Source of the DNA: an uncultured Saprospiraceae bacterium
GTDB taxonomy: Bacteria > Bacteroidota > Bacteroidia > Chitinophagales > Saprospiraceae
Direction of reading: 5' to 3'
DNA: 64,000 bases
NCBI GenBank assembly: GCA_937942435.1
Contig: CALDEM010000007.1
Span: 1 to 64,000 of the forward strand
Below are positions 1-64,000 of the stretch, piece after piece. A model generated the notes under the pieces. It was not told where the DNA came from. It saw nothing but the letters and a program-made list of their open reading frames with translations, and did no database searches. Position numbers and translations under genes: made by a program. The number at the start of each line of letters is the position of its first letter. Position 1 is the stretch's first letter.

Positions 1-2
1 AG

Positions 3-122
3 TTTCCTGATAAGATGCACCAATGGATCAAACAGGAAATAGAGTACTTTTCGACCGACTTCTTTATAGTCCATAAGAGGCTGCAAGATATGGCATTATA
101 TACTGGAGACGGTGTGTTATAG
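3..122 (+). CDS. C-terminal end of an unidentified protein (partial)
   Basis: The window opens inside a gene. Frame 3 is open from base 3 for 39 codons and stops with TAG at 120-122; the other two forward frames stop early. The tail is hydrophilic with several aromatic residues and contains HQWIKQEIEYF and FFIVHKRLQDMALY. I do not recognise the family from this fragment. It is followed 22 bases later by a strong terminator hairpin, which supports this being a real gene end. Confidence 0.5.
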   Translation, partial: FPDKMHQWIKQEIEYFSTDFFIVHKRLQDMALYTGDGVL

Positions 123-140
123 TGAATAATAGCACCTAAA

Positions 141-294
141 AAAAGGGCGATACATGAAGTATCGCCCCCGTCTTTTTGGTCAACATTATTACCTTCTCAG
201 GTGTAACAAATTGACCAATATGGATCTAATGATGAAAACGTATTGTAAAGAAAGAGCTAATAACACATATATCCAAATTTATAATGTAAAATAA
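141..294 (+). repeat. Left arm of a ~155-bp imperfect inverted repeat
   Basis: This stretch reads, in reverse complement, as 1234-1388, with roughly 80% identity by eye and only small gaps. Shared blocks are the GGGCGATAC hairpin, CCCCCGTCTTTTTGG, ATTACCTTCTCAGGTGTAA, GGATCTAATGATGAAAACG and ATAATGTAAAATAA. Within the arm TTGGTCAA (176-183) can pair with TTGACCAA (211-218), so it may fold further. The region 123-351 holds no gene; this repeat and the terminator explain most of it. Confidence 0.85.
145..177 (+). terminator. Intrinsic terminator after the partial first gene
   Basis: A 9-bp perfect stem (GGGCGATAC at 145-153, GTATCGCCC at 159-167, loop ATGAA) is followed by CCGTCTTTTT. It sits 22 bases after the stop of the partial gene. 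The same hairpin recurs in reverse orientation at 1359-1382, as part of the large inverted repeat. Confidence 0.75.
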
Positions 295-351
295 AGTCTA
301 ATATGATCAAGGAGAAAAACATGCATTTGTAAAGAATATGCACTCTTACAT

Positions 352-382
352 CTTGCGTAGAAGGTCGGAAAGCATATCTTTG
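352..382 (+). promoter_or_regulatory. Bacteroidota-type promoter of the tRNA-Ser/tRNA-Pro unit
   Basis: An exact TAnnTTTG -7 box (TATCTTTG, 375-382) lies 19 bases after a TTG at 353-355, the usual -33/-7 spacing in this phylum. Predicted transcription start is near 388, about 45 bases before tRNA-Ser. The next terminator downstream is after tRNA-Pro, so both tRNAs probably share one transcript. Confidence 0.6.
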
Positions 383-431
383 CAGGCCGATATGAGAAAG
401 CCTCATATCTAGCTCGATTAAGAGCTCACTA

Positions 432-518
432 GGTGAGGTGGGTGAGTGGCTTAAACCGCATGTTTGCTAAACATGTGAACGGGAGACTGTTCCGGGGGTT
501 CGAATCCCCCTCTCACCG
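432..518 (+). tRNA. tRNA-Ser (anticodon GCU)
   Basis: The 87-nt gene folds as a class II tRNA. The acceptor GGTGAGG pairs with TCTCACC, including one G-U pair. The anticodon stem is CATGT/ACATG with loop TTGCTAA, giving anticodon GCU, which reads AGC and AGU. A long variable arm and the T-arm with GTTCGAATC are present. The discriminator base is G, as expected for serine. Confidence 0.93.
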
Positions 519-567
519 CATCTAAGAATTAATATTGAAGGAGTTTTAATAAAAAACAACTTCTACT

Positions 568-642
568 CGGGGCGTAGCGCAGTCCGGTTAGCGCACCTGT
601 TTTGGGAACAGGGGGTCGCAGGTTCGAATCCTGCCGCCCCGA
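568..642 (+). tRNA. tRNA-Pro (anticodon UGG), complete copy
   Basis: The 75-nt cloverleaf has acceptor CGGGGCG/CGCCCCG, anticodon stem CCTGT/ACAGG with loop TTTGGGA (anticodon UGG), and a T-loop with GTTCGAATC. The discriminator is A. From its nucleotide 21 (base 588, in the D-loop) to base 692 the sequence is repeated exactly at 1023-1127. The functional tRNA may therefore be a hybrid of an original 5' part and a 3' part delivered by the GIY-YIG cassette. Confidence 0.93.
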
Positions 643-692
643 CTACAAAAAGACTTATCACTTGTGATAGGTCTTTTTTAGTTTTAGGTGAT
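588..692 (+). repeat. 105-bp exact direct repeat, copy 1 (tRNA-Pro 3' part plus terminator)
   Basis: Bases 588-692 are identical to 1023-1127, offset 435. The repeat starts in the D-loop of tRNA-Pro (TTAGCGCACCTG) and runs through the anticodon arm, T-arm, 3' acceptor strand and terminator to GGTGAT. The two copies bracket the GIY-YIG gene and its trailing stem-loops. Confidence 0.95.
647..678 (+). terminator. Terminator of tRNA-Pro
   Basis: A 14-bp stem (647-660 with 665-678, one G-U pair, loop CTTG) contains its own U tract at the 3' side (GGTCTTTTT). It begins five bases after the tRNA. An identical copy follows the headless tRNA-Pro at 1082-1113. Confidence 0.8.
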
Positions 693-710
693 CAATCAAC
701 AGTACTTATA

Positions 711-956
711 GTGTTTCAGGTCTATATCCTTTATTCTGAAGTTCATGATAAATTCTATGTCGGGCAGACAAGTGATATAACGGATAGGCTAGATAGACAT
801 AACGCAGGAAGAGTAACCTCAACTAAGCACTTTAGGCCTTGGATCTTGAAAATTCAGATCAATAAGAACACTAGATCTGAAGCTGTAAAGCTTGAGTCAA
901 AACTTAAAAACCTCTCGAAACTCCGTTTGAACAAATTCATTCAAAAGTATTCTTAA
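711..956 (+). CDS. Small GIY-YIG nuclease, tRNA-associated
   Basis: The 81-residue protein is a stand-alone GIY-YIG catalytic domain. The GIY motif is VYIL (residues 4-7) and YIG is YVG (16-18), with a downstream arginine in DRLDRH and a glutamate in EAVKLESKL, the usual catalytic set. It resembles the short YhbQ/SLX1-like nucleases that are common next to tRNA genes in Bacteroidota. The start is GTG at 711; no upstream in-frame ATG exists, and the frame runs open back through the tRNA terminator. The only room for a promoter is within the repeat or the 18 bases after it. Its position between two copies of a tRNA 3' end suggests a role in its own insertion or maintenance; that role is inferred. 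Confidence 0.85.
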   Translation: MFQVYILYSEVHDKFYVGQTSDITDRLDRHNAGRVTSTKHFRPWILKIQINKNTRSEAVKLESKLKNLSKLRLNKFIQKYS

Positions 957-966
957 TATGTCCGGC

Positions 967-1023
967 CCTGACGAAGCTAAAGCTTGTCAGGATGCTGATA
1001 CATGCTGTGCATGTCGTCAGCAT
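967..1023 (+). repeat. Two tandem stem-loops at the cassette's right end
   Basis: Hairpin 1 (967-991) pairs CCTGACGAAGCT with AGCTTGTCAGG around an AA loop, with one bulged G. Hairpin 2 (992-1023) pairs ATGCTGA with TCAGCAT and then ACATGC with GCATGT around TGT. The base of hairpin 2 lands exactly on the first base of the repeated tRNA segment (1023). No U tract follows, so these do not look like terminators; they may be structural ends of a mobile unit. Confidence 0.7.
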
Positions 1024-1077
1024 TAGCGCACCTGTTTTGGGAACAGGGGGTCGCAGGTTCGAATCCTGCCGCCCCGA
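1023..1077 (+). pseudogene. Headless second copy of tRNA-Pro (3' two-thirds only)
   Basis: Bases 1023-1077 repeat tRNA-Pro from the D-loop to the discriminator base, including the UGG anticodon arm, but the 5' acceptor strand and D-stem are absent and replaced by hairpin 2. It cannot fold as a tRNA. The identical terminator follows at 1082-1113, and the 105-bp repeat ends at 1127. Confidence 0.9.
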
Positions 1078-1127
1078 CTACAAAAAGACTTATCACTTGT
1101 GATAGGTCTTTTTTAGTTTTAGGTGAT

Positions 1128-1430
1128 GGTAGTTGAGCTTGATCAAGAATATGCCATAAAGGCTCATCTAGTACGCTCTCAACCTATACAAACTCTTATA
1201 ACACCATAAATCTCTTATCTAACATATGATAAGTTATTTTACATTATAAGTTTGGATATGTATAATATAAACATTTTCTTTACCGAACGTTTTCATCATT
1301 AGATCCATTGGTCAATTTTTTACACCTGAGAAGGTAATATGATTGGCCAAAAAGACGGGGGCGATATCTTTCGGTATCGCCCTTTTTTATCCCAACCGAC
1401 GGATCCTATTGTACTTTATTACGCTACTAA
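1128..1430. other. Gene-free stretch with the right inverted-repeat arm and a two-way terminator
   Basis: Bases 1234-1388 are the reverse complement of 141-294. The hairpin GGGCGATA/TATCGCCC (1359-1366, 1375-1382) is followed by TTTTTT on the + strand and by CCGTCTTTTT on the - strand, so it may stop transcription from both sides. Bases 1128-1233 show nothing recognisable. No clear TAnnTTTG box was found before the creatininase gene at 1431. Confidence 0.75.
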
Positions 1431-2195
1431 ATGACGCGGAGACCATATATCTTATCAGAATGTACTTGGGCAGAGATTAAAAGTCGAGATATTGAGCTTG
1501 CGATTCTCCCATGGGGCGCATGTGAAGCGCATAATTATCACATGCCATATGGCACCGATATCTATGAAGCGGATTACATAGCCGCAGAGGCTGGTAAAAA
1601 AGCCTATCAAAAAGATCAGCGTTTTATAGTTCTACCTACTATACCTTTTGGAGTAAATACCGGTCAGATGGATATCAAGCTTGATATGAATATCTATCCG
1701 ACTACTCAGATGGCCATCTTAAGTGATACGATTGAAGTCCTTGGTAATCACGGGATCAATAAAATGTTAGTGCTCAACAGTCATGGCGGAAACAACTTCA
1801 AGCCTCTTCTGAGAGAGCTTGGAGCACAAGCACCACATATGTTCCTTTCATTTTGTGATTGGTTCAAGTCTGTTGACAAATACGACTACTTTGAAGAAAA
1901 AGGAGATCATGCTGATGAGATGGAGACTTCTGTTATGATGCATCTATACCCTGAGTGGATAGATCTACAATCAGCAGGACCCGGAGATGCTAAGTCCTCA
2001 GTTGTCTCAGGTATTAATGAAGGGTGGGCATGGGCAGAAAGAAGATGGTCATTGGTAAGTGAGGATACAGGTATAGGTGATCCTTCAAAATCGACAGCAG
2101 AAAAAGGAGCAAAATTTTTAAATGATACAACAGACAAGGTTGCGGACTTATTAGTAGAGTTATGTAATCTCGATCAATCTAAAATGTACATCTAA
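1431..2195 (+). CDS. Creatininase family amidohydrolase
   Basis: The 254-residue length is normal for the creatininase family, metal-dependent amidohydrolases that cleave cyclic or formamide-type amides. The metal-binding set is visible: E32 and H34 in GACEAHNYHMP, D43 in GTD, NSHGGNN near residue 117, and DHADEMETS near 160, where the glutamate is usually catalytic. No signal peptide is present, so it is cytoplasmic. It is followed after 16 bases by an exosortase gene, and the two probably share a transcript. The substrate cannot be read from sequence; true creatinine hydrolysis, riboflavin-type amidase and peptide-modification roles are all known in the family. Confidence 0.85.
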   Translation: MTRRPYILSECTWAEIKSRDIELAILPWGACEAHNYHMPYGTDIYEADYIAAEAGKKAYQKDQRFIVLPTIPFGVNTGQMDIKLDMNIYPTTQMAILSDTIEVLGNHGINKMLVLNSHGGNNFKPLLRELGAQAPHMFLSFCDWFKSVDKYDYFEEKGDHADEMETSVMMHLYPEWIDLQSAGPGDAKSSVVSGINEGWAWAERRWSLVSEDTGIGDPSKSTAEKGAKFLNDTTDKVADLLVELCNLDQSKMYI

Positions 2196-2211
2196 CAATC
2201 ATACTTGTCGC

Positions 2212-2793
2212 ATGGCTAAGAAAAAGAAAGGGAGCAAAAAAAATACTAAAGCCAGTAAATCAGTCCAAACAAGCGAATGGAATGAAAGAAAACCAGTTCT
2301 AATATTTGCAGGAAGTTTTCTTTTGATATGTCTGGGTTTTTACTTGATCACCAACATGGTTTGGTTCAGTTCATTTAGAGCACCAATCTTATCAGTATAT
2401 TCTGGTGTTTCAGCATTCCTCCTTAACATCCTTGGGTATGGCGTGACAGCTACTGGAGAGTTACTTTCGTCAAATGCCTTTTCTGTAAGTATAGAAGAAG
2501 GTTGTGATGCGATTGCTCCGGCGATATTATATGCGGTGTCCGTTTCGATATTTCCAATTGCATGGCAAGCTCGATGGAAAGGACTTCTCTTTGGCCTCCT
2601 AGCAATTTTTATCCTTAACATAATTAGAATAGTAACACTCTTCCTTACAGGCATCCACGTTCCGTCTCTTTTTGATTTTATGCATGTTGATTTTTGGCAA
2701 GCTATTTTTATAGTCTTCACAGTTGGGATATGGATCTATTGGATGAGATGGGCTTCTAATATTACGCAATCTGCAATAACAAAGGCATCATGA
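2212..2793 (+). CDS. Exosortase/archaeosortase family membrane transpeptidase
   Basis: The 193-residue protein has a lysine-rich N-terminus and several membrane helices. It has the exosortase catalytic triad: Cys98 in EEGCDAIAP, Arg139 in NIIRIV, and His158 in MHVDFW. Exosortases cleave C-terminal sorting tails of exported proteins at the membrane, often in step with exopolysaccharide production. Which of the Bacteroidota subfamilies it belongs to cannot be settled here. Its stop overlaps the next gene by 4 bases (ATGA), so the two are translationally coupled. No protein with a recognisable exosortase-type C-terminal tail was found in the window. Confidence 0.85.
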   Translation: MAKKKKGSKKNTKASKSVQTSEWNERKPVLIFAGSFLLICLGFYLITNMVWFSSFRAPILSVYSGVSAFLLNILGYGVTATGELLSSNAFSVSIEEGCDAIAPAILYAVSVSIFPIAWQARWKGLLFGLLAIFILNIIRIVTLFLTGIHVPSLFDFMHVDFWQAIFIVFTVGIWIYWMRWASNITQSAITKAS

Positions 2794-3392
2794 AAAATAT
2801 GCCAAATATCTTCAAGTTTCTACTGATCTTCTTAGTAGGATACCTGACTCTTTCGTCATTGTCATATGTGAAATCTGCCCGAAGTGTTGGAGTGCCGATA
2901 TATAACGCTTTCCAACAAATGACTTTAAACATGTTCCATCCAACTGTAAGGACGGACTTTAAAAGTTACGAAGGTCCAGCAGAAGAATTTGATTATTCTA
3001 TATACATATACTCGGCTCAAGAATATAAAATGGCAGCCAATAAGAGAGCTGTGAAACCACATGTAATCTCTAATCAAAACGCAAGGGTAACAGCGTTCGG
3101 GCCATTTATCATGTTGATAGCACTAATCATAGCTTCGCCCATCAGTTGGAAAAGAAAGCTGCTCAGTCTGGCAATTGGTAGTCTTCTTGTATTTATTCTT
3201 TTATCGATGAAGTATACAGCTCTCTTTGATGCTAACATGGATACTCTAAAACCAAGTAGCTCAATATGGCTTTCGATTTCTAACTTGTTTAGCGAGGCTT
3301 TTAGAACACATGAGTTTCTCACATTAATGATCGTCCCTATATGGGCTCTTTCAAGTTTTAGAACAAAAGATTGGAAGTGGTTCTTAGAATAA
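2790..3392 (+). CDS. Membrane protein coupled to the exosortase, function unknown
   Basis: The 200-residue protein has an N-terminal helix (about residues 8-25), a soluble segment of about 75 residues, then helices near 104-118, 125-142 and 172-188. The arrangement suggests one extracytoplasmic loop between helix 1 and a membrane bundle. The start ATG overlaps the exosortase stop, which makes a shared function likely. I do not recognise the family. It ends four bases before the convergent GNAT gene. Confidence 0.7.
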   Translation: MKNMPNIFKFLLIFLVGYLTLSSLSYVKSARSVGVPIYNAFQQMTLNMFHPTVRTDFKSYEGPAEEFDYSIYIYSAQEYKMAANKRAVKPHVISNQNARVTAFGPFIMLIALIIASPISWKRKLLSLAIGSLLVFILLSMKYTALFDANMDTLKPSSSIWLSISNLFSEAFRTHEFLTLMIVPIWALSSFRTKDWKWFLE

Positions 3393-3396
3393 ATCA

Positions 3397-3957
3397 TCAA
3401 GACCAATCCCAAACAATCAGCTCCCAGTCCTTGCCATCATCTGCTTTATAACTCAACAAGTTCTTAAAACCTAAGGCTTCATGGGCTTGCAATGATCTGG
3501 TATTAGATGTTGCCACTTCAGTCATACAGTATTTGTAATGAGAAGACAGTTGCTCTCTAAAGTGATTATACATTTTCTTGAATAGTCCCATTCTTCTGTG
3601 CTGTTTGTCTATACAGACTTGACCCATAGTTATATAATCCGCTGTCTTTATTGAATGGCCATCGATAGTTTGTTTTTCAATCATTGTAAACATTGACTGC
3701 AACACCTCTAGCTCATCACGATGTTCAGCAGACATGACTAAACAATAACCTACTACTTTATCTTTTAAGGTCGCTATGATATGAGGACAGGGATGATTCA
3801 TCCTTTTAAGCAAAGCAAAATCATGCTCACAGGTAACAAAGCCTTCTCGTGTAATTTCCTCCGAGGATAATGATGCTTTATGATTAAGTGATTGTAATGA
3901 TAAAATCTCGTGGATATGCTCATCTTTCGAAACCTGATGCACCTTATACTCAGACAT
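3397..3957 (-). CDS. GNAT family N-acetyltransferase
   Basis: The 186-residue protein has a GNAT fold. There is a VVGYCLVM strand near residue 70, and a QVCIDKQHRRMGLFKKMY segment corresponding to the acetyl-CoA binding loop (Q/RxxGxG/A type, here HRRMGLF). The C-terminal strand contains TSNTRSLQAHEALGF, typical of the family. The acceptor is unknown. It is the last gene of the ligD-ku-EEP run, 2 bases after the EEP gene, so it is probably co-transcribed; a direct role in DNA repair is not shown. Confidence 0.8.
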   Translation of the reverse strand: MSEYKVHQVSKDEHIHEILSLQSLNHKASLSSEEITREGFVTCEHDFALLKRMNHPCPHIIATLKDKVVGYCLVMSAEHRDELEVLQSMFTMIEKQTIDGHSIKTADYITMGQVCIDKQHRRMGLFKKMYNHFREQLSSHYKYCMTEVATSNTRSLQAHEALGFKNLLSYKADDGKDWELIVWDWS

Positions 3958-3959
3958 AA

Positions 3960-4655
3960 TTATACTTTTAATGTAAGCAACATTGGAGAGTGATCAGAAA
4001 GACCTCCTTCTCTCCATTCATGCAAATATTTACAATCAGAAATAAAAGGGAGCAAAGCCTCACTCACATAAGAATGATCGTATCTATATCCGTTCCCCTG
4101 ATGACTAAACCACGAATACTCTTTGACATCACCTTGGACATATCTAAAAGCGTCAACGTAACCCAATTTTTCCAAATCAAGTAATTGATCCGTATACCAA
4201 AAAGAATTACCAACTTGATCAATGTGATTTTTGCCAGTATTATAATCTCCAACTATGATAGCAGGGCGATCAACTTTAAGCTCTTCTTCAATCAAAAATT
4301 CAAAAAGCTTATGTTTCTTCTTATGCGGAAAATAAACGGAGTATATATCAAAAACTGGCATTCTGCCACATACGATACTATGATCATAGTTTTCATCACA
4401 CTTTGGAAATATAGATTGCGAACAAGGATATTTGCTCACAAGTATAGCTGAGTTGACATCTCGGTCAGCGTGAGACACCACCTGATATCTATACCCCAAT
4501 CTTAACAAGTAAGTTCTCAATTGGATACCAGACTTATTATTACGATACTCACTTAGTGCAACAACTTCAGGTTTTAGATCTTCTATTGATTTTATAATCT
4601 TAGATAGTCTGGATCCTCCACCTTGCCTTATATTCCAAGAAAGTATGTCAAACAT
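3960..4655 (-). CDS. Endonuclease/exonuclease/phosphatase (EEP) family protein in the NHEJ operon
   Basis: The 231-residue protein carries the EEP signature in order: SWNIRQGG near the N-terminus, a metal-binding Glu in ALSEYRN, GDYNTGKNH near residue 137, YRYDHSYVS near 190, and LSDHSPM at the end. These are the metal and phosphate-binding residues of the exonuclease III/APE1/DNase I superfamily. No signal peptide is present. It begins one base after the Ku stop codon. It could process damaged DNA ends before ligation, but that is inferred from position; EEP proteins also include RNA and phosphoester hydrolases. Confidence 0.85.
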   Translation of the reverse strand: MFDILSWNIRQGGGSRLSKIIKSIEDLKPEVVALSEYRNNKSGIQLRTYLLRLGYRYQVVSHADRDVNSAILVSKYPCSQSIFPKCDENYDHSIVCGRMPVFDIYSVYFPHKKKHKLFEFLIEEELKVDRPAIIVGDYNTGKNHIDQVGNSFWYTDQLLDLEKLGYVDAFRYVQGDVKEYSWFSHQGNGYRYDHSYVSEALLPFISDCKYLHEWREGGLSDHSPMLLTLKV

Positions 4656-5447
4656 CTATGCTCCTTTCTTGACGTTCTTTGCTTGCTCTATACTTGCCTT
4701 GAGAGCATCCATGATATCTATAACGGGGCGCTCCTCTTTTTCATCACTTATACTTACTACATCCTTACCATCGATCTTTTCATTGACCAACTCCATAAGC
4801 GCATCTTTATATCGATCTTGAAAGTCAACCTCATCAAAACTCATCACTAAAGAATCAACTAAGGTCTCGGCTAGAGCTAATTGTTTTTGATCTACTTCGA
4901 TACCATCCGTATCAGGGACATCTTTTAAAGATCTTACCTCATCAGGAAACCTAAGTTTGTACATGATCATGCCGTTATCTTCGGCCTTTAATAAAACGAC
5001 ATCTTCTTTATCTCTTAGAATAATCCTACCAACTCCCGCTTTACCTGACTTTTTAAGTACTTCACAGAATAGCCCATAAGTCTTCTTTGCAACGTCTCCA
5101 TTAGGGCCGACAAAGTAGACAGCTTCAAATCGGCTCGGATGAACTTCTTGTAGATCCACAAAAGCTTCTATATCAATAGCTCTTGTACTTTTTAATTTGA
5201 TGCCATCCAACTCCTGCTTTTCAAGGACTACGTATTGATCATCTGTATATTCGTATCCTTTTACAATATCTTTCATGCCTAACTCTTCATTACAAGTCCG
5301 ACATACCTTCTTATATGACACTCGACCCATGTCTTCTTTATGAAGTTGGTTAAAAGAGATGGTACTTGATCTGTTGACTGCATTGAATATCTGTATAGGT
5401 ATCGTCACTAGAGAAAATCTAATATGGCCCTTCCAAATCGATCTCAT
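4656..5447 (-). CDS. ku: Non-homologous end joining protein Ku
   Basis: The 263-residue protein has the prokaryotic Ku core from its first residue (IWKGHIRFSLVTIPIQIFNAV). It includes a VCRTCNEEL segment, a GYEYTDDQYVVLE segment and an EVHPSRFEAVYFVGP strand. Ku homodimers ring broken DNA ends and recruit LigD. The C-terminus is short and lysine-containing (QAKNVKKGA), the kind of tail that modulates DNA threading. Its ATG overlaps the LigD stop by 4 bases. Confidence 0.96.
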   Translation of the reverse strand: MRSIWKGHIRFSLVTIPIQIFNAVNRSSTISFNQLHKEDMGRVSYKKVCRTCNEELGMKDIVKGYEYTDDQYVVLEKQELDGIKLKSTRAIDIEAFVDLQEVHPSRFEAVYFVGPNGDVAKKTYGLFCEVLKKSGKAGVGRIILRDKEDVVLLKAEDNGMIMYKLRFPDEVRSLKDVPDTDGIEVDQKQLALAETLVDSLVMSFDEVDFQDRYKDALMELVNEKIDGKDVVSISDEKEERPVIDIMDALKASIEQAKNVKKGA

Positions 5448-7741
5448 AATTCTTCATTTAATTTTATAAATACTGGTTCTCTGTATGTTCCATTTGAGCT
5501 AAGCGTCGCGTATTCAATCTCGCAACTAAGCTCTGGTTTTATCCAAGTTGTTTTATGTTCTTCTTCTATTTTATCATCTATAGGTTTGTCTACGACTTCC
5601 ATTGATGAAAGTAATTCATAGAGTATTTTCAATTTAGCATGGTCATAGCCAGTTCCGACTTTACCTTTGTAGACCATGCGATCATCTTCCCATACTACTA
5701 AATGCATCGCACCCATCAATCCGGCTCTATCCCCTTGTCCTTCTGTATATCCGATGATAGTGCACTGCTCTAATTTACGGCACTTTATCTTTATCCAACT
5801 GTCACTCCGTTGATCTTGTAGATATCTCCCACTTTGATCTTTAGCCATCACTCCTTCCATACCTTGAAGTTCAATGGCCTTGAAGAGTTGAGCACCATTT
5901 TTAAATGTCTCACTCATGCGATACTGGATACCAGATCTCAAAATAGTATTCAACCAGGCTCTCCTTCGTTTTAACGGTTCATGCATTATATCATAACCAT
6001 CTAAAGAAAGCAAATCAAAAACATAGCATGTTACTGGCTTTGAAGACATAAGTCGATTGATAGAATTAGCGCCCTTCTTATGCATACGACTGATCACATC
6101 ATGAAACATGGGCCTACCTTTTTCATCAAGTACCACTACCTCTGCATCTAAGACAGCGTGCTCAACTCTGCATACATCTGGGATTTGCAGTTCTGGAAAT
6201 TGTTCAGTAATATCTCTTCCTCCTCTACTTATTATTTTGACGTGATCATTTTGATAGTAGATGATCACTCTTATCCCATCCCACTTGACTTCAAAAGAAT
6301 ACTTAGATGACTTGGGTATCGTCCGTGATGCAGATGCCAGCATCGGAGCTGCTTTATTAGAGGTATTTACAAAGGTGTAATTATCCTCACACTCTATCAA
6401 CCATTGATCGTCTTGCCCAGTTTTAAAAAGCTTATAACTACGTTCTCCCTTAGGTCCTTTAAGCGTAAAATGATAAGAACTGTCAGACTTCTTCTTCCAC
6501 AATATCTTACCTCCATGGAGTACCCACATCTCACCAGCACCATAAGCTCCCTTTGGGATTACGCCTTCAAAATTGATGTACTTGATCGGGTGATCTTCTG
6601 TACGAATAGCCAATCTTTTTTGCCCAGACACAAAGGGCAAGCCCTTAGGGATCGCCCAGGACAGTAGCACACCCTTGTCTTCTAATCTCAGATCATAATG
6701 CAGATTAGAAGCATTGTGTAATTGTATAACGTATTGATCTTTATAATTAGTTGAAACCTGTGCTTGAGGCTCTGCCGTTTTTTTAAAATCTCTTTTATCT
6801 ATATAGTCCTTAAGACGATCATCAAGTGGTACATCCACAGAATGAAGCTGTCTACGATTATGTAGAGACGTCTCATAAGTTCTCCAAGACTCCCAGACAT
6901 CACCATGAGCATCCAAGTATTCTTTATAATTAGTGATGTCGTATTGACTCGACTTTTCTAAATCTTCCAGATGCTCCCAAAGGATCGGCAATGACACCGG
7001 CGCTCCTTTTTTACCTCTTAAACTAAAAGGAGCTACCGTCGTATTAGAAAGATAATTACGATATATATCAATTAGAATTTTTCCTTTTCTCTGTGCTTTG
7101 CTGACATTAAGTGTATAGAGATTCTTGTGTTGAGCGATGAATATTTTTATAATTGACTTGAGCGAATCAATCATCTCGTCAAAGGTCGCTTCTGCAATAA
7201 TCGGAATATACAAGTGTAAACCTTTACCCCCTGAAGTCTTTAAGAAAACCGTATAGTCATATTGGGTTAAAAAATCTCGTATCTGCCAAGCCGCTTCTTT
7301 AACTTGAGCAAAGCTCAATTGTTCATCAGGATCCAGATCTACAACAAAAAAGTCAGGCTTCATATCATTGTGTCGGATAAACTGGGTAGGATGAAGCTCG
7401 AGACAAGCTAGATTAGCGAGCCATACGATGGATGGTTTATCAATTGGGATCAAGTAGTCTATCGTCTTCTCTTCGTGCTGGATCTTAAGTCCCGGTATCC
7501 AATCAGGAGTCCAAGCTGGTTTATCTTTAGAATAAAAACTCTTGCCTTCCACCCCATCTGGAAACCTTATCACTGTAAGCGGCCGATCTTTTATATATCT
7601 GAGTAAACTCGGCGCCACATCAAGGTAGTACTGGATGACTTGAGCCTTAGTTATTCCTATACTGGGGTATAAGACTTTCTCCAGATTGCTTAATTTTAGC
7701 GCTCTGCCATCAATACTGGTATGTATATATTGAGTCGGCAA
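5444..7741 (-). CDS. ligD: DNA ligase D (Pol-PE-Lig order)
   Basis: The 765-residue protein has three domains. An N-terminal primase-polymerase domain (about 10-290) has DLDPD metal ligands and SGGKGLHLY. A phosphoesterase domain (about 325-430) has YVIQLHNASNLHYDLRLE. A C-terminal ATP-dependent ligase domain has nucleotidyl-accepting Lys in EVKWDGIR near residue 485, followed by an OB fold. The Pol-PE-Lig order is the mycobacterial type; the other common order is PE-Lig-Pol. Start is TTG at 7741: an in-frame stop lies eight codons upstream and no ATG is available. It lies 46 bases from the divergent DUF1684 gene. Confidence 0.96.
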   Translation of the reverse strand: MPTQYIHTSIDGRALKLSNLEKVLYPSIGITKAQVIQYYLDVAPSLLRYIKDRPLTVIRFPDGVEGKSFYSKDKPAWTPDWIPGLKIQHEEKTIDYLIPIDKPSIVWLANLACLELHPTQFIRHNDMKPDFFVVDLDPDEQLSFAQVKEAAWQIRDFLTQYDYTVFLKTSGGKGLHLYIPIIAEATFDEMIDSLKSIIKIFIAQHKNLYTLNVSKAQRKGKILIDIYRNYLSNTTVAPFSLRGKKGAPVSLPILWEHLEDLEKSSQYDITNYKEYLDAHGDVWESWRTYETSLHNRRQLHSVDVPLDDRLKDYIDKRDFKKTAEPQAQVSTNYKDQYVIQLHNASNLHYDLRLEDKGVLLSWAIPKGLPFVSGQKRLAIRTEDHPIKYINFEGVIPKGAYGAGEMWVLHGGKILWKKKSDSSYHFTLKGPKGERSYKLFKTGQDDQWLIECEDNYTFVNTSNKAAPMLASASRTIPKSSKYSFEVKWDGIRVIIYYQNDHVKIISRGGRDITEQFPELQIPDVCRVEHAVLDAEVVVLDEKGRPMFHDVISRMHKKGANSINRLMSSKPVTCYVFDLLSLDGYDIMHEPLKRRRAWLNTILRSGIQYRMSETFKNGAQLFKAIELQGMEGVMAKDQSGRYLQDQRSDSWIKIKCRKLEQCTIIGYTEGQGDRAGLMGAMHLVVWEDDRMVYKGKVGTGYDHAKLKILYELLSSMEVVDKPIDDKIEEEHKTTWIKPELSCEIEYATLSSNGTYREPVFIKLNEEL

Positions 7742-7787
7742 CTGATGTATCTTATCAATAACTTAATGCAATAATTTATCCAAAGTC

Positions 7788-8657
7788 ATGCGTATACTGG
7801 TTGTAAGTATGTTGTTTATGCTCGGCGCTTGTCAATCGCCTTATGAAAAGGAGATCGTCCAATGGAGAGCTGATCGATTAGCCGAGCTCAAAGAGCCTTA
7901 TGGCTGGCCTTCGGTTGTAGGGTTATTTTGGCTCCGCAACACATTAAGCTACTTTGGAGCAAGTGATACCAACGACTTTATGATCGCTAATGCCCCTTCA
8001 AGCTTCGGTCATATCGAGAAGACAGATACTTCTTTGATCCAAAAGACCTTTAAAAACAAGGAAGTATATGTCGATGGCATACTTAACCATGTCGCTCCGC
8101 TCAAAACCGATCTACATCCTGACGGTCCAACTTTGAGCACATTTGGCAGCTTACAATGGTACATCCTCGAACGAGGCGATCGATATTACCTCAGAGTCAA
8201 GGATACTCTCAGTCAGACTCGTAAGGCCTTACAAAGTATACCTTACTTCCCTACCGATGAAAGCTATCGCGTCAAAGCCGTGGTCATAAATCAGCCCAAC
8301 CTATCAGATACCATCACCTATAAGAATATCCTTGATCAGGAAATAAGTAACCCAGTAGCCGCTTACCTATCTTTTAATCTCGCAGGGCAAGAGTACATAC
8401 TTGCTGCACTTGATAATGATGATGAGACCTACTTCATCATGATATCTGACCTAACCTCTGGTCTAACTACGTATGGCGGCGGCAGATATCTCTATCCCAA
8501 AAAGGCCGATAAAGAGGGAAACGTGATATTGGACTTTAATAAGCTGATTAATCCGCCATGCGTTTTTACTCCTCATGCTACTTGTCCCTTTCCACCACAG
8601 CAAAATCATCTTCCAATTGAGATGAATGTAGGTGAAAAAGAGCTTCATCTTTACTAA
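7788..8657 (+). CDS. DUF1684 lipoprotein
   Basis: The 289-residue protein begins with a short lipoprotein signal ending LGAC (Cys15). The rest matches the DUF1684 family: an N-terminal QWRADRLAELKEPYGWPSVVGLFWL segment and a C-terminal GRYLYPK, DFNKLINPPCVFTPHATCPFPP block. The family is widespread but of unknown function; the conserved C-terminal cysteines and histidine hint at a metal or ligand site. It is probably anchored in a periplasm-facing membrane. Confidence 0.85.
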   Translation: MRILVVSMLFMLGACQSPYEKEIVQWRADRLAELKEPYGWPSVVGLFWLRNTLSYFGASDTNDFMIANAPSSFGHIEKTDTSLIQKTFKNKEVYVDGILNHVAPLKTDLHPDGPTLSTFGSLQWYILERGDRYYLRVKDTLSQTRKALQSIPYFPTDESYRVKAVVINQPNLSDTITYKNILDQEISNPVAAYLSFNLAGQEYILAALDNDDETYFIMISDLTSGLTTYGGGRYLYPKKADKEGNVILDFNKLINPPCVFTPHATCPFPPQQNHLPIEMNVGEKELHLY

Positions 8658-8799
8658 CATTTCCACAGGTTTACCCTCAATGGTTTCTGCTAGGTAGAAA
8701 TCAAAAACTGTAGATTAAAAGAATTTTTTAGAATAATGGGGCGTTATTGGGTTGTATCCTCGTGATACTTGATATAATAGAACCATAAACACCACAGCC

Positions 8800-9288
8800 A
8801 TGCCTATCCTCAAACACACAATTCTGCTAATATTTCTCTTAGGAACAACAATACTTTCGGCTCAAGAATCCTTTCCTGAAGCTACTGTAATGAATGAGAA
8901 AGGCGAATCTGTTGCACTTCATGAATATGTAAAATCTGGAAGCCCTAAAATCATCAGCTTATGGGCTACTTGGTGTGGACCATGTCGAATGGAGCTCAAT
9001 GGTCTTAAAAATGTTGCAGATGACTGGAAAGAAAAATACGACCTAGAGATTGTCACCGTATCGGTTGATGTTCCAGCTATGGTCAATCGAGCTAGAAAAA
9101 TGGCCGAAACAAATGGTTGGGATTATACATTTATGCATGACGCAGACCAAAACCTCATGGCCAATCTTAATCTCAGGAGCATCCCTCATTCTTGGTTAGT
9201 TGATGGAAACGGCAATATATTATCAGTCATGATTGGTTATTCCTCTAATTATGAGAAGCAGCTTGAGAGAAAACTAAAATCCTTATAA
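8800..9288 (+). CDS. TlpA-like thioredoxin family protein, exported
   Basis: The 162-residue protein has a signal peptide (about residues 1-21, ending ILSAQ) followed by a thioredoxin fold of the TlpA/ResA type. The redox motif is WCGPC in LWATWCGPCRMEL near residue 60, and the cis-proline is in SIPHSW. It should act as a periplasmic thiol reductant or maturation factor. The last 6 bases overlap the convergent ABC-F gene. Confidence 0.9.
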   Translation: MPILKHTILLIFLLGTTILSAQESFPEATVMNEKGESVALHEYVKSGSPKIISLWATWCGPCRMELNGLKNVADDWKEKYDLEIVTVSVDVPAMVNRARKMAETNGWDYTFMHDADQNLMANLNLRSIPHSWLVDGNGNILSVMIGYSSNYEKQLERKLKSL

Positions 9289-11148
9289 AAGTTCGGACAA
9301 CTCTAACCATCGCATCTCGATGTCGTCTGTCTCAGATTTGATTTCACCTAACTCTTTTGAGAGGTCGTTGATCTGAGCATTATCCTGTATACCATCAAGA
9401 AAGAGTTGCTCTATTTCTTGTTTTCGTTTATTGAGTTTTTCAATTTTAGTTTCGATATCCTGCATCTCTTTTTTCTCATGATAGCTTAATTTTCTTTTTT
9501 CTTCGACCTCTTTGACAACTTCTTTAGTTGACGACTTTGCATTTGTTGCATTGTATTTTTCTTGAGTTGATTTAGTTTTCCACTGGCTATAGTTACCCAG
9601 GAAGTCTTGTACTTTACCATCACCTTGAAAGATAAACATGTGATCTACTAACTTATCCATAAAGTATCTGTCGTGACTAATGATAACCAAACAGCCCTTA
9701 AACTGCATGAGGTAGCTTTCTAAAACATTGAGGGTAAGTACATCAAGATCGTTTGTTGGTTCATCTAAGATTAGAAAGTTGGGATTGCCCATTAAGACAG
9801 TCAGTAGGTGCAGCCTCTTCCGCTCTCCTCCACTGAGCTGCGAGACATAGACTTGCTGGTGCTCACGGGAGAACATAAAGTTTTCAAGCAAGGCCGCAGC
9901 ACTCATTTTCAAGCCTTTTTTCAAAGGGATATATTCTGCTATATCTCTGATGACATCTATAACCCTTTTGTCAGATTCTACATGAAGGCCTTCTTGAGTG
10001 TAGTAACCAAACTGTACAGTCTCCCCTTCTATTCTCTTGCCTTTATCAGGTCTGATATTGCCGACCAACAGATTTACAAAAGTGGTCTTTCCTGTTCCGT
10101 TAGGACCACTTATACCTACGCGTTCTCCTTTTTGAAACTTATACCAGAACTCTTCTAATATCACTTTGTCCCCAAAGGCCTTATGAACATCCGTAAATTC
10201 TAAGATCTTCTTTCCTAATCTCGCAGAGTCTACCTCTATCTCAAATACTTCTTCATACTTGATACTACTGATCTTATCATTGAGTTTATGAAAGTCACCA
10301 ACTCTAGATTTAGCTTTCGTTCCTCTTGCTTTTGGCTGACGTCTGATCCAGTCTAATTCTTTAAGCAACAATTTTTTTGCCTTATCCAGAGAGACATTGT
10401 CCTGCTGGGTACGTAGCGCTTTTTTTTCAAGATAGTCGGAGTAGTTTCCTTTAAAAGGAAATAAAAGCCCCTTGTCCAGCTCTATAATCTGAGTACATAC
10501 TCTTTCTAAAAAGTAACGATCATGCGTTACCATCAACAGTGTAAGTTGATTAGAAGAAAGAAACTTTTCTAACCACTCGATCATCTCTATATCAAGATGA
10601 TTAGTAGGCTCATCTAATATGATAAAGTCAGGTTCTGAAAGTATCAGTCGTGCTAGAGCCAATCTCTTTTTTTGACCTCCAGACATAGTACCTACAGATT
10701 GATCCATGTCAGTGAGATGTAGTCGGAAGAGAATCTCCTTTCCCTTTGCTTCAGCATCCCATGCTTTTTGATCATCCATGGTTGCCATGGCTTTTTCTAT
10801 CCTTTCGGCATCACCGGACTCAAGCGCCTGATTATAATCACGTAGCGCCCTAAGCATTGGCACATCAGAATCAAAGATGATTTCTTCTACTGTTGCTGAT
10901 GGTTCAAAATATGGATCCTGATCTAAGAAGGCAGTCTTGACATTTTTGTTGAGGAGTATCCTTGCCTTCTCTCCTTCGGGGTTTTCTAAGCCTGCAATCA
11001 CTCTTAGTAATGTGGACTTCCCACTACCGTTACGAGCTATCAAAGCGATCTTATCACCTTGACTTATGGTCATGTTGATCTTATCAAAAAGAACCTTCTC
11101 CCCATAACTCTTTGACACTTGTTCTAATGACAGATACTCCATACCCAC
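9283..11148 (-). CDS. ABC-F family ATPase (Uup-like)
   Basis: The 621-residue soluble protein has two ABC domains and no membrane segments. Walker A motifs are RNGSGKST (near 45) and GPNGTGKTT (near 350). Signatures are MSGGQKKRLALARL and LSGGERKRLHLL. Walker B DEPTNHLD and DEPTNDLD are present. A C-terminal coiled coil (about 545-621), after a lysine-rich linker, points to the Uup branch rather than the antibiotic-resistance ARE branch. ABC-F proteins act on the ribosome or on branched DNA. A second in-frame ATG two codons in may be the true start. Confidence 0.92.
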   Translation of the reverse strand: MGMEYLSLEQVSKSYGEKVLFDKINMTISQGDKIALIARNGSGKSTLLRVIAGLENPEGEKARILLNKNVKTAFLDQDPYFEPSATVEEIIFDSDVPMLRALRDYNQALESGDAERIEKAMATMDDQKAWDAEAKGKEILFRLHLTDMDQSVGTMSGGQKKRLALARLILSEPDFIILDEPTNHLDIEMIEWLEKFLSSNQLTLLMVTHDRYFLERVCTQIIELDKGLLFPFKGNYSDYLEKKALRTQQDNVSLDKAKKLLLKELDWIRRQPKARGTKAKSRVGDFHKLNDKISSIKYEEVFEIEVDSARLGKKILEFTDVHKAFGDKVILEEFWYKFQKGERVGISGPNGTGKTTFVNLLVGNIRPDKGKRIEGETVQFGYYTQEGLHVESDKRVIDVIRDIAEYIPLKKGLKMSAAALLENFMFSREHQQVYVSQLSGGERKRLHLLTVLMGNPNFLILDEPTNDLDVLTLNVLESYLMQFKGCLVIISHDRYFMDKLVDHMFIFQGDGKVQDFLGNYSQWKTKSTQEKYNATNAKSSTKEVVKEVEEKRKLSYHEKKEMQDIETKIEKLNKRKQEIEQLFLDGIQDNAQINDLSKELGEIKSETDDIEMRWLELSELL

Positions 11149-11172
11149 AAATGTAATCTCCTTGAAAATAAG

Positions 11173-11203
11173 AAAGGCCCAATGTGTGATACATTGAGCC
11201 TTT
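11173..11203 (-). terminator. Terminator of the tail-specific protease gene
   Basis: A 13-bp stem with one mismatch (AAAGGCCCAATGT at 11173-11185, ACATTGAGCCTTT at 11191-11203) and a 5-base loop lies 23 bases past the protease stop. On the - strand it is followed by CTTATTTTC. It also has a U tract on the + strand, where no gene needs it. Confidence 0.6.
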
Positions 11204-11225
11204 TTAAGTAATTATATTTTGTCAC

Positions 11226-13442
11226 CTATGGTTTGACCGGTGCAGCTGTATAGTTGACGTCTTGGATGATATCTCTCATGATTGTCATCGTCTCTTCAAG
11301 GTATATGTCCTTGTTGAGTGCCTTTAGCCAGTCTTGATTAGTAGCTTCTGTTTTTTCATCTAAGCTTATGGCTTCGATATCTTCAGGAAGATTCTTTATA
11401 TGCAGTGTCTCAATAGCATCTCCAAGAATATCTTTGTACTTATCAGACTGCTTTTTCTTCTCAGCAAGATAAGCTTGATGCTCATCTAAGTTAAGAGAGT
11501 ATGAAGTTTTATCCTTGCTCGCCTTATACCAATCTCCTTGCTCTTTTAACAATGCAAATTCATCACTTGTTGCTTGACGCTGCTCACTTCTCAATCTTAG
11601 CGTTTCACGATTTGGTACTTTAAACACATTTTGCTCAAACTCCAAAGGAGATAGCTGCGACCATTCCATAGCGTTAGGATATTCTCTCTCGCCGACATCG
11701 ATGCGTCTAAATCTATCTGGAAACTCTATATCAGGACTCACTCCTTTCAACTGTGTTGACCCTCCATCTACTCTATAAAACTTCTGCATCGTCAACTTGA
11801 GTTGACCCAAAGGTTTAAACTCATTGTTACCCTTTACAGCGCGATCAAGATCTATAAACCTTTGCACTGTTCCTTTTCCAAATGATTGGCTACCAACGAT
11901 AATTGCACGGTCATAATCTTGCATAGCCGCTGCAAGGATCTCAGAAGCTGAAGCGCTAAATGAATTGATCATCACAATCAGTGGGCCATCATACTTAACA
12001 TCTGCATCCTCATCTTTATAAATGTATGGACTGCGTTCTCGTGGCTTCACCTGTACGATAGGTCCGTCTTCTATAAACAGTCCACTCATATCAACCACGT
12101 CACTTAGAGAACCACCACCGTTGTTACGGAGGTCCAAAATGATTCCGTTTACATTATTTGCCTTGAGCTTTTTAATCTCTTTTGCCACATCAACTGCACA
12201 ACTTGTCCCGTCAGGTCCGTCAAATGAACTATAAAACTTAGGTAGGTCTATATATCCGATATTGTTGATCACTCCGCCCAAATCTATAATTGCAGACTTA
12301 GCAAAACTTTCTAAGATATTGATCACATCTCTTTCTAACTCTACATCTATGATCGATCCGTCTTTCTTCTGGATAGTCAGTACCACATGAGTACCTTTTT
12401 TTCCTCTGATCTGACTAACTACATCATCGATACGCATACCAAAGACATCTCTAGATTCTTCATCTTCTTCTTGTCTTACCTTAAGAATGTAATCATTCAC
12501 TTCTATTTCTTTATTCTTCCATACTGGCCCTCCAGGTACTATCGATACAACTTTGGTAAGATCACCTTCTGTTCTTAACCTTGCACCGATACCTTCTAAC
12601 TTGCCACCCATATTGATATCAAAATCCTGCTTCTCTTTAGGATTAAAATAATCAGAGTGTGGATCAAACATATGAGCGAATGTATTGAGGTAAGACTCAA
12701 AGCGATCAGACCTTCTAACTTTCTGAAAGCTTTTATACCACTTTACATAATCTTCTAAAACTTTAGCTCTTGAATCTATTTCTAATTGCGCTGATGATTT
12801 GGCAACTAACTCTTTGTCTCTTTCTATAGCCTTTTCTTTTGCCTCACGTGTATCTTCTGTTTCTTCAGTATCATCATCTTCAGGTGGGCCTGCTGTAAGC
12901 CTCTTCTGCGCCTTTTCTTGCTTGTCTAACAAGGATGTCAACTGTGACAACACATCGTACTTCAACTGCTGTCTCCATCTTTCTAATTGGCTTGCGTCGT
13001 TTTTAGCCCAACCTTTTTTCTCTGGATCAAACTCAAAATCCTCGTCGACTGTAAAGTCAAACGGCTTACTTAAGATATCTTTATATATAGATTCTAATCC
13101 ATCTACTCTTGCATCGAGGAGTTCAGTGGCAATATTAAAAAACTCAAAAGACCCTTCATTGAATTGATCATCAATCAAGGTTTTGTACTGTTCCAACTTT
13201 GATAGATCCTCTTGCGTATAGTATCTCCGTCTACTATCTACATAATTAAGAAAGTAGTCATAAGCCTCAATTGAAAACTCATCATCGATATTCTCTGGGT
13301 CATAATGATATTGATCCAAAATACCCATCACTGCATCTTGAATCACTTTTTCTTTGTTTGGGTCTGTAGGGTCTACGTATGATCCAAGAGTGTAGCTGAG
13401 ACCACCGATTAGAAGTAGGGAGAGGATCTTTATCATGTTCAC
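11226..13442 (-). CDS. prc: Tail-specific C-terminal processing protease (S41)
   Basis: The 738-residue protein has an N-terminal signal anchor (about 1-20), a helical region, a PDZ domain (about 270-360) and an S41 protease core. The core shows LDLRNNGGGSL, catalytic Ser in NSFSASASE near residue 497, and catalytic Lys in SFGKGTVQ near 521. A C-terminal helical domain follows. The family degrades or trims periplasmic proteins from their C-termini. The acidic insert near residue 190 (a run of D and E) is in the variable N-terminal region. Confidence 0.92.
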   Translation of the reverse strand: MNMIKILSLLLIGGLSYTLGSYVDPTDPNKEKVIQDAVMGILDQYHYDPENIDDEFSIEAYDYFLNYVDSRRRYYTQEDLSKLEQYKTLIDDQFNEGSFEFFNIATELLDARVDGLESIYKDILSKPFDFTVDEDFEFDPEKKGWAKNDASQLERWRQQLKYDVLSQLTSLLDKQEKAQKRLTAGPPEDDDTEETEDTREAKEKAIERDKELVAKSSAQLEIDSRAKVLEDYVKWYKSFQKVRRSDRFESYLNTFAHMFDPHSDYFNPKEKQDFDINMGGKLEGIGARLRTEGDLTKVVSIVPGGPVWKNKEIEVNDYILKVRQEEDEESRDVFGMRIDDVVSQIRGKKGTHVVLTIQKKDGSIIDVELERDVINILESFAKSAIIDLGGVINNIGYIDLPKFYSSFDGPDGTSCAVDVAKEIKKLKANNVNGIILDLRNNGGGSLSDVVDMSGLFIEDGPIVQVKPRERSPYIYKDEDADVKYDGPLIVMINSFSASASEILAAAMQDYDRAIIVGSQSFGKGTVQRFIDLDRAVKGNNEFKPLGQLKLTMQKFYRVDGGSTQLKGVSPDIEFPDRFRRIDVGEREYPNAMEWSQLSPLEFEQNVFKVPNRETLRLRSEQRQATSDEFALLKEQGDWYKASKDKTSYSLNLDEHQAYLAEKKKQSDKYKDILGDAIETLHIKNLPEDIEAISLDEKTEATNQDWLKALNKDIYLEETMTIMRDIIQDVNYTAAPVKP

Positions 13443-13491
13443 AATTTGTTCTTTAACGCTAATATTAGATTAATATACATCTTTAATGCCA

Positions 13492-13521
13492 AAGTGCCCA
13501 CGAGGTATCTCACGGGCACTT
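13492..13521 (-). repeat. Stem-loop between hppA and prc
   Basis: AAGTGCCC (13492-13499) pairs with GGGCACTT (13514-13521), with a few more inner pairs around GGTA. No convincing U tract follows on either strand, so it is a weak terminator or an RNA-stability element for the upstream hppA message. Confidence 0.4.
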
Positions 13522-13592
13522 CTAATTAACTTATGTATAACTTTTTTTGTCAGACGGGCTACTCATTTGAGTAAATCGGCTGAAAAAATCAT

Positions 13593-15788
13593 CTATATAA
13601 ATGGCGCTATAACCAGCGCTACCACTGTCATCAACTTCAACAAGATGTTCAATGATGGACCAGAAGTATCCTTAAATGGATCACCTACTGTATCTCCAAC
13701 TACCGTTGCTTTATGTGGATCAGAACCTTTGTAGTACATCTTTCCTTTGATTTCTACACCTTCTTCAAACATCTTCTTAGCGTTATCCCAAGCACCACCG
13801 GCGTTAGATTGGAAGATGGCCATAAGAACACCACATACGGTAACTCCTGCAAGGAGTCCACCTAACATCTGAGCGCCTCCTAAGAAACCGAAAACAACAG
13901 GTGTGATCACTGCGATCAGTCCTGGAAGAATCATCTCACGGATGGAAGCTTTAGTAGATATATCTACACACTTGCTGTACTCTGCTTTTCCATCTGCAGC
14001 TTCAAAAGTATCACGATCAGATTGGCTCCAATCCTTCATCTCCTTACCATCGTTGCTCTTCATCACTGCAAGTGCAGCCTTAAGCTCAGGTATATCCTTA
14101 AACTGTCTTCTTACTTCTGTGATCATATCCATCGCGGCACGTCCTACAGCATTCATTGATAGTGCTGAGAACAAGAATGGTAGCATACCTCCTACGAATA
14201 GTGCAGCCATGGTTCTTGCATCTGTAATATCGATACCAGTTAATTGATCACCTGGGTGAGCTACATTATAAGCTGTAATAAATGCTGCGAATAATGCCAA
14301 TGCTGTCAGTGCAGCAGAACCAATCGCAAATCCTTTACCAATCGCCGCTGTAGTGTTACCTACTGCGTCCAATTTATCAGTACGTTGTCTTACTTCTTTT
14401 GGAAGTTCAGCCATCTCAGCTATACCTCCAGCGTTATCAGCTATCGGACCATATGCATCTACGGCTAATTGTATACCTGTGTTAGAAAGCATACCCACTG
14501 CTGCTATCGCGATACCATATAAACCAGCAAAGTGACTTGCACCTATGATTGCTGCCGCCAGTACTATGATAGGAAGTGCCGTAGACATCATCCCTACACC
14601 TAGACCTGCTATAATGTTAGTAGCTGAGCCAGTCAATGATTGCTCAACTATAGACATGACAGGCTTTGTACCAGTACCTGTATAAAACTCTGTTATGATA
14701 CCGATCAATAATCCAGCACCCAACCCAAAAAGGACTGCGAAGAATACACCGTTGTTTGTGTAATCAACACCACCTAATGACCAAGTATCTGGAAGCACTT
14801 GTTGTACTATGAACCAAGTACCTACAAGCATCAAAAAGAAGGCTAAGTATTCTCCAGTATTTAGTGCTGTCTGAGGGTTGCCACCTTCTTTCACTCTAAC
14901 GAAGAATGTACCTACTATAGAAGTCAGGATACCCAAGCAAGCCAACATCAATGGAAGCAATACTGCATTCATACCGCCATATGCGTTAGTACCTTCAAAG
15001 CCACCTAGCCCTATAAATGTTGCTCCGATCACCATCGTACCGATGATAGAGCCTACATATGATTCGAAAAGATCGGCGCCCATACCTGCTACATCTCCTA
15101 CGTTGTCACCGACGTTATCTGCTATAGTTGCTGGGTTCAATGGATGATCCTCAGGGATACCAGCTTCTACTTTACCAACAAGGTCAGCACCTACATCTGC
15201 TGCTTTAGTATATATACCGCCACCTACTCTTGCGAAAAGAGCGATAGATGATGCACCAAATGAGAATCCAGTAAGAACTGTAATTACTTTGATCACCGCA
15301 TCTTGATCTCCTATGCCAAAATAGCTAGAATAAAACCAGAATAGAAGCCCTAATCCCAATACACCGAGTCCAACAACTCCAAGTCCCATTACTGCTCCCC
15401 CAGCAAATGCAACCTCAAGTGCTTTACCAAGACCATCTCTTGCAGCATTGGTTGTACGGACGTTAGCTTTGGTAGCGACCTTCATACCGATAAACCCTGC
15501 TCCAGCAGAACATAAAGCGCCAAGAACAAATGAAAGGGCAACAAGTGGTGAAGAACCTTCGCTATTACCACTTAGTGCCATAAGTACTGCAACTGCAGCT
15601 ACAAAGATTGATAATACTTTATACTCTGCCTTTAAGAAGGACATTGCTCCATCGGCTATATTGCCCGCTATGCGAGCCATTTTTTCTGTGCCGACTTCTT
15701 GGCTTGATACCCATGATGATTTCCATGCTGTAAAAAGAAGTGCGAGCACCCCAAAAGCTGGTATAATGTAGATGATATTCTGACCCAT
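13593..15788 (-). CDS. hppA: Membrane-bound ion-pumping pyrophosphatase
   Basis: The 731-residue polytopic protein couples pyrophosphate hydrolysis to H+ or Na+ export. The substrate-binding block [37 protein letters not shown] is near residues 190-240. The second conserved loop near 479 reads [10 protein letters not shown]. An Ala after GNTTA at this place marks the K+-dependent class; the K+-independent class has Lys there. Whether the exported ion is H+ or Na+ cannot be told safely by eye. A -7 box lies upstream at 15847-15854. Confidence 0.96.
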
Positions 15789-15846
15789 TAAATTATAGAT
15801 TTTAAATTTTCGTATTTGAAATTCTTATATATAAAAATAAGATCGG

Positions 15847-15854
15847 CAAATGTA
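15847..15854 (-). promoter_or_regulatory. Candidate -7 box of hppA
   Basis: TACATTTG on the - strand matches TAnnTTTG exactly. It would start transcription near 15841, about 52 bases before the hppA ATG. The -33 element is weak (TTCG at about 17 bases' distance). Confidence 0.5.
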
Positions 15855-16001
15855 AGGCTTATTTACAATTACGAAGACAGTTTGACAATAGACCTTCACG
15901 TTGCCTTCACTTATTATTTGCTCATTTGACGAAAGTCGGACTTAAAAGCGCTGTCCAACTCAATTCGTAAGTTAATATCTATTATTTATATTGTTATAAA
16001 T

Positions 16002-16027
16002 ATATTTTTAGACAACCCTAAAAATAT
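16002..16027 (+). promoter_or_regulatory. Operator of the MntR/DtxR-type regulator (perfect palindrome)
   Basis: ATATTTTTAG (16002-16011) and CTAAAAATAT (16018-16027) form a perfect inverted repeat with spacer ACAACC. The TTTAG-N6-CTAAA core resembles the operators of DtxR/MntR family regulators. It lies directly upstream of the -7 box and 13 bases before the regulator's ATG, so a bound dimer would block RNA polymerase. Autoregulation by metal-loaded repressor is the likely reading. Confidence 0.7.
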
Positions 16028-16028
16028 C

Positions 16029-16036
16029 TACATTTG
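16029..16036 (+). promoter_or_regulatory. -7 box of the metal regulator operon, likely leaderless start
   Basis: TACATTTG matches TAnnTTTG exactly and ends only 4 bases before the ATG at 16041. Transcription should therefore begin at or next to the start codon, giving a leaderless or nearly leaderless message. Confidence 0.6.
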
Positions 16037-16040
16037 TGAC

Positions 16041-16709
16041 ATGACACGTCCACTTACGCAAACCGAAGAAAACTATCTAAAAGCGATCTACAAGGCTAAT
16101 GAGAAGACCAAAGCTGCTGTTAACACCAATACGATAGCAGCATATATGAAAACTTCAGCTGCATCCGTAACCGATATGATGAAGAAGCTAGCACAGAAAG
16201 ATCTTGTCATATATGAGCGCTATAAAGGAGCTCGCCTTAGTCCGACTGGTAGCAAAACCGCGACATCTGTCATAAGAAAGCATCGACTCTGGGAGACATT
16301 CTTAGTACAGAAGCTAGGTTTTTCTTGGGAAGAAGTTCATGAGATCGCTGAGGAGCTAGAACATATCAACTCCGACAAGTTGATCACTAAGCTGGATGAG
16401 TACTTGGGTTTCCCCAAATACGATCCGCACGGAGATCCCATCCCAAGTGCTGATGGTAAGTTCATGCTACGAGAGCAGATGATACTTTCTCAGCTGGATG
16501 TTGACGAGTCAGGGATCCTTGTCGGTGTAAAAAATCACGAGACATCGTTTTTGAGTCATCTCAATAATCTCAATATCGCTCTTGGCACTTCGATCTTGAT
16601 CAAAGAAAGATCAGGCTTTGACAAATCACTTAAAGTGTCTGTATCGAAAGGTGCTGAAGTTGTACTAACAGATATGGTAGCAAAAAACCTTTTGATCCGC
16701 AAATCTTAA
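16041..16709 (+). CDS. mntR: DtxR/MntR family metal-dependent repressor
   Basis: The 222-residue protein has an N-terminal winged helix (LTQTEENYLKAIYKAN, then AASVTDMMKKLAQKDLVIYERYKGARLS). A dimerisation domain follows with metal ligands (RKHRLWETF, EELEHINSDKL, HGDPIPSADG), and then a C-terminal SH3-like domain (about 150-222). It senses Mn(II) or Fe(II). It is followed by a metal-binding protein gene 3 bases later and preceded by a palindromic operator. Manganese versus iron cannot be decided from sequence alone, so the symbol is provisional. Confidence 0.88.
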   Translation: MTRPLTQTEENYLKAIYKANEKTKAAVNTNTIAAYMKTSAASVTDMMKKLAQKDLVIYERYKGARLSPTGSKTATSVIRKHRLWETFLVQKLGFSWEEVHEIAEELEHINSDKLITKLDEYLGFPKYDPHGDPIPSADGKFMLREQMILSQLDVDESGILVGVKNHETSFLSHLNNLNIALGTSILIKERSGFDKSLKVSVSKGAEVVLTDMVAKNLLIRKS

Positions 16710-16712
16710 AAA

Positions 16713-17699
16713 ATGATAAAGTACTTAACTATAGCCTTCGTCTTGATTCTAAATGTTTCTCTTGCACAAGAGAAATTAAACATAGTTGCATCTGCATCTA
16801 TGATATCTGACATGGCTGAACAAATCATAGGTCCTCTTCATGATGTTGAGATGATCGTAGCAATCGGTGGAGATCCACACCTACACGAACCTACCCCATC
16901 CAATGCTCGCATGGTAGCAGGTGCAGATCTCGTGCTCATCAATGGTTTGACATTTGAAGGGTGGATCACCGAGCTAATTGAAAACTCAGGCACCTCTGCC
17001 AAGGTCCTTACAGTAACACAAGGTATACAACCGTTGACCAGTCAGACTTATAAAAACTCAGCTGACCCTCATGCCTGGATGGATGTCAGTAATGCAACAA
17101 TCTATGCAGACAACATCGCGCAAGCAATGATCCAACTGGACCCTAAAAATACCGCGACGTACGAAAAACGGTTAGCTAATTATAAAGCAGAGTTGGTAGC
17201 TCTTGACAAGGAGATAGAAGCGACGATACAATCTATACCTCAACAACAAAGGATTCTAATTACATCTCACGATGCTTTTCAATATTATGGAAAGAGATAT
17301 GGTATCAGACTAGAGGCGATCATGGGTATCTCTACCGAAGCACAAGCGCAAACAGCTGATATCAAAAGAGTCAATAAAGTCATCAGAGAACAAGGAGTAC
17401 CTGCCATCTTTATAGAGAGCACCATCAATCCTAAGATGATGCAACAGCTGGCACAAGACAACAAAATATCAATCGGTGGTAAACTTTATGCCGATTCTCT
17501 TGGTGACAAAGACAGCCCCGCCAGCACATATGTCGATATGTTAAGATATAATACCCAGACTATAGCAGCTGCTTTAAAACAAACCGCTGAGATAGATGAC
17601 TCGGCACATAAAAACACTACAAATTATAGTTTCATAATCGGACTTGGGGTAGTCTTACTTCTTGGTCTTGGATTGGCTATCTACTTATCTAATCGATAG
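16713..17699 (+). CDS. Metal ABC transporter substrate-binding protein (ZnuA/MntA type)
   Basis: The 328-residue protein has a signal peptide (about 1-18) and the cluster A-I metal-binding fold. Likely ligands are His in GGDPHLHEPTP, His in DPHAWMD, and the region of TSHDAFQYYGKRYG, with a Glu or Asp late in the protein. No long His-rich loop is present, which favours Mn or Fe over Zn. It ends in an extra hydrophobic helix (about residues 307-325), so it is probably tethered to the membrane rather than free or lipidated. Confidence 0.88.
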   Translation: MIKYLTIAFVLILNVSLAQEKLNIVASASMISDMAEQIIGPLHDVEMIVAIGGDPHLHEPTPSNARMVAGADLVLINGLTFEGWITELIENSGTSAKVLTVTQGIQPLTSQTYKNSADPHAWMDVSNATIYADNIAQAMIQLDPKNTATYEKRLANYKAELVALDKEIEATIQSIPQQQRILITSHDAFQYYGKRYGIRLEAIMGISTEAQAQTADIKRVNKVIREQGVPAIFIESTINPKMMQQLAQDNKISIGGKLYADSLGDKDSPASTYVDMLRYNTQTIAAALKQTAEIDDSAHKNTTNYSFIIGLGVVLLLGLGLAIYLSNR

Positions 17700-17701
17700 A
17701 T

Positions 17702-18460
17702 ATGAACGAACTGATTATTGACATAAAAGGTCTCTCGGTATCATATGACCGAAAGCGTGTGCTTTCTAATATTTTTCTAAAAATAGAGAGTGGTTACACT
17801 TATGGTTTGATCGGACCCAATGGAGCTGGCAAATCTACTCTATTCAAATCTATATTAGGATTAATAGAGCCAAACTCTGGAGATATCAAAATCAAGAATC
17901 AAGAAATATCTGAAATGCTTAAAAGCATAGCCTATGTCCCTCAGAAAGATGATGTAGACTGGGATTTTCCAGCCACAGTCCGAGACGTAGTTACCATGGG
18001 AAGGTATCCACATAAAAAGTTACTACAACGATTAGATAAAAACGATAAGCGTATCACAGACGAAGCCCTTGAGCAACTGGGCATCTCCGATCTTGCAGAA
18101 AGACAGATTGGAACACTCTCAGGAGGACAGCAGCAAAGGGTTTTTATTGCCAGGTCTATCTGCCAAGAAGCAGAGATCTTTTTGATGGATGAACCCTTTG
18201 TAGGTGTTGATATGACTACAGAGCATAAGATTGTAGAGATTATGAAAGACCTAGCCACTCAAGGCAAAACAATTATGGTTGTCCATCATGACTTGTCAAC
18301 AGCTGATGATTACTTTGACAAAGTCATCTTGCTAAACCAAAGACTGCTTGCCTATGGTGATACAACTGAAGTCTTTACAAGAGAGAACATCGCCCGCACC
18401 TATGCACCTCAGATGAAGATACTTCAAGACATTGGGCTAATAGACGAACGCAATAGATAG
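17702..18460 (+). CDS. Metal ABC transporter ATP-binding protein
   Basis: The 252-residue ATPase has Walker A GPNGAGKST (near 40), signature LSGGQQQRVFIARSI, Walker B FLMDEPF and the switch His in VVHHDLS. The AYVPQKDDVDWDFPATVRDVV stretch is typical of Mn/Zn/Fe transporter ATPases (MntB/ZnuC). It begins 2 bases after the binding protein. A permease gene would be expected next, but the following gene is an unrelated glycosyltransferase on the other strand. Confidence 0.92.
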   Translation: MNELIIDIKGLSVSYDRKRVLSNIFLKIESGYTYGLIGPNGAGKSTLFKSILGLIEPNSGDIKIKNQEISEMLKSIAYVPQKDDVDWDFPATVRDVVTMGRYPHKKLLQRLDKNDKRITDEALEQLGISDLAERQIGTLSGGQQQRVFIARSICQEAEIFLMDEPFVGVDMTTEHKIVEIMKDLATQGKTIMVVHHDLSTADDYFDKVILLNQRLLAYGDTTEVFTRENIARTYAPQMKILQDIGLIDERNR

Positions 18461-18466
18461 TAGCAA

Positions 18467-19594
18467 TCACTTAACCGTCCTCCCCTTCCATTTATAATTA
18501 TTCAGAAAGACTCCACAAAAGCCGATCACTACAACATAGAGCATATGTACAATTGAAAAGATCGGTGACAGGATCAATGGATAGCGTTCTTTGAAAAAAG
18601 GAGAGCACAAGCTCAACAGGACGACATCACCCATCCACTTAGCCGATAACATAAGTAGAAAAGGTCTTAGATAGAGCGTACTCCATGCAACACTTCCGAT
18701 CCCAAATATTACAATCAAGAAATGAAAAATAAAAAAGCCTCCCATCAACAACTTCAATCCTAAAAACGAATATCTTTTTGTCTTGGTCGCCCATCTCAGT
18801 CTTTGATCAAAGAGATTTTTTATCCCAACCTCAGCTTCCGTTTTGACTATAGATTGTACAGACTTATTATAACCAATTGTATGACCCTGTTGATGAGCCC
18901 AGTTAATTAAAAATATATCATCACCTGAAGCCATATCCTTATCCATTACTTGACTATACTTTTGATATATTTTTTTTGTGTACACCATATTAGCAGCATT
19001 GGCGCTTTGCCAATAATTAGACCTTATGCCTGCATAGGTAACGACCATTGTTCCGATATTCTCAAAGGTCTGCCATCTTGATAAAAAACTACGATCTCCT
19101 TTTATAAAAATCGGTCCAGTGATAATCTCTTGATCTTTCAAAGCATCAGACATATCAGATATCCAAGTAAAGGGACATATACAATCTCCATCTGTCTGGA
19201 GAATCGTATCATACTGTGACTCTTGGATGGCATAGTATTGCCCAGCTTTTTTATACGACTTTTTAAAAGCATTGAGATTATAATCTTGTAATCTTAGGAC
19301 ACGTAAGTTCTCAATCTTTAAAGATTGAGCAATAGCAACGGTCTGATCATCAGAATGGTCATCCATTAGGATGATTTCATAGGCCTTTTTGTCATAGTTA
19401 TTGTCTGCAATAGACCGAAGACAGGCTCCGATGCTTTGCTCTTCGTTACGGGCAATTACAACTATACTTATTTTTTTAGTTTCACTTTTAACATGATCCA
19501 TCTCGGACTGCCTTCTCCATTGGATAGTGGCACCGCATATGACGATCAGATAAAGACCAGAGAATAAAGCTGCAATGGTAAGAATTGATAACAA
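18467..19594 (-). CDS. Family 2 glycosyltransferase, membrane-bound
   Basis: The 375-residue protein has an N-terminal membrane helix. A GT2 catalytic domain has VIARNEEQSIGACLRSI, the nucleotide-binding MDDHSDDQT and the DxD-like TDGDC. A QRLRWATK motif near 270 corresponds to the QxxRW acceptor motif of processive or polymer-type enzymes. Three to four C-terminal helices follow. The sugar and acceptor are unknown. It lies 15 bases downstream of a small membrane protein gene and may be co-transcribed with it. Confidence 0.88.
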   Translation of the reverse strand: MLSILTIAALFSGLYLIVICGATIQWRRQSEMDHVKSETKKISIVVIARNEEQSIGACLRSIADNNYDKKAYEIILMDDHSDDQTVAIAQSLKIENLRVLRLQDYNLNAFKKSYKKAGQYYAIQESQYDTILQTDGDCICPFTWISDMSDALKDQEIITGPIFIKGDRSFLSRWQTFENIGTMVVTYAGIRSNYWQSANAANMVYTKKIYQKYSQVMDKDMASGDDIFLINWAHQQGHTIGYNKSVQSIVKTEAEVGIKNLFDQRLRWATKTKRYSFLGLKLLMGGFFIFHFLIVIFGIGSVAWSTLYLRPFLLMLSAKWMGDVVLLSLCSPFFKERYPLILSPIFSIVHMLYVVVIGFCGVFLNNYKWKGRTVK

Positions 19595-19609
19595 CTATAA
19601 ATTCTATAG

Positions 19610-20044
19610 TTAGAAAACGTCGTTGTAATTATTATCCACCTTCTTCTCATATTCTTTGATCTCAGAGAGGTCAAGGAAGTCTTCTTGCACTTCTTCGTAA
19701 GGGGTAAAAGCAGTGTCTTTCATAGGATTGGTCAAGCCTCTTGTTGCAAGTGCTCTCAACAACAAAAAAATAGATACAACTGGAAAACCCACTATCGAAA
19801 ACAGAATGGCGACGATACCAAAAATAGGATTGCGTTTTAGAGAACCAATCAACCACTTACCATAACCAAGGACCACCTTATAGTTAATCACGAGAGCTGC
19901 GATAAATACCACTGGAGCGACAAAAGACAACAGCTTAAGCACACTCTTGGCCACCCAAAAAAGCAACACGACTACAAATGCAAAACCTACCAATAGTACT
20001 ATCGGATTGACTTTACTAAAACCGAACATTTTATTAGTTGACAT
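19610..20044 (-). CDS. Small membrane protein of unknown function
   Basis: The 144-residue protein has two or three hydrophobic segments (about 14-52 as a pair, then 74-93) and an acidic, soluble C-terminus (EEVQEDFLDLSEIKEYEKK). No known family is recognised. It lies immediately upstream of the GT2 gene on the same strand. Confidence 0.65.
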   Translation of the reverse strand: MSTNKMFGFSKVNPIVLLVGFAFVVVLLFWVAKSVLKLLSFVAPVVFIAALVINYKVVLGYGKWLIGSLKRNPIFGIVAILFSIVGFPVVSIFLLLRALATRGLTNPMKDTAFTPYEEVQEDFLDLSEIKEYEKKVDNNYNDVF

Positions 20045-20135
20045 GATCGTCTTCTTTTATAAGCTCAATGTAATAACTCGGATTTACTCCTTTCCTCAAT
20101 TTAGATAAATATCTTGAGATTTTGGATGAACATCT

Positions 20136-21905
20136 TTATGCCATAGTTTCTTCAGTGGCAAACTGCATGTCATAAAGTTCGCGATATTTGCCTTCAGGCG
20201 CTTCCATCAATGACTGATGATTGCCAAACTCTATGATCCGTCCTTTCTCCAAAACCATTATATAGTCTGCGTTTTTAATGGTTGATAGTCTATGTGCTAT
20301 AATGATTGATGTCCTTTTTGATATCAGTTTTTCTATGGCATATTGGATAACCTCTTCAGTCTCTGTATCAATGGACGATGTTGCCTCATCTAAAATCAGT
20401 ATATCTGGATCTACCACTAAAGCCCTTACAAAAGATATCAGTTGTCGCTGCCCCATAGAAAGGTTAGCGCCTCTTTCCATGATCTCATAATCATATCCAT
20501 TAGGTAGTGCGTCTATATATCGGTCTGCACCGATCGACTTTGCTGCCTGCTCCACAACCTCGCGACTGATAGTAGTATCTTTTAGTGTGATGTTATCATA
20601 CACTGAACCTTGGAACAAAAAAACATCTTGAAGCACAACTGCCATCTTACTTCTAAGCTCATGAAGCTTGATCGTCTTCAAGTCCATATCATCTATCAAT
20701 ACTTCACCTCCTTCTATCTCATAAAAGCGAGCTAAGACATTGATGATAGTCGTCTTTCCAGATCCTGTGCTTCCGACGATAGCCAATGTCTTCTTGGCAT
20801 CGAGTAGAAAGCTTACGTCTTTAAGTATTCTATTTTCACCATCATATGAAAAGTCGACATTCTTAAATTCTACTTTTCCAGATAGCTTTTCTATTTTATT
20901 ATAGCCATTGTCTTTTATAATCTCTTGTCGATCCAATTCTAAAAAGACTCGATCTCCTGCGACCATGCCCATTTGTAGGGTATTGAACTTATCTGCAAGC
21001 ATGCGCACCGGGCTAAACAATAGGTTGATATACCACGGGAAGGCTATCAATGCACCCAAGGACACTTGATCTTCAATCACATAAGTTGCACCTAAGTAAA
21101 CCAAGATGGCTAATGCCAAATAGTTGATCATCTCAACAACTGGAAAGAAGATAGCATAGTAAGTTATCGCATCCAGATTGGCTTGTGTATACTTTCTATT
21201 GATCTTTTTAAACTTACGCATCTCCTGCTCTTCTGCGTTAAAGATCTGGATAATGTTCATCCCTGTGATTCGCTCTTGGAGGAAGGCATTCATATTAGAG
21301 AGCTCTCCTCTTACTTTTTCAAAGGCAATCTTGACCTTCTCTTTAAAGATATAAGCGGCTATAATGAGTAAAGGAAATACAGATAGCACCAATAGCGTCA
21401 GCTTCCAACTTGTGAAAAACATAATCCCTATCACTGCAAAAATACCCAACAAATCAGCCGACATCGTGATGAGGCCTTGTGTGAAAACAGTGTTGATTGT
21501 CTCAACATCATTGATCGTCCTAGTCGTAACTCGACCGATAGGCGTCTGATCAAAATATCTAAGCCGTAATGATGTGATGTGATTGAAGACATTCTTCCTA
21601 AGATCTCTTATGACGTACTGACCCAATAAAGAAGAATAGTAAATCATCATATACCTTAAAGACACAGCCAACACAACTACAATGAAGAAGACAACAGCCA
21701 TCTTATATAACCCAGGAATATCATTGAAGAGGATATAGTCGTCGACCATAACCGATATGATAAATGGTCGAAGCATAGATATCGGAGCCAGACTAACTGC
21801 TAAGACAATTGTCATAGCGAATAACTTCTTATAAGGTGCAGCAAGGCTTACGATCCTTGCCAACAATCCAAAATCAAACTTTTTCTTCTTTTTCTGCTCT
21901 GTCAT
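20136..21905 (-). CDS. ABC exporter, fused membrane and ATPase domains (MsbA/MDR type)
   Basis: The protein has six helices in an exporter-type membrane domain (about 20-310) and one ATPase domain. The ATPase has Walker A STGSGKTT (near 375), signature LSMGQRQ, Walker B LILDEATSSID and switch His in IIAHRLS. It should work as a homodimer or with a partner half-transporter; the substrate may be a lipid or drug. The ATG at 21905 (MTEQKKKKKFDFG) is chosen as start; the frame also extends four codons further to a TTG at 21917. Confidence 0.92.
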   Translation of the reverse strand: MTEQKKKKKFDFGLLARIVSLAAPYKKLFAMTIVLAVSLAPISMLRPFIISVMVDDYILFNDIPGLYKMAVVFFIVVVLAVSLRYMMIYYSSLLGQYVIRDLRKNVFNHITSLRLRYFDQTPIGRVTTRTINDVETINTVFTQGLITMSADLLGIFAVIGIMFFTSWKLTLLVLSVFPLLIIAAYIFKEKVKIAFEKVRGELSNMNAFLQERITGMNIIQIFNAEEQEMRKFKKINRKYTQANLDAITYYAIFFPVVEMINYLALAILVYLGATYVIEDQVSLGALIAFPWYINLLFSPVRMLADKFNTLQMGMVAGDRVFLELDRQEIIKDNGYNKIEKLSGKVEFKNVDFSYDGENRILKDVSFLLDAKKTLAIVGSTGSGKTTIINVLARFYEIEGGEVLIDDMDLKTIKLHELRSKMAVVLQDVFLFQGSVYDNITLKDTTISREVVEQAAKSIGADRYIDALPNGYDYEIMERGANLSMGQRQLISFVRALVVDPDILILDEATSSIDTETEEVIQYAIEKLISKRTSIIIAHRLSTIKNADYIMVLEKGRIIEFGNHQSLMEAPEGKYRELYDMQFATEETMA

Positions 21906-21983
21906 GTAGGTGACCAAAGATAAGTGAAGTCTCGATGACTAGCTGTTATAAGTTCAGTACTTCTTTTTGCCTATCTACAATTG

Positions 21984-22511
21984 TCAACCTGCTATAAACT
22001 TTAACAATTGTGAGTCAAAAGCACTCTTCATGTCAAGATTCATAATGCCTTTCTCCGCATCAAAATTTTCATAAAATTTAGGAAGAGAGAATGAGGCCAA
22101 AACACGTCCTCCCATAAATCCAAACCTACTTGAAGCTTGATCAAGTACAGTCGCTCCGCCTCTTGCTCCAGGAGAAGTTGACATCAAGAAAAATGGTTTG
22201 CCTTCCCAAGTATCGCCTTCTATGCGTGACATCCAATCCATGACATTTTTAAAAGCAACACTATAGCCTCCATTGTGCTCAGCAAAAGAAATTATGATTC
22301 TATCAGCTCTCTTAACCGCTGCTTTAAAATCATGAGCAAGTTGAGGGATGCCATCCGTTTTTTCCCTATCGATACTGTATATGGGCATCTCAAAATCATT
22401 AAGGTCCACGATAGTTATCTCAGCATCATCTATCTGACGTGCAGCATATGTGGCTAATTGTTTGTTAATAGATGTGGTACTATTGCTGGCTCCAAAGGCA
22501 AGTATTTTCAT
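21984..22511 (-). CDS. NAD(P)H-dependent FMN reductase family protein
   Basis: The 175-residue flavodoxin-like protein starts MKILAFGASNSTTSINKQLATYAA, where the GxSxxxxxN segment is the FMN phosphate loop. EHNGGYSVAFKNVMDW and STSPGARGG are the typical flavin-contact segments. The frame is open for 47 codons further upstream, but the ATG at 22511 gives the family's normal N-terminus. It is divergent from the MobA-like gene, 34 bases away. Confidence 0.88.
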   Translation of the reverse strand: MKILAFGASNSTTSINKQLATYAARQIDDAEITIVDLNDFEMPIYSIDREKTDGIPQLAHDFKAAVKRADRIIISFAEHNGGYSVAFKNVMDWMSRIEGDTWEGKPFFLMSTSPGARGGATVLDQASSRFGFMGGRVLASFSLPKFYENFDAEKGIMNLDMKSAFDSQLLKFIAG

Positions 22512-22545
22512 GAAAATGCATGTTATAATAATAGATAACTTCGTG

Positions 22546-23169
22546 ATGATGAATAAGTTTAGCGTAAGCGCCATCTTATGTGCAGCTGGTACCTCAACGA
22601 GGATGGGTAATAAAAACAAGTTGCTTTTGCCCTTTAATGGCAAGTCTATCATCTCTCATTGTTTGTCTCAATTATTGGTTGCAGATATAGATAAACTTAT
22701 CGTAGTATTAGGACACCAATTTGATGAACTCGAGGAAGAAATACTTCTTTTTTCTGATCACATAACAATTGTCAAAAACGAGGATTTTAGGTCTGGACAT
22801 ACTTCAAGTATTAAGCGCGGCGTACAAGCAATGCACGAAGGCCATACATCTTTTTTAATAGGTCTGGCTGATATGCCTCTGATCACAACACTTCATTATA
22901 ATCAGATCATCAATCACTTTAAGAAGCATCTATCTAAGGATTCAAAAGCCATAGCTCGACCTAAGTTTCAAGAGACTCCGGGGCACCCAGTTATCTTATC
23001 AAGCTACCATAAAGAAGAGATATTAGGATGCGAGGATCGAGAGGGTTGTCGCAGTGTTATTAGGAGCAACTCAGACCATCTATATGTCATGAAGACAGAG
23101 GAAAAGTGTTATATCCAAGACACAGACACGCCAGAATCATATAAATCACTGGTTGAGAGTAATTTGTAG
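22546..23169 (+). CDS. MobA/MocA-like nucleotidyltransferase
   Basis: The 207-residue protein (or one residue shorter from the adjacent ATG) has the NTP-transferase signature LCAAGTSTRMGNKNKLLLPFNGKS at its start. A metal-binding D lies in GLADMPLI near residue 105, and PGHPVILSS is near 148. This pattern fits molybdenum-cofactor cytidylyl/guanylyltransferases (MocA/MobA). No other molybdenum cofactor genes are in the window, so another sugar- or alcohol-phosphate substrate is possible. Upstream in-frame codons (from 22450) overlap the divergent reductase and look like spurious extension. Confidence 0.85.
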   Translation: MMNKFSVSAILCAAGTSTRMGNKNKLLLPFNGKSIISHCLSQLLVADIDKLIVVLGHQFDELEEEILLFSDHITIVKNEDFRSGHTSSIKRGVQAMHEGHTSFLIGLADMPLITTLHYNQIINHFKKHLSKDSKAIARPKFQETPGHPVILSSYHKEEILGCEDREGCRSVIRSNSDHLYVMKTEEKCYIQDTDTPESYKSLVESNL

Positions 23170-23220
23170 CCCTTTTGGATATACCTTATTAAAGAGAAAA
23201 CGTTTACTCTTGTAAGCGAT

Positions 23221-23628
23221 ATGAAAAGAAACCATTCCATTATAGTTATTGCGCTCATAATAATACTTGAAGCATGCAATGCAGATGTAGTTACTCCTTC
23301 TGTCGGATGTGACAGTTTTGAGACTAAGTATATATCAGACGATCCCAATGTAGCTACGGTAAAGGACATTATAGACCAGACTTGTGCATATAGTGGTTGT
23401 CATGATGGAGCAGGAGGTATAGGACCTGGCGACTATAACAAATTTAGTAGGATTGTCCAGGACATAGAAAATGGATCATTCGCTGCTAGAGTCATCACGC
23501 AAAGAGACAATCCTTCGCTTGGCATGCCGCCAGATAAATCTGTTTACCCTCAGTCCCTACAAGATTCTTTGAGCCAGATACAATTAGAAATTATAACTTG
23601 CTGGTTACAAGACGGATTTCCAGAATAG
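23221..23628 (+). CDS. Small lipoprotein with a CX4CH heme-c-like motif
   Basis: The 135-residue protein has a lipoprotein signal (IIILEAC, Cys18). A short domain contains CAYSGCHDG (a C-x4-C-H arrangement near residues 57-63), MPPDKSVYP near 100 and CWLQDGFPE at the end. Standard c-type hemes use CxxCH, but related Bacteroidota proteins show the same CAxSGCH pattern with a later MPP that could give the axial Met. Electron transfer is plausible but unproven; a disulfide-stabilised domain is the alternative. Confidence 0.7.
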   Translation: MKRNHSIIVIALIIILEACNADVVTPSVGCDSFETKYISDDPNVATVKDIIDQTCAYSGCHDGAGGIGPGDYNKFSRIVQDIENGSFAARVITQRDNPSLGMPPDKSVYPQSLQDSLSQIQLEIITCWLQDGFPE

Positions 23629-23638
23629 AAGATAAAAC

Positions 23639-24355
23639 ATGAGCGTAGAAGACAAAGTAGTACTGATCACGGGTGGTACTAAAGGTATAGGGTTGGGTAT
23701 AGCTGAAAGCGTAGTAAAAGCTGGCGGAAAAGTAGTCATCACTGGTCGACAACAAGACACTACAGCACATATAGCTGAACGGTTAAACGATGCCCATGGA
23801 GATTGTGCTATCGGAGTAGCTGCCGATGTAAGAAAACTTGAAGACCAAAAGATAGCTGTGAAGGCTGCCATCAGCAAGTGGGGCAAGTTAGATGTCGCTA
23901 TTGCAAATGCAGGCGTAGGACACTTCGCATCGATAGAAGACTTAACTCCTCAACAATGGACCGAAGTCATGGATATCAATATGACGGGACCATTCTATAC
24001 CATTAAAGCAGCTCTCGAAGAACTAAAAAGAAGCAGAGGATATTACATAACTATAGCGAGTCTGGCAGGTACTAACTTCTTTGCTAATGGATCAGCTTAT
24101 AATGCGAGTAAGTTTGGATTGGTAGGATTTACACAAGCTGTCATGCTCGATCTAAGAAAACATGGCATCAAAGTGTCTACTGTTATGCCTGGATCAGTGG
24201 CCACATACTTTAATGGTCACATACCTTCTGTGGAAGATGCATGGAAGATACAACCAGAAGATATCGGTCAGATCGTTATTGATCTGCTCAATATGAATCC
24301 TCGTACACTACCCAGTAAAATAGAAGTTAGACCAAGTAACCCCGGCGGCAAATAA
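23639..24355 (+). CDS. Short-chain dehydrogenase/reductase (SDR)
   Basis: The 238-residue classical SDR has cofactor motif TGGTKGIGLG (residues 11-20), NAG in IANAGVG, catalytic Ser in IASLAG and YNASK (Tyr/Lys). An Arg in VITGRQQD after beta2 suggests NADP(H) preference. The substrate is unknown; distant 3-oxoacyl-ACP reductase-like enzymes share this layout. Confidence 0.92.
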   Translation: MSVEDKVVLITGGTKGIGLGIAESVVKAGGKVVITGRQQDTTAHIAERLNDAHGDCAIGVAADVRKLEDQKIAVKAAISKWGKLDVAIANAGVGHFASIEDLTPQQWTEVMDINMTGPFYTIKAALEELKRSRGYYITIASLAGTNFFANGSAYNASKFGLVGFTQAVMLDLRKHGIKVSTVMPGSVATYFNGHIPSVEDAWKIQPEDIGQIVIDLLNMNPRTLPSKIEVRPSNPGGK

Positions 24356-24373
24356 GAGTCACCAGGTGGTCAT

Positions 24374-25315
24374 CTAAAATGGAAGTTTGTCTAAGCTTAC
24401 ATTACCACCGGTGATGATGAGGCCTACTTTTTTATCTGCAAACTTCTCTGGTTTTGTCATGACTACGGCAAGAGAAGTAGCACTCGAAGGTTCGATGATA
24501 ATCTTCATACGCTCCCAGACCAGTCTCATGGCTTCCACTATCTTTTCTTCTGATACAAGAACGATCTCATCAATCATCGACTTGATGATCGGAAAGTTCT
24601 TATCTCCTAATTGAGTTCTTAATCCATCCGCTATGGTATCAGGCTTGACCGAAGGTTGGATCTCGCCAGTCTGCAGAGATCTGTAGGCGTCGTCTGCATT
24701 GGCAGGTTCTGCACCTACTACTTTAGTAGAAGGTGCATGATATGCACATGCTAAGCAAGCACCCGCTCCTACTCCGCCCCCGCCTATAGGCGCGATGACA
24801 AAGTCCAGTCCTGATACCTGATCGATCAGCTCAAGAGTCATAGTGCCTTGCCCCAATATCACTTGGGTATCATTAGAAGGATGTACCGCTGTTGCTCCTG
24901 TATCTGCAATTACTTTTTTTAATGTGGACTCTCGATCTGCTAAGGTAGGAGGGCAAAGGATGACGTGACCTCCATAATCTCTAACTGCAGCGATTTTAAC
25001 TTTAGGAGCATTCTCGGGCATAACGATGTAAGCATGTATATCCAGACTTCGTGCGGCAAGCGAAAGCGCTTGCGCAAAGTTGCCAGAAGAATGAGTAGCA
25101 ACGCCTTTGGCCTTTTGATCCTCCGATAATTGTAAAACGGCATTGGTCGCACCTCTGATTTTGTACGCTCCTCCTTTCTGAAAGTTGTCGCACTTAAAGT
25201 AAAGACTGCTACCACAGATATCATCTATCATTGTGGATGTCATCACTGGTGTGCGATGTATGAGCGGCTTCACTCTGATCATTGCCTCATCTAAGGCGGC
25301 TTGAGTAGGTATCAT
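24374..25315 (-). CDS. Threonine/serine dehydratase, PLP-dependent (serine-racemase-like)
   Basis: The 313-residue fold-type II PLP enzyme has the Schiff-base Lys in GGAYKIRGATNAV near residue 50, a SSGNFAQALS phosphate/substrate loop and the glycine-rich GGGGVGAG loop near 180. It lacks the C-terminal ACT domain, so it is the short catabolic threonine ammonia-lyase or serine racemase type. Which reaction dominates cannot be told from sequence. Confidence 0.9.
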   Translation of the reverse strand: MIPTQAALDEAMIRVKPLIHRTPVMTSTMIDDICGSSLYFKCDNFQKGGAYKIRGATNAVLQLSEDQKAKGVATHSSGNFAQALSLAARSLDIHAYIVMPENAPKVKIAAVRDYGGHVILCPPTLADRESTLKKVIADTGATAVHPSNDTQVILGQGTMTLELIDQVSGLDFVIAPIGGGGVGAGACLACAYHAPSTKVVGAEPANADDAYRSLQTGEIQPSVKPDTIADGLRTQLGDKNFPIIKSMIDEIVLVSEEKIVEAMRLVWERMKIIIEPSSATSLAVVMTKPEKFADKKVGLIITGGNVSLDKLPF

Positions 25316-25374
25316 ATTTACGAAAGTAAGGTCGTCTTAAAAGTAATAGAAAAAGATGGCTATACGTCATCCCA

Positions 25375-26169
25375 TCACCGCCCTATGCTGATCCGAGCTA
25401 ATTGCTTACGGCCATCTTGATAACCCAGATCAAGGTTAGATATAATCCGCTTATGATCAAATGCCATAGGACTACCCAAAAGTTTTGAAGGTCTGACGTA
25501 ATACATATCCACATCTCCTTTCACTCTAACATTAGGCCATACATGTCGGGCCATAGTTACATCGACGACGATGATTTTGTTGATCATAGTGTTGTTCTTA
25601 AAGAAACTGAGCGGTCTATTGTCAACCAGCCCACCATCTAAAAACAATCGGTCTTCTATGCGATGTGGTTGAAACACTGGAAATGTAGCACTAGCAATAA
25701 TGTATTCTACAAGCTGGCCCTTTGGTATATCCTCTTTTGTGAGATACAGTGCCTTGCGCTTCTTTAGATCAAAAGTCACTAATCCAAAATCCAAAGATGA
25801 ACTACGGACAGCATCTTCTTCTATCGACGCTCTAATGGTTTCTTTTAGTGGAGAGACGTCAAGACCTCTGTTGCGCAGCGCCCCCTTGAGCCAGTTGATA
25901 TATAACTTCCGATTAGAGACTCGAGGTCGCTCACTCGGCATATGAGCAAAGACTTTGGCATAATTGATATTTTGCCAGATATCCAAAGCCAGTTGGACAT
26001 TGCCTTGTATAAAAGCAGCTCCATTGATAGCTCCAACCGAGGTACCATATACAGCGCTGATCTTATGCGCCATATCCATATCTATCAAAGCTTGCCATAC
26101 ACCTATCTGATAACTCCCTCGTGATCCACCCCCTGAAAAAACAAGGCCTATATTGTCATCTGTATCCAT
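25375..26169 (-). CDS. Patatin-like phospholipase
   Basis: The 264-residue protein has the oxyanion loop GGGSRGSYQIG near residue 12, nucleophile elbow YGTSVGAIN (GxSxG, Ser near 45) and the catalytic Asp in LDGGLVDNRP near 175. No signal peptide is present, so it is cytoplasmic or peripheral. It probably hydrolyses acyl esters of lipids. Confidence 0.9.
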   Translation of the reverse strand: MDTDDNIGLVFSGGGSRGSYQIGVWQALIDMDMAHKISAVYGTSVGAINGAAFIQGNVQLALDIWQNINYAKVFAHMPSERPRVSNRKLYINWLKGALRNRGLDVSPLKETIRASIEEDAVRSSSLDFGLVTFDLKKRKALYLTKEDIPKGQLVEYIIASATFPVFQPHRIEDRLFLDGGLVDNRPLSFFKNNTMINKIIVVDVTMARHVWPNVRVKGDVDMYYVRPSKLLGSPMAFDHKRIISNLDLGYQDGRKQLARISIGR

Positions 26170-26239
26170 CGATCAACTTAACGCTGAGATCAAACAATTG
26201 GTACATGATTGAGGCATTCGTTATATTGGTCAATATCTA

Positions 26240-26935
26240 ATGATTAGAACAATGGGAATATCCTCCATCAAGGATTGGGCGGAAGAAGATCGTCCCAGAG
26301 AAAAGATGCTCCTTAAAGGCAAATCATCTCTAAGCGATGCCGAACTTATAGCGATCTTACTTGGATCTGGGTCAAGGGACGAGTCTGCCGTCTCCTTAGC
26401 CAAGCGCATACTCGATGATTCGATAACCTTAGATGATCTGGGTCGCAAACCACTGGACTTCTTGATGTCATATAAGGGCATAGGCGAAGCGAAGGCCATA
26501 ACTGTAGCGGCAGCATTAGAATTAGGAAGAAGAAGACAAGTAACCCAGGGAGATCAAAAGAAAAAAATAAAAAGCAGCCGAGATGCATATAACATCTTAG
26601 GTCCTATATTAACTGATCTTGGCCAAGAGGAGTTTTGGATCGTATGTCTCAACAATGCCAATCATGTGATCTCCAAAGACAAGATCAGCTTAGGTGGTAT
26701 CAGTAGTACATTGGTGGATGCTAAGATCGTATTTGCACAAGCGTTAAGACAAGGAGCATCAGCTATCATACTCTTTCATAACCACCCTTCTGGGCAACTA
26801 AGACCAAGTCAAGCCGATATCAGATTAACTGAAAAATTAGTAGCCGCTGGTAAGGTAATGGACATAAGAATTCAAGATCATCTCATCGTAGGTCATAGCG
26901 GATATTACAGCTTTATGGATGAAGGGATGATGTGA
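26240..26935 (+). CDS. radC: RadC family JAB-domain protein
   Basis: The 231-residue protein has an N-terminal helix-hairpin-helix region (LDFLMSYKGIGEAKAITVAAALELGRR) and a C-terminal MPN/JAB domain with the metal motif HNHPSGQLRPSQAD near residue 175 (E from an earlier strand). The historical DNA-repair role is doubtful, and its biochemical activity remains uncertain. The start may be the second ATG (26252), since MGISSIKDWAEEDRPREK resembles the usual N-terminus more closely. Confidence 0.93.
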   Translation: MIRTMGISSIKDWAEEDRPREKMLLKGKSSLSDAELIAILLGSGSRDESAVSLAKRILDDSITLDDLGRKPLDFLMSYKGIGEAKAITVAAALELGRRRQVTQGDQKKKIKSSRDAYNILGPILTDLGQEEFWIVCLNNANHVISKDKISLGGISSTLVDAKIVFAQALRQGASAIILFHNHPSGQLRPSQADIRLTEKLVAAGKVMDIRIQDHLIVGHSGYYSFMDEGMM

Positions 26936-26991
26936 TATCTGATATCAGTCTTAATGCTATCTTCGGTTGACAATTCTTAAATATTAAGGTT

Positions 26992-27765
26992 ATGCTACGG
27001 ATTTATATCTTTCTTTTTTTTGCCTCCATCATAACAGGCTTTTCTGCTTGTAAGCAGAGCTCTGTTATCGATCACTTAGCCCATATCACCGACACTGAAG
27101 TAAAAAGTCAACTGATGACAGCTTGCGAAAGTGCTGGAGGATTGGATAATTATTTGTCCATAGATAGCATCACCTACGACAAGCGTAGCGTTTTATATCT
27201 GCCTGATGGTGGTGTTGAAAGTGAAGTTAGACAACATCATGCTTATAAACTCTCTCCTGAATTATCAGGCGTGATAACATGGTCTGATTCGATAGGAGAT
27301 CACAGTATCGTTTATAATCAAACCGCACCTTACAAAACGCTCAATGGAGAGAAGATTCTCAACTCAACTAAGTCCGCTAGAGAAAGCTTTATGAGTAGTT
27401 ATTATGTTTTGTTTTTACCTTTTAAATTAATTGATCCAGGTGTGAACTTATCCTACGAAGGAACAACAGATATTGATGACAAGAAAGCAGATATATTGAA
27501 AGCGAGTTATGCTCCAGCTACACATGCTAATCACAGTACAGATGACGAATGGAGCTTCTTCATCAATCAAGCGGACGGTAGTGTACTTTCTAATCTCGTA
27601 TATCATCCACCAACATATGCATATATAGAAAACACTGAATATACAGACGACTATCCGCTACGCATGAATACCTATCGTCAGACTTGGAGAACAGATAAAA
27701 ATAGAAACAAAGAATATCTGCGTGGGGAATTCTGGTATAGCAATTATAATTTTACAAAGAAGTAG
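26992..27765 (+). CDS. Lipoprotein, possibly DUF6503-like
   Basis: The 257-residue protein has a lipoprotein signal (ITGFSAC, Cys20). It is followed by a predicted beta-rich domain with ACESAGGLDNYLSIDSITYDKRSVLYL at the start and YHPPTYAYIENTEYTDDYPLRMNTYRQTWR near the end. The overall layout resembles the DUF6503-type protein at 38723, but the match is weak. Function unknown; probably exposed at the periplasm or cell surface. Confidence 0.65.
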   Translation: MLRIYIFLFFASIITGFSACKQSSVIDHLAHITDTEVKSQLMTACESAGGLDNYLSIDSITYDKRSVLYLPDGGVESEVRQHHAYKLSPELSGVITWSDSIGDHSIVYNQTAPYKTLNGEKILNSTKSARESFMSSYYVLFLPFKLIDPGVNLSYEGTTDIDDKKADILKASYAPATHANHSTDDEWSFFINQADGSVLSNLVYHPPTYAYIENTEYTDDYPLRMNTYRQTWRTDKNRNKEYLRGEFWYSNYNFTKK

Positions 27766-27773
27766 TTTCTGCT

Positions 27774-28391
27774 ATGTACGTGCCTTCTATTCATAAAGCT
27801 AATGATCCGACTGATGTATATGATTATATACAGGCTAACGGATTTGCAACACTGGTCAGCGAGTTAGATGGTAGACAGATGGCAACACACATACCGATGA
27901 TACTAGATCAAGACAAGCAAGGTGATTATCACTTGTTAAGTCACATCGCTGTCGCAAATAAGCAAAAAGAATCCTTTGATGGACAAAAAGAACTACTTGC
28001 CATCTTTATGGAGCAACATGCTTACGTCTCATCCTCGTGGTATAATCATGTCAATGTACCTACTTGGAATTATATCGCAGTGCACGCATATGGCCCTGTC
28101 TCTATCCTCAGTGTGGAAGAACTCCATGATAGTATGCATAAGTTAGTCCATAAGTATGAAGATGGACGTGCAGGAAGGTTTAATATAAAGGATATGCCAG
28201 CTGACATGTTACAAGCACATCTTAAAGGGGTTGTAGGCTTCTCCATGAAAATAGAAAGAATAGAATCGTCTTATAAACTCAGTCAAAATAGAAATGACGA
28301 AGATTATAAGAATGTCATCGATCAATTAGAAAAAACTGGAGACAAGGGAAGTCAAGATATTGCTCAACAAATGAATAAATTAAGATCTTGA
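27774..28391 (+). CDS. PaiB-like FMN-binding protein
   Basis: The 205-residue protein opens MYVPSIHKANDPTDVYDYI and contains ATHIPMIL, LLSHIAVANKQ, AYVSSSWYNHVNVPTWNYIAVHAYG and the late MLQAHLKGVVGFSMKIERIE. These are the hallmarks of the PaiB family of FMN-binding split-barrel proteins. Although named a negative regulator of sporulation and proteases in Bacillus, it is more likely a flavin-binding enzyme or sensor here. It overlaps the next gene by 4 bases (TTGA). Confidence 0.9.
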   Translation: MYVPSIHKANDPTDVYDYIQANGFATLVSELDGRQMATHIPMILDQDKQGDYHLLSHIAVANKQKESFDGQKELLAIFMEQHAYVSSSWYNHVNVPTWNYIAVHAYGPVSILSVEELHDSMHKLVHKYEDGRAGRFNIKDMPADMLQAHLKGVVGFSMKIERIESSYKLSQNRNDEDYKNVIDQLEKTGDKGSQDIAQQMNKLRS

Positions 28392-30571
28392 ATATTATAA
28401 AAAGGCTGTTCATTTTGCTATTGATCATATCCTACCAATCGATAGGAGTCGCGCAGGAAGAAGAACCTGATCCACTTGATGCTATTGAGATTTCGATTCT
28501 CACATGTGGACCTGGTGATGATATCTATAGCTTGTTTGGCCATACCGCTTTGCGTGTAAATGACAAGGCAAGAAATCGTGATGGTGTTTATAATTGGGGA
28601 ACATTTAATTACGGAGATCCAGATCTAAAAGGGCGAATAAAATTTATCAAGGATTTTCTCAAAGGAAAATTACCATATGCATTAAGTGCAGGTCCATTTG
28701 AACGATTCATACAAGACTACGATCATTACGAACGATCAGTAGATGAACAAGTACTGCAACTTAGCAGTGAAGAAAAGAAAGCAATATTTGATAAGCTGCT
28801 CATCAACATGCAGCCTCAGAATCGTACTTACTCTTATGACTTTTACTTTGACAATTGTGTGACCAGGCCAAGAGATATTATAGAAGAAGCTACTGATGGG
28901 TTTTCATATCCTACACTCAATGATGAGTCCACGACTTTTAGAGGCTTACTTCATGAAAATCTCCAAAATCACCCATGGACACAATTTGGGATGGACATCG
29001 TACTGGGCACTCAATCAGAAGCAAAAGCGACTGCTAAAGAGCAAATGTTTTTACCTGACTATTACAAAAGGTATATAGATCAAAGTACCATCTCTTCGGG
29101 CAAGATCGTATCCAGCAGTAGAAATATCTTAGACTTTGAGAATACGGCGAGCTCATCTTGGTGGACACCACTGAGATTATCTGTGATCTTATTGATAATT
29201 GAGATGATTGGCTTCTTTTTGTTCTATATCTCAGGAGACAGAGGCTTTCTATATTGGTTTGATGGTCTGTGGTTCTTACTCTTATCGGTATGCGCTTTGA
29301 CTTTTTTATTCTTATGGACGAGCACTGCTCATACAGTGTGCTATAATAACTGGAATCTGTTATGGGCAGGCCCTTGGGTATTGCTTTACTTTTTTAAGAA
29401 CAAGAATGTATCAAAAATTGGGTTTTATATAACACTTATAGCTTCTGCTATGGCTTTGATTGGTTGGTCAGCTATCCCACAACAATATAATCTCGCCATT
29501 ATTCCGATCGCATTAATCAGTGTGATAAAATGTCTGAGGCTACTTGGCGTTACTAAATGGATGAATAAGATAATAAGCCCAATTAGCACAGCCATTTTCA
29601 TTTTTTGCCTGAGTGTACAGCTCAACGGTCAGAAGATAGATGGCATCACAATGGTAGCGCCTCCACAACAGTTTAAGACTAATCCTATGGAGGATATCCA
29701 AGCAGTACATGCAGATTGGATCGCCTTGGTTCCCTTTGGTTTTAGCAGAAAAGGGCAACCAGAGGTAAGCTTCGGTTCTAAAAGCCAATGGTGGGGAGAA
29801 CGACTAGAAGGCATAGAAACATCCGTCAAACTCGCAAAAGAAAAAGGACTCAAGGTCATGCTCAAGCCGCAAGTTTGGATACCTCAAGGATGGGTTGGTG
29901 ACGTCGACTTGAAGAACGAAGAAGAGTGGAAGGTATGGGAAGATAGTTATCGCAACTATATCATGTCATTTATGGATATAGCTATAAAGTATAAGGTTGA
30001 TCTTATATGTATAGGAACTGAGTATCGCATCGCAGTAAAGAAAAGAGAAGCTTTCTGGAGAACACTAATTAAGGATCTTAGAAAAATTTATGATGGCAAA
30101 CTCACCTACTCTTCTAATTGGGATGCATATGAGAAAGTACCTTTTTGGGATGATTTAGATTTTATTGGCATTAGTGCTTACTTCCCTTTATCAGATATCG
30201 AAACTCCTCCCACACTTATGCTTACCTACAGATGGAATAAGCATATAAAGAAGCTTAAAAAATTTAGCGGAAAGCACAATCGTAAGATCCTCTTTACAGA
30301 ATATGGATATCTCTCAGTTGATGGTGCCGCTGGCAAGACTTGGAAGTTAGAAAAACAAGTTAGATCGCTTGCCATCAATGAACAGGCACAAGCCAATGGT
30401 TATGAAGCACTCTTTAAGTCTTTTTGGAAAGAAGACTTTTGGGCAGGTGGTTTTTTATGGAAGTGGTTTCCAGAAGGAAATGGCCATGAAGGCTACCCTG
30501 AGCGAGACTATACACCGCAAAACAAAAAAGCACAAGAAGTTTTGTCAGAGTGGTACAGCAAATCAGAATAA
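28388..30571 (+). CDS. Fusion: Lnb/DUF4105 lipoprotein acyltransferase-like protein + GH113-like glycoside hydrolase
   Basis: The 727-residue frame joins two complete proteins. Residues 1-391 are a Lnb/DUF4105 protein: signal peptide, periplasmic domain with TCGPGDDIYSLFGHTALRV and DFYFDNCVTRPRD (the conserved His and Cys), then five helices (about 262-390). Residue 392 is a Met (ATG at 29561) starting what looks like a second signal peptide (MNKIISPISTAIFIFCL to QLNGQ). A TIM-barrel domain like GH113 mannanases follows, with likely catalytic Glu in CIGTEYR and LFTEYGYLS. Start is TTG overlapping the PaiB-like stop. Lnb-type proteins acylate lipoproteins; the hydrolase substrate is unknown. 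It may be a true fusion, two genes joined by stop-codon loss, or one frame with a second start. Confidence 0.82.
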   Translation: MNIIKRLFILLLIISYQSIGVAQEEEPDPLDAIEISILTCGPGDDIYSLFGHTALRVNDKARNRDGVYNWGTFNYGDPDLKGRIKFIKDFLKGKLPYALSAGPFERFIQDYDHYERSVDEQVLQLSSEEKKAIFDKLLINMQPQNRTYSYDFYFDNCVTRPRDIIEEATDGFSYPTLNDESTTFRGLLHENLQNHPWTQFGMDIVLGTQSEAKATAKEQMFLPDYYKRYIDQSTISSGKIVSSSRNILDFENTASSSWWTPLRLSVILLIIEMIGFFLFYISGDRGFLYWFDGLWFLLLSVCALTFLFLWTSTAHTVCYNNWNLLWAGPWVLLYFFKNKNVSKIGFYITLIASAMALIGWSAIPQQYNLAIIPIALISVIKCLRLLGVTKWMNKIISPISTAIFIFCLSVQLNGQKIDGITMVAPPQQFKTNPMEDIQAVHADWIALVPFGFSRKGQPEVSFGSKSQWWGERLEGIETSVKLAKEKGLKVMLKPQVWIPQGWVGDVDLKNEEEWKVWEDSYRNYIMSFMDIAIKYKVDLICIGTEYRIAVKKREAFWRTLIKDLRKIYDGKLTYSSNWDAYEKVPFWDDLDFIGISAYFPLSDIETPPTLMLTYRWNKHIKKLKKFSGKHNRKILFTEYGYLSVDGAAGKTWKLEKQVRSLAINEQAQANGYEALFKSFWKEDFWAGGFLWKWFPEGNGHEGYPERDYTPQNKKAQEVLSEWYSKSE

Positions 30572-30572
30572 G

Positions 30573-31430
30573 ATGAGGACATTTTATAAAACATCGGAAT
30601 TACAGAACCATATAGAAGAATTAAAATCTGAAGGAAAGACTATAGGATTTACACCAACAATGGGAGCTCTACACAATGGACACTTCACATTGATGAAGAG
30701 AACAGCAGAAGAGAATGATATCAGCCTATGTAGCATCTTTGTAAATCCCACACAGTTTAATGCCGCTTCTGATCTTGATAAGTATCCAAGAACTTTAGAA
30801 CAAGATGCAGAAGGATTAGCTTCTATCGGATGTGATATTCTCTACGCTCCTACAGAAGCGGAAATCTATCCCAACGGGTCAGATTATGAAGTCAAAGTTG
30901 ATCTCAACGGACTTGACAAAGAGATGGAAGGTGCACATCGGCCAGGCCACTTTAAAGGAGTAGTCCAAGTTGTTAAGCGATTGATAGAAGTTACAAGTTG
31001 TGATAAGCTGTACATGGGCCAAAAAGACTTCCAACAATTTACAATCATCAGACAGATGATCAAAGATCTTGAGATGGATACAGAACTTGTTGTTTGTCCA
31101 ATTGTAAGGGATGATGATGGATTAGCTAAAAGCTCACGTAATGTAAGGTTGTTACCTGAACATAGAAAGAAAGCCTCAATCATCCATCGAGTCTTAGAGC
31201 AAGCCCAACAATGGCTCAATGAGGGTAGGAGTCCTATTGAGATTACATACAAGGCCATGGAGTATCTCGAGTTACCTGGCTTCAAGCCAGAATACTTTGA
31301 CATTGTAGATGGCTCTACACTAAAGAAGATATCAAGTTCAGAAAATACGGATCTCATAGTAGCATGCACGGCAGTTTGGGCCGGAGATGTCAGATTAATA
31401 GATAATATGGTCTTAAAAGGATCAGTGTAA
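30573..31430 (+). CDS. panC: Pantothenate synthetase (pantoate-beta-alanine ligase)
   Basis: The 285-residue enzyme joins pantoate and beta-alanine using ATP, the last step to pantothenate (coenzyme A precursor). Motifs: TPTMGALHNGHFTL (HxGH-type ATP site, residues 25-38), FVNPTQF, GQKDFQQFTIIRQM, and KSSRNVRL near 183. The ATG at 30573 gives the standard N-terminus; upstream in-frame codons belong to the previous gene's region. No panB or panD is nearby. Confidence 0.95.
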   Translation: MRTFYKTSELQNHIEELKSEGKTIGFTPTMGALHNGHFTLMKRTAEENDISLCSIFVNPTQFNAASDLDKYPRTLEQDAEGLASIGCDILYAPTEAEIYPNGSDYEVKVDLNGLDKEMEGAHRPGHFKGVVQVVKRLIEVTSCDKLYMGQKDFQQFTIIRQMIKDLEMDTELVVCPIVRDDDGLAKSSRNVRLLPEHRKKASIIHRVLEQAQQWLNEGRSPIEITYKAMEYLELPGFKPEYFDIVDGSTLKKISSSENTDLIVACTAVWAGDVRLIDNMVLKGSV

Positions 31431-31457
31431 GAAGACCTGTCTCAACAACTGTATCCA

Positions 31458-32519
31458 GTGCAAGAATCAAAACTTAAAATCTTCATACAAGTACTTGTCT
31501 TTACAATCATCGGAGTTGCCATCTTATATTTTATGTGGCAGTCTCAAGGCGCTGCTTATGTCGAAGATTGTGCGTTAAGAGGTGTAGCAGCTGATAATTG
31601 TTCTCTTTTTGACAAGCTAGTTAATGACTACGCTAATGCAAATATATTTTGGCTCGTCATCATCTCTATCTGTTTTACAATAAGCCAATTGTTTAGGTCA
31701 GCAAGATGGAAGTTGATGCTCAGCCCAATGGGATATGATATCAGTCATTTAAATTCTTTTGCAACATTGATGGTTGGATATTTTGCTAATCTTGGGGTAC
31801 CGAGGATCGGAGAGTTTGTAAGAGCAGGCATGATTAGTAAATACGAAAATGTACCTGTAGAAAAAGCATTTGCTACTATAGTTGTAGAAAGGATAGTAGA
31901 TGTGATTATGCTCTTGATTGCACTCGTGTTAGGGTTGATCTTTCACTATGATAAACTCTGGGGCTACATAAGTGCTAATCTCTCCTTGTCAACAAACGCA
32001 TTATTGATAGGTATGACTATACTAGTTGTAGCAGGTATAGTTGGCCTTATGATATTGAAAAAGATACTGTCTTTAGATGACAACCAACTACATCCAGTTG
32101 CTAAGAAAATTAAAGGACTAATTGAGGGATTTGTAGATGGCTTACTTTCGATCAAAGATATCCCACAAGTTGGCATGTTCATTTTCTATTCTATTGGTAT
32201 CTGGGTCATGTATTATTTGATGCACTATTTAGCATTTTTCTCTTTTGAGCCTACAGCGCACCTTGGGCCTCTTGATGGACTCTTAGTTTTTGATTTTGGT
32301 ACATTAGGTATCGTGTTCCCTTCTCCAGGCGGCATGGGTAGTTACCACTTCATGATAAAAGAAGCTCTTCTTTTATTTGATGTCAATGCTGTTGATGGAT
32401 TTTCATTTGCGATGATTAGCTTTTTCACATTGACTATCTTTTGTACTATTTTGATCGGATTAGTCTGTTTGATTCTTTTGCCTATCATCAATCAAAAGAA
32501 AACTAGTATTGATCAATGA
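31458..32519 (+). CDS. Flippase-like / lysylphosphatidylglycerol synthase TM-type membrane protein
   Basis: The 353-residue polytopic protein has about eight helices and conserved RSARWKLML, GYFANLGVPRIGEFVRAGMI and FGTLGIVFPSPGGMGSYHF segments. This is the UPF0104/flippase-like (GtrA-independent) family related to the membrane half of lysyl-PG synthases. It probably flips or transfers a polyprenyl- or phospho-lipid. Start is GTG at 31458, and it overlaps the next gene by 4 bases (ATGA). Confidence 0.85.
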   Translation: MQESKLKIFIQVLVFTIIGVAILYFMWQSQGAAYVEDCALRGVAADNCSLFDKLVNDYANANIFWLVIISICFTISQLFRSARWKLMLSPMGYDISHLNSFATLMVGYFANLGVPRIGEFVRAGMISKYENVPVEKAFATIVVERIVDVIMLLIALVLGLIFHYDKLWGYISANLSLSTNALLIGMTILVVAGIVGLMILKKILSLDDNQLHPVAKKIKGLIEGFVDGLLSIKDIPQVGMFIFYSIGIWVMYYLMHYLAFFSFEPTAHLGPLDGLLVFDFGTLGIVFPSPGGMGSYHFMIKEALLLFDVNAVDGFSFAMISFFTLTIFCTILIGLVCLILLPIINQKKTSIDQ

Positions 32520-33400
32520 AAGCTACAACCTTTATAAACGTAGAAATTTTTAATGAAGAACTGGCATCTAAAAAAGTGGTTTTTACCAATGGTTGCTTTG
32601 ACATACTACACGCAGGTCACATCACAAACTTAGAAGCATCCAAGGAGTTAGGTGATATTCTAATTGTAGGATTGAATAGTGATGACTCTGTTAGAAGGAT
32701 AAAAGGAAATGACAGGCCGATAAACTCTTGGGCGGATAGAGCCATGGTTCTATCGCATCTTAGATCTGTGGATTATGTTATTGGATTTGATGAAGACACC
32801 CCTATTGATCTTATAACAGAGATCAAGCCCAGTGTAATTACAAAAGGCGGTGACTATAAAGAATCAGAGATGATCGGTGCCTCGTTTGTAAAGTCTTACG
32901 GTGGAGAGGTGATTATCTTACCTTATCTCAGTGGTTACTCTACCACAGAGATTCTAAAAAATCAGGAACAGCAGAGTAAAATCGTGCATAATCGGATAGC
33001 TCATCTAACCTTAGTTGTTGATAACTATGATGATGCCATAGCTTTCTATACGGAAAAGTTAGACTTTGAGCTTTTAGAAGATACTCAGCTGAGTGAAGCC
33101 AAAAGATGGGTTGTTGTATCACCTCCTGGTGCGAAAGAATGCAGCCTACTTCTAGCTAAAGCTGCCAACGAACAACAAGCGAAAAGTGTCGGTAACCAAA
33201 GTGGTGGTAGAGTTTTCTTATTTTTATTTACAGATGACTTCTCAAGAGATTATAAAAAATTAAAAAGTAGAGATGTCCATTTTGTTAGGCCTCCGCAAGA
33301 GTATGACTATGGTACAGTGGCCGTCTTTGAGGATTTATATGGCAACATGTGGGACCTCCTTCAACCAACTAAAAAGAACAAAGGCTGGATCAATCGATGA
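32516..33400 (+). CDS. Fusion: RfaE2-type nucleotidyltransferase + VOC domain
   Basis: Residues 1-150 are a cytidylyltransferase-fold domain of the RfaE domain II type, with TNGCFDILHAGHI (HxGH) near residue 25, GLNSDDSVRRIKG and the closing GYSTTEIL. This domain normally transfers AMP to heptose-1-phosphate for LPS inner core. Residues 157-290 are a vicinal-oxygen-chelate (glyoxalase-like) domain, with RIAHLTLVVDNYDDAIAFYTEKL and VFEDLYGNMWDLLQ. The frame is unbroken. A GTG codon (32983) sits exactly where a separate VOC gene would start, so the junction may mark an old gene boundary. Both halves appear intact. Confidence 0.87.
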   Translation: MKATTFINVEIFNEELASKKVVFTNGCFDILHAGHITNLEASKELGDILIVGLNSDDSVRRIKGNDRPINSWADRAMVLSHLRSVDYVIGFDEDTPIDLITEIKPSVITKGGDYKESEMIGASFVKSYGGEVIILPYLSGYSTTEILKNQEQQSKIVHNRIAHLTLVVDNYDDAIAFYTEKLDFELLEDTQLSEAKRWVVVSPPGAKECSLLLAKAANEQQAKSVGNQSGGRVFLFLFTDDFSRDYKKLKSRDVHFVRPPQEYDYGTVAVFEDLYGNMWDLLQPTKKNKGWINR

Positions 33401-33433
33401 GCACTAGGTGTTTTACGATATAAGCATAAGAAC

Positions 33434-33441
33434 TACCTTTG
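33434..33441 (+). promoter_or_regulatory. Candidate -7 box before the Nif3-like gene
   Basis: TACCTTTG matches TAnnTTTG exactly. It would start transcription near 33447, leaving a leader of about 13 bases before the ATG at 33460. The -33 region has only TTTT at 33411. Confidence 0.5.
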
Positions 33442-33459
33442 GTATAAATCAACGCCTTT

Positions 33460-34260
33460 ATGATTTTACAAGAGATTACTGACTACTTAGAGCAAGTGGC
33501 TCCGTTGCGATTTCAAGAAAGCTACGACAATGCTGGTTTGATCGTCGGTGATAAAAATATGGAAGTATCAGGAGTTATGGTTTCTTTAGATGCAACTGAA
33601 GAAGTCATAGATGATGCCATCGCTCAAGACTGCAATGTAGTAGTATCACATCACCCTATAGTCTTCAAAGGTATACGCAAGTTTAACCCTAGCTATTATG
33701 TGGATCGAGCAGTTATAAAAGCAATCAAACATGATGTGGCTCTATATGCTATCCATACCAACCTTGACAACGTCCTGCAAGATGGCGTAAATCAAAAGAT
33801 TAGTCAACGACTTGAACTCTCGGATGTAAAACCGCTCAGACAACATCCCGCTGCTCCAATGGAAACAGCATATGTACTGGGCGCTGGTGCAATAGCAACA
33901 TTGTCATCAGGTCTAAGTGGATCCGAGTTTATAGCATACGTTAAGGATAAGATGGGCCTTCAGATCATAAAGCACACAAAGATCTTAGATCAGACAATTA
34001 CTAAAGTGGCCTTATGCGGTGGTTCTGGAAGCTTCTTGTTATCACAAGCCATAAGTGCTGGAGCTCAAGTGTTTATAACCGCAGACTACAAGTATCACGA
34101 GTTCTTCGATGCCAATGGGGAGATCATGATCATGGACATAGGTCATTATGAGAGTGAGTACTATACCATAGAGCTTTTACATGAGCTTTTATCTAAGAAA
34201 TTCCCTAACTTCGCGGCCCGTTCCACGAAAGTGGTTACGAACCCAGTTTTTTACTCATAA
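33460..34260 (+). CDS. Nif3-like dinuclear metal-centre protein (short form)
   Basis: The 266-residue protein has the Nif3/YbgI metal motifs: ESYDNAGLIVGD near residue 20, SHHPIVFKGIR near 63, AIHTNLDN near 105, and the C-terminal GDIGHYESE-type motif (DIGHYESEYYTIELL). It is a GTP cyclohydrolase I type 2-like protein of uncertain activity. It matches the length of the E. coli YbgI form and lacks the ~100-residue central insert found in many Bacteroidota homologues. It is paired with the zinc-ribbon gene downstream, as is common. Confidence 0.92.
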   Translation: MILQEITDYLEQVAPLRFQESYDNAGLIVGDKNMEVSGVMVSLDATEEVIDDAIAQDCNVVVSHHPIVFKGIRKFNPSYYVDRAVIKAIKHDVALYAIHTNLDNVLQDGVNQKISQRLELSDVKPLRQHPAAPMETAYVLGAGAIATLSSGLSGSEFIAYVKDKMGLQIIKHTKILDQTITKVALCGGSGSFLLSQAISAGAQVFITADYKYHEFFDANGEIMIMDIGHYESEYYTIELLHELLSKKFPNFAARSTKVVTNPVFYS

Positions 34261-34271
34261 TACTCTATAGT

Positions 34272-35030
34272 ATGGCGAAGACGACAAAAGGTGTTTCTGA
34301 CAAACTAAGACAGGTTTATCAACTTCAACTTATTGACTCTAAGATTGATAAGATCCAAGTACTCAAAGGTGAACTTCCTATCGAAGTAAGTGATCTTGAA
34401 GATGAGATCGTAGGATTGGAGACTCGTATCAGTAAGTTGAAAGAAAAGATAGCTGACATCGATCACGACATCAGCTCACATAATGCTAATATCAAAGAGT
34501 CAACATTGCTTATCGAGAGATATGAGAAGCAACTGGATGATGTAAAAAACAATCGTGAATATGAAGCTTTGACAAAAGAAATCGAGATGCAAAATCTTGA
34601 GATTCAGCTGTCTGAAAAGAAGATAAAGGATGCTTCGTTATCAAAAGAGACAAGAGATACAACTCTTGCTGAAGCAAACGAAAAGCTTGCGGGAAAACAA
34701 GAAAACTTATCTGTCAAGAAAGTAGAGCTTGAAAAGATCATCCAGAAGACAGATGCTGAAGAGAAAAAACTAAGAAAGAGCTCGGATAAAGCGCGAGCTG
34801 ATATCGATGAGCGCATCCTTAAGTCATATGACCGCATCAGAGGCCGTTACCGCAATGGATTAGCAGTCGTTACGGTCAAGAGAGATTCTTGTGGAGGATG
34901 CTTTAACAGAATACCACCTCAGTTACAGATCGAGATCGGCTTATACAAAAACCTCATGGCTTGCGAGCACTGTGGTAGAATACTTGTTGACGACGTTATA
35001 GCTGAAGAACTCGAAGCAGCAGTTGCTTAA
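34272..35030 (+). CDS. Coiled-coil C4-type zinc-ribbon protein
   Basis: The 252-residue protein is mostly a long antiparallel coiled coil (about 15-190). It ends in a zinc ribbon with CGGC near residue 208 and CEHC near 236. The family (often called DUF164/CdsZ-like) neighbours Nif3 genes in many phyla; the coiled coil and ribbon suggest a chaperone or nucleic-acid-binding role. It starts 11 bases after Nif3. Confidence 0.88.
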   Translation: MAKTTKGVSDKLRQVYQLQLIDSKIDKIQVLKGELPIEVSDLEDEIVGLETRISKLKEKIADIDHDISSHNANIKESTLLIERYEKQLDDVKNNREYEALTKEIEMQNLEIQLSEKKIKDASLSKETRDTTLAEANEKLAGKQENLSVKKVELEKIIQKTDAEEKKLRKSSDKARADIDERILKSYDRIRGRYRNGLAVVTVKRDSCGGCFNRIPPQLQIEIGLYKNLMACEHCGRILVDDVIAEELEAAVA

Positions 35031-35054
35031 GCAGTGACCAAGACTACAGTAGTT

Positions 35055-35705
35055 TTATAGATTAGCATTGATATAGGAGAGACTCTCTTCTATGTCATCG
35101 TATACTTCAAACGCCCTATTGAAGTAAAAATACCAGAGCGCTCCACCTACAACATAAGCTAGACCGTAGGCCATTGCTGAAGAATCAAAAGGAACCTTGT
35201 TGAGTGCTACTTCATGTAGCTTGATGATTAGTATAGGTGAGAATATGATATAGAACAACGACACCAATAGTAGTCGTGATCGCTTGATATCCATCGCCTT
35301 CTCCAGATAACTCATCTTAAGCTGTATAAACTCTTTAGAATTAGAACTTGGTGCGACGTTTTTAGGCGACTCTTCCTGACTCTTCTTGATCACGAGGTTT
35401 ATCTTATGATTTGCTAGTGCAAAAGCAACACCAATTAACATGAGAACAATAGTATCAGAAGTATAGGCGCTATACTTGATCATGTGCCATACGAGTATGC
35501 ATACAAGAGGCACTGTTAAGAGTATATAATGGATACGAGCATTTTCTTGATCACCTGTGTTACGCAGGCTTTCGATGATCTTATTCACCTCTTCTTGTAA
35601 CATGGTGTACTTATCAGAGGTAACATTATGCTTATTTTGACCCTTAAAGAGGTTGACTTTCTTTACGATCTCCTGATAGCGACTCTTGCGATACATTGCA
35701 TCCAT
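35055..35705 (-). CDS. Membrane protein of unknown function
   Basis: The 216-residue protein has a soluble N-terminal region (about 1-60), helices near 62-78 and 85-101, a charged segment, and helices near 142-160 and 175-195. A pair of coiled-coil segments flank the helices. The family is not recognised. It lies between a convergent zinc-ribbon gene and the ATP synthase genes. Confidence 0.65.
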   Translation of the reverse strand: MDAMYRKSRYQEIVKKVNLFKGQNKHNVTSDKYTMLQEEVNKIIESLRNTGDQENARIHYILLTVPLVCILVWHMIKYSAYTSDTIVLMLIGVAFALANHKINLVIKKSQEESPKNVAPSSNSKEFIQLKMSYLEKAMDIKRSRLLLVSLFYIIFSPILIIKLHEVALNKVPFDSSAMAYGLAYVVGGALWYFYFNRAFEVYDDIEESLSYINANL

Positions 35706-35787
35706 AAATCATACATATGAGCCAGTATAATCAGACATACTGGCATCAGATTCATGAAGATAAGCAATAAAATGTGTAGAATCCGAC

Positions 35788-36042
35788 TTAAGAAACTTCT
35801 TGAAGACCTCTTACCAGCAAAGACACCTCATCATTGATGACTTCTATAAAGCCTCTTTCGATGGTGTATAATGATTTAGCTCCTTGATCATCAAGCACTC
35901 TTACCTCACCCTCGACTAAAGAAGAAACAATCGGTGCGTGACCACTGAGTATCTCAAATTGACCAGACGTGCCTGGCACCTTTACAGATTTGATCGTTCC
36001 TGCAAATACTTCTTTCTCTGGTGTAAGGATAACTAAGTTCAC
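35788..36042 (-). CDS. atpC: ATP synthase F1 subunit epsilon (short form)
   Basis: The 84-residue protein contains the N-terminal beta-sandwich only: MNLVILTPEKEVFAG, VKVPGTSGQFEILSGHAPIVSSL, RGFIEVINDEVSLLV. It lacks the C-terminal helical hairpin that inhibits ATP hydrolysis in longer epsilons, as is usual in Bacteroidota. It lies 32 bases downstream of atpD in the same operon; the remaining ATP synthase genes are not in the window. Confidence 0.93.
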   Translation of the reverse strand: MNLVILTPEKEVFAGTIKSVKVPGTSGQFEILSGHAPIVSSLVEGEVRVLDDQGAKSLYTIERGFIEVINDEVSLLVRGLQEVS

Positions 36043-36074
36043 TGCTAAGAGTTTATTAAGTCTAGATAAGCGGA

Positions 36075-37634
<1,560 letters not shown>

Positions 37635-37812
37635 CTATATCCTTGGTTTTGTTGAGATGTTGAAAGAAAAATATTTGGTTGATGAGATAGTTGGCAGACT
37701 CCATTATTCAGTGAAAAATAATGGGCGATTGCTCGCAAATGAAGTATAATATATCGCCTATTTACTGTGAAAGATAACCAGGGGCCGCACATAAAATGAA
37801 ATACAGTGATCG

Positions 37813-38577
37813 TTACACGGCTTCAAGCCAAAATTGATTGGCTTCATCACTTGGTGTGATCTTGACCTCTTCTGCATTTATCATTTCCAAAAGGGAAAGA
37901 AAAGTGATGATCGCATGCATACGATCCCTCAGCTCTGAGAACAATGACTCAAACGATGTCTTGATGTTCTTTTGGATCTTGCTATATATAAAATCCTTTT
38001 GCTCTTCAACTGAGTAATCATACTTAAAGACGATGTGATGCGGCTTAGTGTTTCGGATCTTCATCTTGTTCATAACTCCTTCAAAGCTCTTAAACAACTT
38101 GAAAAGTGTCAATGACTCTAACTCTATATCAACAAGGGCTTTCTCTGCTATCGTCCTTATCTCTTTGCGTGTGTTGCCCCGATGTGTGATCTGCTTTCTT
38201 TCCTCCTCAAGCGTCTGAAAGTCACCGATAACGTCTTTAAATCTCTTATACTCTAATAACTTCTGTGCCAACTCTTGTCGAGGATCGATCTCTTGCCCAT
38301 CCTCATCGAGCTCTGGACGAGGCAATAACATCTTAGCCTTTATACGCATGAGTGTTGCTGCAACAAGTATAAACTCGCTCGCCACATCGATATTGAGCTC
38401 TTCTAACTCACGGATATATGCAAGAAAGTCTAAAGCAATCTTAGCAATCGGGATATCCATGATATCAATCTCATCTCGCTCTATAAAGAACAGTAGGAGA
38501 TCGAAGGGACCTTCGAACTGCTTGATCTTAATAGTAAAACTGTCTGGAGATTGAGTCATAAGGGCGAAGGTAATCAA
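37813..38577 (-). CDS. scpA: Segregation and condensation protein A
   Basis: The 254-residue kleisin opens with FTIKIKQFEGPFDLLLFFIERDEIDIMDIPIAKI, the ScpA signature, followed by ATLMRIKAKMLLPRPE. A C-terminal winged-helix region ends ITFLSLLEMINAEEVKITP. It bridges SMC heads in the condensin complex. No scpB is nearby. The divergent upstream spacer of 145 bases to the DUF6503-like gene has a near-match -7 box, TACCTTCG. Confidence 0.94.
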   Translation of the reverse strand: MITFALMTQSPDSFTIKIKQFEGPFDLLLFFIERDEIDIMDIPIAKIALDFLAYIRELEELNIDVASEFILVAATLMRIKAKMLLPRPELDEDGQEIDPRQELAQKLLEYKRFKDVIGDFQTLEEERKQITHRGNTRKEIRTIAEKALVDIELESLTLFKLFKSFEGVMNKMKIRNTKPHHIVFKYDYSVEEQKDFIYSKIQKNIKTSFESLFSELRDRMHAIITFLSLLEMINAEEVKITPSDEANQFWLEAV

Positions 38578-38722
38578 ACGATCGAATCAGCAGTCAAGGA
38601 TCTTATAGAAGATGATACTTGTACGTTAATATATCATAGTATATGGGTTGCCTAAGAGACAATTGTTGCCCTTGTCATGAACCTTCGGTGTTCAGATTAC
38701 ATTAACTTCCTTAAAGTTATAT

Positions 38723-39457
38723 ATGAAATATCTACTCTTACTTTCTTTGATGACATTCTTCTCTTACGCTCAAGGCCAGACTGATTCTAAAAAAGAAGCA
38801 CAAAAAATAATTGATAAAGTCATCAAGAAGCATGGAGGTAAAAATTATAAAGATGCTCATTTTGAATATGACTTCCGAAAACATCACTTTATCTATCACT
38901 TTGATAATGGTATGTATAAGTATGAACGATATGATCAAGCCACTGACACCAAAGATGTGTTGACCAACGAAGGCATATCTAGATATAGAGCAGGCAAGCA
39001 GTTGAAGTTAAGTGTTAAAGAGACTAAGTCATTTGCCGGTGTAGTCAACTCAGTACACTACTTTGCCTTTCTTCCATACTTTCTTAATGATGCGGCAGTA
39101 CATAAAGATTTAATGGGTACATCGTCTATCAATGGAAGGGATTACTATAAAATCAAAGTAACATTTGATGAAGAAGGTGGTGGCCAAGATCATGATGATA
39201 TATATATCTATTGGATCAATAAGAAAGATCATACATTAGACTATTTGGCTTATTCATTTCATGTCAATGGTGGAGGTGTAAGATTTAGATCTTCATATAA
39301 TCGCCGCTCGATAGGAGGCATCATCTTTCAGGACTATGTCAACTATAAGCATGCTAAATCTACTCCTGTAGAGGATCTTGATCGCTACTTTGAGTCTGGA
39401 GAATTAACCGAACTATCAAGGATAGAACTTAAGAATATCAAGGAGATAGCTGAGTAG
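38723..39457 (+). CDS. DUF6503-like exported protein
   Basis: The 244-residue protein has a signal peptide (about 1-18, ending SYAQG). A soluble domain follows with AQKIIDKVIKKHGGKNYKDAHFEYDFR at the start, FFPYFL-type LPYFLNDAAVHKDLMG in the middle and RFRSSYNRRSIGGIIFQDYVNYK. This pattern fits the DUF6503 family, common in Bacteroidota and of unknown function; the fold suggests a LolA/LolB-like lipid-binding barrel, which is inference. Confidence 0.75.
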   Translation: MKYLLLLSLMTFFSYAQGQTDSKKEAQKIIDKVIKKHGGKNYKDAHFEYDFRKHHFIYHFDNGMYKYERYDQATDTKDVLTNEGISRYRAGKQLKLSVKETKSFAGVVNSVHYFAFLPYFLNDAAVHKDLMGTSSINGRDYYKIKVTFDEEGGGQDHDDIYIYWINKKDHTLDYLAYSFHVNGGGVRFRSSYNRRSIGGIIFQDYVNYKHAKSTPVEDLDRYFESGELTELSRIELKNIKEIAE

Positions 39458-39482
39458 ACAGTAAGATCTGGGCAAATAAAAA

Positions 39483-39508
39483 GCCCAAGTTTGCTCCCAA
39501 ACTCAGGC
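39483..39508 (+). terminator. Possible terminator after the DUF6503-like gene
   Basis: GCCCAAGTTTG (39483-39493) pairs with CAAACTCAGGC (39498-39508) with two mismatches. TCTTTC follows on the + strand and TTTTTATTT on the - strand. It is 26 bases past the stop at 39457. Confidence 0.45.
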
Positions 39509-39697
39509 TCTTTCGACTAAGGTCTCAAAATAAGAAAACTACGTCTTATGGATCTTAACAGTCAACGCTTCGACAAATATATGATTTATTACCATAAGTT
39601 ACAGCTTGATTAACTGCCTTTTATGGATATAAGTTCAATATATATGAAAATATTTCGTATATAAAGTTATCTCTACAAGTAACTTGGGTTGGTTGAT

Positions 39698-40567
39698 TTA
39701 GAACTTGGTAAATACACCCACCGAATAAGAAGGGCTGGCAAATATTATCTCACCTCTTACCGCATTAGCTACGCCTACGCTAAGGCCCCAATTATCATTG
39801 AAGTTGTAAGCTAACTCTCCACCTATACTAAGGAACTCAGAGTTGTTGGCAAAGATGCTGGTAGAGTTAGAAGTCTCAGCTGTTGCTCCATTTTTCAATG
39901 ATTCAGTGCCAGTAAGACGACCAGTCACCCACAACTTTTTACTAAACAGATGTGCACCCAACTCAAACGAATAACGAATCTCATCTGAGAACTCATTAGT
40001 CCTATTGTTAAAGCCAACGCTTGCATTAGCATAAAATGGAGTGCTACCAGCTTCCCATCCTGTACCTGCATCCAATGCAATCATCTGATTAAACTCTCCG
40101 TCACCTAATTGTAGTTGGCCTTGCGTACCACCAGAATTATTTCCGAAAGGGAGACCAAAGGTCAATGTTGTGGCTATAGCTAACTTAGAGCCAGGCCGAG
40201 TAAGTCCATACTTAAGTGAAATGTCAGTGTCCCCGATACCATTGATCGCTTCTCCCGGAGTAATAATATCTCCGGTTGTCCCAGAAAAAATATTGTTCTG
40301 ATACGATCTACTGAAAAAAGGAAAGTATACTACTGTCGTTAATCTATCACTGAGACCATACTCTGCATAGATGCTTGTATTAAATATACCGGTAGTAACA
40401 TTAGGGTCGATCCTACCAAGATCTGTATAGTGTTGATCAGCGACAACCCACCACTCTGATAACTTGATATATCCTTTGCCTTTTGGCTGAGGCCACCCTC
40501 CTCCAGCTATAAGGCTCCCTGCGATTGTGATAAGAAGGATGGTTATTATTGATTTTTGAAGATTCAT
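39698..40567 (-). CDS. Outer-membrane beta-barrel protein
   Basis: The 289-residue protein has a signal peptide (about 1-22). Alternating strands follow, such as GYIKLSEWWVV, LTTVVYFPFFSRSY, DTDISLKYGLTRPG, ATTLTFGLPFG and a final strand ending in Phe (YSVGVFTKF), the usual sign of a barrel recognised by BamA. It resembles MetA-pathway/transporter-type porins. It follows a DM13 lipoprotein by 35 bases, and the two probably work together. Confidence 0.75.
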   Translation of the reverse strand: MNLQKSIITILLITIAGSLIAGGGWPQPKGKGYIKLSEWWVVADQHYTDLGRIDPNVTTGIFNTSIYAEYGLSDRLTTVVYFPFFSRSYQNNIFSGTTGDIITPGEAINGIGDTDISLKYGLTRPGSKLAIATTLTFGLPFGNNSGGTQGQLQLGDGEFNQMIALDAGTGWEAGSTPFYANASVGFNNRTNEFSDEIRYSFELGAHLFSKKLWVTGRLTGTESLKNGATAETSNSTSIFANNSEFLSIGGELAYNFNDNWGLSVGVANAVRGEIIFASPSYSVGVFTKF

Positions 40568-40602
40568 GATATATGTCTTGTTCTTGATATAATTGGTTTC
40601 GT

Positions 40603-41289
40603 TTAGTTGATTTCTCCGTCTCCTACTTTCACATTAAATGGCTTACAGAAGTATAAGAGGTGACTATACTCATTAAGCTCAACACCACTGATCTCAAAGC
40701 TGTGAGCGCCAGAAAATGTTTTCACCTCATCTATCTCAAAAGCACCGGATATACTCCTTGGATTATTAGTCAGATAGACATATAAACCAGGTAATCCTGA
40801 AGATGCCTTATAATTATCAGCTATATTAAGTGTCAATGTACCGTCATCATTTTGCACTAGTTCAAAATCTCCTTCTAAATCATAAAAAGTAGTGGTTTGG
40901 ATCACTCCTGTTCTCACTGTAGCTACCTCTACTTCAGTTGTAGTTGCACCAGCAGATACTTGGAGCGTCTGAAAGATTTGATCGTCAGGACCTGAGACAG
41001 TGGCAGTGAGCTCTACGTCTCCAGGTTGGATAGCAGTAGCTAAACCAGAAGATGTTATGGATATAATATTAGCATCACTAGACTCCCAGACAACTTCTGC
41101 TGCTGCTTGTTGACCTACATTGTTGAAGTAAGTAAACTCAAACTGATAATCCGTTCCGACTTCTAATGATTCGATGGCATTGTTTATCCTAAGTACTGGA
41201 TCGATACGATCTTCGACAAAATCATCTCCTACACATGAGGAAAGAAGTCCGATCAGAGATACGAGCAGTAATGTTTGTAAGTATTTCAT
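40603..41289 (-). CDS. Lipoprotein with Ig-like and DM13 domains
   Basis: The 228-residue protein has a lipoprotein signal ending LSSC (Cys19). An Ig-like BIG2-type domain (about 35-125) has VWESSDANIISITSSGLATAIQPGDVELTATVSG. A DM13 domain (about 135-228) has LYVYLTNNP, a HSFEI strand and the conserved Cys in LYFCKPFNVKVG. DM13 is associated with electron transfer or redox proteins in animals and bacteria. The ATG at 41289 is chosen because the longer frame would not have a proper signal. Confidence 0.82.
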   Translation of the reverse strand: MKYLQTLLLVSLIGLLSSCVGDDFVEDRIDPVLRINNAIESLEVGTDYQFEFTYFNNVGQQAAAEVVWESSDANIISITSSGLATAIQPGDVELTATVSGPDDQIFQTLQVSAGATTTEVEVATVRTGVIQTTTFYDLEGDFELVQNDDGTLTLNIADNYKASSGLPGLYVYLTNNPRSISGAFEIDEVKTFSGAHSFEISGVELNEYSHLLYFCKPFNVKVGDGEIN

Positions 41290-41405
41290 AATGGTTTTTT
41301 TAAATTCTTCAATACAACCATTACCACACAAGAGGCTTGATGGTTGCTTATAAATCAAAAAGGGGTTCTTAAACTTATGTTAAGTCAGTCTCAAGTCAAA
41401 AAGTG

Positions 41406-41426
41406 CAGTATATCAGCTATATACTG
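41406..41426 (-). terminator. Terminator of the CIA30 protein gene
   Basis: A perfect 8-bp stem (CAGTATAT/ATATACTG, 5-base loop) begins one base after the CIA30 stop codon. On the - strand it is followed by CACTTTTTGAC. Confidence 0.6.
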
Positions 41427-41427
41427 T

Positions 41428-41958
41428 CTAAATCATCTTTATCCAATCTATCTCTAAACGAAAGCGTTCAGCTCTCTTATTGCCTATCAAAAATGCAATC
41501 TCAGATAGTTGTTCTGCTGGATAATGTGGCATATCCAGTCGGCGCCCTCTAAATGCTGGATACATATCATCAACATCGATCGTAATCTCCTGCCACTCTC
41601 CTGAAGTCTCAAATGTGCCTATATAAGAGTATCTCTGATAAATACTAGATTTAGCTCTAAATTGAAATGACTTACCATCTCCTTTTAGTCTTATGACAAA
41701 TGATCCGTGCCCAGAGATATCAACATCTCCTATACTCTGACGTACGGATGAAAAGCCACCATAGTTTTCTAATGATACTCGACCATAAAACACACCATGA
41801 CCTTCTTCACTCACGGTAAATGATCCTTGAGAGCGACCACCCATAACTACGTCATCTACAACACGCCACTCTTTTTGACTATCCTGACTAAAATCATGGA
41901 TCATGATGGATGCATCCATTAACAATGAAATTGTAAAAAATATAATTGAGATCATCAA
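41428..41958 (-). CDS. CIA30 family protein
   Basis: The 176-residue protein carries the complex-I intermediate-associated protein 30 domain: WRVVDDVVMGGRSQGSF near residue 32, GRVSLENYGGFSSVRQ near 60 and the LAEIAFLIGNKRAERFRLEIDWIKM-type end. The fold is galectin/carbohydrate-binding-like. A hydrophobic N-terminus may be a signal peptide, so its bacterial role is probably carbohydrate or cofactor binding rather than complex I assembly. Confidence 0.88.
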   Translation of the reverse strand: MMISIIFFTISLLMDASIMIHDFSQDSQKEWRVVDDVVMGGRSQGSFTVSEEGHGVFYGRVSLENYGGFSSVRQSIGDVDISGHGSFVIRLKGDGKSFQFRAKSSIYQRYSYIGTFETSGEWQEITIDVDDMYPAFRGRRLDMPHYPAEQLSEIAFLIGNKRAERFRLEIDWIKMI

Positions 41959-41999
41959 TTAATAAACAGGACTGGATCCTAAAGGTTTTACAAGATTAA

Positions 42000-42291
42000 T
42001 AAGAGCAATTGGCTGACATACTCTCAAGTCGGCCATCCCGCTTACGATATTCAAGGCATTGGAAGCGGTTAGCAGTATTTGTATATCTGGGTAGCCATCG
42101 TAGATATTCTTTACTTCTATGGATCAATCTGGATATTTGTGTACTTCATCAAGGTAGTCTTTTCTACACCTCGTGCTCCCTTGAGAATAATAAAGTGACT
42201 ATCAAAGTCTATTTCATCATATAGATATCTCTTAACCGAGAGATCTGTGTTGGTCAAGACTGGTCGACTTATTTTAAAAACTCTTTCATCT
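42000..42291 (-). pseudogene. Remnant of an AAA_14/DUF4143-type ATPase, with internal deletion, stop and frameshift
   Basis: The - strand carries two halves of this family in different frames. First comes KRYLYDEIDFDSHFIILKG, ARGVEKTTLM (start of the P-loop domain, second Gly of Walker A changed to Glu). Then, overlapping one frame over, comes DEVHKYPD-stop-SIEVKNIYDGYPDIQILLTASNALNIVSGMADL. The second piece fits the Walker B region (DEVHKYPxW), where Trp has become TGA, and the TGSS region (here TASN). The 35 or so residues between Walker A and Walker B and the whole C-terminal half are missing. This is a decayed fragment of an ATPase often found in mobile or toxin-like contexts. The rest of 41959-42401 shows no gene. 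Confidence 0.72.
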
Positions 42292-42347
42292 CATGTGTTC
42301 TATAAAAAGAACATATTGACTATACGTTCTATCTAAAGAAAAAAAAT

Positions 42348-42377
42348 CATAAACGTTCTTTCAAGAGAACGTTTATG
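42348..42377 (-). terminator. Terminator of mnmE
   Basis: A perfect 12-bp stem (CATAAACGTTCT/AGAACGTTTATG, loop TTCAAG) lies 24 bases past the mnmE stop. On the - strand it is followed by ATTTTTTTTCTTT. Confidence 0.85.
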
Positions 42378-42401
42378 CAAAATTATCATAGCTCAAAGCG
42401 T

Positions 42402-43808
42402 TCACTTTCCAATACAAAACCGCCCAAAAATACTATCTAACAGATCATCCGTATAGATCTCACCTGTGATCTCACCAAGGTGCTGAAGCGCCTGTCTGAT
42501 ATCCATAGCGATGAAGTCTCCAGTGATACCACTGGTCAGACCTTTTAAAACTCGGTCCAGTGATTCTTGAGCTTTATACAGTGCGTCGTAGTGTCTGTTG
42601 TTGGTGACTATCGTTTGATCGTTGAGGTCAGGGGTCTCTATTACTGCTTTATAAAGCCGCTCTTTGAGATACTCGATATTCATCGCGTTTTTGGCTGAGA
42701 TGGTGATTAAGTTATCATAAGCGATGAGGCCTTCTTTATAGTAATCTTCTGGTCGCGTATATGGATTGAGGTCCATCTTGTTAGCGACAAATATCTGTTT
42801 GCTCTCCGCAGTGATCACTTTGCTGGCATCCAAGAATCGATCTACATCATCCCAGAGATCTTGCGGCTTAGATGTTGTTACATCATATACATAGATGACC
42901 AGAGTAGACAGTGAGATTTGCTCCATCGTTCTTTCAACTCCGATCTTCTCTATCTGATCTTGCGCCTGTCTGATACCCGCTGTATCGATTAATCTAAACT
43001 GCACACCATTGATATTGAGTCCTTCTTCTATCGTATCTCTTGTTGTACCAGCTACCTCTGAGACGATGGCTCGATCTTCGTTAAGCAGAGCGTTAAGTAA
43101 GGTAGACTTACCAGCATTGGGTCTACCAGCGATGACTGTCGCCACGCCGTTTTTGATCACATTGCCCAGTTGGAAAGAGTCGATCAGTTTTCTGATTACC
43201 GATTGTATCTCTGCGACCAGTTTTTCTAATTTCCCTCTATCGGCAAACTCTACATCTTCTTCTCCAAAATCTAACTCCAACTCTATCAATGCAGCAAAGT
43301 CAATCAACTCTTGCCTGAGCTCCTTGATCTTATCTGAAAAACCACCTCGCATCTGCTTCATCGCTAAGTCATGACTTGTTGCACTATCAGATGCAATCAG
43401 ATCTGCAACGGCCTCGGCCTGGCTAAGGTCTAACTGACCATTGAGAAAAGATCTTAAGGTAAACTCTCCTCTATTAGCCTGACGCGCACCTTGCCTTATC
43501 ATCAGCTGTATGACTTGATCCAATATATAAGATGAGCCATGACAGCTGATCTCTACCACATCCTCCTTTGTATAACTTCTCGGTGCTCGAAATACCGTAG
43601 CTACACACTCATCTATGATCTTATCGGTCTCATCTTTGATCTTCCCATAATGGACAGTATGTCCATCCACCTTCTGAAGATTCTTACCAAAGAATACTTC
43701 ATCAACTATTTTGATCGCCTCAGGTCCTGACAATCGGATCACTCCGATCGCTCCTTGACCTGGCGGAGTAGATAGGGCAACAATAGTAGCTTTTAGATCT
43801 TGTATCAT
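42402..43808 (-). CDS. mnmE: tRNA modification GTPase MnmE
   Basis: The 468-residue protein has an N-terminal tetrahydrofolate-binding domain (TPPGQGAIGVIRLSGPEA). An inserted Ras-like G domain has GRPNAGKSTLLNAL near residue 228, DTAGIR near 275 and NKMD near 345. The C-terminal Cys motif FGRFCIGK is present. With MnmG it makes the cmnm5 modification of wobble uridine-34 in several tRNAs. All key motifs are intact. Confidence 0.97.
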   Translation of the reverse strand: MIQDLKATIVALSTPPGQGAIGVIRLSGPEAIKIVDEVFFGKNLQKVDGHTVHYGKIKDETDKIIDECVATVFRAPRSYTKEDVVEISCHGSSYILDQVIQLMIRQGARQANRGEFTLRSFLNGQLDLSQAEAVADLIASDSATSHDLAMKQMRGGFSDKIKELRQELIDFAALIELELDFGEEDVEFADRGKLEKLVAEIQSVIRKLIDSFQLGNVIKNGVATVIAGRPNAGKSTLLNALLNEDRAIVSEVAGTTRDTIEEGLNINGVQFRLIDTAGIRQAQDQIEKIGVERTMEQISLSTLVIYVYDVTTSKPQDLWDDVDRFLDASKVITAESKQIFVANKMDLNPYTRPEDYYKEGLIAYDNLITISAKNAMNIEYLKERLYKAVIETPDLNDQTIVTNNRHYDALYKAQESLDRVLKGLTSGITGDFIAMDIRQALQHLGEITGEIYTDDLLDSIFGRFCIGK

Positions 43809-43841
43809 GTTGTTAACTTATCCCTAATGATTTCTTATGCC

Positions 43842-43873
43842 TTTGCCGACCTTGCCTTAGTTAAGTACATTTG
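43842..43873 (+). promoter_or_regulatory. Promoter of the DUF5916 gene, near-leaderless
   Basis: TTTG (43842-43845), a 20-base spacer and TACATTTG (43866-43873) match the Bacteroidota -33/-7 consensus. The start codon is only 7 bases past the -7 box, so transcription begins at or just before the ATG. Confidence 0.65.
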
Positions 43874-43880
43874 ACACCTC

Positions 43881-46082
43881 ATGGGTTTATGTAACACAAA
43901 ATTACGCTTAGCTGTACTGATATTCTGCTTTATTAGCACATATCTGCAAGCGCAATCTGATACGTCTTTCATTCGTCGTACGCTTAACATCACAGCCATC
44001 ACCAACGAAATAAAAATAGACGGCATCGTAGATGACGAAGCTTGGGCTAATATCCCAGTGCAGACGGACTTCTGGCAACAACAACCTGTAGATAACAAGA
44101 GGGCTGATATCCAGACCGAAGTAAAGGTTGGTTATAGTAGTGATGGCATCTATATATCTGCTGTCATGTTTGACGACAACGGCCAAGTCATATCAACACT
44201 TAAGCGCGACAACTTCGGAGGCAATGATGGTTTTGTAGTAATTATAGATCCCATCCATCAGCGCAACAATGGATTTGCATTTGCATTAAATGCTGGCGGA
44301 GCGCAGACGGAGATTCTGCTGAGCCCAAACAATGGTGACGATAGCTGGGACAACCGTTGGCGATCTGGTGCTAAGCAATATGAAGACCGGTGGACGATAG
44401 AGATGTTTATCCCTTACAAGACATTGAGATATGACAAAGACAATCTTGAATGGGGCATCAACTTTGTCCGATTTGATCAAGGACTTAATGAATCGCATGT
44501 ATGGTCACCTGTGCCACGACAATTTGACCCAGGAGATCTGGGTTATTGTGGGACTATGATCTGGGACCAAGAACCTGCCCAACAAAAAAGTAACATCGCT
44601 CTCATCCCATATGCAACGATCAATACTACAAATAACTTTAATCCACACGAACGGCCCAAAACCAGTTTTGCTACTGGTGGCGACGCTAAGATCAGCTTAA
44701 CAACAGGGCTCAACCTCGATCTTACTGTTAACCCTGATTTTTCGCAAGTAGAAGTAGATAGACAAGTTTCTAATCTTACACGATTTAATATTTTCTTCCC
44801 TGAGCGACGACAGTTCTTTTTAGAAAACGCTGACTTGTTTAACAACTATGGTCAGTTTGCTAATCAACCATTTTATAGTCGACGGATCGGTCTTGACCCT
44901 TCTGGAAATACTGTCCCCATCCTCTATGGTGCAAGACTTTCTGGCAATGTCAATGAACGACTAAGAATCGGAGCGCTCAACATGCACTCCAAGACTACTG
45001 ACAGTGCCTTGGGTCAAAACTTTACTTCTGTAGCTACACAGTATACTATAGGGAAGCGATCAAGCATCCAAGGGCTCTTTCTCAACAGACAAGCCTATGA
45101 TGGTAGTGAGACCGTATCAGGCGATTATGGACGTAACGCCGGTGGTGTACTTAATCTAAGTACTGCTGATGGCAAATGGTCAGGACAAGCTGGCTACATC
45201 CATTCATTTAAAGAAGGAATAAAAGATAAGAACAAGCATATCTATGGTCGCTTCGATTATAATGGCGAGCGATTTAGAACATTTCTTTTTGTACAAAATC
45301 TTGGCGAAAACTACTTCGCAGATATGGGCTTCAATGCTCGTATCAACAACTTTGATCCAACAACTAATGACATAGTAAGAATCGGATATACGCAAGTGGG
45401 CAACATGCTCAACTACTACATTTATCCAGATTCTAAAAAGATCAACTTCCATTGGTCAGGTATAGAAAACTTTGTGATCATCAACAATGGCGGACTGTTG
45501 AATGATTGGTATACGAGATTTAGACACTTCATCTTTTTTCAAAACACCAGTCAGCTCCGATTTAGAATCAATCACATATATCAAGACTTGGTATTTCCAT
45601 TTGCACTAACGGAGACACCACTGCCTTCTGGCCAATACGATAATTGGGAGTTTAACATACAGCTCAACTCTGACCAACGAAAAGACATCAACTTCAGCTT
45701 GTTCTCCGTCTACGGAGGGTTTTATAATGGCAACAAGTTGACAAATACGCTCGATGTTAATTTTAGAAGGCAGCCTTGGGGTAACTTCTCAGTCGGATTG
45801 GAAAACAATAGAATCAGACTGCCTGATCCTTATGGCGATCTGTATATCACCTTAGCAACTGCAAGAGCTGAGCTCAACTTTTCCACCTCACTTTTTTGGA
45901 CGACCTTCTTTCAGTACAACACCCAAGCAAAGCGCATGAATGTCAACACAAGACTACAGTGGCGATATGCTCCGATGTCAGACATCTTCTTAGTATACAC
46001 TGACAATTATAATACTTTGGACCGCTTAACGCCTACGGGAAGAACCTTTGTGTTTAAGGTCAACTATTGGTTAGGGTTATAA
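43881..46082 (+). CDS. DUF5916 outer-membrane protein with CBM9-like domain
   Basis: The 733-residue protein has a signal peptide (about 1-24). A carbohydrate-binding family-9-like domain (about 35-225) has KIDGIVDDEAWANIP and WTIEMFIPYKTLRY. A DUF5916 region has FFPERRQFFLENADLF near 310, followed by a long beta-rich barrel ending in FVFKVNYWLGL. The family is widespread in Bacteroidota outer membranes; a role in substrate capture or protein/sugar processing is suspected but unproven. Confidence 0.88.
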   Translation: MGLCNTKLRLAVLIFCFISTYLQAQSDTSFIRRTLNITAITNEIKIDGIVDDEAWANIPVQTDFWQQQPVDNKRADIQTEVKVGYSSDGIYISAVMFDDNGQVISTLKRDNFGGNDGFVVIIDPIHQRNNGFAFALNAGGAQTEILLSPNNGDDSWDNRWRSGAKQYEDRWTIEMFIPYKTLRYDKDNLEWGINFVRFDQGLNESHVWSPVPRQFDPGDLGYCGTMIWDQEPAQQKSNIALIPYATINTTNNFNPHERPKTSFATGGDAKISLTTGLNLDLTVNPDFSQVEVDRQVSNLTRFNIFFPERRQFFLENADLFNNYGQFANQPFYSRRIGLDPSGNTVPILYGARLSGNVNERLRIGALNMHSKTTDSALGQNFTSVATQYTIGKRSSIQGLFLNRQAYDGSETVSGDYGRNAGGVLNLSTADGKWSGQAGYIHSFKEGIKDKNKHIYGRFDYNGERFRTFLFVQNLGENYFADMGFNARINNFDPTTNDIVRIGYTQVGNMLNYYIYPDSKKINFHWSGIENFVIINNGGLLNDWYTRFRHFIFFQNTSQLRFRINHIYQDLVFPFALTETPLPSGQYDNWEFNIQLNSDQRKDINFSLFSVYGGFYNGNKLTNTLDVNFRRQPWGNFSVGLENNRIRLPDPYGDLYITLATARAELNFSTSLFWTTFFQYNTQAKRMNVNTRLQWRYAPMSDIFLVYTDNYNTLDRLTPTGRTFVFKVNYWLGL

Positions 46083-46100
46083 TCAGAACCGCTGATTATA
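46078..46100. repeat. Perfect hairpin spanning the stops of two convergent genes
   Basis: TATAATCAG (46078-46086) pairs with CTGATTATA (46092-46100) around AACCG. It contains the DUF5916 stop codon and ends next to the stop of the GT4 gene. No U tract follows on either strand. Confidence 0.5.
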
Positions 46101-47193
46101 GAATATCTTTATAAAGTTCTTGATAAGCAGAGATAGTATCTGCTAATTGAAATCGCTTTGATTCAGTTTCTACCCAGCGACCTTCTAACGCTTCATGCAT
46201 CGCTGTCATTAGATCGGTTGCATCTAAGCTGACGGCTTCTATGTGCTGGCCGCTCACTACTTCGCTAAGTGCTCCTTGACCAGACGATATGATCGGTGTA
46301 CCAATAGCCATTGTCTCAGCTGCAGCAAAACAAAACCCTTCACTATAAGATGGGATCACGACTGCGTCAGCTCGTACTATCTCGGACAAGAGGTCACTAT
46401 AGGCCAAATCATGTTTGATCATCAGATGACTTTCTAATTTATATTCTTTGATGAGTCGCTTCACTTTTCTAAGTAAGGGCGTCTCCTCAGACGGCACGAC
46501 TAAGACCAATTGATGATGATCTGAATGCTTTGTTAAAAGTTGCTGATAAGCGTTTAGAAGCAAATCAACACCTTTTGCATATCCTACTCTGCCGAAGTAT
46601 AAGAAAGTATAAGGTTGATCATTACTACTCCCTTTATGTTCTGGCCAGCCTTCGTAGCTGATACCATTATATATTCTTGTCACTCTTTGTTCTGATATTC
46701 CGGATTCTAACAGTGCGTTCTTTGTGTAGTCAGATACACCAACATATTTGTCGAAAGACAACTTAGTGATCATCCACTCAAATGAGAAGTGTAGCACCTT
46801 AGCGGGATAAGACATCCACGGCAGATCATACCACAACTTTCCCCATCGTTCATGAAAGGTGATGATGGACTTCGTACCTGTAAATTGTGCAGCTAACCAT
46901 GCGGGTATCGCAGCGTTATATGACGTGGTGTGGATGAGGTCAGATTTGCGAGCATAGCGAAGCGCTGACCACCAAGCAAAAAAGGTAAACAAGTATCTGT
47001 TGTAATATCGCTTTCTGATGATAGATATGTTGTTGCCCATGGATTCTTGTGCCGACAACTTTGCCTCATAGCGATTAGTAAAGACGGTCACTTCATGACC
47101 TTCAGAATCTAGCTTTTCTATAAGTGAGTGAAAAAAGGTTTCGACACCTCCGATGTGCGGGTAGTAGTATTCAAGGATAAACAATATCCTCAT
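46096..47193 (-). CDS. Family 4 glycosyltransferase
   Basis: The 365-residue GT-B enzyme has an N-terminal GVETFFHSLIEKL acceptor-side segment, YFGRVGYAKGVDLLLNA near residue 202, and the C-terminal sugar-nucleotide motif EGFCFAAAETMAIGTPIIS near 285 (EX7E). It transfers a sugar to a lipid or glycan. Its ATG overlaps the upstream DUF2304 gene by 4 bases. Confidence 0.92.
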   Translation of the reverse strand: MRILFILEYYYPHIGGVETFFHSLIEKLDSEGHEVTVFTNRYEAKLSAQESMGNNISIIRKRYYNRYLFTFFAWWSALRYARKSDLIHTTSYNAAIPAWLAAQFTGTKSIITFHERWGKLWYDLPWMSYPAKVLHFSFEWMITKLSFDKYVGVSDYTKNALLESGISEQRVTRIYNGISYEGWPEHKGSSNDQPYTFLYFGRVGYAKGVDLLLNAYQQLLTKHSDHHQLVLVVPSEETPLLRKVKRLIKEYKLESHLMIKHDLAYSDLLSEIVRADAVVIPSYSEGFCFAAAETMAIGTPIISSGQGALSEVVSGQHIEAVSLDATDLMTAMHEALEGRWVETESKRFQLADTISAYQELYKDIL

Positions 47194-47588
47194 AAGTCCT
47201 TGACGAGTTTTTTAGACTCTCGCTGCTGCTCCTTGATCCTCTTTCGCTCCAGTTCTCTGATCTTGCTCTCATCAAGTGCGAGCTGACGTACGAGTTCTGT
47301 GATCTTACGCTCTACTGTGTCCAGTTTAGAAGATAGATAAAATGATAAGATGATCAAGAAAGCGAGTGCGATAAATATGATGGCGTTGATACCCGACTTG
47401 AAGCCTAAGATCTCAGCAACATTGACAGAAAACTCATGAGGGACGATACCCAGCACTGCGATCACACTCCAGAAGCCCAACCACATGATATTGGTAAACA
47501 AGAACTTCTTGCGCACCTTTAACTCCACAGATAGTCTGTAGATATAATAGGCTGCTAAGGCCGGCGCTATGAACTGATAAATCTCCAC
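47190..47588 (-). CDS. DUF2304 membrane protein
   Basis: The 132-residue protein has three membrane helices (about 3-18, 30-47, 66-85), with a gap holding GIVPHEFSVNVAEILGFKSGINAIIF. A charged coiled-coil tail is rich in K, R and E. This layout is the DUF2304 family, which often neighbours glycosyltransferases in polysaccharide loci. Start is GTG at 47588. Confidence 0.85.
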   Translation of the reverse strand: MEIYQFIAPALAAYYIYRLSVELKVRKKFLFTNIMWLGFWSVIAVLGIVPHEFSVNVAEILGFKSGINAIIFIALAFLIILSFYLSSKLDTVERKITELVRQLALDESKIRELERKRIKEQQRESKKLVKDL

Positions 47589-47605
47589 CCTAAAAGTTGA
47601 TGATG

Positions 47606-47627
47606 CAAATGTAGCCTATAATAGGCT
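47606..47627 (-). promoter_or_regulatory. Promoter of the DUF2304-GT4 pair with adjoining palindrome
   Basis: TACATTTG on the - strand (47606-47613) matches TAnnTTTG exactly, 18 bases before the GTG start. A perfect inverted repeat, AGCCTA-N3-TAGGCT (47613-47627), overlaps the -7 box's upstream side and could bind a regulator. The TTTG at a 15-base spacing is short for a -33 element. Confidence 0.45.
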
Positions 47628-47728
47628 TCAAACCCTTAATAGGGCGCATTAATCCTGCCAAGTATTGGCATCTTAACAAAGAAAATAAGGTAAACAATCC
47701 TAAAAAATAGGGATTTTTTAGAGTGATT

Positions 47729-48055
47729 TTAGACAGCGAAGCTTTCGCCACACCCGCAAGTTCGGCTTGCGTTGGGGTTGTTGAAGTAGAATCCTTTGCC
47801 ATTGAGGCCTCCGCTAAACTCTAAAGTAGTGTTGCAGAGATAGAGGAAGCTCCTTAAATCAGTAACGACCTTCACTCCCTTATCTTCAAATACTTGATCG
47901 TTTTCCTGAGACTCGTTGTCAAAGTCCATAGTATAACTCAAGCCACTACAACCACCACTGGTTACAGATACACGCACAAAATAGTCTGCTCCAAAGCTTT
48001 CAGTAGCTCTGAGTTCATCTATCTTCTCCTTAGCACTATCTGCAACGAATAACAT
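47729..48055 (-). CDS. iscA: A-type Fe-S carrier (IscA/HesB)
   Basis: The 108-residue protein has the three conserved cysteines of the HesB/IscA family: Cys in SGGCSGLSY near residue 35 and the pair CGCGESF at the end. It delivers or stores Fe-S clusters. It is the last gene of iscS-iscU-iscA. Confidence 0.95.
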   Translation of the reverse strand: MLFVADSAKEKIDELRATESFGADYFVRVSVTSGGCSGLSYTMDFDNESQENDQVFEDKGVKVVTDLRSFLYLCNTTLEFSGGLNGKGFYFNNPNASRTCGCGESFAV

Positions 48056-48088
48056 AGTGGTAATTTTAAAGTTATAAGCCTAAGTAGA

Positions 48089-48472
48089 TTAGGCGTTCTT
48101 CTCTTTGTAGTCTTTGATAGCTCCCTTGATCGCATCTTCAGCAAGTACTGAACAATGGATCTTTACTGGTGGCAAAGCAAGCTCCTCAACGATGGCCATA
48201 TTGTCAATCTTCAAGGCGTCATCGATCGTCTTCCCTTTCAACCACTCAGTAGCCAATGAACTAGAAGCAATCGCTGATCCACAACCGAAAGTCTTAAACT
48301 TCGCGTCTTTGATCATCTGCGTCTCCTCATCAACCTCGATCTGAAGTCTCATAACGTCACCACATTCTGGTGCGCCAACGAGGCCAGTACCCACAGTTTT
48401 TTTCGACTTATCAAGTGTGCCGACATTCTTTGGGTGCTTAAAGTGTTCTAGTAGTTTTTCAGAATAAGCCAT
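48089..48472 (-). CDS. iscU: Fe-S cluster assembly scaffold IscU
   Basis: The 127-residue scaffold has the three cluster cysteines in GAPECGDVM, FGCGSAIASSS and IHCSVLAEDAI, plus the LPPVK motif (residues about 102-106) bound by the HscA chaperone. It follows iscS by 60 bases and precedes iscA by 33. Confidence 0.97.
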   Translation of the reverse strand: MAYSEKLLEHFKHPKNVGTLDKSKKTVGTGLVGAPECGDVMRLQIEVDEETQMIKDAKFKTFGCGSAIASSSLATEWLKGKTIDDALKIDNMAIVEELALPPVKIHCSVLAEDAIKGAIKDYKEKNA

Positions 48473-48532
48473 TATATACCTTTTATAAGATGATTAACGC
48501 TTTCGCGAAATATTTTGTTCCTGTTTATACGA

Positions 48533-49753
48533 TTAATGTTCTGCCCACTCGACTGCATCGAGGTCAACTCCTTCTTTATACATCTCCCATATAGGGCTTA
48601 GATCTCTCATGTGCTGCACGCCCTTTGCTATCGCGTCTATTGCATAATCTATCTCCTCTTCTGTTGTAAACCTACCCAAACTTAATCGCAAAGAAGAGTG
48701 CGCTAAGTCATCACCCAAGCCAAGTGCCATCAATACATACGAAGGCTCAAGCGAAGCTGATGTACATGCCGAACCTGAAGACACAGCTATATCTTGGTTA
48801 AATGTCATCATTAGACCTTCTCCCTCGACATGCTTAAATGAGATATTGGTCACATGCGGCATGCGGTGTTCTTCGCTACCATTGATATAGCACTCTTCAA
48901 GCCTACTAACTAAGCCAGTCTGTAGTCTATCTCTAAGTCCAGATAATCTTTTTGCCTCTTCAGCCATCTCCAATCTTCCGAGCTCAGCTGCAGCACCGAT
49001 ACCAACTATACCAGGTACGTTAAGTGTTCCAGAACGCATACCACGCTCATGTCCACCACCATCCATCTGGCTGGTTACCTTAACTCTTGGATTTTTTCTA
49101 TTGACAAAGAGAGCTCCGACTCCCTTAGGACCATACATCTTATGACCTGTGAATGCCATCAAGTGTATGCCTACTTCTTTTGGGTGCGTTGGGATCTTCC
49201 CTACTGCTTGCGTTGCATCACTCATAAACAGCACGCCATGCTTCTCACATATGGCACCAATCTCTTTCATTGGCTGGATGACACCTGTCTCATTGTTAGC
49301 CCACATGATCGAGATCAAAATCGTCTTATCAGTGATCGCAGCTTCAAGCGCTGCAAGGTCTACCAAGCCATTTCTTTGAACAGGCAAGTAAGTCACCTCA
49401 CCACCCATCTTCTCGATCTTCTTACATGAGTCTAACACAGCTTTGTGTTCTGTCTCTAATGTTATGATATGATTGCCCTTGCGTGCATACATCTCAAATA
49501 CTCCTTTCAAAGCCAAGTTATCTGACTCAGTTGCTCCAGATGTAAAGATGATCTCCTTAGCATCTACATCAAGCAACTTAGCGATCTGATCACGTGAGTA
49601 ATCGACCGCTTCTTCCGCAGCCCATCCAAATGGATGATTACGGCTTGCAGCATTGCCTGGGATGTTGTGAAAATAAGGTAGCATAGCTTCTACAACTCTT
49701 GGATCACAAGGAGTAGTAGCGTTATTATCAAGGTAAATGCTCTTAACGGCCAT
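48533..49753 (-). CDS. iscS: Cysteine desulfurase IscS
   Basis: The 406-residue class V PLP enzyme has [20 protein letters not shown] at its N-terminus, SGATESDN, the Schiff-base Lys in [10 protein letters not shown] near residue 207 and the catalytic Cys loop [17 protein letters not shown] near 325-341. It supplies sulfur to IscU. No iscR, hscAB or fdx follow here. Confidence 0.97.
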
Positions 49754-49911
49754 AATTAGTTCTCTTATATGTTCTGTCGAACGTGCAAAGATCGAAATAG
49801 TTCTGCAAGTTTACTTATATTATAGATGACAATCCAGAATATTCTTCGGTCCTCTACTTAAGCTGTCATAGCCACTACCACCCAAATCCATATCTTAGCC
49901 ACTGAAGCTAC

Positions 49912-50934
49912 ATGAAACACATCAATCCATCCATAAAGAGTCGCCTTGAAAAGGACAACAAAGGGGTTAGACCTTTGTCCTATTATGTAGATGGGATCAT
50001 CCAAAATCAAGACCACTATGTACTCTCAGAAAGCATCACTATGCTAGAGAGCGTTCATGAGGTCCATAAGGATATCTCCTTACAAACGTTGGTGGCATGC
50101 TATGGGCACAGAGATCATTCATTTCGGTTTGGTATAACTGGTAGTCCTGGTGTTGGTAAGAGTACTTTTATCGATAGTATAGCATCACATTTTAGCAAGA
50201 ATGATCACAACGTTGGCATCCTTACAGTTGACCCTAGCTCTACAGATGGAAAAGGTAGCATCCTTGGAGATAAGACTCGGATGGAAGAACTTGTAAAAGA
50301 CAAAGGCATCTTTATAAGACCAAGTCCCAGCAATCGTCATCTTGGAGGACTCAATCAATATACCTATGAAGCGATCATCCTTTGTGAAGCTGCAGGTAAA
50401 GATCGACTACTCATAGAAACAGTCGGAGTTGGGCAATCTGAAGTGGATGTAAGCCATCATGTAGATGCAACTATTCTTTTGGTGTTACCAGGCGGTGGTG
50501 ATAGTCTACAAGGAATCAAAAAGGGCGTCCTCGAAAAAGCCGATCTCATCATAGTACATAAGTCAGATGGTGATGCTAAAAGGTTAGCAGTTGATTCAGC
50601 AAAAGAATATAAAGAAGCTATTCACTTAAGACGCAAAGGCGGAGAGATCCCAGTCTTAAACTACTCTTCTATAACTGGTGATGGAAGAGAAGAAGTTACC
50701 TCTGCATTGGATAATCTAATTGTTTCAAAAAAAGAAGCGTTAAGTACAATTAGAAAAAAGCAAGAAGAGCGCTGGTTACAATCTCGCATAAAAGAACATA
50801 TCTCATTGGCGATTACAAAAAAACTGGAAAGGGAAAATGAATTCTCTTTAATCGAGAACACTTCTTCTTCTCCATTTGATAGGCTTTCTTATGTTAAAGA
50901 ACATGTTGACATTTCAATCAGTTTAAAAAGTTAG
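49912..50934 (+). CDS. meaB: MeaB/ArgK-type GTPase chaperone
   Basis: The 340-residue G3E GTPase has Walker A GSPGVGKST near residue 82, DPSSTDGKGSILGDKTRM near 117 and ETVGVGQSE near 168. The base-specificity motif reads HKSD near 213, where NKxD is usual; human MMAA has TKSD, so variation there is known. It protects and reloads methylmalonyl-CoA mutase, but the mutase is not in the window. The next gene begins immediately after its stop codon. Confidence 0.93.
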   Translation: MKHINPSIKSRLEKDNKGVRPLSYYVDGIIQNQDHYVLSESITMLESVHEVHKDISLQTLVACYGHRDHSFRFGITGSPGVGKSTFIDSIASHFSKNDHNVGILTVDPSSTDGKGSILGDKTRMEELVKDKGIFIRPSPSNRHLGGLNQYTYEAIILCEAAGKDRLLIETVGVGQSEVDVSHHVDATILLVLPGGGDSLQGIKKGVLEKADLIIVHKSDGDAKRLAVDSAKEYKEAIHLRRKGGEIPVLNYSSITGDGREEVTSALDNLIVSKKEALSTIRKKQEERWLQSRIKEHISLAITKKLERENEFSLIENTSSSPFDRLSYVKEHVDISISLKS

Positions 50935-52638
50935 ATGTATCGATTGAGATTATATTTTATGGTCAGTGCGATTACGCTGATTTGTAATCTAGGTAATGGT
51001 CAAGATTGCGCACTTGATTATAGATCACCTATCAATCACAAGACTGTACTTTCAGGTTCTTATGGAGAGCCACGTACACGTCACTTCCATGCTGGCATCG
51101 ATTTTAAACAATATCGAGGTGTACCTCGGGACACCATATTTGCAATAGCAGATGGCTATATATCACGTATCAATGTCCAGCCCAATGGATATGGCAATGC
51201 TCTATACATAGATCACGATTGCAATAAAACATCTGTGTATGCACATCTTTATGACTTTGCTCCTAACATCAGACAATACATCAATAAGATACTGTATAAA
51301 GATAAAAAGTATAAAATCACACATCAACCAGACTCAACAAGACTACCTGTCAAAAAAGGCCAGTTTATAGGTATACTTGGCAATACGGGAAGATCATCGG
51401 GACCACATTTGCATTTTGAAATTAGAAATACAAATACTGAGACGCCAATCAACCCTGCGCTTATTGGCCTAAAGCCCTTGGATAACATTGCTCCCGATAT
51501 AGTCGGTATATACATCTATGAACTTAGTCCTGACAATCAAGAAATATCAAAGAAATACTACCCAGCTTACCGTGGCGCTTCCAACGAACTAACCATCGCC
51601 GAGGGACTAGTAAATACTGGGGCTTATCGCGTTGGTATAGGCATAAGAACTTATGATCGTATGAACGGTGCTAAGAATCACAATGGTATATATAGTCTGA
51701 GGATGACGACCGACAACAAACTGTCGTATGCCTTTCATCTGGATAGTATCCCTTTTGATCATGCGAAGTTTATCCACACTCATATGGACTATGAAGAAAA
51801 AGAGAATAAAAAATACGTGACCAAGTGTTTTTTAAGTCCTATTAATCAACTATCCATTTATAATACGGATGAGCAAAGTGGTTATATCTCGACTTATCAA
51901 TTTAGAAATACTAAAATTAAAATAACTGTTGGGGATATAGAAAAAAATGAAACCTCTATATCATTTGATTTAAAAAGAGATGATAACCTAAACGTACAAC
52001 TAGTTAGCACTTTAGATTCTACGACATATAGGATCAGACCTCAAGACAGCATAGTTATAGACAATGGGTCTACAGAAATCATATTTTATCAAAATACCTT
52101 TAGTAGTCCTGAGCAGATTAGAATAGGACCATCTTCGGACACAATCATAGATCTCAAGCAAGAGAAGCCCATTGCTACTTTTGATAGATATAAAGTGCGA
52201 CACACGTTGGACTCGATCAGACATCCAAAGGACAAGTATGTTCTGACAAATGAAAATAGCAAGGGAGAAATCCAAAGACAAAAAGTGAGATGGGAAGAAG
52301 ACAATGTGCTTGTATCATTTTTGAATAACCTCACAACCTATAAGATTGGACTAGACACCATAGCTCCGACTATAAAAGTAATTAGCACACCAGGTTCAAA
52401 AACGAAGCGATTCAAATTTAAACTAACAGATAATTTTATACCAGCTCATTATACTGACGACTTAAAGTTTGATGTTTTTCTTGACGATACTTGGGTGCTT
52501 TGTCAACATGACGGAAAGACAGAAACTATATGGTTTGACATGATCGCAACTGATAAAATAGTTAATCATGAAGTAAAAGTCATAGCATCTGATGCTTCCA
52601 AAAACTCCTCTGAAGTCATAAGAGCATTTAAGTTTTAA
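50935..52638 (+). CDS. M23 family peptidase, exported
   Basis: The 567-residue protein has a signal peptide (about 1-22). A LytM/M23 domain (about 45-180) has zinc ligands in RHFHAGIDF and HLHFEIRN. A long beta-rich C-terminal region with Ig-like segments follows, ending in a bacterial Ig-type strand (VKVIASDASKNSSEVI). It probably cuts peptidoglycan crosslinks or acts in envelope remodelling. It abuts MeaB with no gap. Confidence 0.88.
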   Translation: MYRLRLYFMVSAITLICNLGNGQDCALDYRSPINHKTVLSGSYGEPRTRHFHAGIDFKQYRGVPRDTIFAIADGYISRINVQPNGYGNALYIDHDCNKTSVYAHLYDFAPNIRQYINKILYKDKKYKITHQPDSTRLPVKKGQFIGILGNTGRSSGPHLHFEIRNTNTETPINPALIGLKPLDNIAPDIVGIYIYELSPDNQEISKKYYPAYRGASNELTIAEGLVNTGAYRVGIGIRTYDRMNGAKNHNGIYSLRMTTDNKLSYAFHLDSIPFDHAKFIHTHMDYEEKENKKYVTKCFLSPINQLSIYNTDEQSGYISTYQFRNTKIKITVGDIEKNETSISFDLKRDDNLNVQLVSTLDSTTYRIRPQDSIVIDNGSTEIIFYQNTFSSPEQIRIGPSSDTIIDLKQEKPIATFDRYKVRHTLDSIRHPKDKYVLTNENSKGEIQRQKVRWEEDNVLVSFLNNLTTYKIGLDTIAPTIKVISTPGSKTKRFKFKLTDNFIPAHYTDDLKFDVFLDDTWVLCQHDGKTETIWFDMIATDKIVNHEVKVIASDASKNSSEVIRAFKF

Positions 52639-52644
52639 AAAAAA

Positions 52645-52666
52645 GGGTTCTGATAAATCAAAACCC
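52645..52666 (-). terminator. Terminator between the M23 peptidase and bcp
   Basis: GGGTTCTGAT pairs with ATCAAAACCC (one mismatch, very short loop). On the - strand it is followed by TTTTTTTAAAAC, so it mainly serves bcp. Confidence 0.55.
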
Positions 52667-52702
52667 TCCTAATCAAAATTGATTATGAAAAACTAACTAC
52701 TA

Positions 52703-53176
52703 TTATGTGATTGCCTCTTTAACTAAGGCGAATATTTGCTCAGCGTGATCTTTGGTTTTGACCTTCTCGATGATATGTGATATCACTCCTTCTGGGTCGA
52801 TAACAAAAGTGGTTCTGTGAACACCCGTAACCTCCCTGCCCATAAACTTTTTAGGCCCCCATAGTCCATAACTATTGATAATGTCTTTCTCTGTATCTGC
52901 GATCAGGGAATATTGAAACTCATACTTATCTATGAATTTCTTATGCTTAGTAGTCTTGTCCGGGCTTATGCCTAAGACTTCAAAACCTAACTTTTGTATC
53001 TGTTTGTAGTTATCTCTAAGATTACATGCCTCCTTAGTACATCCAGGTGAATCATCTTTTGGATAAAAGAACAAAATCACTCCTTTCCCTCGGTAATCTG
53101 ATAGACTAACGGACTCTTCATTTTCGTTCAGAGCCGTAAAATCAGGTGCTATATCTCCTACTTTAAGGTGTTTCAT
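52703..53176 (-). CDS. bcp: Thioredoxin-dependent thiol peroxidase (Bcp/PrxQ)
   Basis: The 157-residue peroxiredoxin has the peroxidatic Cys in PKDDSPGCTKEACNLRD (residues 38-54), with the resolving Cys five residues on, and the Arg in GVHRTTFVID. It detoxifies hydroperoxides using thioredoxin. Confidence 0.96.
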   Translation of the reverse strand: MKHLKVGDIAPDFTALNENEESVSLSDYRGKGVILFFYPKDDSPGCTKEACNLRDNYKQIQKLGFEVLGISPDKTTKHKKFIDKYEFQYSLIADTEKDIINSYGLWGPKKFMGREVTGVHRTTFVIDPEGVISHIIEKVKTKDHAEQIFALVKEAIT

Positions 53177-53247
53177 GATGACGTTTAAGCTTTAAACTGA
53201 GATCATGACATATTGTTTAAGAAATACAGCTAAAATCATAAACAAAA

Positions 53248-53276
53248 AATGCGCACTCTGGACAGGAGTGCGCATT
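53248..53276 (-). terminator. Terminator of the 2016-residue secreted protein
   Basis: A perfect 11-bp stem (AATGCGCACTC/GAGTGCGCATT, 7-base loop) lies 20 bases past the stop and is followed on the - strand by TTTTTGTTT. Confidence 0.85.
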
Positions 53277-53295
53277 TTATGAGACCTGTGACTGT

Positions 53296-56200
53296 CTATC
53301 TATTAGCTTTGATAAGCTTGTCTTGCATCAATATCTGTCCTTCACTTTCTATCATCATGAAGTATAGGCCTTCACTAAGGGCTGAGATAGACACATTGTG
53401 AAACTCTTGAGACCCAGAGATCGACTTAGTCATAACTCTTCTTCCTGTCTGATCAAAAATGACTAACCTGCCATCCACTTCTTGGCCGTCATACCAAACT
53501 GTGATTTGATCTTGAGCAGGATTGGGGAAAGCAACTGCTTGCTCACTGATGATGATACCTGAAGACAATACTGTACCATGCTGAATATCTAAACTTCTGC
53601 CTATAGAACTACTACTTCTTGATCCATTGGTATCGATGAGCGTAATCAACTCAGTGTATGGTGATTCTTCACCAAATCTACAGTTGGCTTTAATCCGAAG
53701 TACAATCACTCTATCTGCCGGTCCTGTAAGCGTGATTCTGCTTCTTCTGATCGGTACTTCGGCAAATGAATTAGGCAATCCTTCATATCCCACGAGGACA
53801 GTATATCCTCTGGCATCATCCACTCTATCCCAACTAACGACCCACTTATTGCCATTAAGATTTTGTAGTCTTATATCTCTCGGCACATGACAACCTTCGT
53901 CACATGCTCCTCCTGTCTCTTTGGTTATAGTGATAAAGTTAGAAGAGATAGCACCACAGTTGGTACCTAAGCCATCTATGTTCAGGCCTTCTTCTAACTC
54001 CTCGCCATCAAGTGTATTATAGCCATAGATCCGACAGACGCCACCTGGATCTCGGTTGAGGTTAAAGTCTCCACCTTCAAGACTATTTTGCCAATCTTGG
54101 ATGACTCCATCTTCATCAGTGACAACATAGAAGTATGAAGATGTAGTATCATCGCTCAAATTATCGTGAGTAACAGAGAAATTTACATCACCAGCACAGA
54201 ATACAAGATCTGTATCGCCTTCTATTGTAGATATACTTCCTCCGTCAGTTGTACAATCTTGAGGACAGTCATCTTCTATCTGTCTTACAATTGTAATCGG
54301 ATTAGACAGATCAAAACATCCATCGAGATCATTGGCATTAGCGCCTTCCACAAGACCTGATAACCCATCTTCATAGCTGATATGCCATATGAATGAAGTA
54401 CCAGAGCCTGTACCTTCAAAATCTATGGACGTTTCTGTTGTTAACCTGATTATCTCAGCAGCTGCATCTGTAATCACAAACGTGTTGTTCGTTCCACCAA
54501 ATCCACTTACTAAGAAGCTGACCACATCCTGTACACCATCATCAGAGCAAATTGTAATCTCAGTACCAAGATCCGAAGTCAGCACACCACCTTCAGCTGC
54601 ACAGACTGAACTACAATCTGGCCCTTCAACTCTGTTAATTGTAAATATGTTGGACAATGCAAAGCAGCCTGTAAGCAGGTTGATATTACCACCAACATTA
54701 GGAAGGATGGTACCTGAATTATATGATATCGATCTGACCAATAATGTTCCAGCTCCAGTGCCTTCAAAATCCGCTTCGAAGTCTTGATTTATGCCTAAGA
54801 TATTACCAAGATCATCGGTGACAACAAAAGCCACCGTGTCACCAATAGCTCCAACAATCATCAAATCAAACAAATCTGAAAGGTTATCATCGGTACATAG
54901 TGTGATGCTCATCTCTCCATCAAGTGTCTCAAGCGATCCTCCTACTGCTCCACATGGTGGAGGACAATCATCTCCCGTCACTCTTGTCAGAGTTACTGGA
55001 TTAGAAAGGTCAAAACAGCCTGTTATGTTACTCGCAGTATCTCCAACAGCCAAACCTACAGTATCATCGCTATAACTCAAATGCCAGATCAGGCAAACTC
55101 CTGGGCCCGCATCTTCAAAATTAAAATCTAAATCATCAGATGTTTCCAGGATAACGCCGGTTGTATCCGTTACAAGAAAAGCAGAGTTTTGCCCCACAGC
55201 TCCTGATAAGGTCAATCCTAAATCGTCAGCACTATCATCTCCGATACAGATGAGCACATTGCTACTGCCGATGTCAGTTAGTAATAATCCTCCATCGACA
55301 CCTTCTCGTATCAATGTCAATGGATTGGATAGCGCAAAGCATCCTTGCAAATCATCGGCATTAGCGCCGATGGTAGCTCCAGCAAGATCACTACCATGAT
55401 TTAATAACCAGATCAGACAAGTACCACCTTGAGTGGGCTCAAAGTCTAATGGGAAACTATCAGGCAGATCTAAAATCACACCTGCCGTATCTGTGACAAC
55501 CCATGATTGGGTCATCCCCGTACCACCAGAAGAAACAACTGAAATCACATCGGCAACACCATCTCCAACACATATCCTTTGAGTCTGAGTACTGTCTGCA
55601 TATAAAATCGTGCTTGCCATAACGTCTGTTCTGGTTACAGTAATCGGATTAGACAGACCAAAACATCCGTCCAAGTCATTAGCGTTAGATCCTAATGACG
55701 CACCAGCTATAGTCCCATCAAAACTCAAATGCCACACCATATAAGTACCTACCTCAGCATTAGAAAGATCAAAAGGTGGTGCTAAGGGAAAGCCTAGTAT
55801 AAAACCTGCTGTATCTGTTATCACCCATGCATTTCTATCGCCTTGGGCATCTATAAGATTTACATCAAATGGATCTGCATCGTCATTACACAAAGTTATC
55901 TCTGTTGATCCAGCTGCAGTCGAAAGGCTTCCTCCTTGAGCTGCACATGAGTCTAAAGGACAATCATCTCCCGTCAGTCTTGTTACACTTATAGAATTAG
56001 AAAGCGAAAAGCAACCGCTTAAGTTAGCAGCATTACTATCTACTACAGCACCCTCCAAGCCGTCTTCAAAACTCAGATGCCAGATCAAGCTTACACCCGC
56101 TCTTGATGAATCAAAATTGAAAACATTACTACTGTCTATTTCTAATATCGTTAAGGATGTATCTGTGACAACCCATGCACTGTTGGATCCTGACTGACCA

Positions 56201-59200
56201 CTCAAGGCAACTACTATATCCTCTGATTGGGCATCGTCTATACATACTGAGATATCTGTAGTATTGTCGCCAGTGCTGATCACTCCTCCTGATACATCAC
56301 AAATCGCAGGACAATCATCTCCCGTCAGTCTTGTTACACTTATAGAATTAGAAAGCGAAAAGCAACCGCTTAAGTTAGCAGCGTTGCTATCTACTACAGC
56401 ACCCTCCAAGCCGTCTTCAAAACTCAGATGCCAGATCAAGCTTACGCCTACTCCTGATGAATCAAAATTGAAAACATTACTACTGTCTATTTCTAATATC
56501 GTTAAGGATGTATCTGTGACAACCCAAGCACTGTTGGATCCTGACTGACCACTCAAGGCAACTACTATATCCTCTGATTGGGCATCGTCTATACATACTG
56601 AGATGTCTGTAACGTTATCGCCAGTAGTGATCGTACCTCCTAAAGCCTCGCAAGGTGGTGATGGGCAGTCATCACCAGAAGATCTGTTGATAGTTATAGG
56701 ATTAGAAAGTACAAAACAACCAGTTATGGCATTTGCATTAGCGTCAATAGCAACACCAGTTATATCACCTTCTGAAACTAAATGCCACAGCAAGCATACT
56801 CCTCCTTCCGTGCCTTCAAGATCAAAAGGCGGCTCAAGAGGCAATCCCATAATTAAACCTGACGTGTCAGTTATAACCCATACTTGATCTGATCCTACAG
56901 CACTATCAATAACAACATCAAAAGCATCTGAAACACCATCTCCAACGCATATGTCCACAGAAGTGCTTCCATCTGTAAGAGAAAGCGTTCCTGCTGCAAC
57001 TTCACAAACTGATGTATTGCAATTATCTCCTGACAACCTTGTCACGGTTATAGAATTAGAAAGTGCAAAGCAGCCGCCTAGGTTAGCAGCGTTTCCTCCG
57101 ATTGATGCTCCTGTCAAATCATCTTCATAGCTGATATGCCAGATAAGACAGACTCCTGCTCCCAGCGATTCTAAATTAAAAACATTTGTATTGGTTTCTA
57201 TAAAAAGAATATTGAGACTTGTATCCGTAACTACATAAGCACTGTTGGTGCCAGATGCTCCAGTAAGACTTACGATAGTCAGATCTTCTCCTTCATCATC
57301 TACACAAATGTTAGCAGCAACAGCACCATTTTGATCCACGATACTACCGCCATTGACATCACAAGTGATGGGTTCTCCTCCACCGTCCCCACAATCTGAA
57401 GTTTTAGTAACTCTAATGGCATTAGAAAGTGCAAAGCAACCACCAAGGTTCGCAGCATTAGATCCAACCGTTGCTCCGGTTAAGTCATCTTCATAGCTAA
57501 TGTGCCAGATTAGACAAACATCTGATGACGCTGACTCAAGACTAAAGACAGTGGTGTTTGTTTCTACAATTAGAATATTCAAACTTGTATCAGTTACTAC
57601 AAAGCCACTATTGGTCCCATTAGAACCAGATACACTAACAACAATAATATCTTCATCGGTATCAGAAGTACATAATGTTCTATCAGTCAAACCGTCTTGA
57701 TCGGCTATTGTACCACCGGATACATCGCATGTCATTGACTCTCCTCCACCGTCACCACAACTTGAAATTTTAGTAACTGTAATGGCATTAGAAAGTGCAA
57801 AGCAACCGCCAAGGTTAGCGGCATTGGCTCCGATCGTTGCACCTGTTAAGTCATCTTCATAACTAATGTGCCAGATAAGGCATATATCGCTATTTACATT
57901 TTCAAGACTGAAAACATTCGTATTTGTCTCTATAGAAAGAATGTTAAGACTTGTATCCGTTACAACAAATGCACTATTAGATCCTGAGGCTTCTGATAGT
58001 GTGACCACAATAAGTTCTTCATCCGCATCATCTGTGCAAATAGATACTACAATTTGTCCATCTTGATCAACTATGCTTCCCCCGATAACTTGACAAGTAT
58101 CTAATCCTCCACCATCATTGCAGTCCGATATGATTGTAAGGGTGATTGAATTAGAAAGGTCAAAACAACCGACTAAGTCAGCAACATTGTTACCAATTAC
58201 AGCTCCAGTCAAGTCATCTTCAAAACTGATATGCCAGATTTCATATACCCCAGGTCCTTCTTGTTCTAGATTGATATTGTTGATTGTATCAATAGATATT
58301 ATGTTGAGCGCAGTATCTGTAACGACCCAAGCTGTATTAGCTCCTCTCTCTCCAGAGACAGATGCAATGACAAGTTCTACAAAATCATCTTGTGTACAGA
58401 ATGTGGCTTCTGTCAGTCCATCTTGATCAACTATACTTCCTCCGTCTACGTCACATAATGGAGTTTCCCCTTCACAGTTCTCTCCAGTCAATTTGTTCAC
58501 TTCTATCGAATTAGAAAGTGCAAAGCAGCCATCTAAATCAGAAACATTACTACCGACAGTTGCTCCTGTTAGCCCATCTTCAAAGTCAATATGCCAGATC
58601 AAACATACGCCTGCTCCAGAGGATTCTAAATCAAAGACATTGACTGTATCGACTGATAAAATATTCAATGCCGTATCTGTTACGACCCAGGCTGTATTAG
58701 GTCCGCTACTTGTCCCTATCACTTCTGCTGTTACCAACTCTATAGCATCATCGTCAACACAGATAGAAACTATCGTTGTATCATTTGATGCCTTTATGGA
58801 TGAAAATGTAGAAGAACATGAGGTTGTGGTTGTATTGGTTTCACATAGACTGCTTTCTCCTAGAAAGAAATCAGTAGGAGCGTTACCATCACCATCATAT
58901 ATTAATGAACTACTCGAATCAATAGCCAGGGCTCTATCTCCGTCTGTCCAAATACCAGCACTAACTGCGACTGACTCTCTGGTTTGTCCAGATCGATTAC
59001 CCCATATGACATAGTCAATTATACTTTGATCATCTCCGAAGTCACCTGAAGAATATAATCCTAACTCGTCACCTGCTAAAGAAAGAGCAAAGTTAGTAGT
59101 GACCACTAGGTAACTATTAGGTGGCATATTAAAGTTACCACAGTCCACGCTTAGCGAGCCCAGCCTATTATACTGAGGTCGATTACATAACCAATATTGA

Positions 59201-59346
59201 TCGACATCAACTGTGTCGACACCCTGGTTGTGAAGTTCAACCATATTAGTTGATATAATCTCTGAAATAACAATCTGACCTTGTAATGTGAAGGCCATTG
59301 ATAAAAAGAAAACAACAATGGAAATAAAGAGGTAATGTTTGCGCAT
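53296..59346 (-). CDS. Giant T9SS-secreted repeat protein (2016 residues)
   Basis: Signal peptide (about 1-23). A lamin-tail-like domain (about 25-165) has IVISEIISTNMVELHNQG and YVIWGN. Fourteen tandem repeats of about 100-120 residues follow. Each has an acidic Cys motif (CxDD) near its start, a central (W/F)VVTDTxLxIL strand, an IWHxSYED motif and GCFxLSNxITV near its end. Then come a fibronectin-III-like domain (about 1820-1915) and a C-terminal type A T9SS sorting domain (about 1935-2016, AFPNPAQDQ to SISALSEGLYFMMIESEG, K-rich end). It should be exported by the type IX system and attached or released at the surface, probably in adhesion or as a scaffold. The repeats are unlike any family I can name. 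One copy (repeats 7 and 8) is a recent duplicate. Confidence 0.9.
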   Translation of the reverse strand: MRKHYLFISIVVFFLSMAFTLQGQIVISEIISTNMVELHNQGVDTVDVDQYWLCNRPQYNRLGSLSVDCGNFNMPPNSYLVVTTNFALSLAGDELGLYSSGDFGDDQSIIDYVIWGNRSGQTRESVAVSAGIWTDGDRALAIDSSSSLIYDGDGNAPTDFFLGESSLCETNTTTTSCSSTFSSIKASNDTTIVSICVDDDAIELVTAEVIGTSSGPNTAWVVTDTALNILSVDTVNVFDLESSGAGVCLIWHIDFEDGLTGATVGSNVSDLDGCFALSNSIEVNKLTGENCEGETPLCDVDGGSIVDQDGLTEATFCTQDDFVELVIASVSGERGANTAWVVTDTALNIISIDTINNINLEQEGPGVYEIWHISFEDDLTGAVIGNNVADLVGCFDLSNSITLTIISDCNDGGGLDTCQVIGGSIVDQDGQIVVSICTDDADEELIVVTLSEASGSNSAFVVTDTSLNILSIETNTNVFSLENVNSDICLIWHISYEDDLTGATIGANAANLGGCFALSNAITVTKISSCGDGGGESMTCDVSGGTIADQDGLTDRTLCTSDTDEDIIVVSVSGSNGTNSGFVVTDTSLNILIVETNTTVFSLESASSDVCLIWHISYEDDLTGATVGSNAANLGGCFALSNAIRVTKTSDCGDGGGEPITCDVNGGSIVDQNGAVAANICVDDEGEDLTIVSLTGASGTNSAYVVTDTSLNILFIETNTNVFNLESLGAGVCLIWHISYEDDLTGASIGGNAANLGGCFALSNSITVTRLSGDNCNTSVCEVAAGTLSLTDGSTSVDICVGDGVSDAFDVVIDSAVGSDQVWVITDTSGLIMGLPLEPPFDLEGTEGGVCLLWHLVSEGDITGVAIDANANAITGCFVLSNPITINRSSGDDCPSPPCEALGGTITTGDNVTDISVCIDDAQSEDIVVALSGQSGSNSAWVVTDTSLTILEIDSSNVFNFDSSGVGVSLIWHLSFEDGLEGAVVDSNAANLSGCFSLSNSISVTRLTGDDCPAICDVSGGVISTGDNTTDISVCIDDAQSEDIVVALSGQSGSNSAWVVTDTSLTILEIDSSNVFNFDSSRAGVSLIWHLSFEDGLEGAVVDSNAANLSGCFSLSNSISVTRLTGDDCPLDSCAAQGGSLSTAAGSTEITLCNDDADPFDVNLIDAQGDRNAWVITDTAGFILGFPLAPPFDLSNAEVGTYMVWHLSFDGTIAGASLGSNANDLDGCFGLSNPITVTRTDVMASTILYADSTQTQRICVGDGVADVISVVSSGGTGMTQSWVVTDTAGVILDLPDSFPLDFEPTQGGTCLIWLLNHGSDLAGATIGANADDLQGCFALSNPLTLIREGVDGGLLLTDIGSSNVLICIGDDSADDLGLTLSGAVGQNSAFLVTDTTGVILETSDDLDFNFEDAGPGVCLIWHLSYSDDTVGLAVGDTASNITGCFDLSNPVTLTRVTGDDCPPPCGAVGGSLETLDGEMSITLCTDDNLSDLFDLMIVGAIGDTVAFVVTDDLGNILGINQDFEADFEGTGAGTLLVRSISYNSGTILPNVGGNINLLTGCFALSNIFTINRVEGPDCSSVCAAEGGVLTSDLGTEITICSDDGVQDVVSFLVSGFGGTNNTFVITDAAAEIIRLTTETSIDFEGTGSGTSFIWHISYEDGLSGLVEGANANDLDGCFDLSNPITIVRQIEDDCPQDCTTDGGSISTIEGDTDLVFCAGDVNFSVTHDNLSDDTTSSYFYVVTDEDGVIQDWQNSLEGGDFNLNRDPGGVCRIYGYNTLDGEELEEGLNIDGLGTNCGAISSNFITITKETGGACDEGCHVPRDIRLQNLNGNKWVVSWDRVDDARGYTVLVGYEGLPNSFAEVPIRRSRITLTGPADRVIVLRIKANCRFGEESPYTELITLIDTNGSRSSSSIGRSLDIQHGTVLSSGIIISEQAVAFPNPAQDQITVWYDGQEVDGRLVIFDQTGRRVMTKSISGSQEFHNVSISALSEGLYFMMIESEGQILMQDKLIKANR
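53915..58815 (-). repeat. Fourteen-fold coding repeat array in the T9SS protein
   Basis: The repeat array encodes the VTDT/IWHxSYED/GCFxLSN modules. On the DNA most copies have diverged, but 55958-56260 and 56309-56611 (offset 351 bases, 117 codons) are nearly identical, differing at about nine bases by eye. This is the newest duplication. Confidence 0.85.
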
Positions 59347-59649
59347 AGTTAAAAGGTTAGAGTTTTAAAATTCCAATAATCGGTTTATCCGGATGCCTCG
59401 AAAAAGGACATAAGTATATCGACAGAAACCATCAAGCTTCTGCAAAACATGTTCACGGAAATAAAAATCAATTAAGACAAGGTGCGATGTTGATGCGTCT
59501 GTCTTTGGTATACAATTATCTCACTAAGATATCTATATTTTCCAAGGGTATACCCGAGAGCAGTAGAAGAAGTAAAAAGCCGCGTGGCACAAAAAAAGCC
59601 CTGTATACAAGATGTACACAGGGCAAAAAAAATTATTCTTACGTTACAA
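59347..59649. other. Spacer between the T9SS gene and rpsT, with the rpsT terminator
   Basis: About 300 bases without a convincing gene. The rpsT terminator (59598-59624) is at the right end. No clear promoter box for the T9SS gene was found; the upstream sequence has only loose matches. Confidence 0.6.
59598..59624 (-). terminator. Terminator of rpsT
   Basis: GCCCTGTATAC pairs with GTACACAGGGC (one mismatch). On the - strand a run of seven T follows (59591-59597). It is 26 bases past the rpsT stop. Confidence 0.8.
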
Positions 59650-59904
59650 CTAAGCTAAAGAGGAAACATGCTTTTGAAGCTTTCCTTTAACGTTAGCAGC
59701 TTTATTCTTGTGCCAAAGATTCTTCTTGGCTAATTTGTCAATCATAGACATCACTCTTGGGAATAATGCTGATGCTTCAGAAGCATCGGTCATCTCGCGT
59801 AGTTTCGCGATAGCCGATCTTGTTGTCTTCTTGTAGTATCTATTGCGCAGTCTTTTCTTTTCGTCTTGTCTGATGCGCTTCTTCGCTGATAAATGATGTG
59901 CCAT
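59650..59904 (-). CDS. rpsT: 30S ribosomal protein S20
   Basis: The 84-residue basic protein has the S20 pattern MAHHLSAKKRIRQDEKKRLRNRYYKK, TRSAIAKLREM and the end IDKLAKKNLWHKNKAANVKGKLQKHVSSL. It binds 16S rRNA during small-subunit assembly. Its own promoter and terminator frame it as a single-gene unit. Confidence 0.97.
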   Translation of the reverse strand: MAHHLSAKKRIRQDEKKRLRNRYYKKTTRSAIAKLREMTDASEASALFPRVMSMIDKLAKKNLWHKNKAANVKGKLQKHVSSLA

Positions 59905-59940
59905 TAGTAAACTTTAATAATGTTTTCTTCAAAAGAGGCG

Positions 59941-59948
59941 CAAATGTA
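59941..59948 (-). promoter_or_regulatory. -7 box of rpsT
   Basis: TACATTTG on the - strand matches TAnnTTTG exactly. Start of transcription would be near 59935, leaving a leader of about 30 bases before the ATG at 59904. Confidence 0.6.
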
Positions 59949-60076
59949 ATGTTTTTTCGGTTAAAGTGAAAGACCTGCCATATATCGTAGTTATTGTAAT
60001 ATTTAAGAGATAAGGTTGTTACATAAAAGTATTATTTGCATCATATTTGTTGGTGAACGGTATAAGAAAAAGAGAA

Positions 60077-62812
60077 ATGGCGGACTATTCATACGTATTC
60101 AATGCTCATCCATCATATATAGACACCATATATCAGAAGTACATAGCTGACCCAACTTCTGTTGAAGATGGTTGGAGATCATTTTTTCAAGGTTACGAGT
60201 TTAGCCAAAATAGCAATGGACATAGCGCATCAAGTGCTGCTCCAGGGCTATCAGAGGATATCAGCAAGGAGTTTGGTGTTCAGTCTATCATCCATGGATT
60301 TAGAAATCGGGGGCATCTATTGAGTCGCACTAATCCGATCAGGAACAGGAGGGATAGACGTCCTCACCTTGATTTATCCGACTATAGTCTATCGGAGGGA
60401 GATCTCAGCAGGAAGTTTGCTTCAGGAGGAGAGATAGGCATGCCGCAGGCTACACTACAAGAGATTCTTGATCGACTTAAGACGATCTATTGTGGACACA
60501 TTGGCTTTGAGTATGCGCATATAGAAAATAAGGAGAAGAGGATGTGGCTCCGTGATAAGATCGAAAATCGTGAGCTGAACAAATCTTATGGCCTTAGTGT
60601 AGAAAAGAAAAAAAGAATCCTTGAAAAGCTCAATGGAGCTGTTGGCTTTGAAAGCTTCCTCAATAAAAAGTATGTAGGCCAAAAGAGATTTTCTCTTGAA
60701 GGTGGCGAAAGTGCTATACCTGCTATCGATGCCATCATCATGACAGGCGCATCATTAGGCGTAAAAGAAGTGGTGATAGGCATGGCGCACAGAGGTCGTC
60801 TGAATGTCCTTGCCAATATCATGGGTAAGACATATGACCACATCTTTAATGAATTTGAAGGAACGGCTATCCCAGATCTTAGCTTTGGGGATGGAGATGT
60901 AAAGTATCACCTTGGCTTTTCATCTATTGTTAAAGACCCTGCCGGAAATGAAGTCCATCTAAAACTCGTACCTAATCCATCGCACTTAGAGTCTGTAGAT
61001 CCTGTAGTGGAAGGATTCAGTCGCGCGAAAGCGGACATCCTTTACGGAAGTGATTACGATAAGATCATCCCAATATTGATACATGGTGATGCAGCAGTAG
61101 CAGGACAAGGTGTTGTCTATGAGACTGTGCAGATGAGCCAGCTGGACGGATACTACACGGGAGGTACAATCCACTTTGTGATTAACAATCAAGTTGGTTT
61201 TACGACTGACTTTGAGGATGCAAGATCTTCTACTTATTGTACAGGAGCAGCGAGTCTGGTCCAGGCGCCAGTATTTCATGTCAATGGTGATGATCCAGAA
61301 GCGGTTGTCTTTGCTGTTGAGTTAGCAACTGAGTATCGTCAAAAATTTAACAATGATGTCTTTATAGACATGGTATGTTATAGAAGACATGGTCATAACG
61401 AAGGTGATGATCCCAAGTTTACACAACCCGAGATGTACAAGTTTATCAATGATCATAAAGATCCACGTGAGATCTATGTGAAGCAATTAATTGATCAAGG
61501 TGCAGTTGAAAAAGAAATGGCAGAAAGTCTTGAGCAAAACTTTTGGGACGATCTTCAGGCAAGACTTGATTCTGTAAAACAGAAGCCTCTACCCTATGTA
61601 TATCAAGAGCCAGAACAACAATGGCGATCACTTAGAAAGACAAAAGACGCCAAAGACTTTCAACAAAGTCCAAGTACGGGCATCGATAAAAAACAATTAG
61701 AAAAAATCATAGACCATCTGATGACTATCCCTGAAGGTTTTGAACCTCTTGGTAAAGTCAACAGATTACAAAAAGGAAAGCGCAAACTACTCGAAGCCAA
61801 CAATCTTGATTGGGGACTTGCAGAGCTATGTGCTTATGGCTCCATCCTCTTAGATGGTAGCGATGTAAGGATGAGTGGTCAAGATGTAAAGAGAGGCACA
61901 TTCTCTCATAGACATGCCATCTTTAGAGATGCAAAGACCTATGACGAATACAATAGACTACAAGCGATAGAAGGAAACAATTCTAAATTTAGAATATTCA
62001 ACTCTTTCTTGTCAGAGTTTGCAGTCTTGGGATTTGAATATGGATATTCGCTTGCATCACCAAGTTCTCTCGTAGTATGGGAGGCACAGTTTGGTGATTT
62101 TTATAATGGAGCTCAGACTATAGTAGATCAATATATAACTGCTGCAGAAAGTAAATGGCAGCGGATGAGTGGTCTTGTTATGTTGTTGCCTCATGGATAT
62201 GAAGGTCAAGGGCCAGAGCACTCGAGCGCTCGTGTAGAAAGATTCTTACAGCAAGGAGCGGAGTTCAATGTAACTATCGCCAATATATCGACACCTGCTA
62301 ATTTCTTCCATGCATTAAGAAGACAGTTGGCTAGAGAGTTTAGAAAACCACTCATAGTGATGTCTCCTAAGAGCTTGCTAAGACATCCGTTATGTGTGTC
62401 TGCAAAAGAGGAATTCTTGGGTGATTCTAAATTTCAAGAAGTACTTGATGATACATCTGCTAAAGTAAGTAAAGTAAAAACACTTCTACTTTGTACAGGC
62501 AAGATATACTATGACTTACTAGCGAAGCAGATTGCTGATAAACGTGATGATGTAGCCATAGTGAGATTAGAACAACTATATCCTTATCCAATGGAGCAGA
62601 TGACTTCCATCTTTAAAAAATACAAAGGGGCTAAGGTAAAATGGGTACAAGAAGAACCTGAAAACATGGGTTCTTGGCAATATCTAAATAGCTTCTGGAG
62701 AGATGCCTCAATTGATATCGTATCAAGACCGGTAAAAGCATCTCCAGCTACAGGGTTTAAAAAAGTACATGAGAAGCAACAAGCAGAGATTGTAGACAAA
62801 GCGTTTGCTTAG
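60077..62812 (+). CDS. sucA: 2-oxoglutarate dehydrogenase E1 component
   Basis: The 911-residue thiamine-diphosphate enzyme decarboxylates 2-oxoglutarate in the TCA cycle. It opens MADYSYVFNAHPSYIDTIYQKY with the N-terminal E2-binding segment, then GMAHRGRLNVLANIMGK near residue 235, HGDAAVAGQGVVYE near 340 and the VCYRRHGHNEGDDP thiamine-pyrophosphate motif near 445. The C-terminus (PLCVSAKEEFL, WVQEEPENMGSW) is intact. The frame extends 10 codons upstream to a TTG at 60047; the ATG at 60077 gives the usual N-terminus. No sucB follows; the next gene is on the other strand. Confidence 0.96.
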   Translation: MADYSYVFNAHPSYIDTIYQKYIADPTSVEDGWRSFFQGYEFSQNSNGHSASSAAPGLSEDISKEFGVQSIIHGFRNRGHLLSRTNPIRNRRDRRPHLDLSDYSLSEGDLSRKFASGGEIGMPQATLQEILDRLKTIYCGHIGFEYAHIENKEKRMWLRDKIENRELNKSYGLSVEKKKRILEKLNGAVGFESFLNKKYVGQKRFSLEGGESAIPAIDAIIMTGASLGVKEVVIGMAHRGRLNVLANIMGKTYDHIFNEFEGTAIPDLSFGDGDVKYHLGFSSIVKDPAGNEVHLKLVPNPSHLESVDPVVEGFSRAKADILYGSDYDKIIPILIHGDAAVAGQGVVYETVQMSQLDGYYTGGTIHFVINNQVGFTTDFEDARSSTYCTGAASLVQAPVFHVNGDDPEAVVFAVELATEYRQKFNNDVFIDMVCYRRHGHNEGDDPKFTQPEMYKFINDHKDPREIYVKQLIDQGAVEKEMAESLEQNFWDDLQARLDSVKQKPLPYVYQEPEQQWRSLRKTKDAKDFQQSPSTGIDKKQLEKIIDHLMTIPEGFEPLGKVNRLQKGKRKLLEANNLDWGLAELCAYGSILLDGSDVRMSGQDVKRGTFSHRHAIFRDAKTYDEYNRLQAIEGNNSKFRIFNSFLSEFAVLGFEYGYSLASPSSLVVWEAQFGDFYNGAQTIVDQYITAAESKWQRMSGLVMLLPHGYEGQGPEHSSARVERFLQQGAEFNVTIANISTPANFFHALRRQLAREFRKPLIVMSPKSLLRHPLCVSAKEEFLGDSKFQEVLDDTSAKVSKVKTLLLCTGKIYYDLLAKQIADKRDDVAIVRLEQLYPYPMEQMTSIFKKYKGAKVKWVQEEPENMGSWQYLNSFWRDASIDIVSRPVKASPATGFKKVHEKQQAEIVDKAFA

Positions 62813-62871
62813 AAGCAAAGAAACAACACAGAATCCTCACCTATACAGAAAGACAAGTTGTGATTTTCTAA

Positions 62872-64000
62872 TTATTGGATCATCAACTTTTCTATAATTA
62901 CTCCTGCTTCCGAGTATAGATGTGTGAGGTACATGCCATCAGACAAGGATTGGAGATCAAGTTGGATGGACGAGTTATTGATCACTTGTCTCATCACTCT
63001 CTTGCCACTTATATCATATACTTCTAAGAGATCTACTTTTTCTAATCCATCGATAAAGACAAGCCCACTTGTCGGGTTTGGATATATGCGTGCACTTTGA
63101 TTTTCTAAAACTGCTATCGTTGGTGTAGTTGTATCTTTTATAAAACTAAGGAGCCATGGCACGCCAACATTGAGTGCTGGTATAGCACAATCAGCATGAT
63201 CTAACTCTCTTCCATCTGAGACGTCCATAGCAGTAGTGTTGACTGCCCCTCTTAGGTTCATCACAGAATCAGCGATAATGCTGTTTCTAAAAGGTACTTG
63301 ATCATCAGTCGGACAGTATAGCATCAAGACTGGCGACACTGGAGCCCAATCAAAAACATCACTTTCTCTGAGCGCAACATTAAAAAGGTGATCGTCTTCA
63401 TTTTCTAAAATGTTGAGTATCGAGTCTTTAAAAATCTGTTTCGGTATCGGAGCACCAAACTCTGTAATTAAGGTCTGTACAATAGTCTGATTCATAAGGC
63501 CGAGCCCACTGCCTGTAGAGATAAATGGCTCAATTACGGGTAGAAATGGTTCTTTGAATATTTGCGATTCATCGTCATAAAGAGATGGATAAATCTCTTG
63601 TATCGCTCGTGTACTATAAACCAAATACGCTGGGAAGTTATATGGTTCATCTGTGAAAGCCAGGTCCTTCATCACCCCAGAGATGCTATAAGGGCCACTC
63701 ATCGGCAATGAAGCTGCTACTTGATATCTATCGGGTATAACCTCTTCGATGTACTTGTGAAGTGCCATGGCAGCATGACCTCCCTGCGAATAACCAGTTA
63801 TAAATACTTGTTCATTCCACGCGATGTCATTCTCACTCATCCATTCTAAACTGGCATCCATCATATCTACTGCAGCAGTAGCTTCTGTCTCAGCATGAAC
63901 GTAAGGATGAAAACCCCTTGATGTCCCCATGCCAAGATAGTCCGGGGCTAATACGGCCATGCCCTTACCAGCAAATATCGTGGCCAGTGCAAAGTCTGCC
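62872..64000 (-). CDS. Secreted alpha/beta hydrolase (lipase-like) with T9SS tail, partial
   Basis: The gene is cut by the window's end, so its N-terminus and signal peptide are missing; 375 residues are visible. The alpha/beta-hydrolase core shows DYLGMG, the nucleophile elbow TGYSQGGHAAM, a late acid in PTDDQVPF, and the His in LDHADCAIPAL. The pattern fits secretory lipases or acyl esterases. The C-terminal 75 residues (IYPNPTSGLVFIDG to LSDGMYLTHLYSEAGVIIEKLMI) are a type A T9SS sorting domain. A 59-base spacer from sucA shows no clear terminator. Confidence 0.85.
   Translation of the reverse strand, partial: ADFALATIFAGKGMAVLAPDYLGMGTSRGFHPYVHAETEATAAVDMMDASLEWMSENDIAWNEQVFITGYSQGGHAAMALHKYIEEVIPDRYQVAASLPMSGPYSISGVMKDLAFTDEPYNFPAYLVYSTRAIQEIYPSLYDDESQIFKEPFLPVIEPFISTGSGLGLMNQTIVQTLITEFGAPIPKQIFKDSILNILENEDDHLFNVALRESDVFDWAPVSPVLMLYCPTDDQVPFRNSIIADSVMNLRGAVNTTAMDVSDGRELDHADCAIPALNVGVPWLLSFIKDTTTPTIAVLENQSARIYPNPTSGLVFIDGLEKVDLLEVYDISGKRVMRQVINNSSIQLDLQSLSDGMYLTHLYSEAGVIIEKLMIQ

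Follow-up and report, generated by a model that had tools for sequence, protein, structure and literature searches.

A window of 64,000 nucleotides from an uncultured Saprospiraceae bacterium carries, at positions 588-1022, a unit of 435 bp that sits between a G and the following TT of a tRNA-Pro gene. The tRNA is whole, its old 3' part lies downstream, a hairpin stands flush with the junction, and the corresponding site is empty in a relative. The unit is likely a homing cassette that targets tRNA genes and restores them, in which a tRNA 3' part and a terminator are joined to a small GIY-YIG nuclease gene and terminal hairpins. If so, tRNA genes are host to widespread selfish cassettes of ~400 bp that enter an essential gene while keeping it whole, which would form a bacterial counterpart to the mORFs of fungal mitochondria and give a role to many small stand-alone GIY-YIG genes. 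In Bacteroidota assemblies, cassettes of this type may also account for partial tRNA copies and for contigs that end near tRNAs. The combination of a G^TT site with a 7-bp hairpin provides a directly testable rule for site location by a nuclease that is nearly single-domain.

The locus is defined by an exact repeat of 105 bp (588-692 = 1023-1127, spacing 435 bp), a match that cannot be chance. The repeat starts at nt 21 of the tRNA-Pro, in the D-loop (...CCGG^TTAGCGC), with 568-587 of the tRNA upstream of the junction and 588-643 within the repeat, and it ends 49 nt beyond the tRNA, through a terminator-like hairpin. The features of the locus are as follows:

432..519, plus strand: tRNA-Ser(GCT), neighbour of the tRNA-Pro (ARAGORN)
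568..643, plus strand: tRNA-Pro(TGG), intact, the insertion target (ARAGORN; Rfam, 70.1 bits)
588..692, plus strand: left repeat copy, tRNA-Pro nt 21-76 and terminator, the left end of the 435-bp unit (sequence comparison)
644..692, plus strand: terminator-like hairpin and T-run 3' of the tRNA-Pro, within the repeat (sequence; fold of 640-700, z -4.7)
711..956, plus strand: GIY-YIG nuclease gene, 81 aa, GTG start (PF01541, E 6e-14)
967..991, plus strand: hairpin 1, CCTGAC..GTCAGG (DNA folding)
992..1023, plus strand: hairpin 2, ATGCTGA..TCAGCAT, 7-bp stem with its 3' foot on the right junction (DNA folding; junction test)
1022..1023, no strand: right junction, element end GTCAGCA followed by TTAGCGC, with its left counterpart at 587/588, CCGG^TTAG (junction matching)
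1023..1127, plus strand: right repeat copy, displaced tRNA-Pro nt 21-76 and terminator, without tRNA nt 1-20 (repeat match; Rfam; right flank contiguous with the tRNA-Pro in the relative G001)

The GIY-YIG gene is the sole gene-like frame with a family match between the repeat copies. Repeat comparison, ARAGORN, Pfam and folding all agree with the preliminary description, made from the sequence alone, of an exact 105-bp repeat running from the D-loop to past the terminator and enclosing only this gene and two hairpins. The right copy was said there to lack the 5' part of the tRNA, and nt 1-20 are indeed absent; as a tRNA this copy scores 28.7 bits in Rfam against a cut-off of 29, over model positions 8-63. 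The two hairpins (967-991 and 992-1023) reach -17.4 kcal/mol as DNA (z -5.1), with none of 200 shuffles equally stable. A group I intron was rejected, the tRNA-Pro being contiguous and Rfam, searched over 1-3000 up to E 1, giving no intron family.

Foreign DNA flanked by a duplicated tRNA 3' end could also have been left behind by an ordinary integrase-type element directed at such ends. This origin is very improbable, as the 435-bp unit holds one GIY-YIG gene and no integrase, on which ground an integrase island was likewise rejected. Moreover, spacing and anatomy recur across the surveyed loci, where junctions fall in the D-loop, the anticodon arm or the T-loop and are accompanied by hairpins. 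An assembly artefact might be suspected in a metagenome-like contig, given that the window begins at base 1 of its contig (C7) in a genome of 110 contigs and that identical repeats are prone to misassembly. It is hardly credible, since the same structure is found in the single-contig genomes G333 and G285 (L267, L268, L270, L274, L275) and the window junction follows the rule of its clade, G^TT with an element end in CA.

Two further features lie near the cassette. An inverted repeat of ~190 bp (139-332 / 1196-1388, 74-92% identical in parts) brackets the block of tRNA-Ser, tRNA-Pro and cassette; in G001 and in G005 the locus has a single match to it. Its left arm was considered as a part of the element and set aside, being diverged and without a further copy in the genome. 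Downstream of a creatininase-family gene, 2212-2793 encodes an exosortase-like membrane protein (PF09721, E 1e-6).

Evidence of insertion comes from G001, another species of the window's genus, in which the orthologous place was found through the downstream creatininase gene (91% protein identity). In G001 the tRNA-Ser, the tRNA-Pro, the terminator and the right flank are contiguous and 588-1022 is absent; the window unit is therefore an insertion that left the tRNA-Pro intact. A second empty site is found in G095, of the same genus as G083: the tRNA-Lys cassette of G083 is absent at the orthologous tRNA-Lys there. The corresponding comparison for the tRNA-Asn and tRNA-Phe of G083 gave no tRNA in the five sister loci opened (L328-L331, L333). 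The tRNA-Ser adjoins the tRNA-Pro likewise in the loci of G001, G005, G003 and G004, the last also a member of the window's genus. G005 has a second, decayed tRNA-Pro 3' end with a terminator downstream of the intact tRNA-Pro and no nuclease gene seen (L116); we interpret this as a scar that an earlier insertion left. The preliminary description proposed comparing close strains for an empty tRNA-Pro site; one exists in G001, a species of the same genus. The outcome that it named as contrary to its reading, a gene fixed at this place without variation, is not what is seen, as the site varies between species.

The origin of the tRNA 3' part is a separate matter. Nucleotides 21-76 of the tRNA-Pro do not differ between the two window copies and the empty site of G001. 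The terminators of the two window copies match each other and differ from that of G001; at the tRNA-Lys of G083 both terminators likewise match each other and differ from that of the other species. Because the terminators are paired yet unlike those of relatives at both loci, duplication of the host's own 3' end fits too. In such a target duplication, a smaller unit of gene and hairpins (~693-1022) would enter without a carried tRNA, by staggered nicks at G^TT and past the terminator whose repair would duplicate the host stretch; we regard this account as unlikely. The preliminary description had proposed an insertion that rebuilds the tRNA from a carried 3' part. Entry in the D-loop and a whole tRNA at the left stand (empty sites in G001 and, for Lys, in G095), whereas the unit's own 3' part is not settled by copies that are identical, and a nuclease-driven entry stays putative.

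The protein is widely distributed. Matches to it occur in 55 of 100 relatives, and at E 1e-8 a 14-row profile matches 159 of 247 genomes from the phylum. Represented among the best 80 of 221 named loci are Flavobacterium, Winogradskyella, Chitinophagaceae and Saprospiraceae, together with one Ignavibacteriaceae, one Balneolaceae and two Moranbacteria. The two Moranbacteria loci (L212, L213) have the same anatomy at tRNA-Gln, outside Bacteroidota, which suggests inter-phylum transfer. With tblastn at E 1e-3, the window protein has no match among 50,697 phage and 72,556 plasmid records, and a phage or plasmid vehicle was rejected on this basis. Viral contigs gave no match with query A2 and three weak ones with query A1, two of which hold a full gene without an adjoining tRNA piece.

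The association with tRNA genes was examined in two sets. The first, of 191 distinct full-length genes, consists of the hits in 100 relatives (all but ~7 of the listed places) and the best 80 of 221 named loci; L003, L004, the viral L150-L152 and 36 partial matches are excluded, and 8 duplicates among 199 full matches were removed. The fresh set comprises 28 automatic loci and 60 hand-picked regions from places matched by the 14-row profile, with the cut-offs of the first set; 84 of the 88 loci gave a full gene, and L239 (G000) and L262 (G079) were dropped. Among the 191 genes, 119 have tRNA pieces on both sides (both of one isotype in 116), 50 on one side and 22 none near; restricted to the 145 genes that have room on either side, the counts are 92, 37 and 16, respectively. 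In the fresh sample 92 of 114 genes are two-sided (87 of these with one isotype), 18 one-sided and 4 without a piece, the search for pieces having no null of its own and isotype agreement serving as its check. For the 130 of 191 genes (fresh, 78 of 114) with an intact tRNA no more than 300 nt away, the nearest such tRNA shares the strand of the gene without exception. Both surveys bear out the earlier statement that small GIY-YIG genes beside tRNAs are common in Bacteroidota, and far from never occurring with a duplicated tRNA end, as the contrary outcome would have it, these genes usually have a second tRNA piece.

Gene-free tRNAs were examined in the window's genome, which has 27 tRNAs. Both of the gene-bearing ones (Pro and Leu-TAA) have second copies, and 5 of the other 25 show short or decayed copies within 500 nt (two Arg, Val-GAC, Cys and, weakly, Ser-TGA), which we read as scars. 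The Gly and Thr tRNAs of this genome match each other, as neighbours.

Several loci of the same genome deserve separate mention. That of the tRNA-Leu(TAA) (L002) is its second cassette, with a downstream tRNA copy in which TCCCGA..TCGGGA hairpins apparently replace the anticodon arm and the T-arm. Beside the intact tRNA-Val(GAC) lie decayed tRNA pieces, with no nuclease gene seen, apparently the scar of a lost cassette (L131). At the tRNA-Arg genes TCT (L126) and TCG (L138) the last 17 nt of the tRNA are repeated downstream, in two copies and one copy, respectively; the units of L126 measure ~170 bp, a nuclease gene was found in neither locus, and both resemble non-autonomous cassettes.

The position of the junction follows a rule within the window's clade, which comprises 44 rows (support 99/98) of a nuclease tree built on 86 columns, many of whose forks are open. 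In 14 of 19 loci of this clade, across six isotypes, the remnant starts exactly at the first T of the T-loop, with four others at most 3 nt away and the window 35 nt away. Junction tests are limited to loci with an exact 18-nt 3' anchor (48 of 191; fresh, 23 of 114), and by such exact matching all 14 testable junctions of the clade read G^TT; the window's lies in the D-loop, the other 13 in the T-loop. The element ends in CA at 13 of the 14 and in TA at one. In other clades, junctions are located at nt 36, 44-46, 51 or elsewhere.

The displaced remnant usually begins at the 3' foot of a hairpin, a feature that is new here. At 34 of the 48 exact junctions a perfect stem of 5 bp or more terminates at that point (33 with at least 6 bp), as against 151 of 1920 in-gene positions (at least 6 bp: 51) and 126 of 1920 shuffles (at least 6 bp: 22), and 14 of the 48 have no flush hairpin. 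The test was devised on the first set and repeated unchanged on the fresh one, where 19 of 23 junctions have a flush stem of at least 5 bp (17 with at least 6 bp) and the two controls give 72 of 920 (at least 6 bp: 22) and 46 of 920 (at least 6 bp: 15). Typical element ends are TCCCGC..GCGGGA and TCCCGAT..ATCGGGA, and those of the window's clade TGCTGAC..GTCAGCA or TGGCGAG..CTCGCCA. The junction hairpin is probably either a recognition feature of the nuclease or a mark of the occupied copy.

Some of these palindromes are dispersed. For CCTGCC..GGCAGG, the palindrome of the Arg cassettes, G079, G004 and G068 yield 57, 37 and 25 forward matches, nested matches included, and the reversed control gives 0 in each. 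G034 and G029 yield 16 and 14 (controls 1 and 7), and the remaining four genomes, among them G000, yield 0-3. Each of the hairpin types of the window itself has three matches within the window, against 0.9 and 1.4 expected, and these types were rejected as a dispersed repeat, clear enrichment within the window not being found. A bolder proposal, which we advance tentatively as possible but clearly short of likely, is that the cassettes move by hairpin-guided single-strand cutting and constitute a new class of bacterial mobile element. The protein would read the terminal palindrome and matching single-stranded tRNA DNA, and units would accumulate in the manner of integrons, keep the tRNA whole and also spread dispersed palindromes.

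Cassettes exist in two orientations relative to the complete tRNA. The common form, to which the window belongs, has the complete tRNA upstream and a downstream copy without the 5' part (67 versus 21 mirror forms; fresh, 48 versus 11). In the mirror, or 5'-end, form the upstream tRNA is truncated or disrupted and the complete tRNA lies 3' of the gene; in many of the loci listed, the stop codon of the gene falls inside that downstream tRNA. Of 41 mirror-form cassettes, 36 have a stem of 6 bp or more in the 130 nt 5' of the gene (28 have 7 bp or more), versus 205 of 796 flank segments (63 with 7 bp or more), about seven of the best stems being A+T-rich or otherwise not of this type.

Units also occur in arrays. 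Four follow one tRNA-Pro in Flavobacterium sp. LHD-85 (L192), and the single-contig genome G333 has five equally spaced copies. Degenerate gene copies are distal to the intact tRNA in all 9 scored cases, L226 being doubtful; L166, outside the scoring rule, shows the opposite trend, with a truncated gene copy nearest the tRNA. At L267 of G333 five matches recur at intervals of 450 bp, with one TAA in the matched stretch of each, possibly an inactive amplified array. Tandem arrays are what local amplification without mobility would produce, the nuclease cutting the neighbouring tRNA and recombination making tandem copies while the gene stays put, much as SegB drives amplification of tRNA and segB in phage T6 (PMC13096335). 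We consider this improbable for the cassettes: the order tRNA-gene-tRNA-gene would be expected, yet no gene follows the window's last piece; the empty sites and the many isotypes require movement; and the junction hairpin is not predicted.

In the protein the Pfam match spans residues 2-71 of 81, leaving scant room for another domain. Residues Y5, Y16, G18, R26, H30 and E62, which we take to be catalytic, are conserved at 97-100%, and dN/dS is 0.05-0.27 in the 12 pairs, out of 14, with computable dS, the pairs being hand-chosen and sharing lineages. Outside the window's clade the tRNA isotype tracks the nuclease tree (35 changes over 120 rows; shuffled mean 82, minimum 72), while within it, where ten isotypes are occupied, isotype hardly tracks the tree at all (21 changes over 35 rows; shuffled mean 24, minimum 21). 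This weak fit counts against the cassette model, because a carried 3' part would mismatch the acceptor stem of a new isotype, and it favours target duplication, as a self-carried 3' part leaves it unexplained. Among the top 70 pairs listed, the closest cassettes are mostly at the same isotype.

The extent of the repeat bears on the same question. Among 46 loci with a repeat at least 95% identical, 27 show it continuing beyond the tRNA end by more than 5 nt, as target duplication would have it. In the other 19, of which 9 belong to the window's clade, identity ends within 5 nt of the tRNA end, as if the upstream 3' part were foreign. Also against target duplication, 13 of the 27 run-ons reach the gene start since another unit or piece follows, and repeat lengths vary from 15 to 105 bp. 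Judged by sequence, the 19 loci would fit a 3' part from another genome, and the 27, the window included, a same-species donor, gene conversion or target duplication.

For the homing cassette, which remains the preferred reading, the mechanism would begin with a nuclease that cuts or nicks unoccupied tRNA genes at the G^TT site. Host recombination would then copy the cassette in, using the tRNA sequence on both sides as homology, and re-invasion of the restored tRNA would build arrays: with its target restored the cell survives and stays open to new invasion. Counting against homing are the 22 of 191 genes without a tRNA piece, the partial copies at 5 of 25 gene-free tRNAs, the 14 of 48 junctions without a hairpin and the order seen at L166. 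The model does not explain how the rebuilt tRNA-Pro escapes recutting, since nt 21-76 are the same in both copies and the empty site, nor how the site is chosen, as the 81-aa protein has little beyond its GIY-YIG domain. The junction hairpin, the G^TT rule, the mirror-image cassettes and the fungal mitochondrial precedent are additions to the preliminary description.

Several known systems share features with the cassettes. The Ssn enzymes are small stand-alone GIY-YIG site-specific nucleases that act on single-stranded DNA only and are tied to repeats dispersed in the genome, namely dRS3-like repeats. We know of no tRNA insertion associated with Ssn. The Neisseria dRS3 repeat, ATTCCC(N8)GGGAAT (PMC3898611), resembles the TCCCG..CGGGA hairpins of the cassettes. 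Hairpin-marked ends, arrays of small units and dispersed palindromes are found among integrons, REP/RAYT and IS200/IS605 elements. These differ from the window unit, which has neither an integrase nor a Y1 transposase and whose sole enzyme is a GIY-YIG nuclease. In the accessible text of a GIY-YIG superfamily survey tRNA is mentioned three times, with none of these mentions on gene neighbourhood (PMC1564403), and bacterial tRNA cassettes of this kind are described in none of the titles and abstracts listed from the open literature.

SegB is a free-standing GIY-YIG homing endonuclease of T-even phages that lies beside tRNAs, cuts in tRNA genes and amplifies tRNA and gene in tandem (PMC13096335). 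By our reading, its motif RAWTSGAAC (PMC13096335) is the reverse complement of the T-loop consensus GTTCGAATC, and the T-loop is the site of 13 of the 14 exact junctions in the window's clade, the window's own lying in the D-loop. Unlike the cassettes, SegB is a phage gene for which the accessible text of PMC13096335 describes no restored and displaced tRNA structure, and the window protein is unmatched in the 50,697 phage records. The mORFs of fungal mitochondria, known from atp6 of Allomyces and from atp6, atp9, cox2 and nad3 of Glomus (PMC3630166), are endonuclease genes that sit in a host gene along with a second copy of its end. The expressed form is the upstream hybrid, the native end lies displaced downstream, and ORF-less relatives exist (PMC3630166). 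The window likewise has an endonuclease gene between two copies of a host-gene end, a complete tRNA-Pro upstream and ORF-less alleles (Pro, Lys). In mORFs the inserted end is foreign and the displaced end is like that of relatives, whereas the window copies are identical; 19 of the 46 loci do lose identity at the tRNA end. Furthermore, mORFs reside in organelle protein genes and encode LAGLIDADG enzymes, with a GIY-YIG enzyme in atp9 of Glomus (PMC3630166), while the cassettes occupy bacterial tRNA genes of many isotypes, measure ~435 bp and possess a junction hairpin. The nearest known kinds are the fungal mitochondrial mORFs and the phage SegB.
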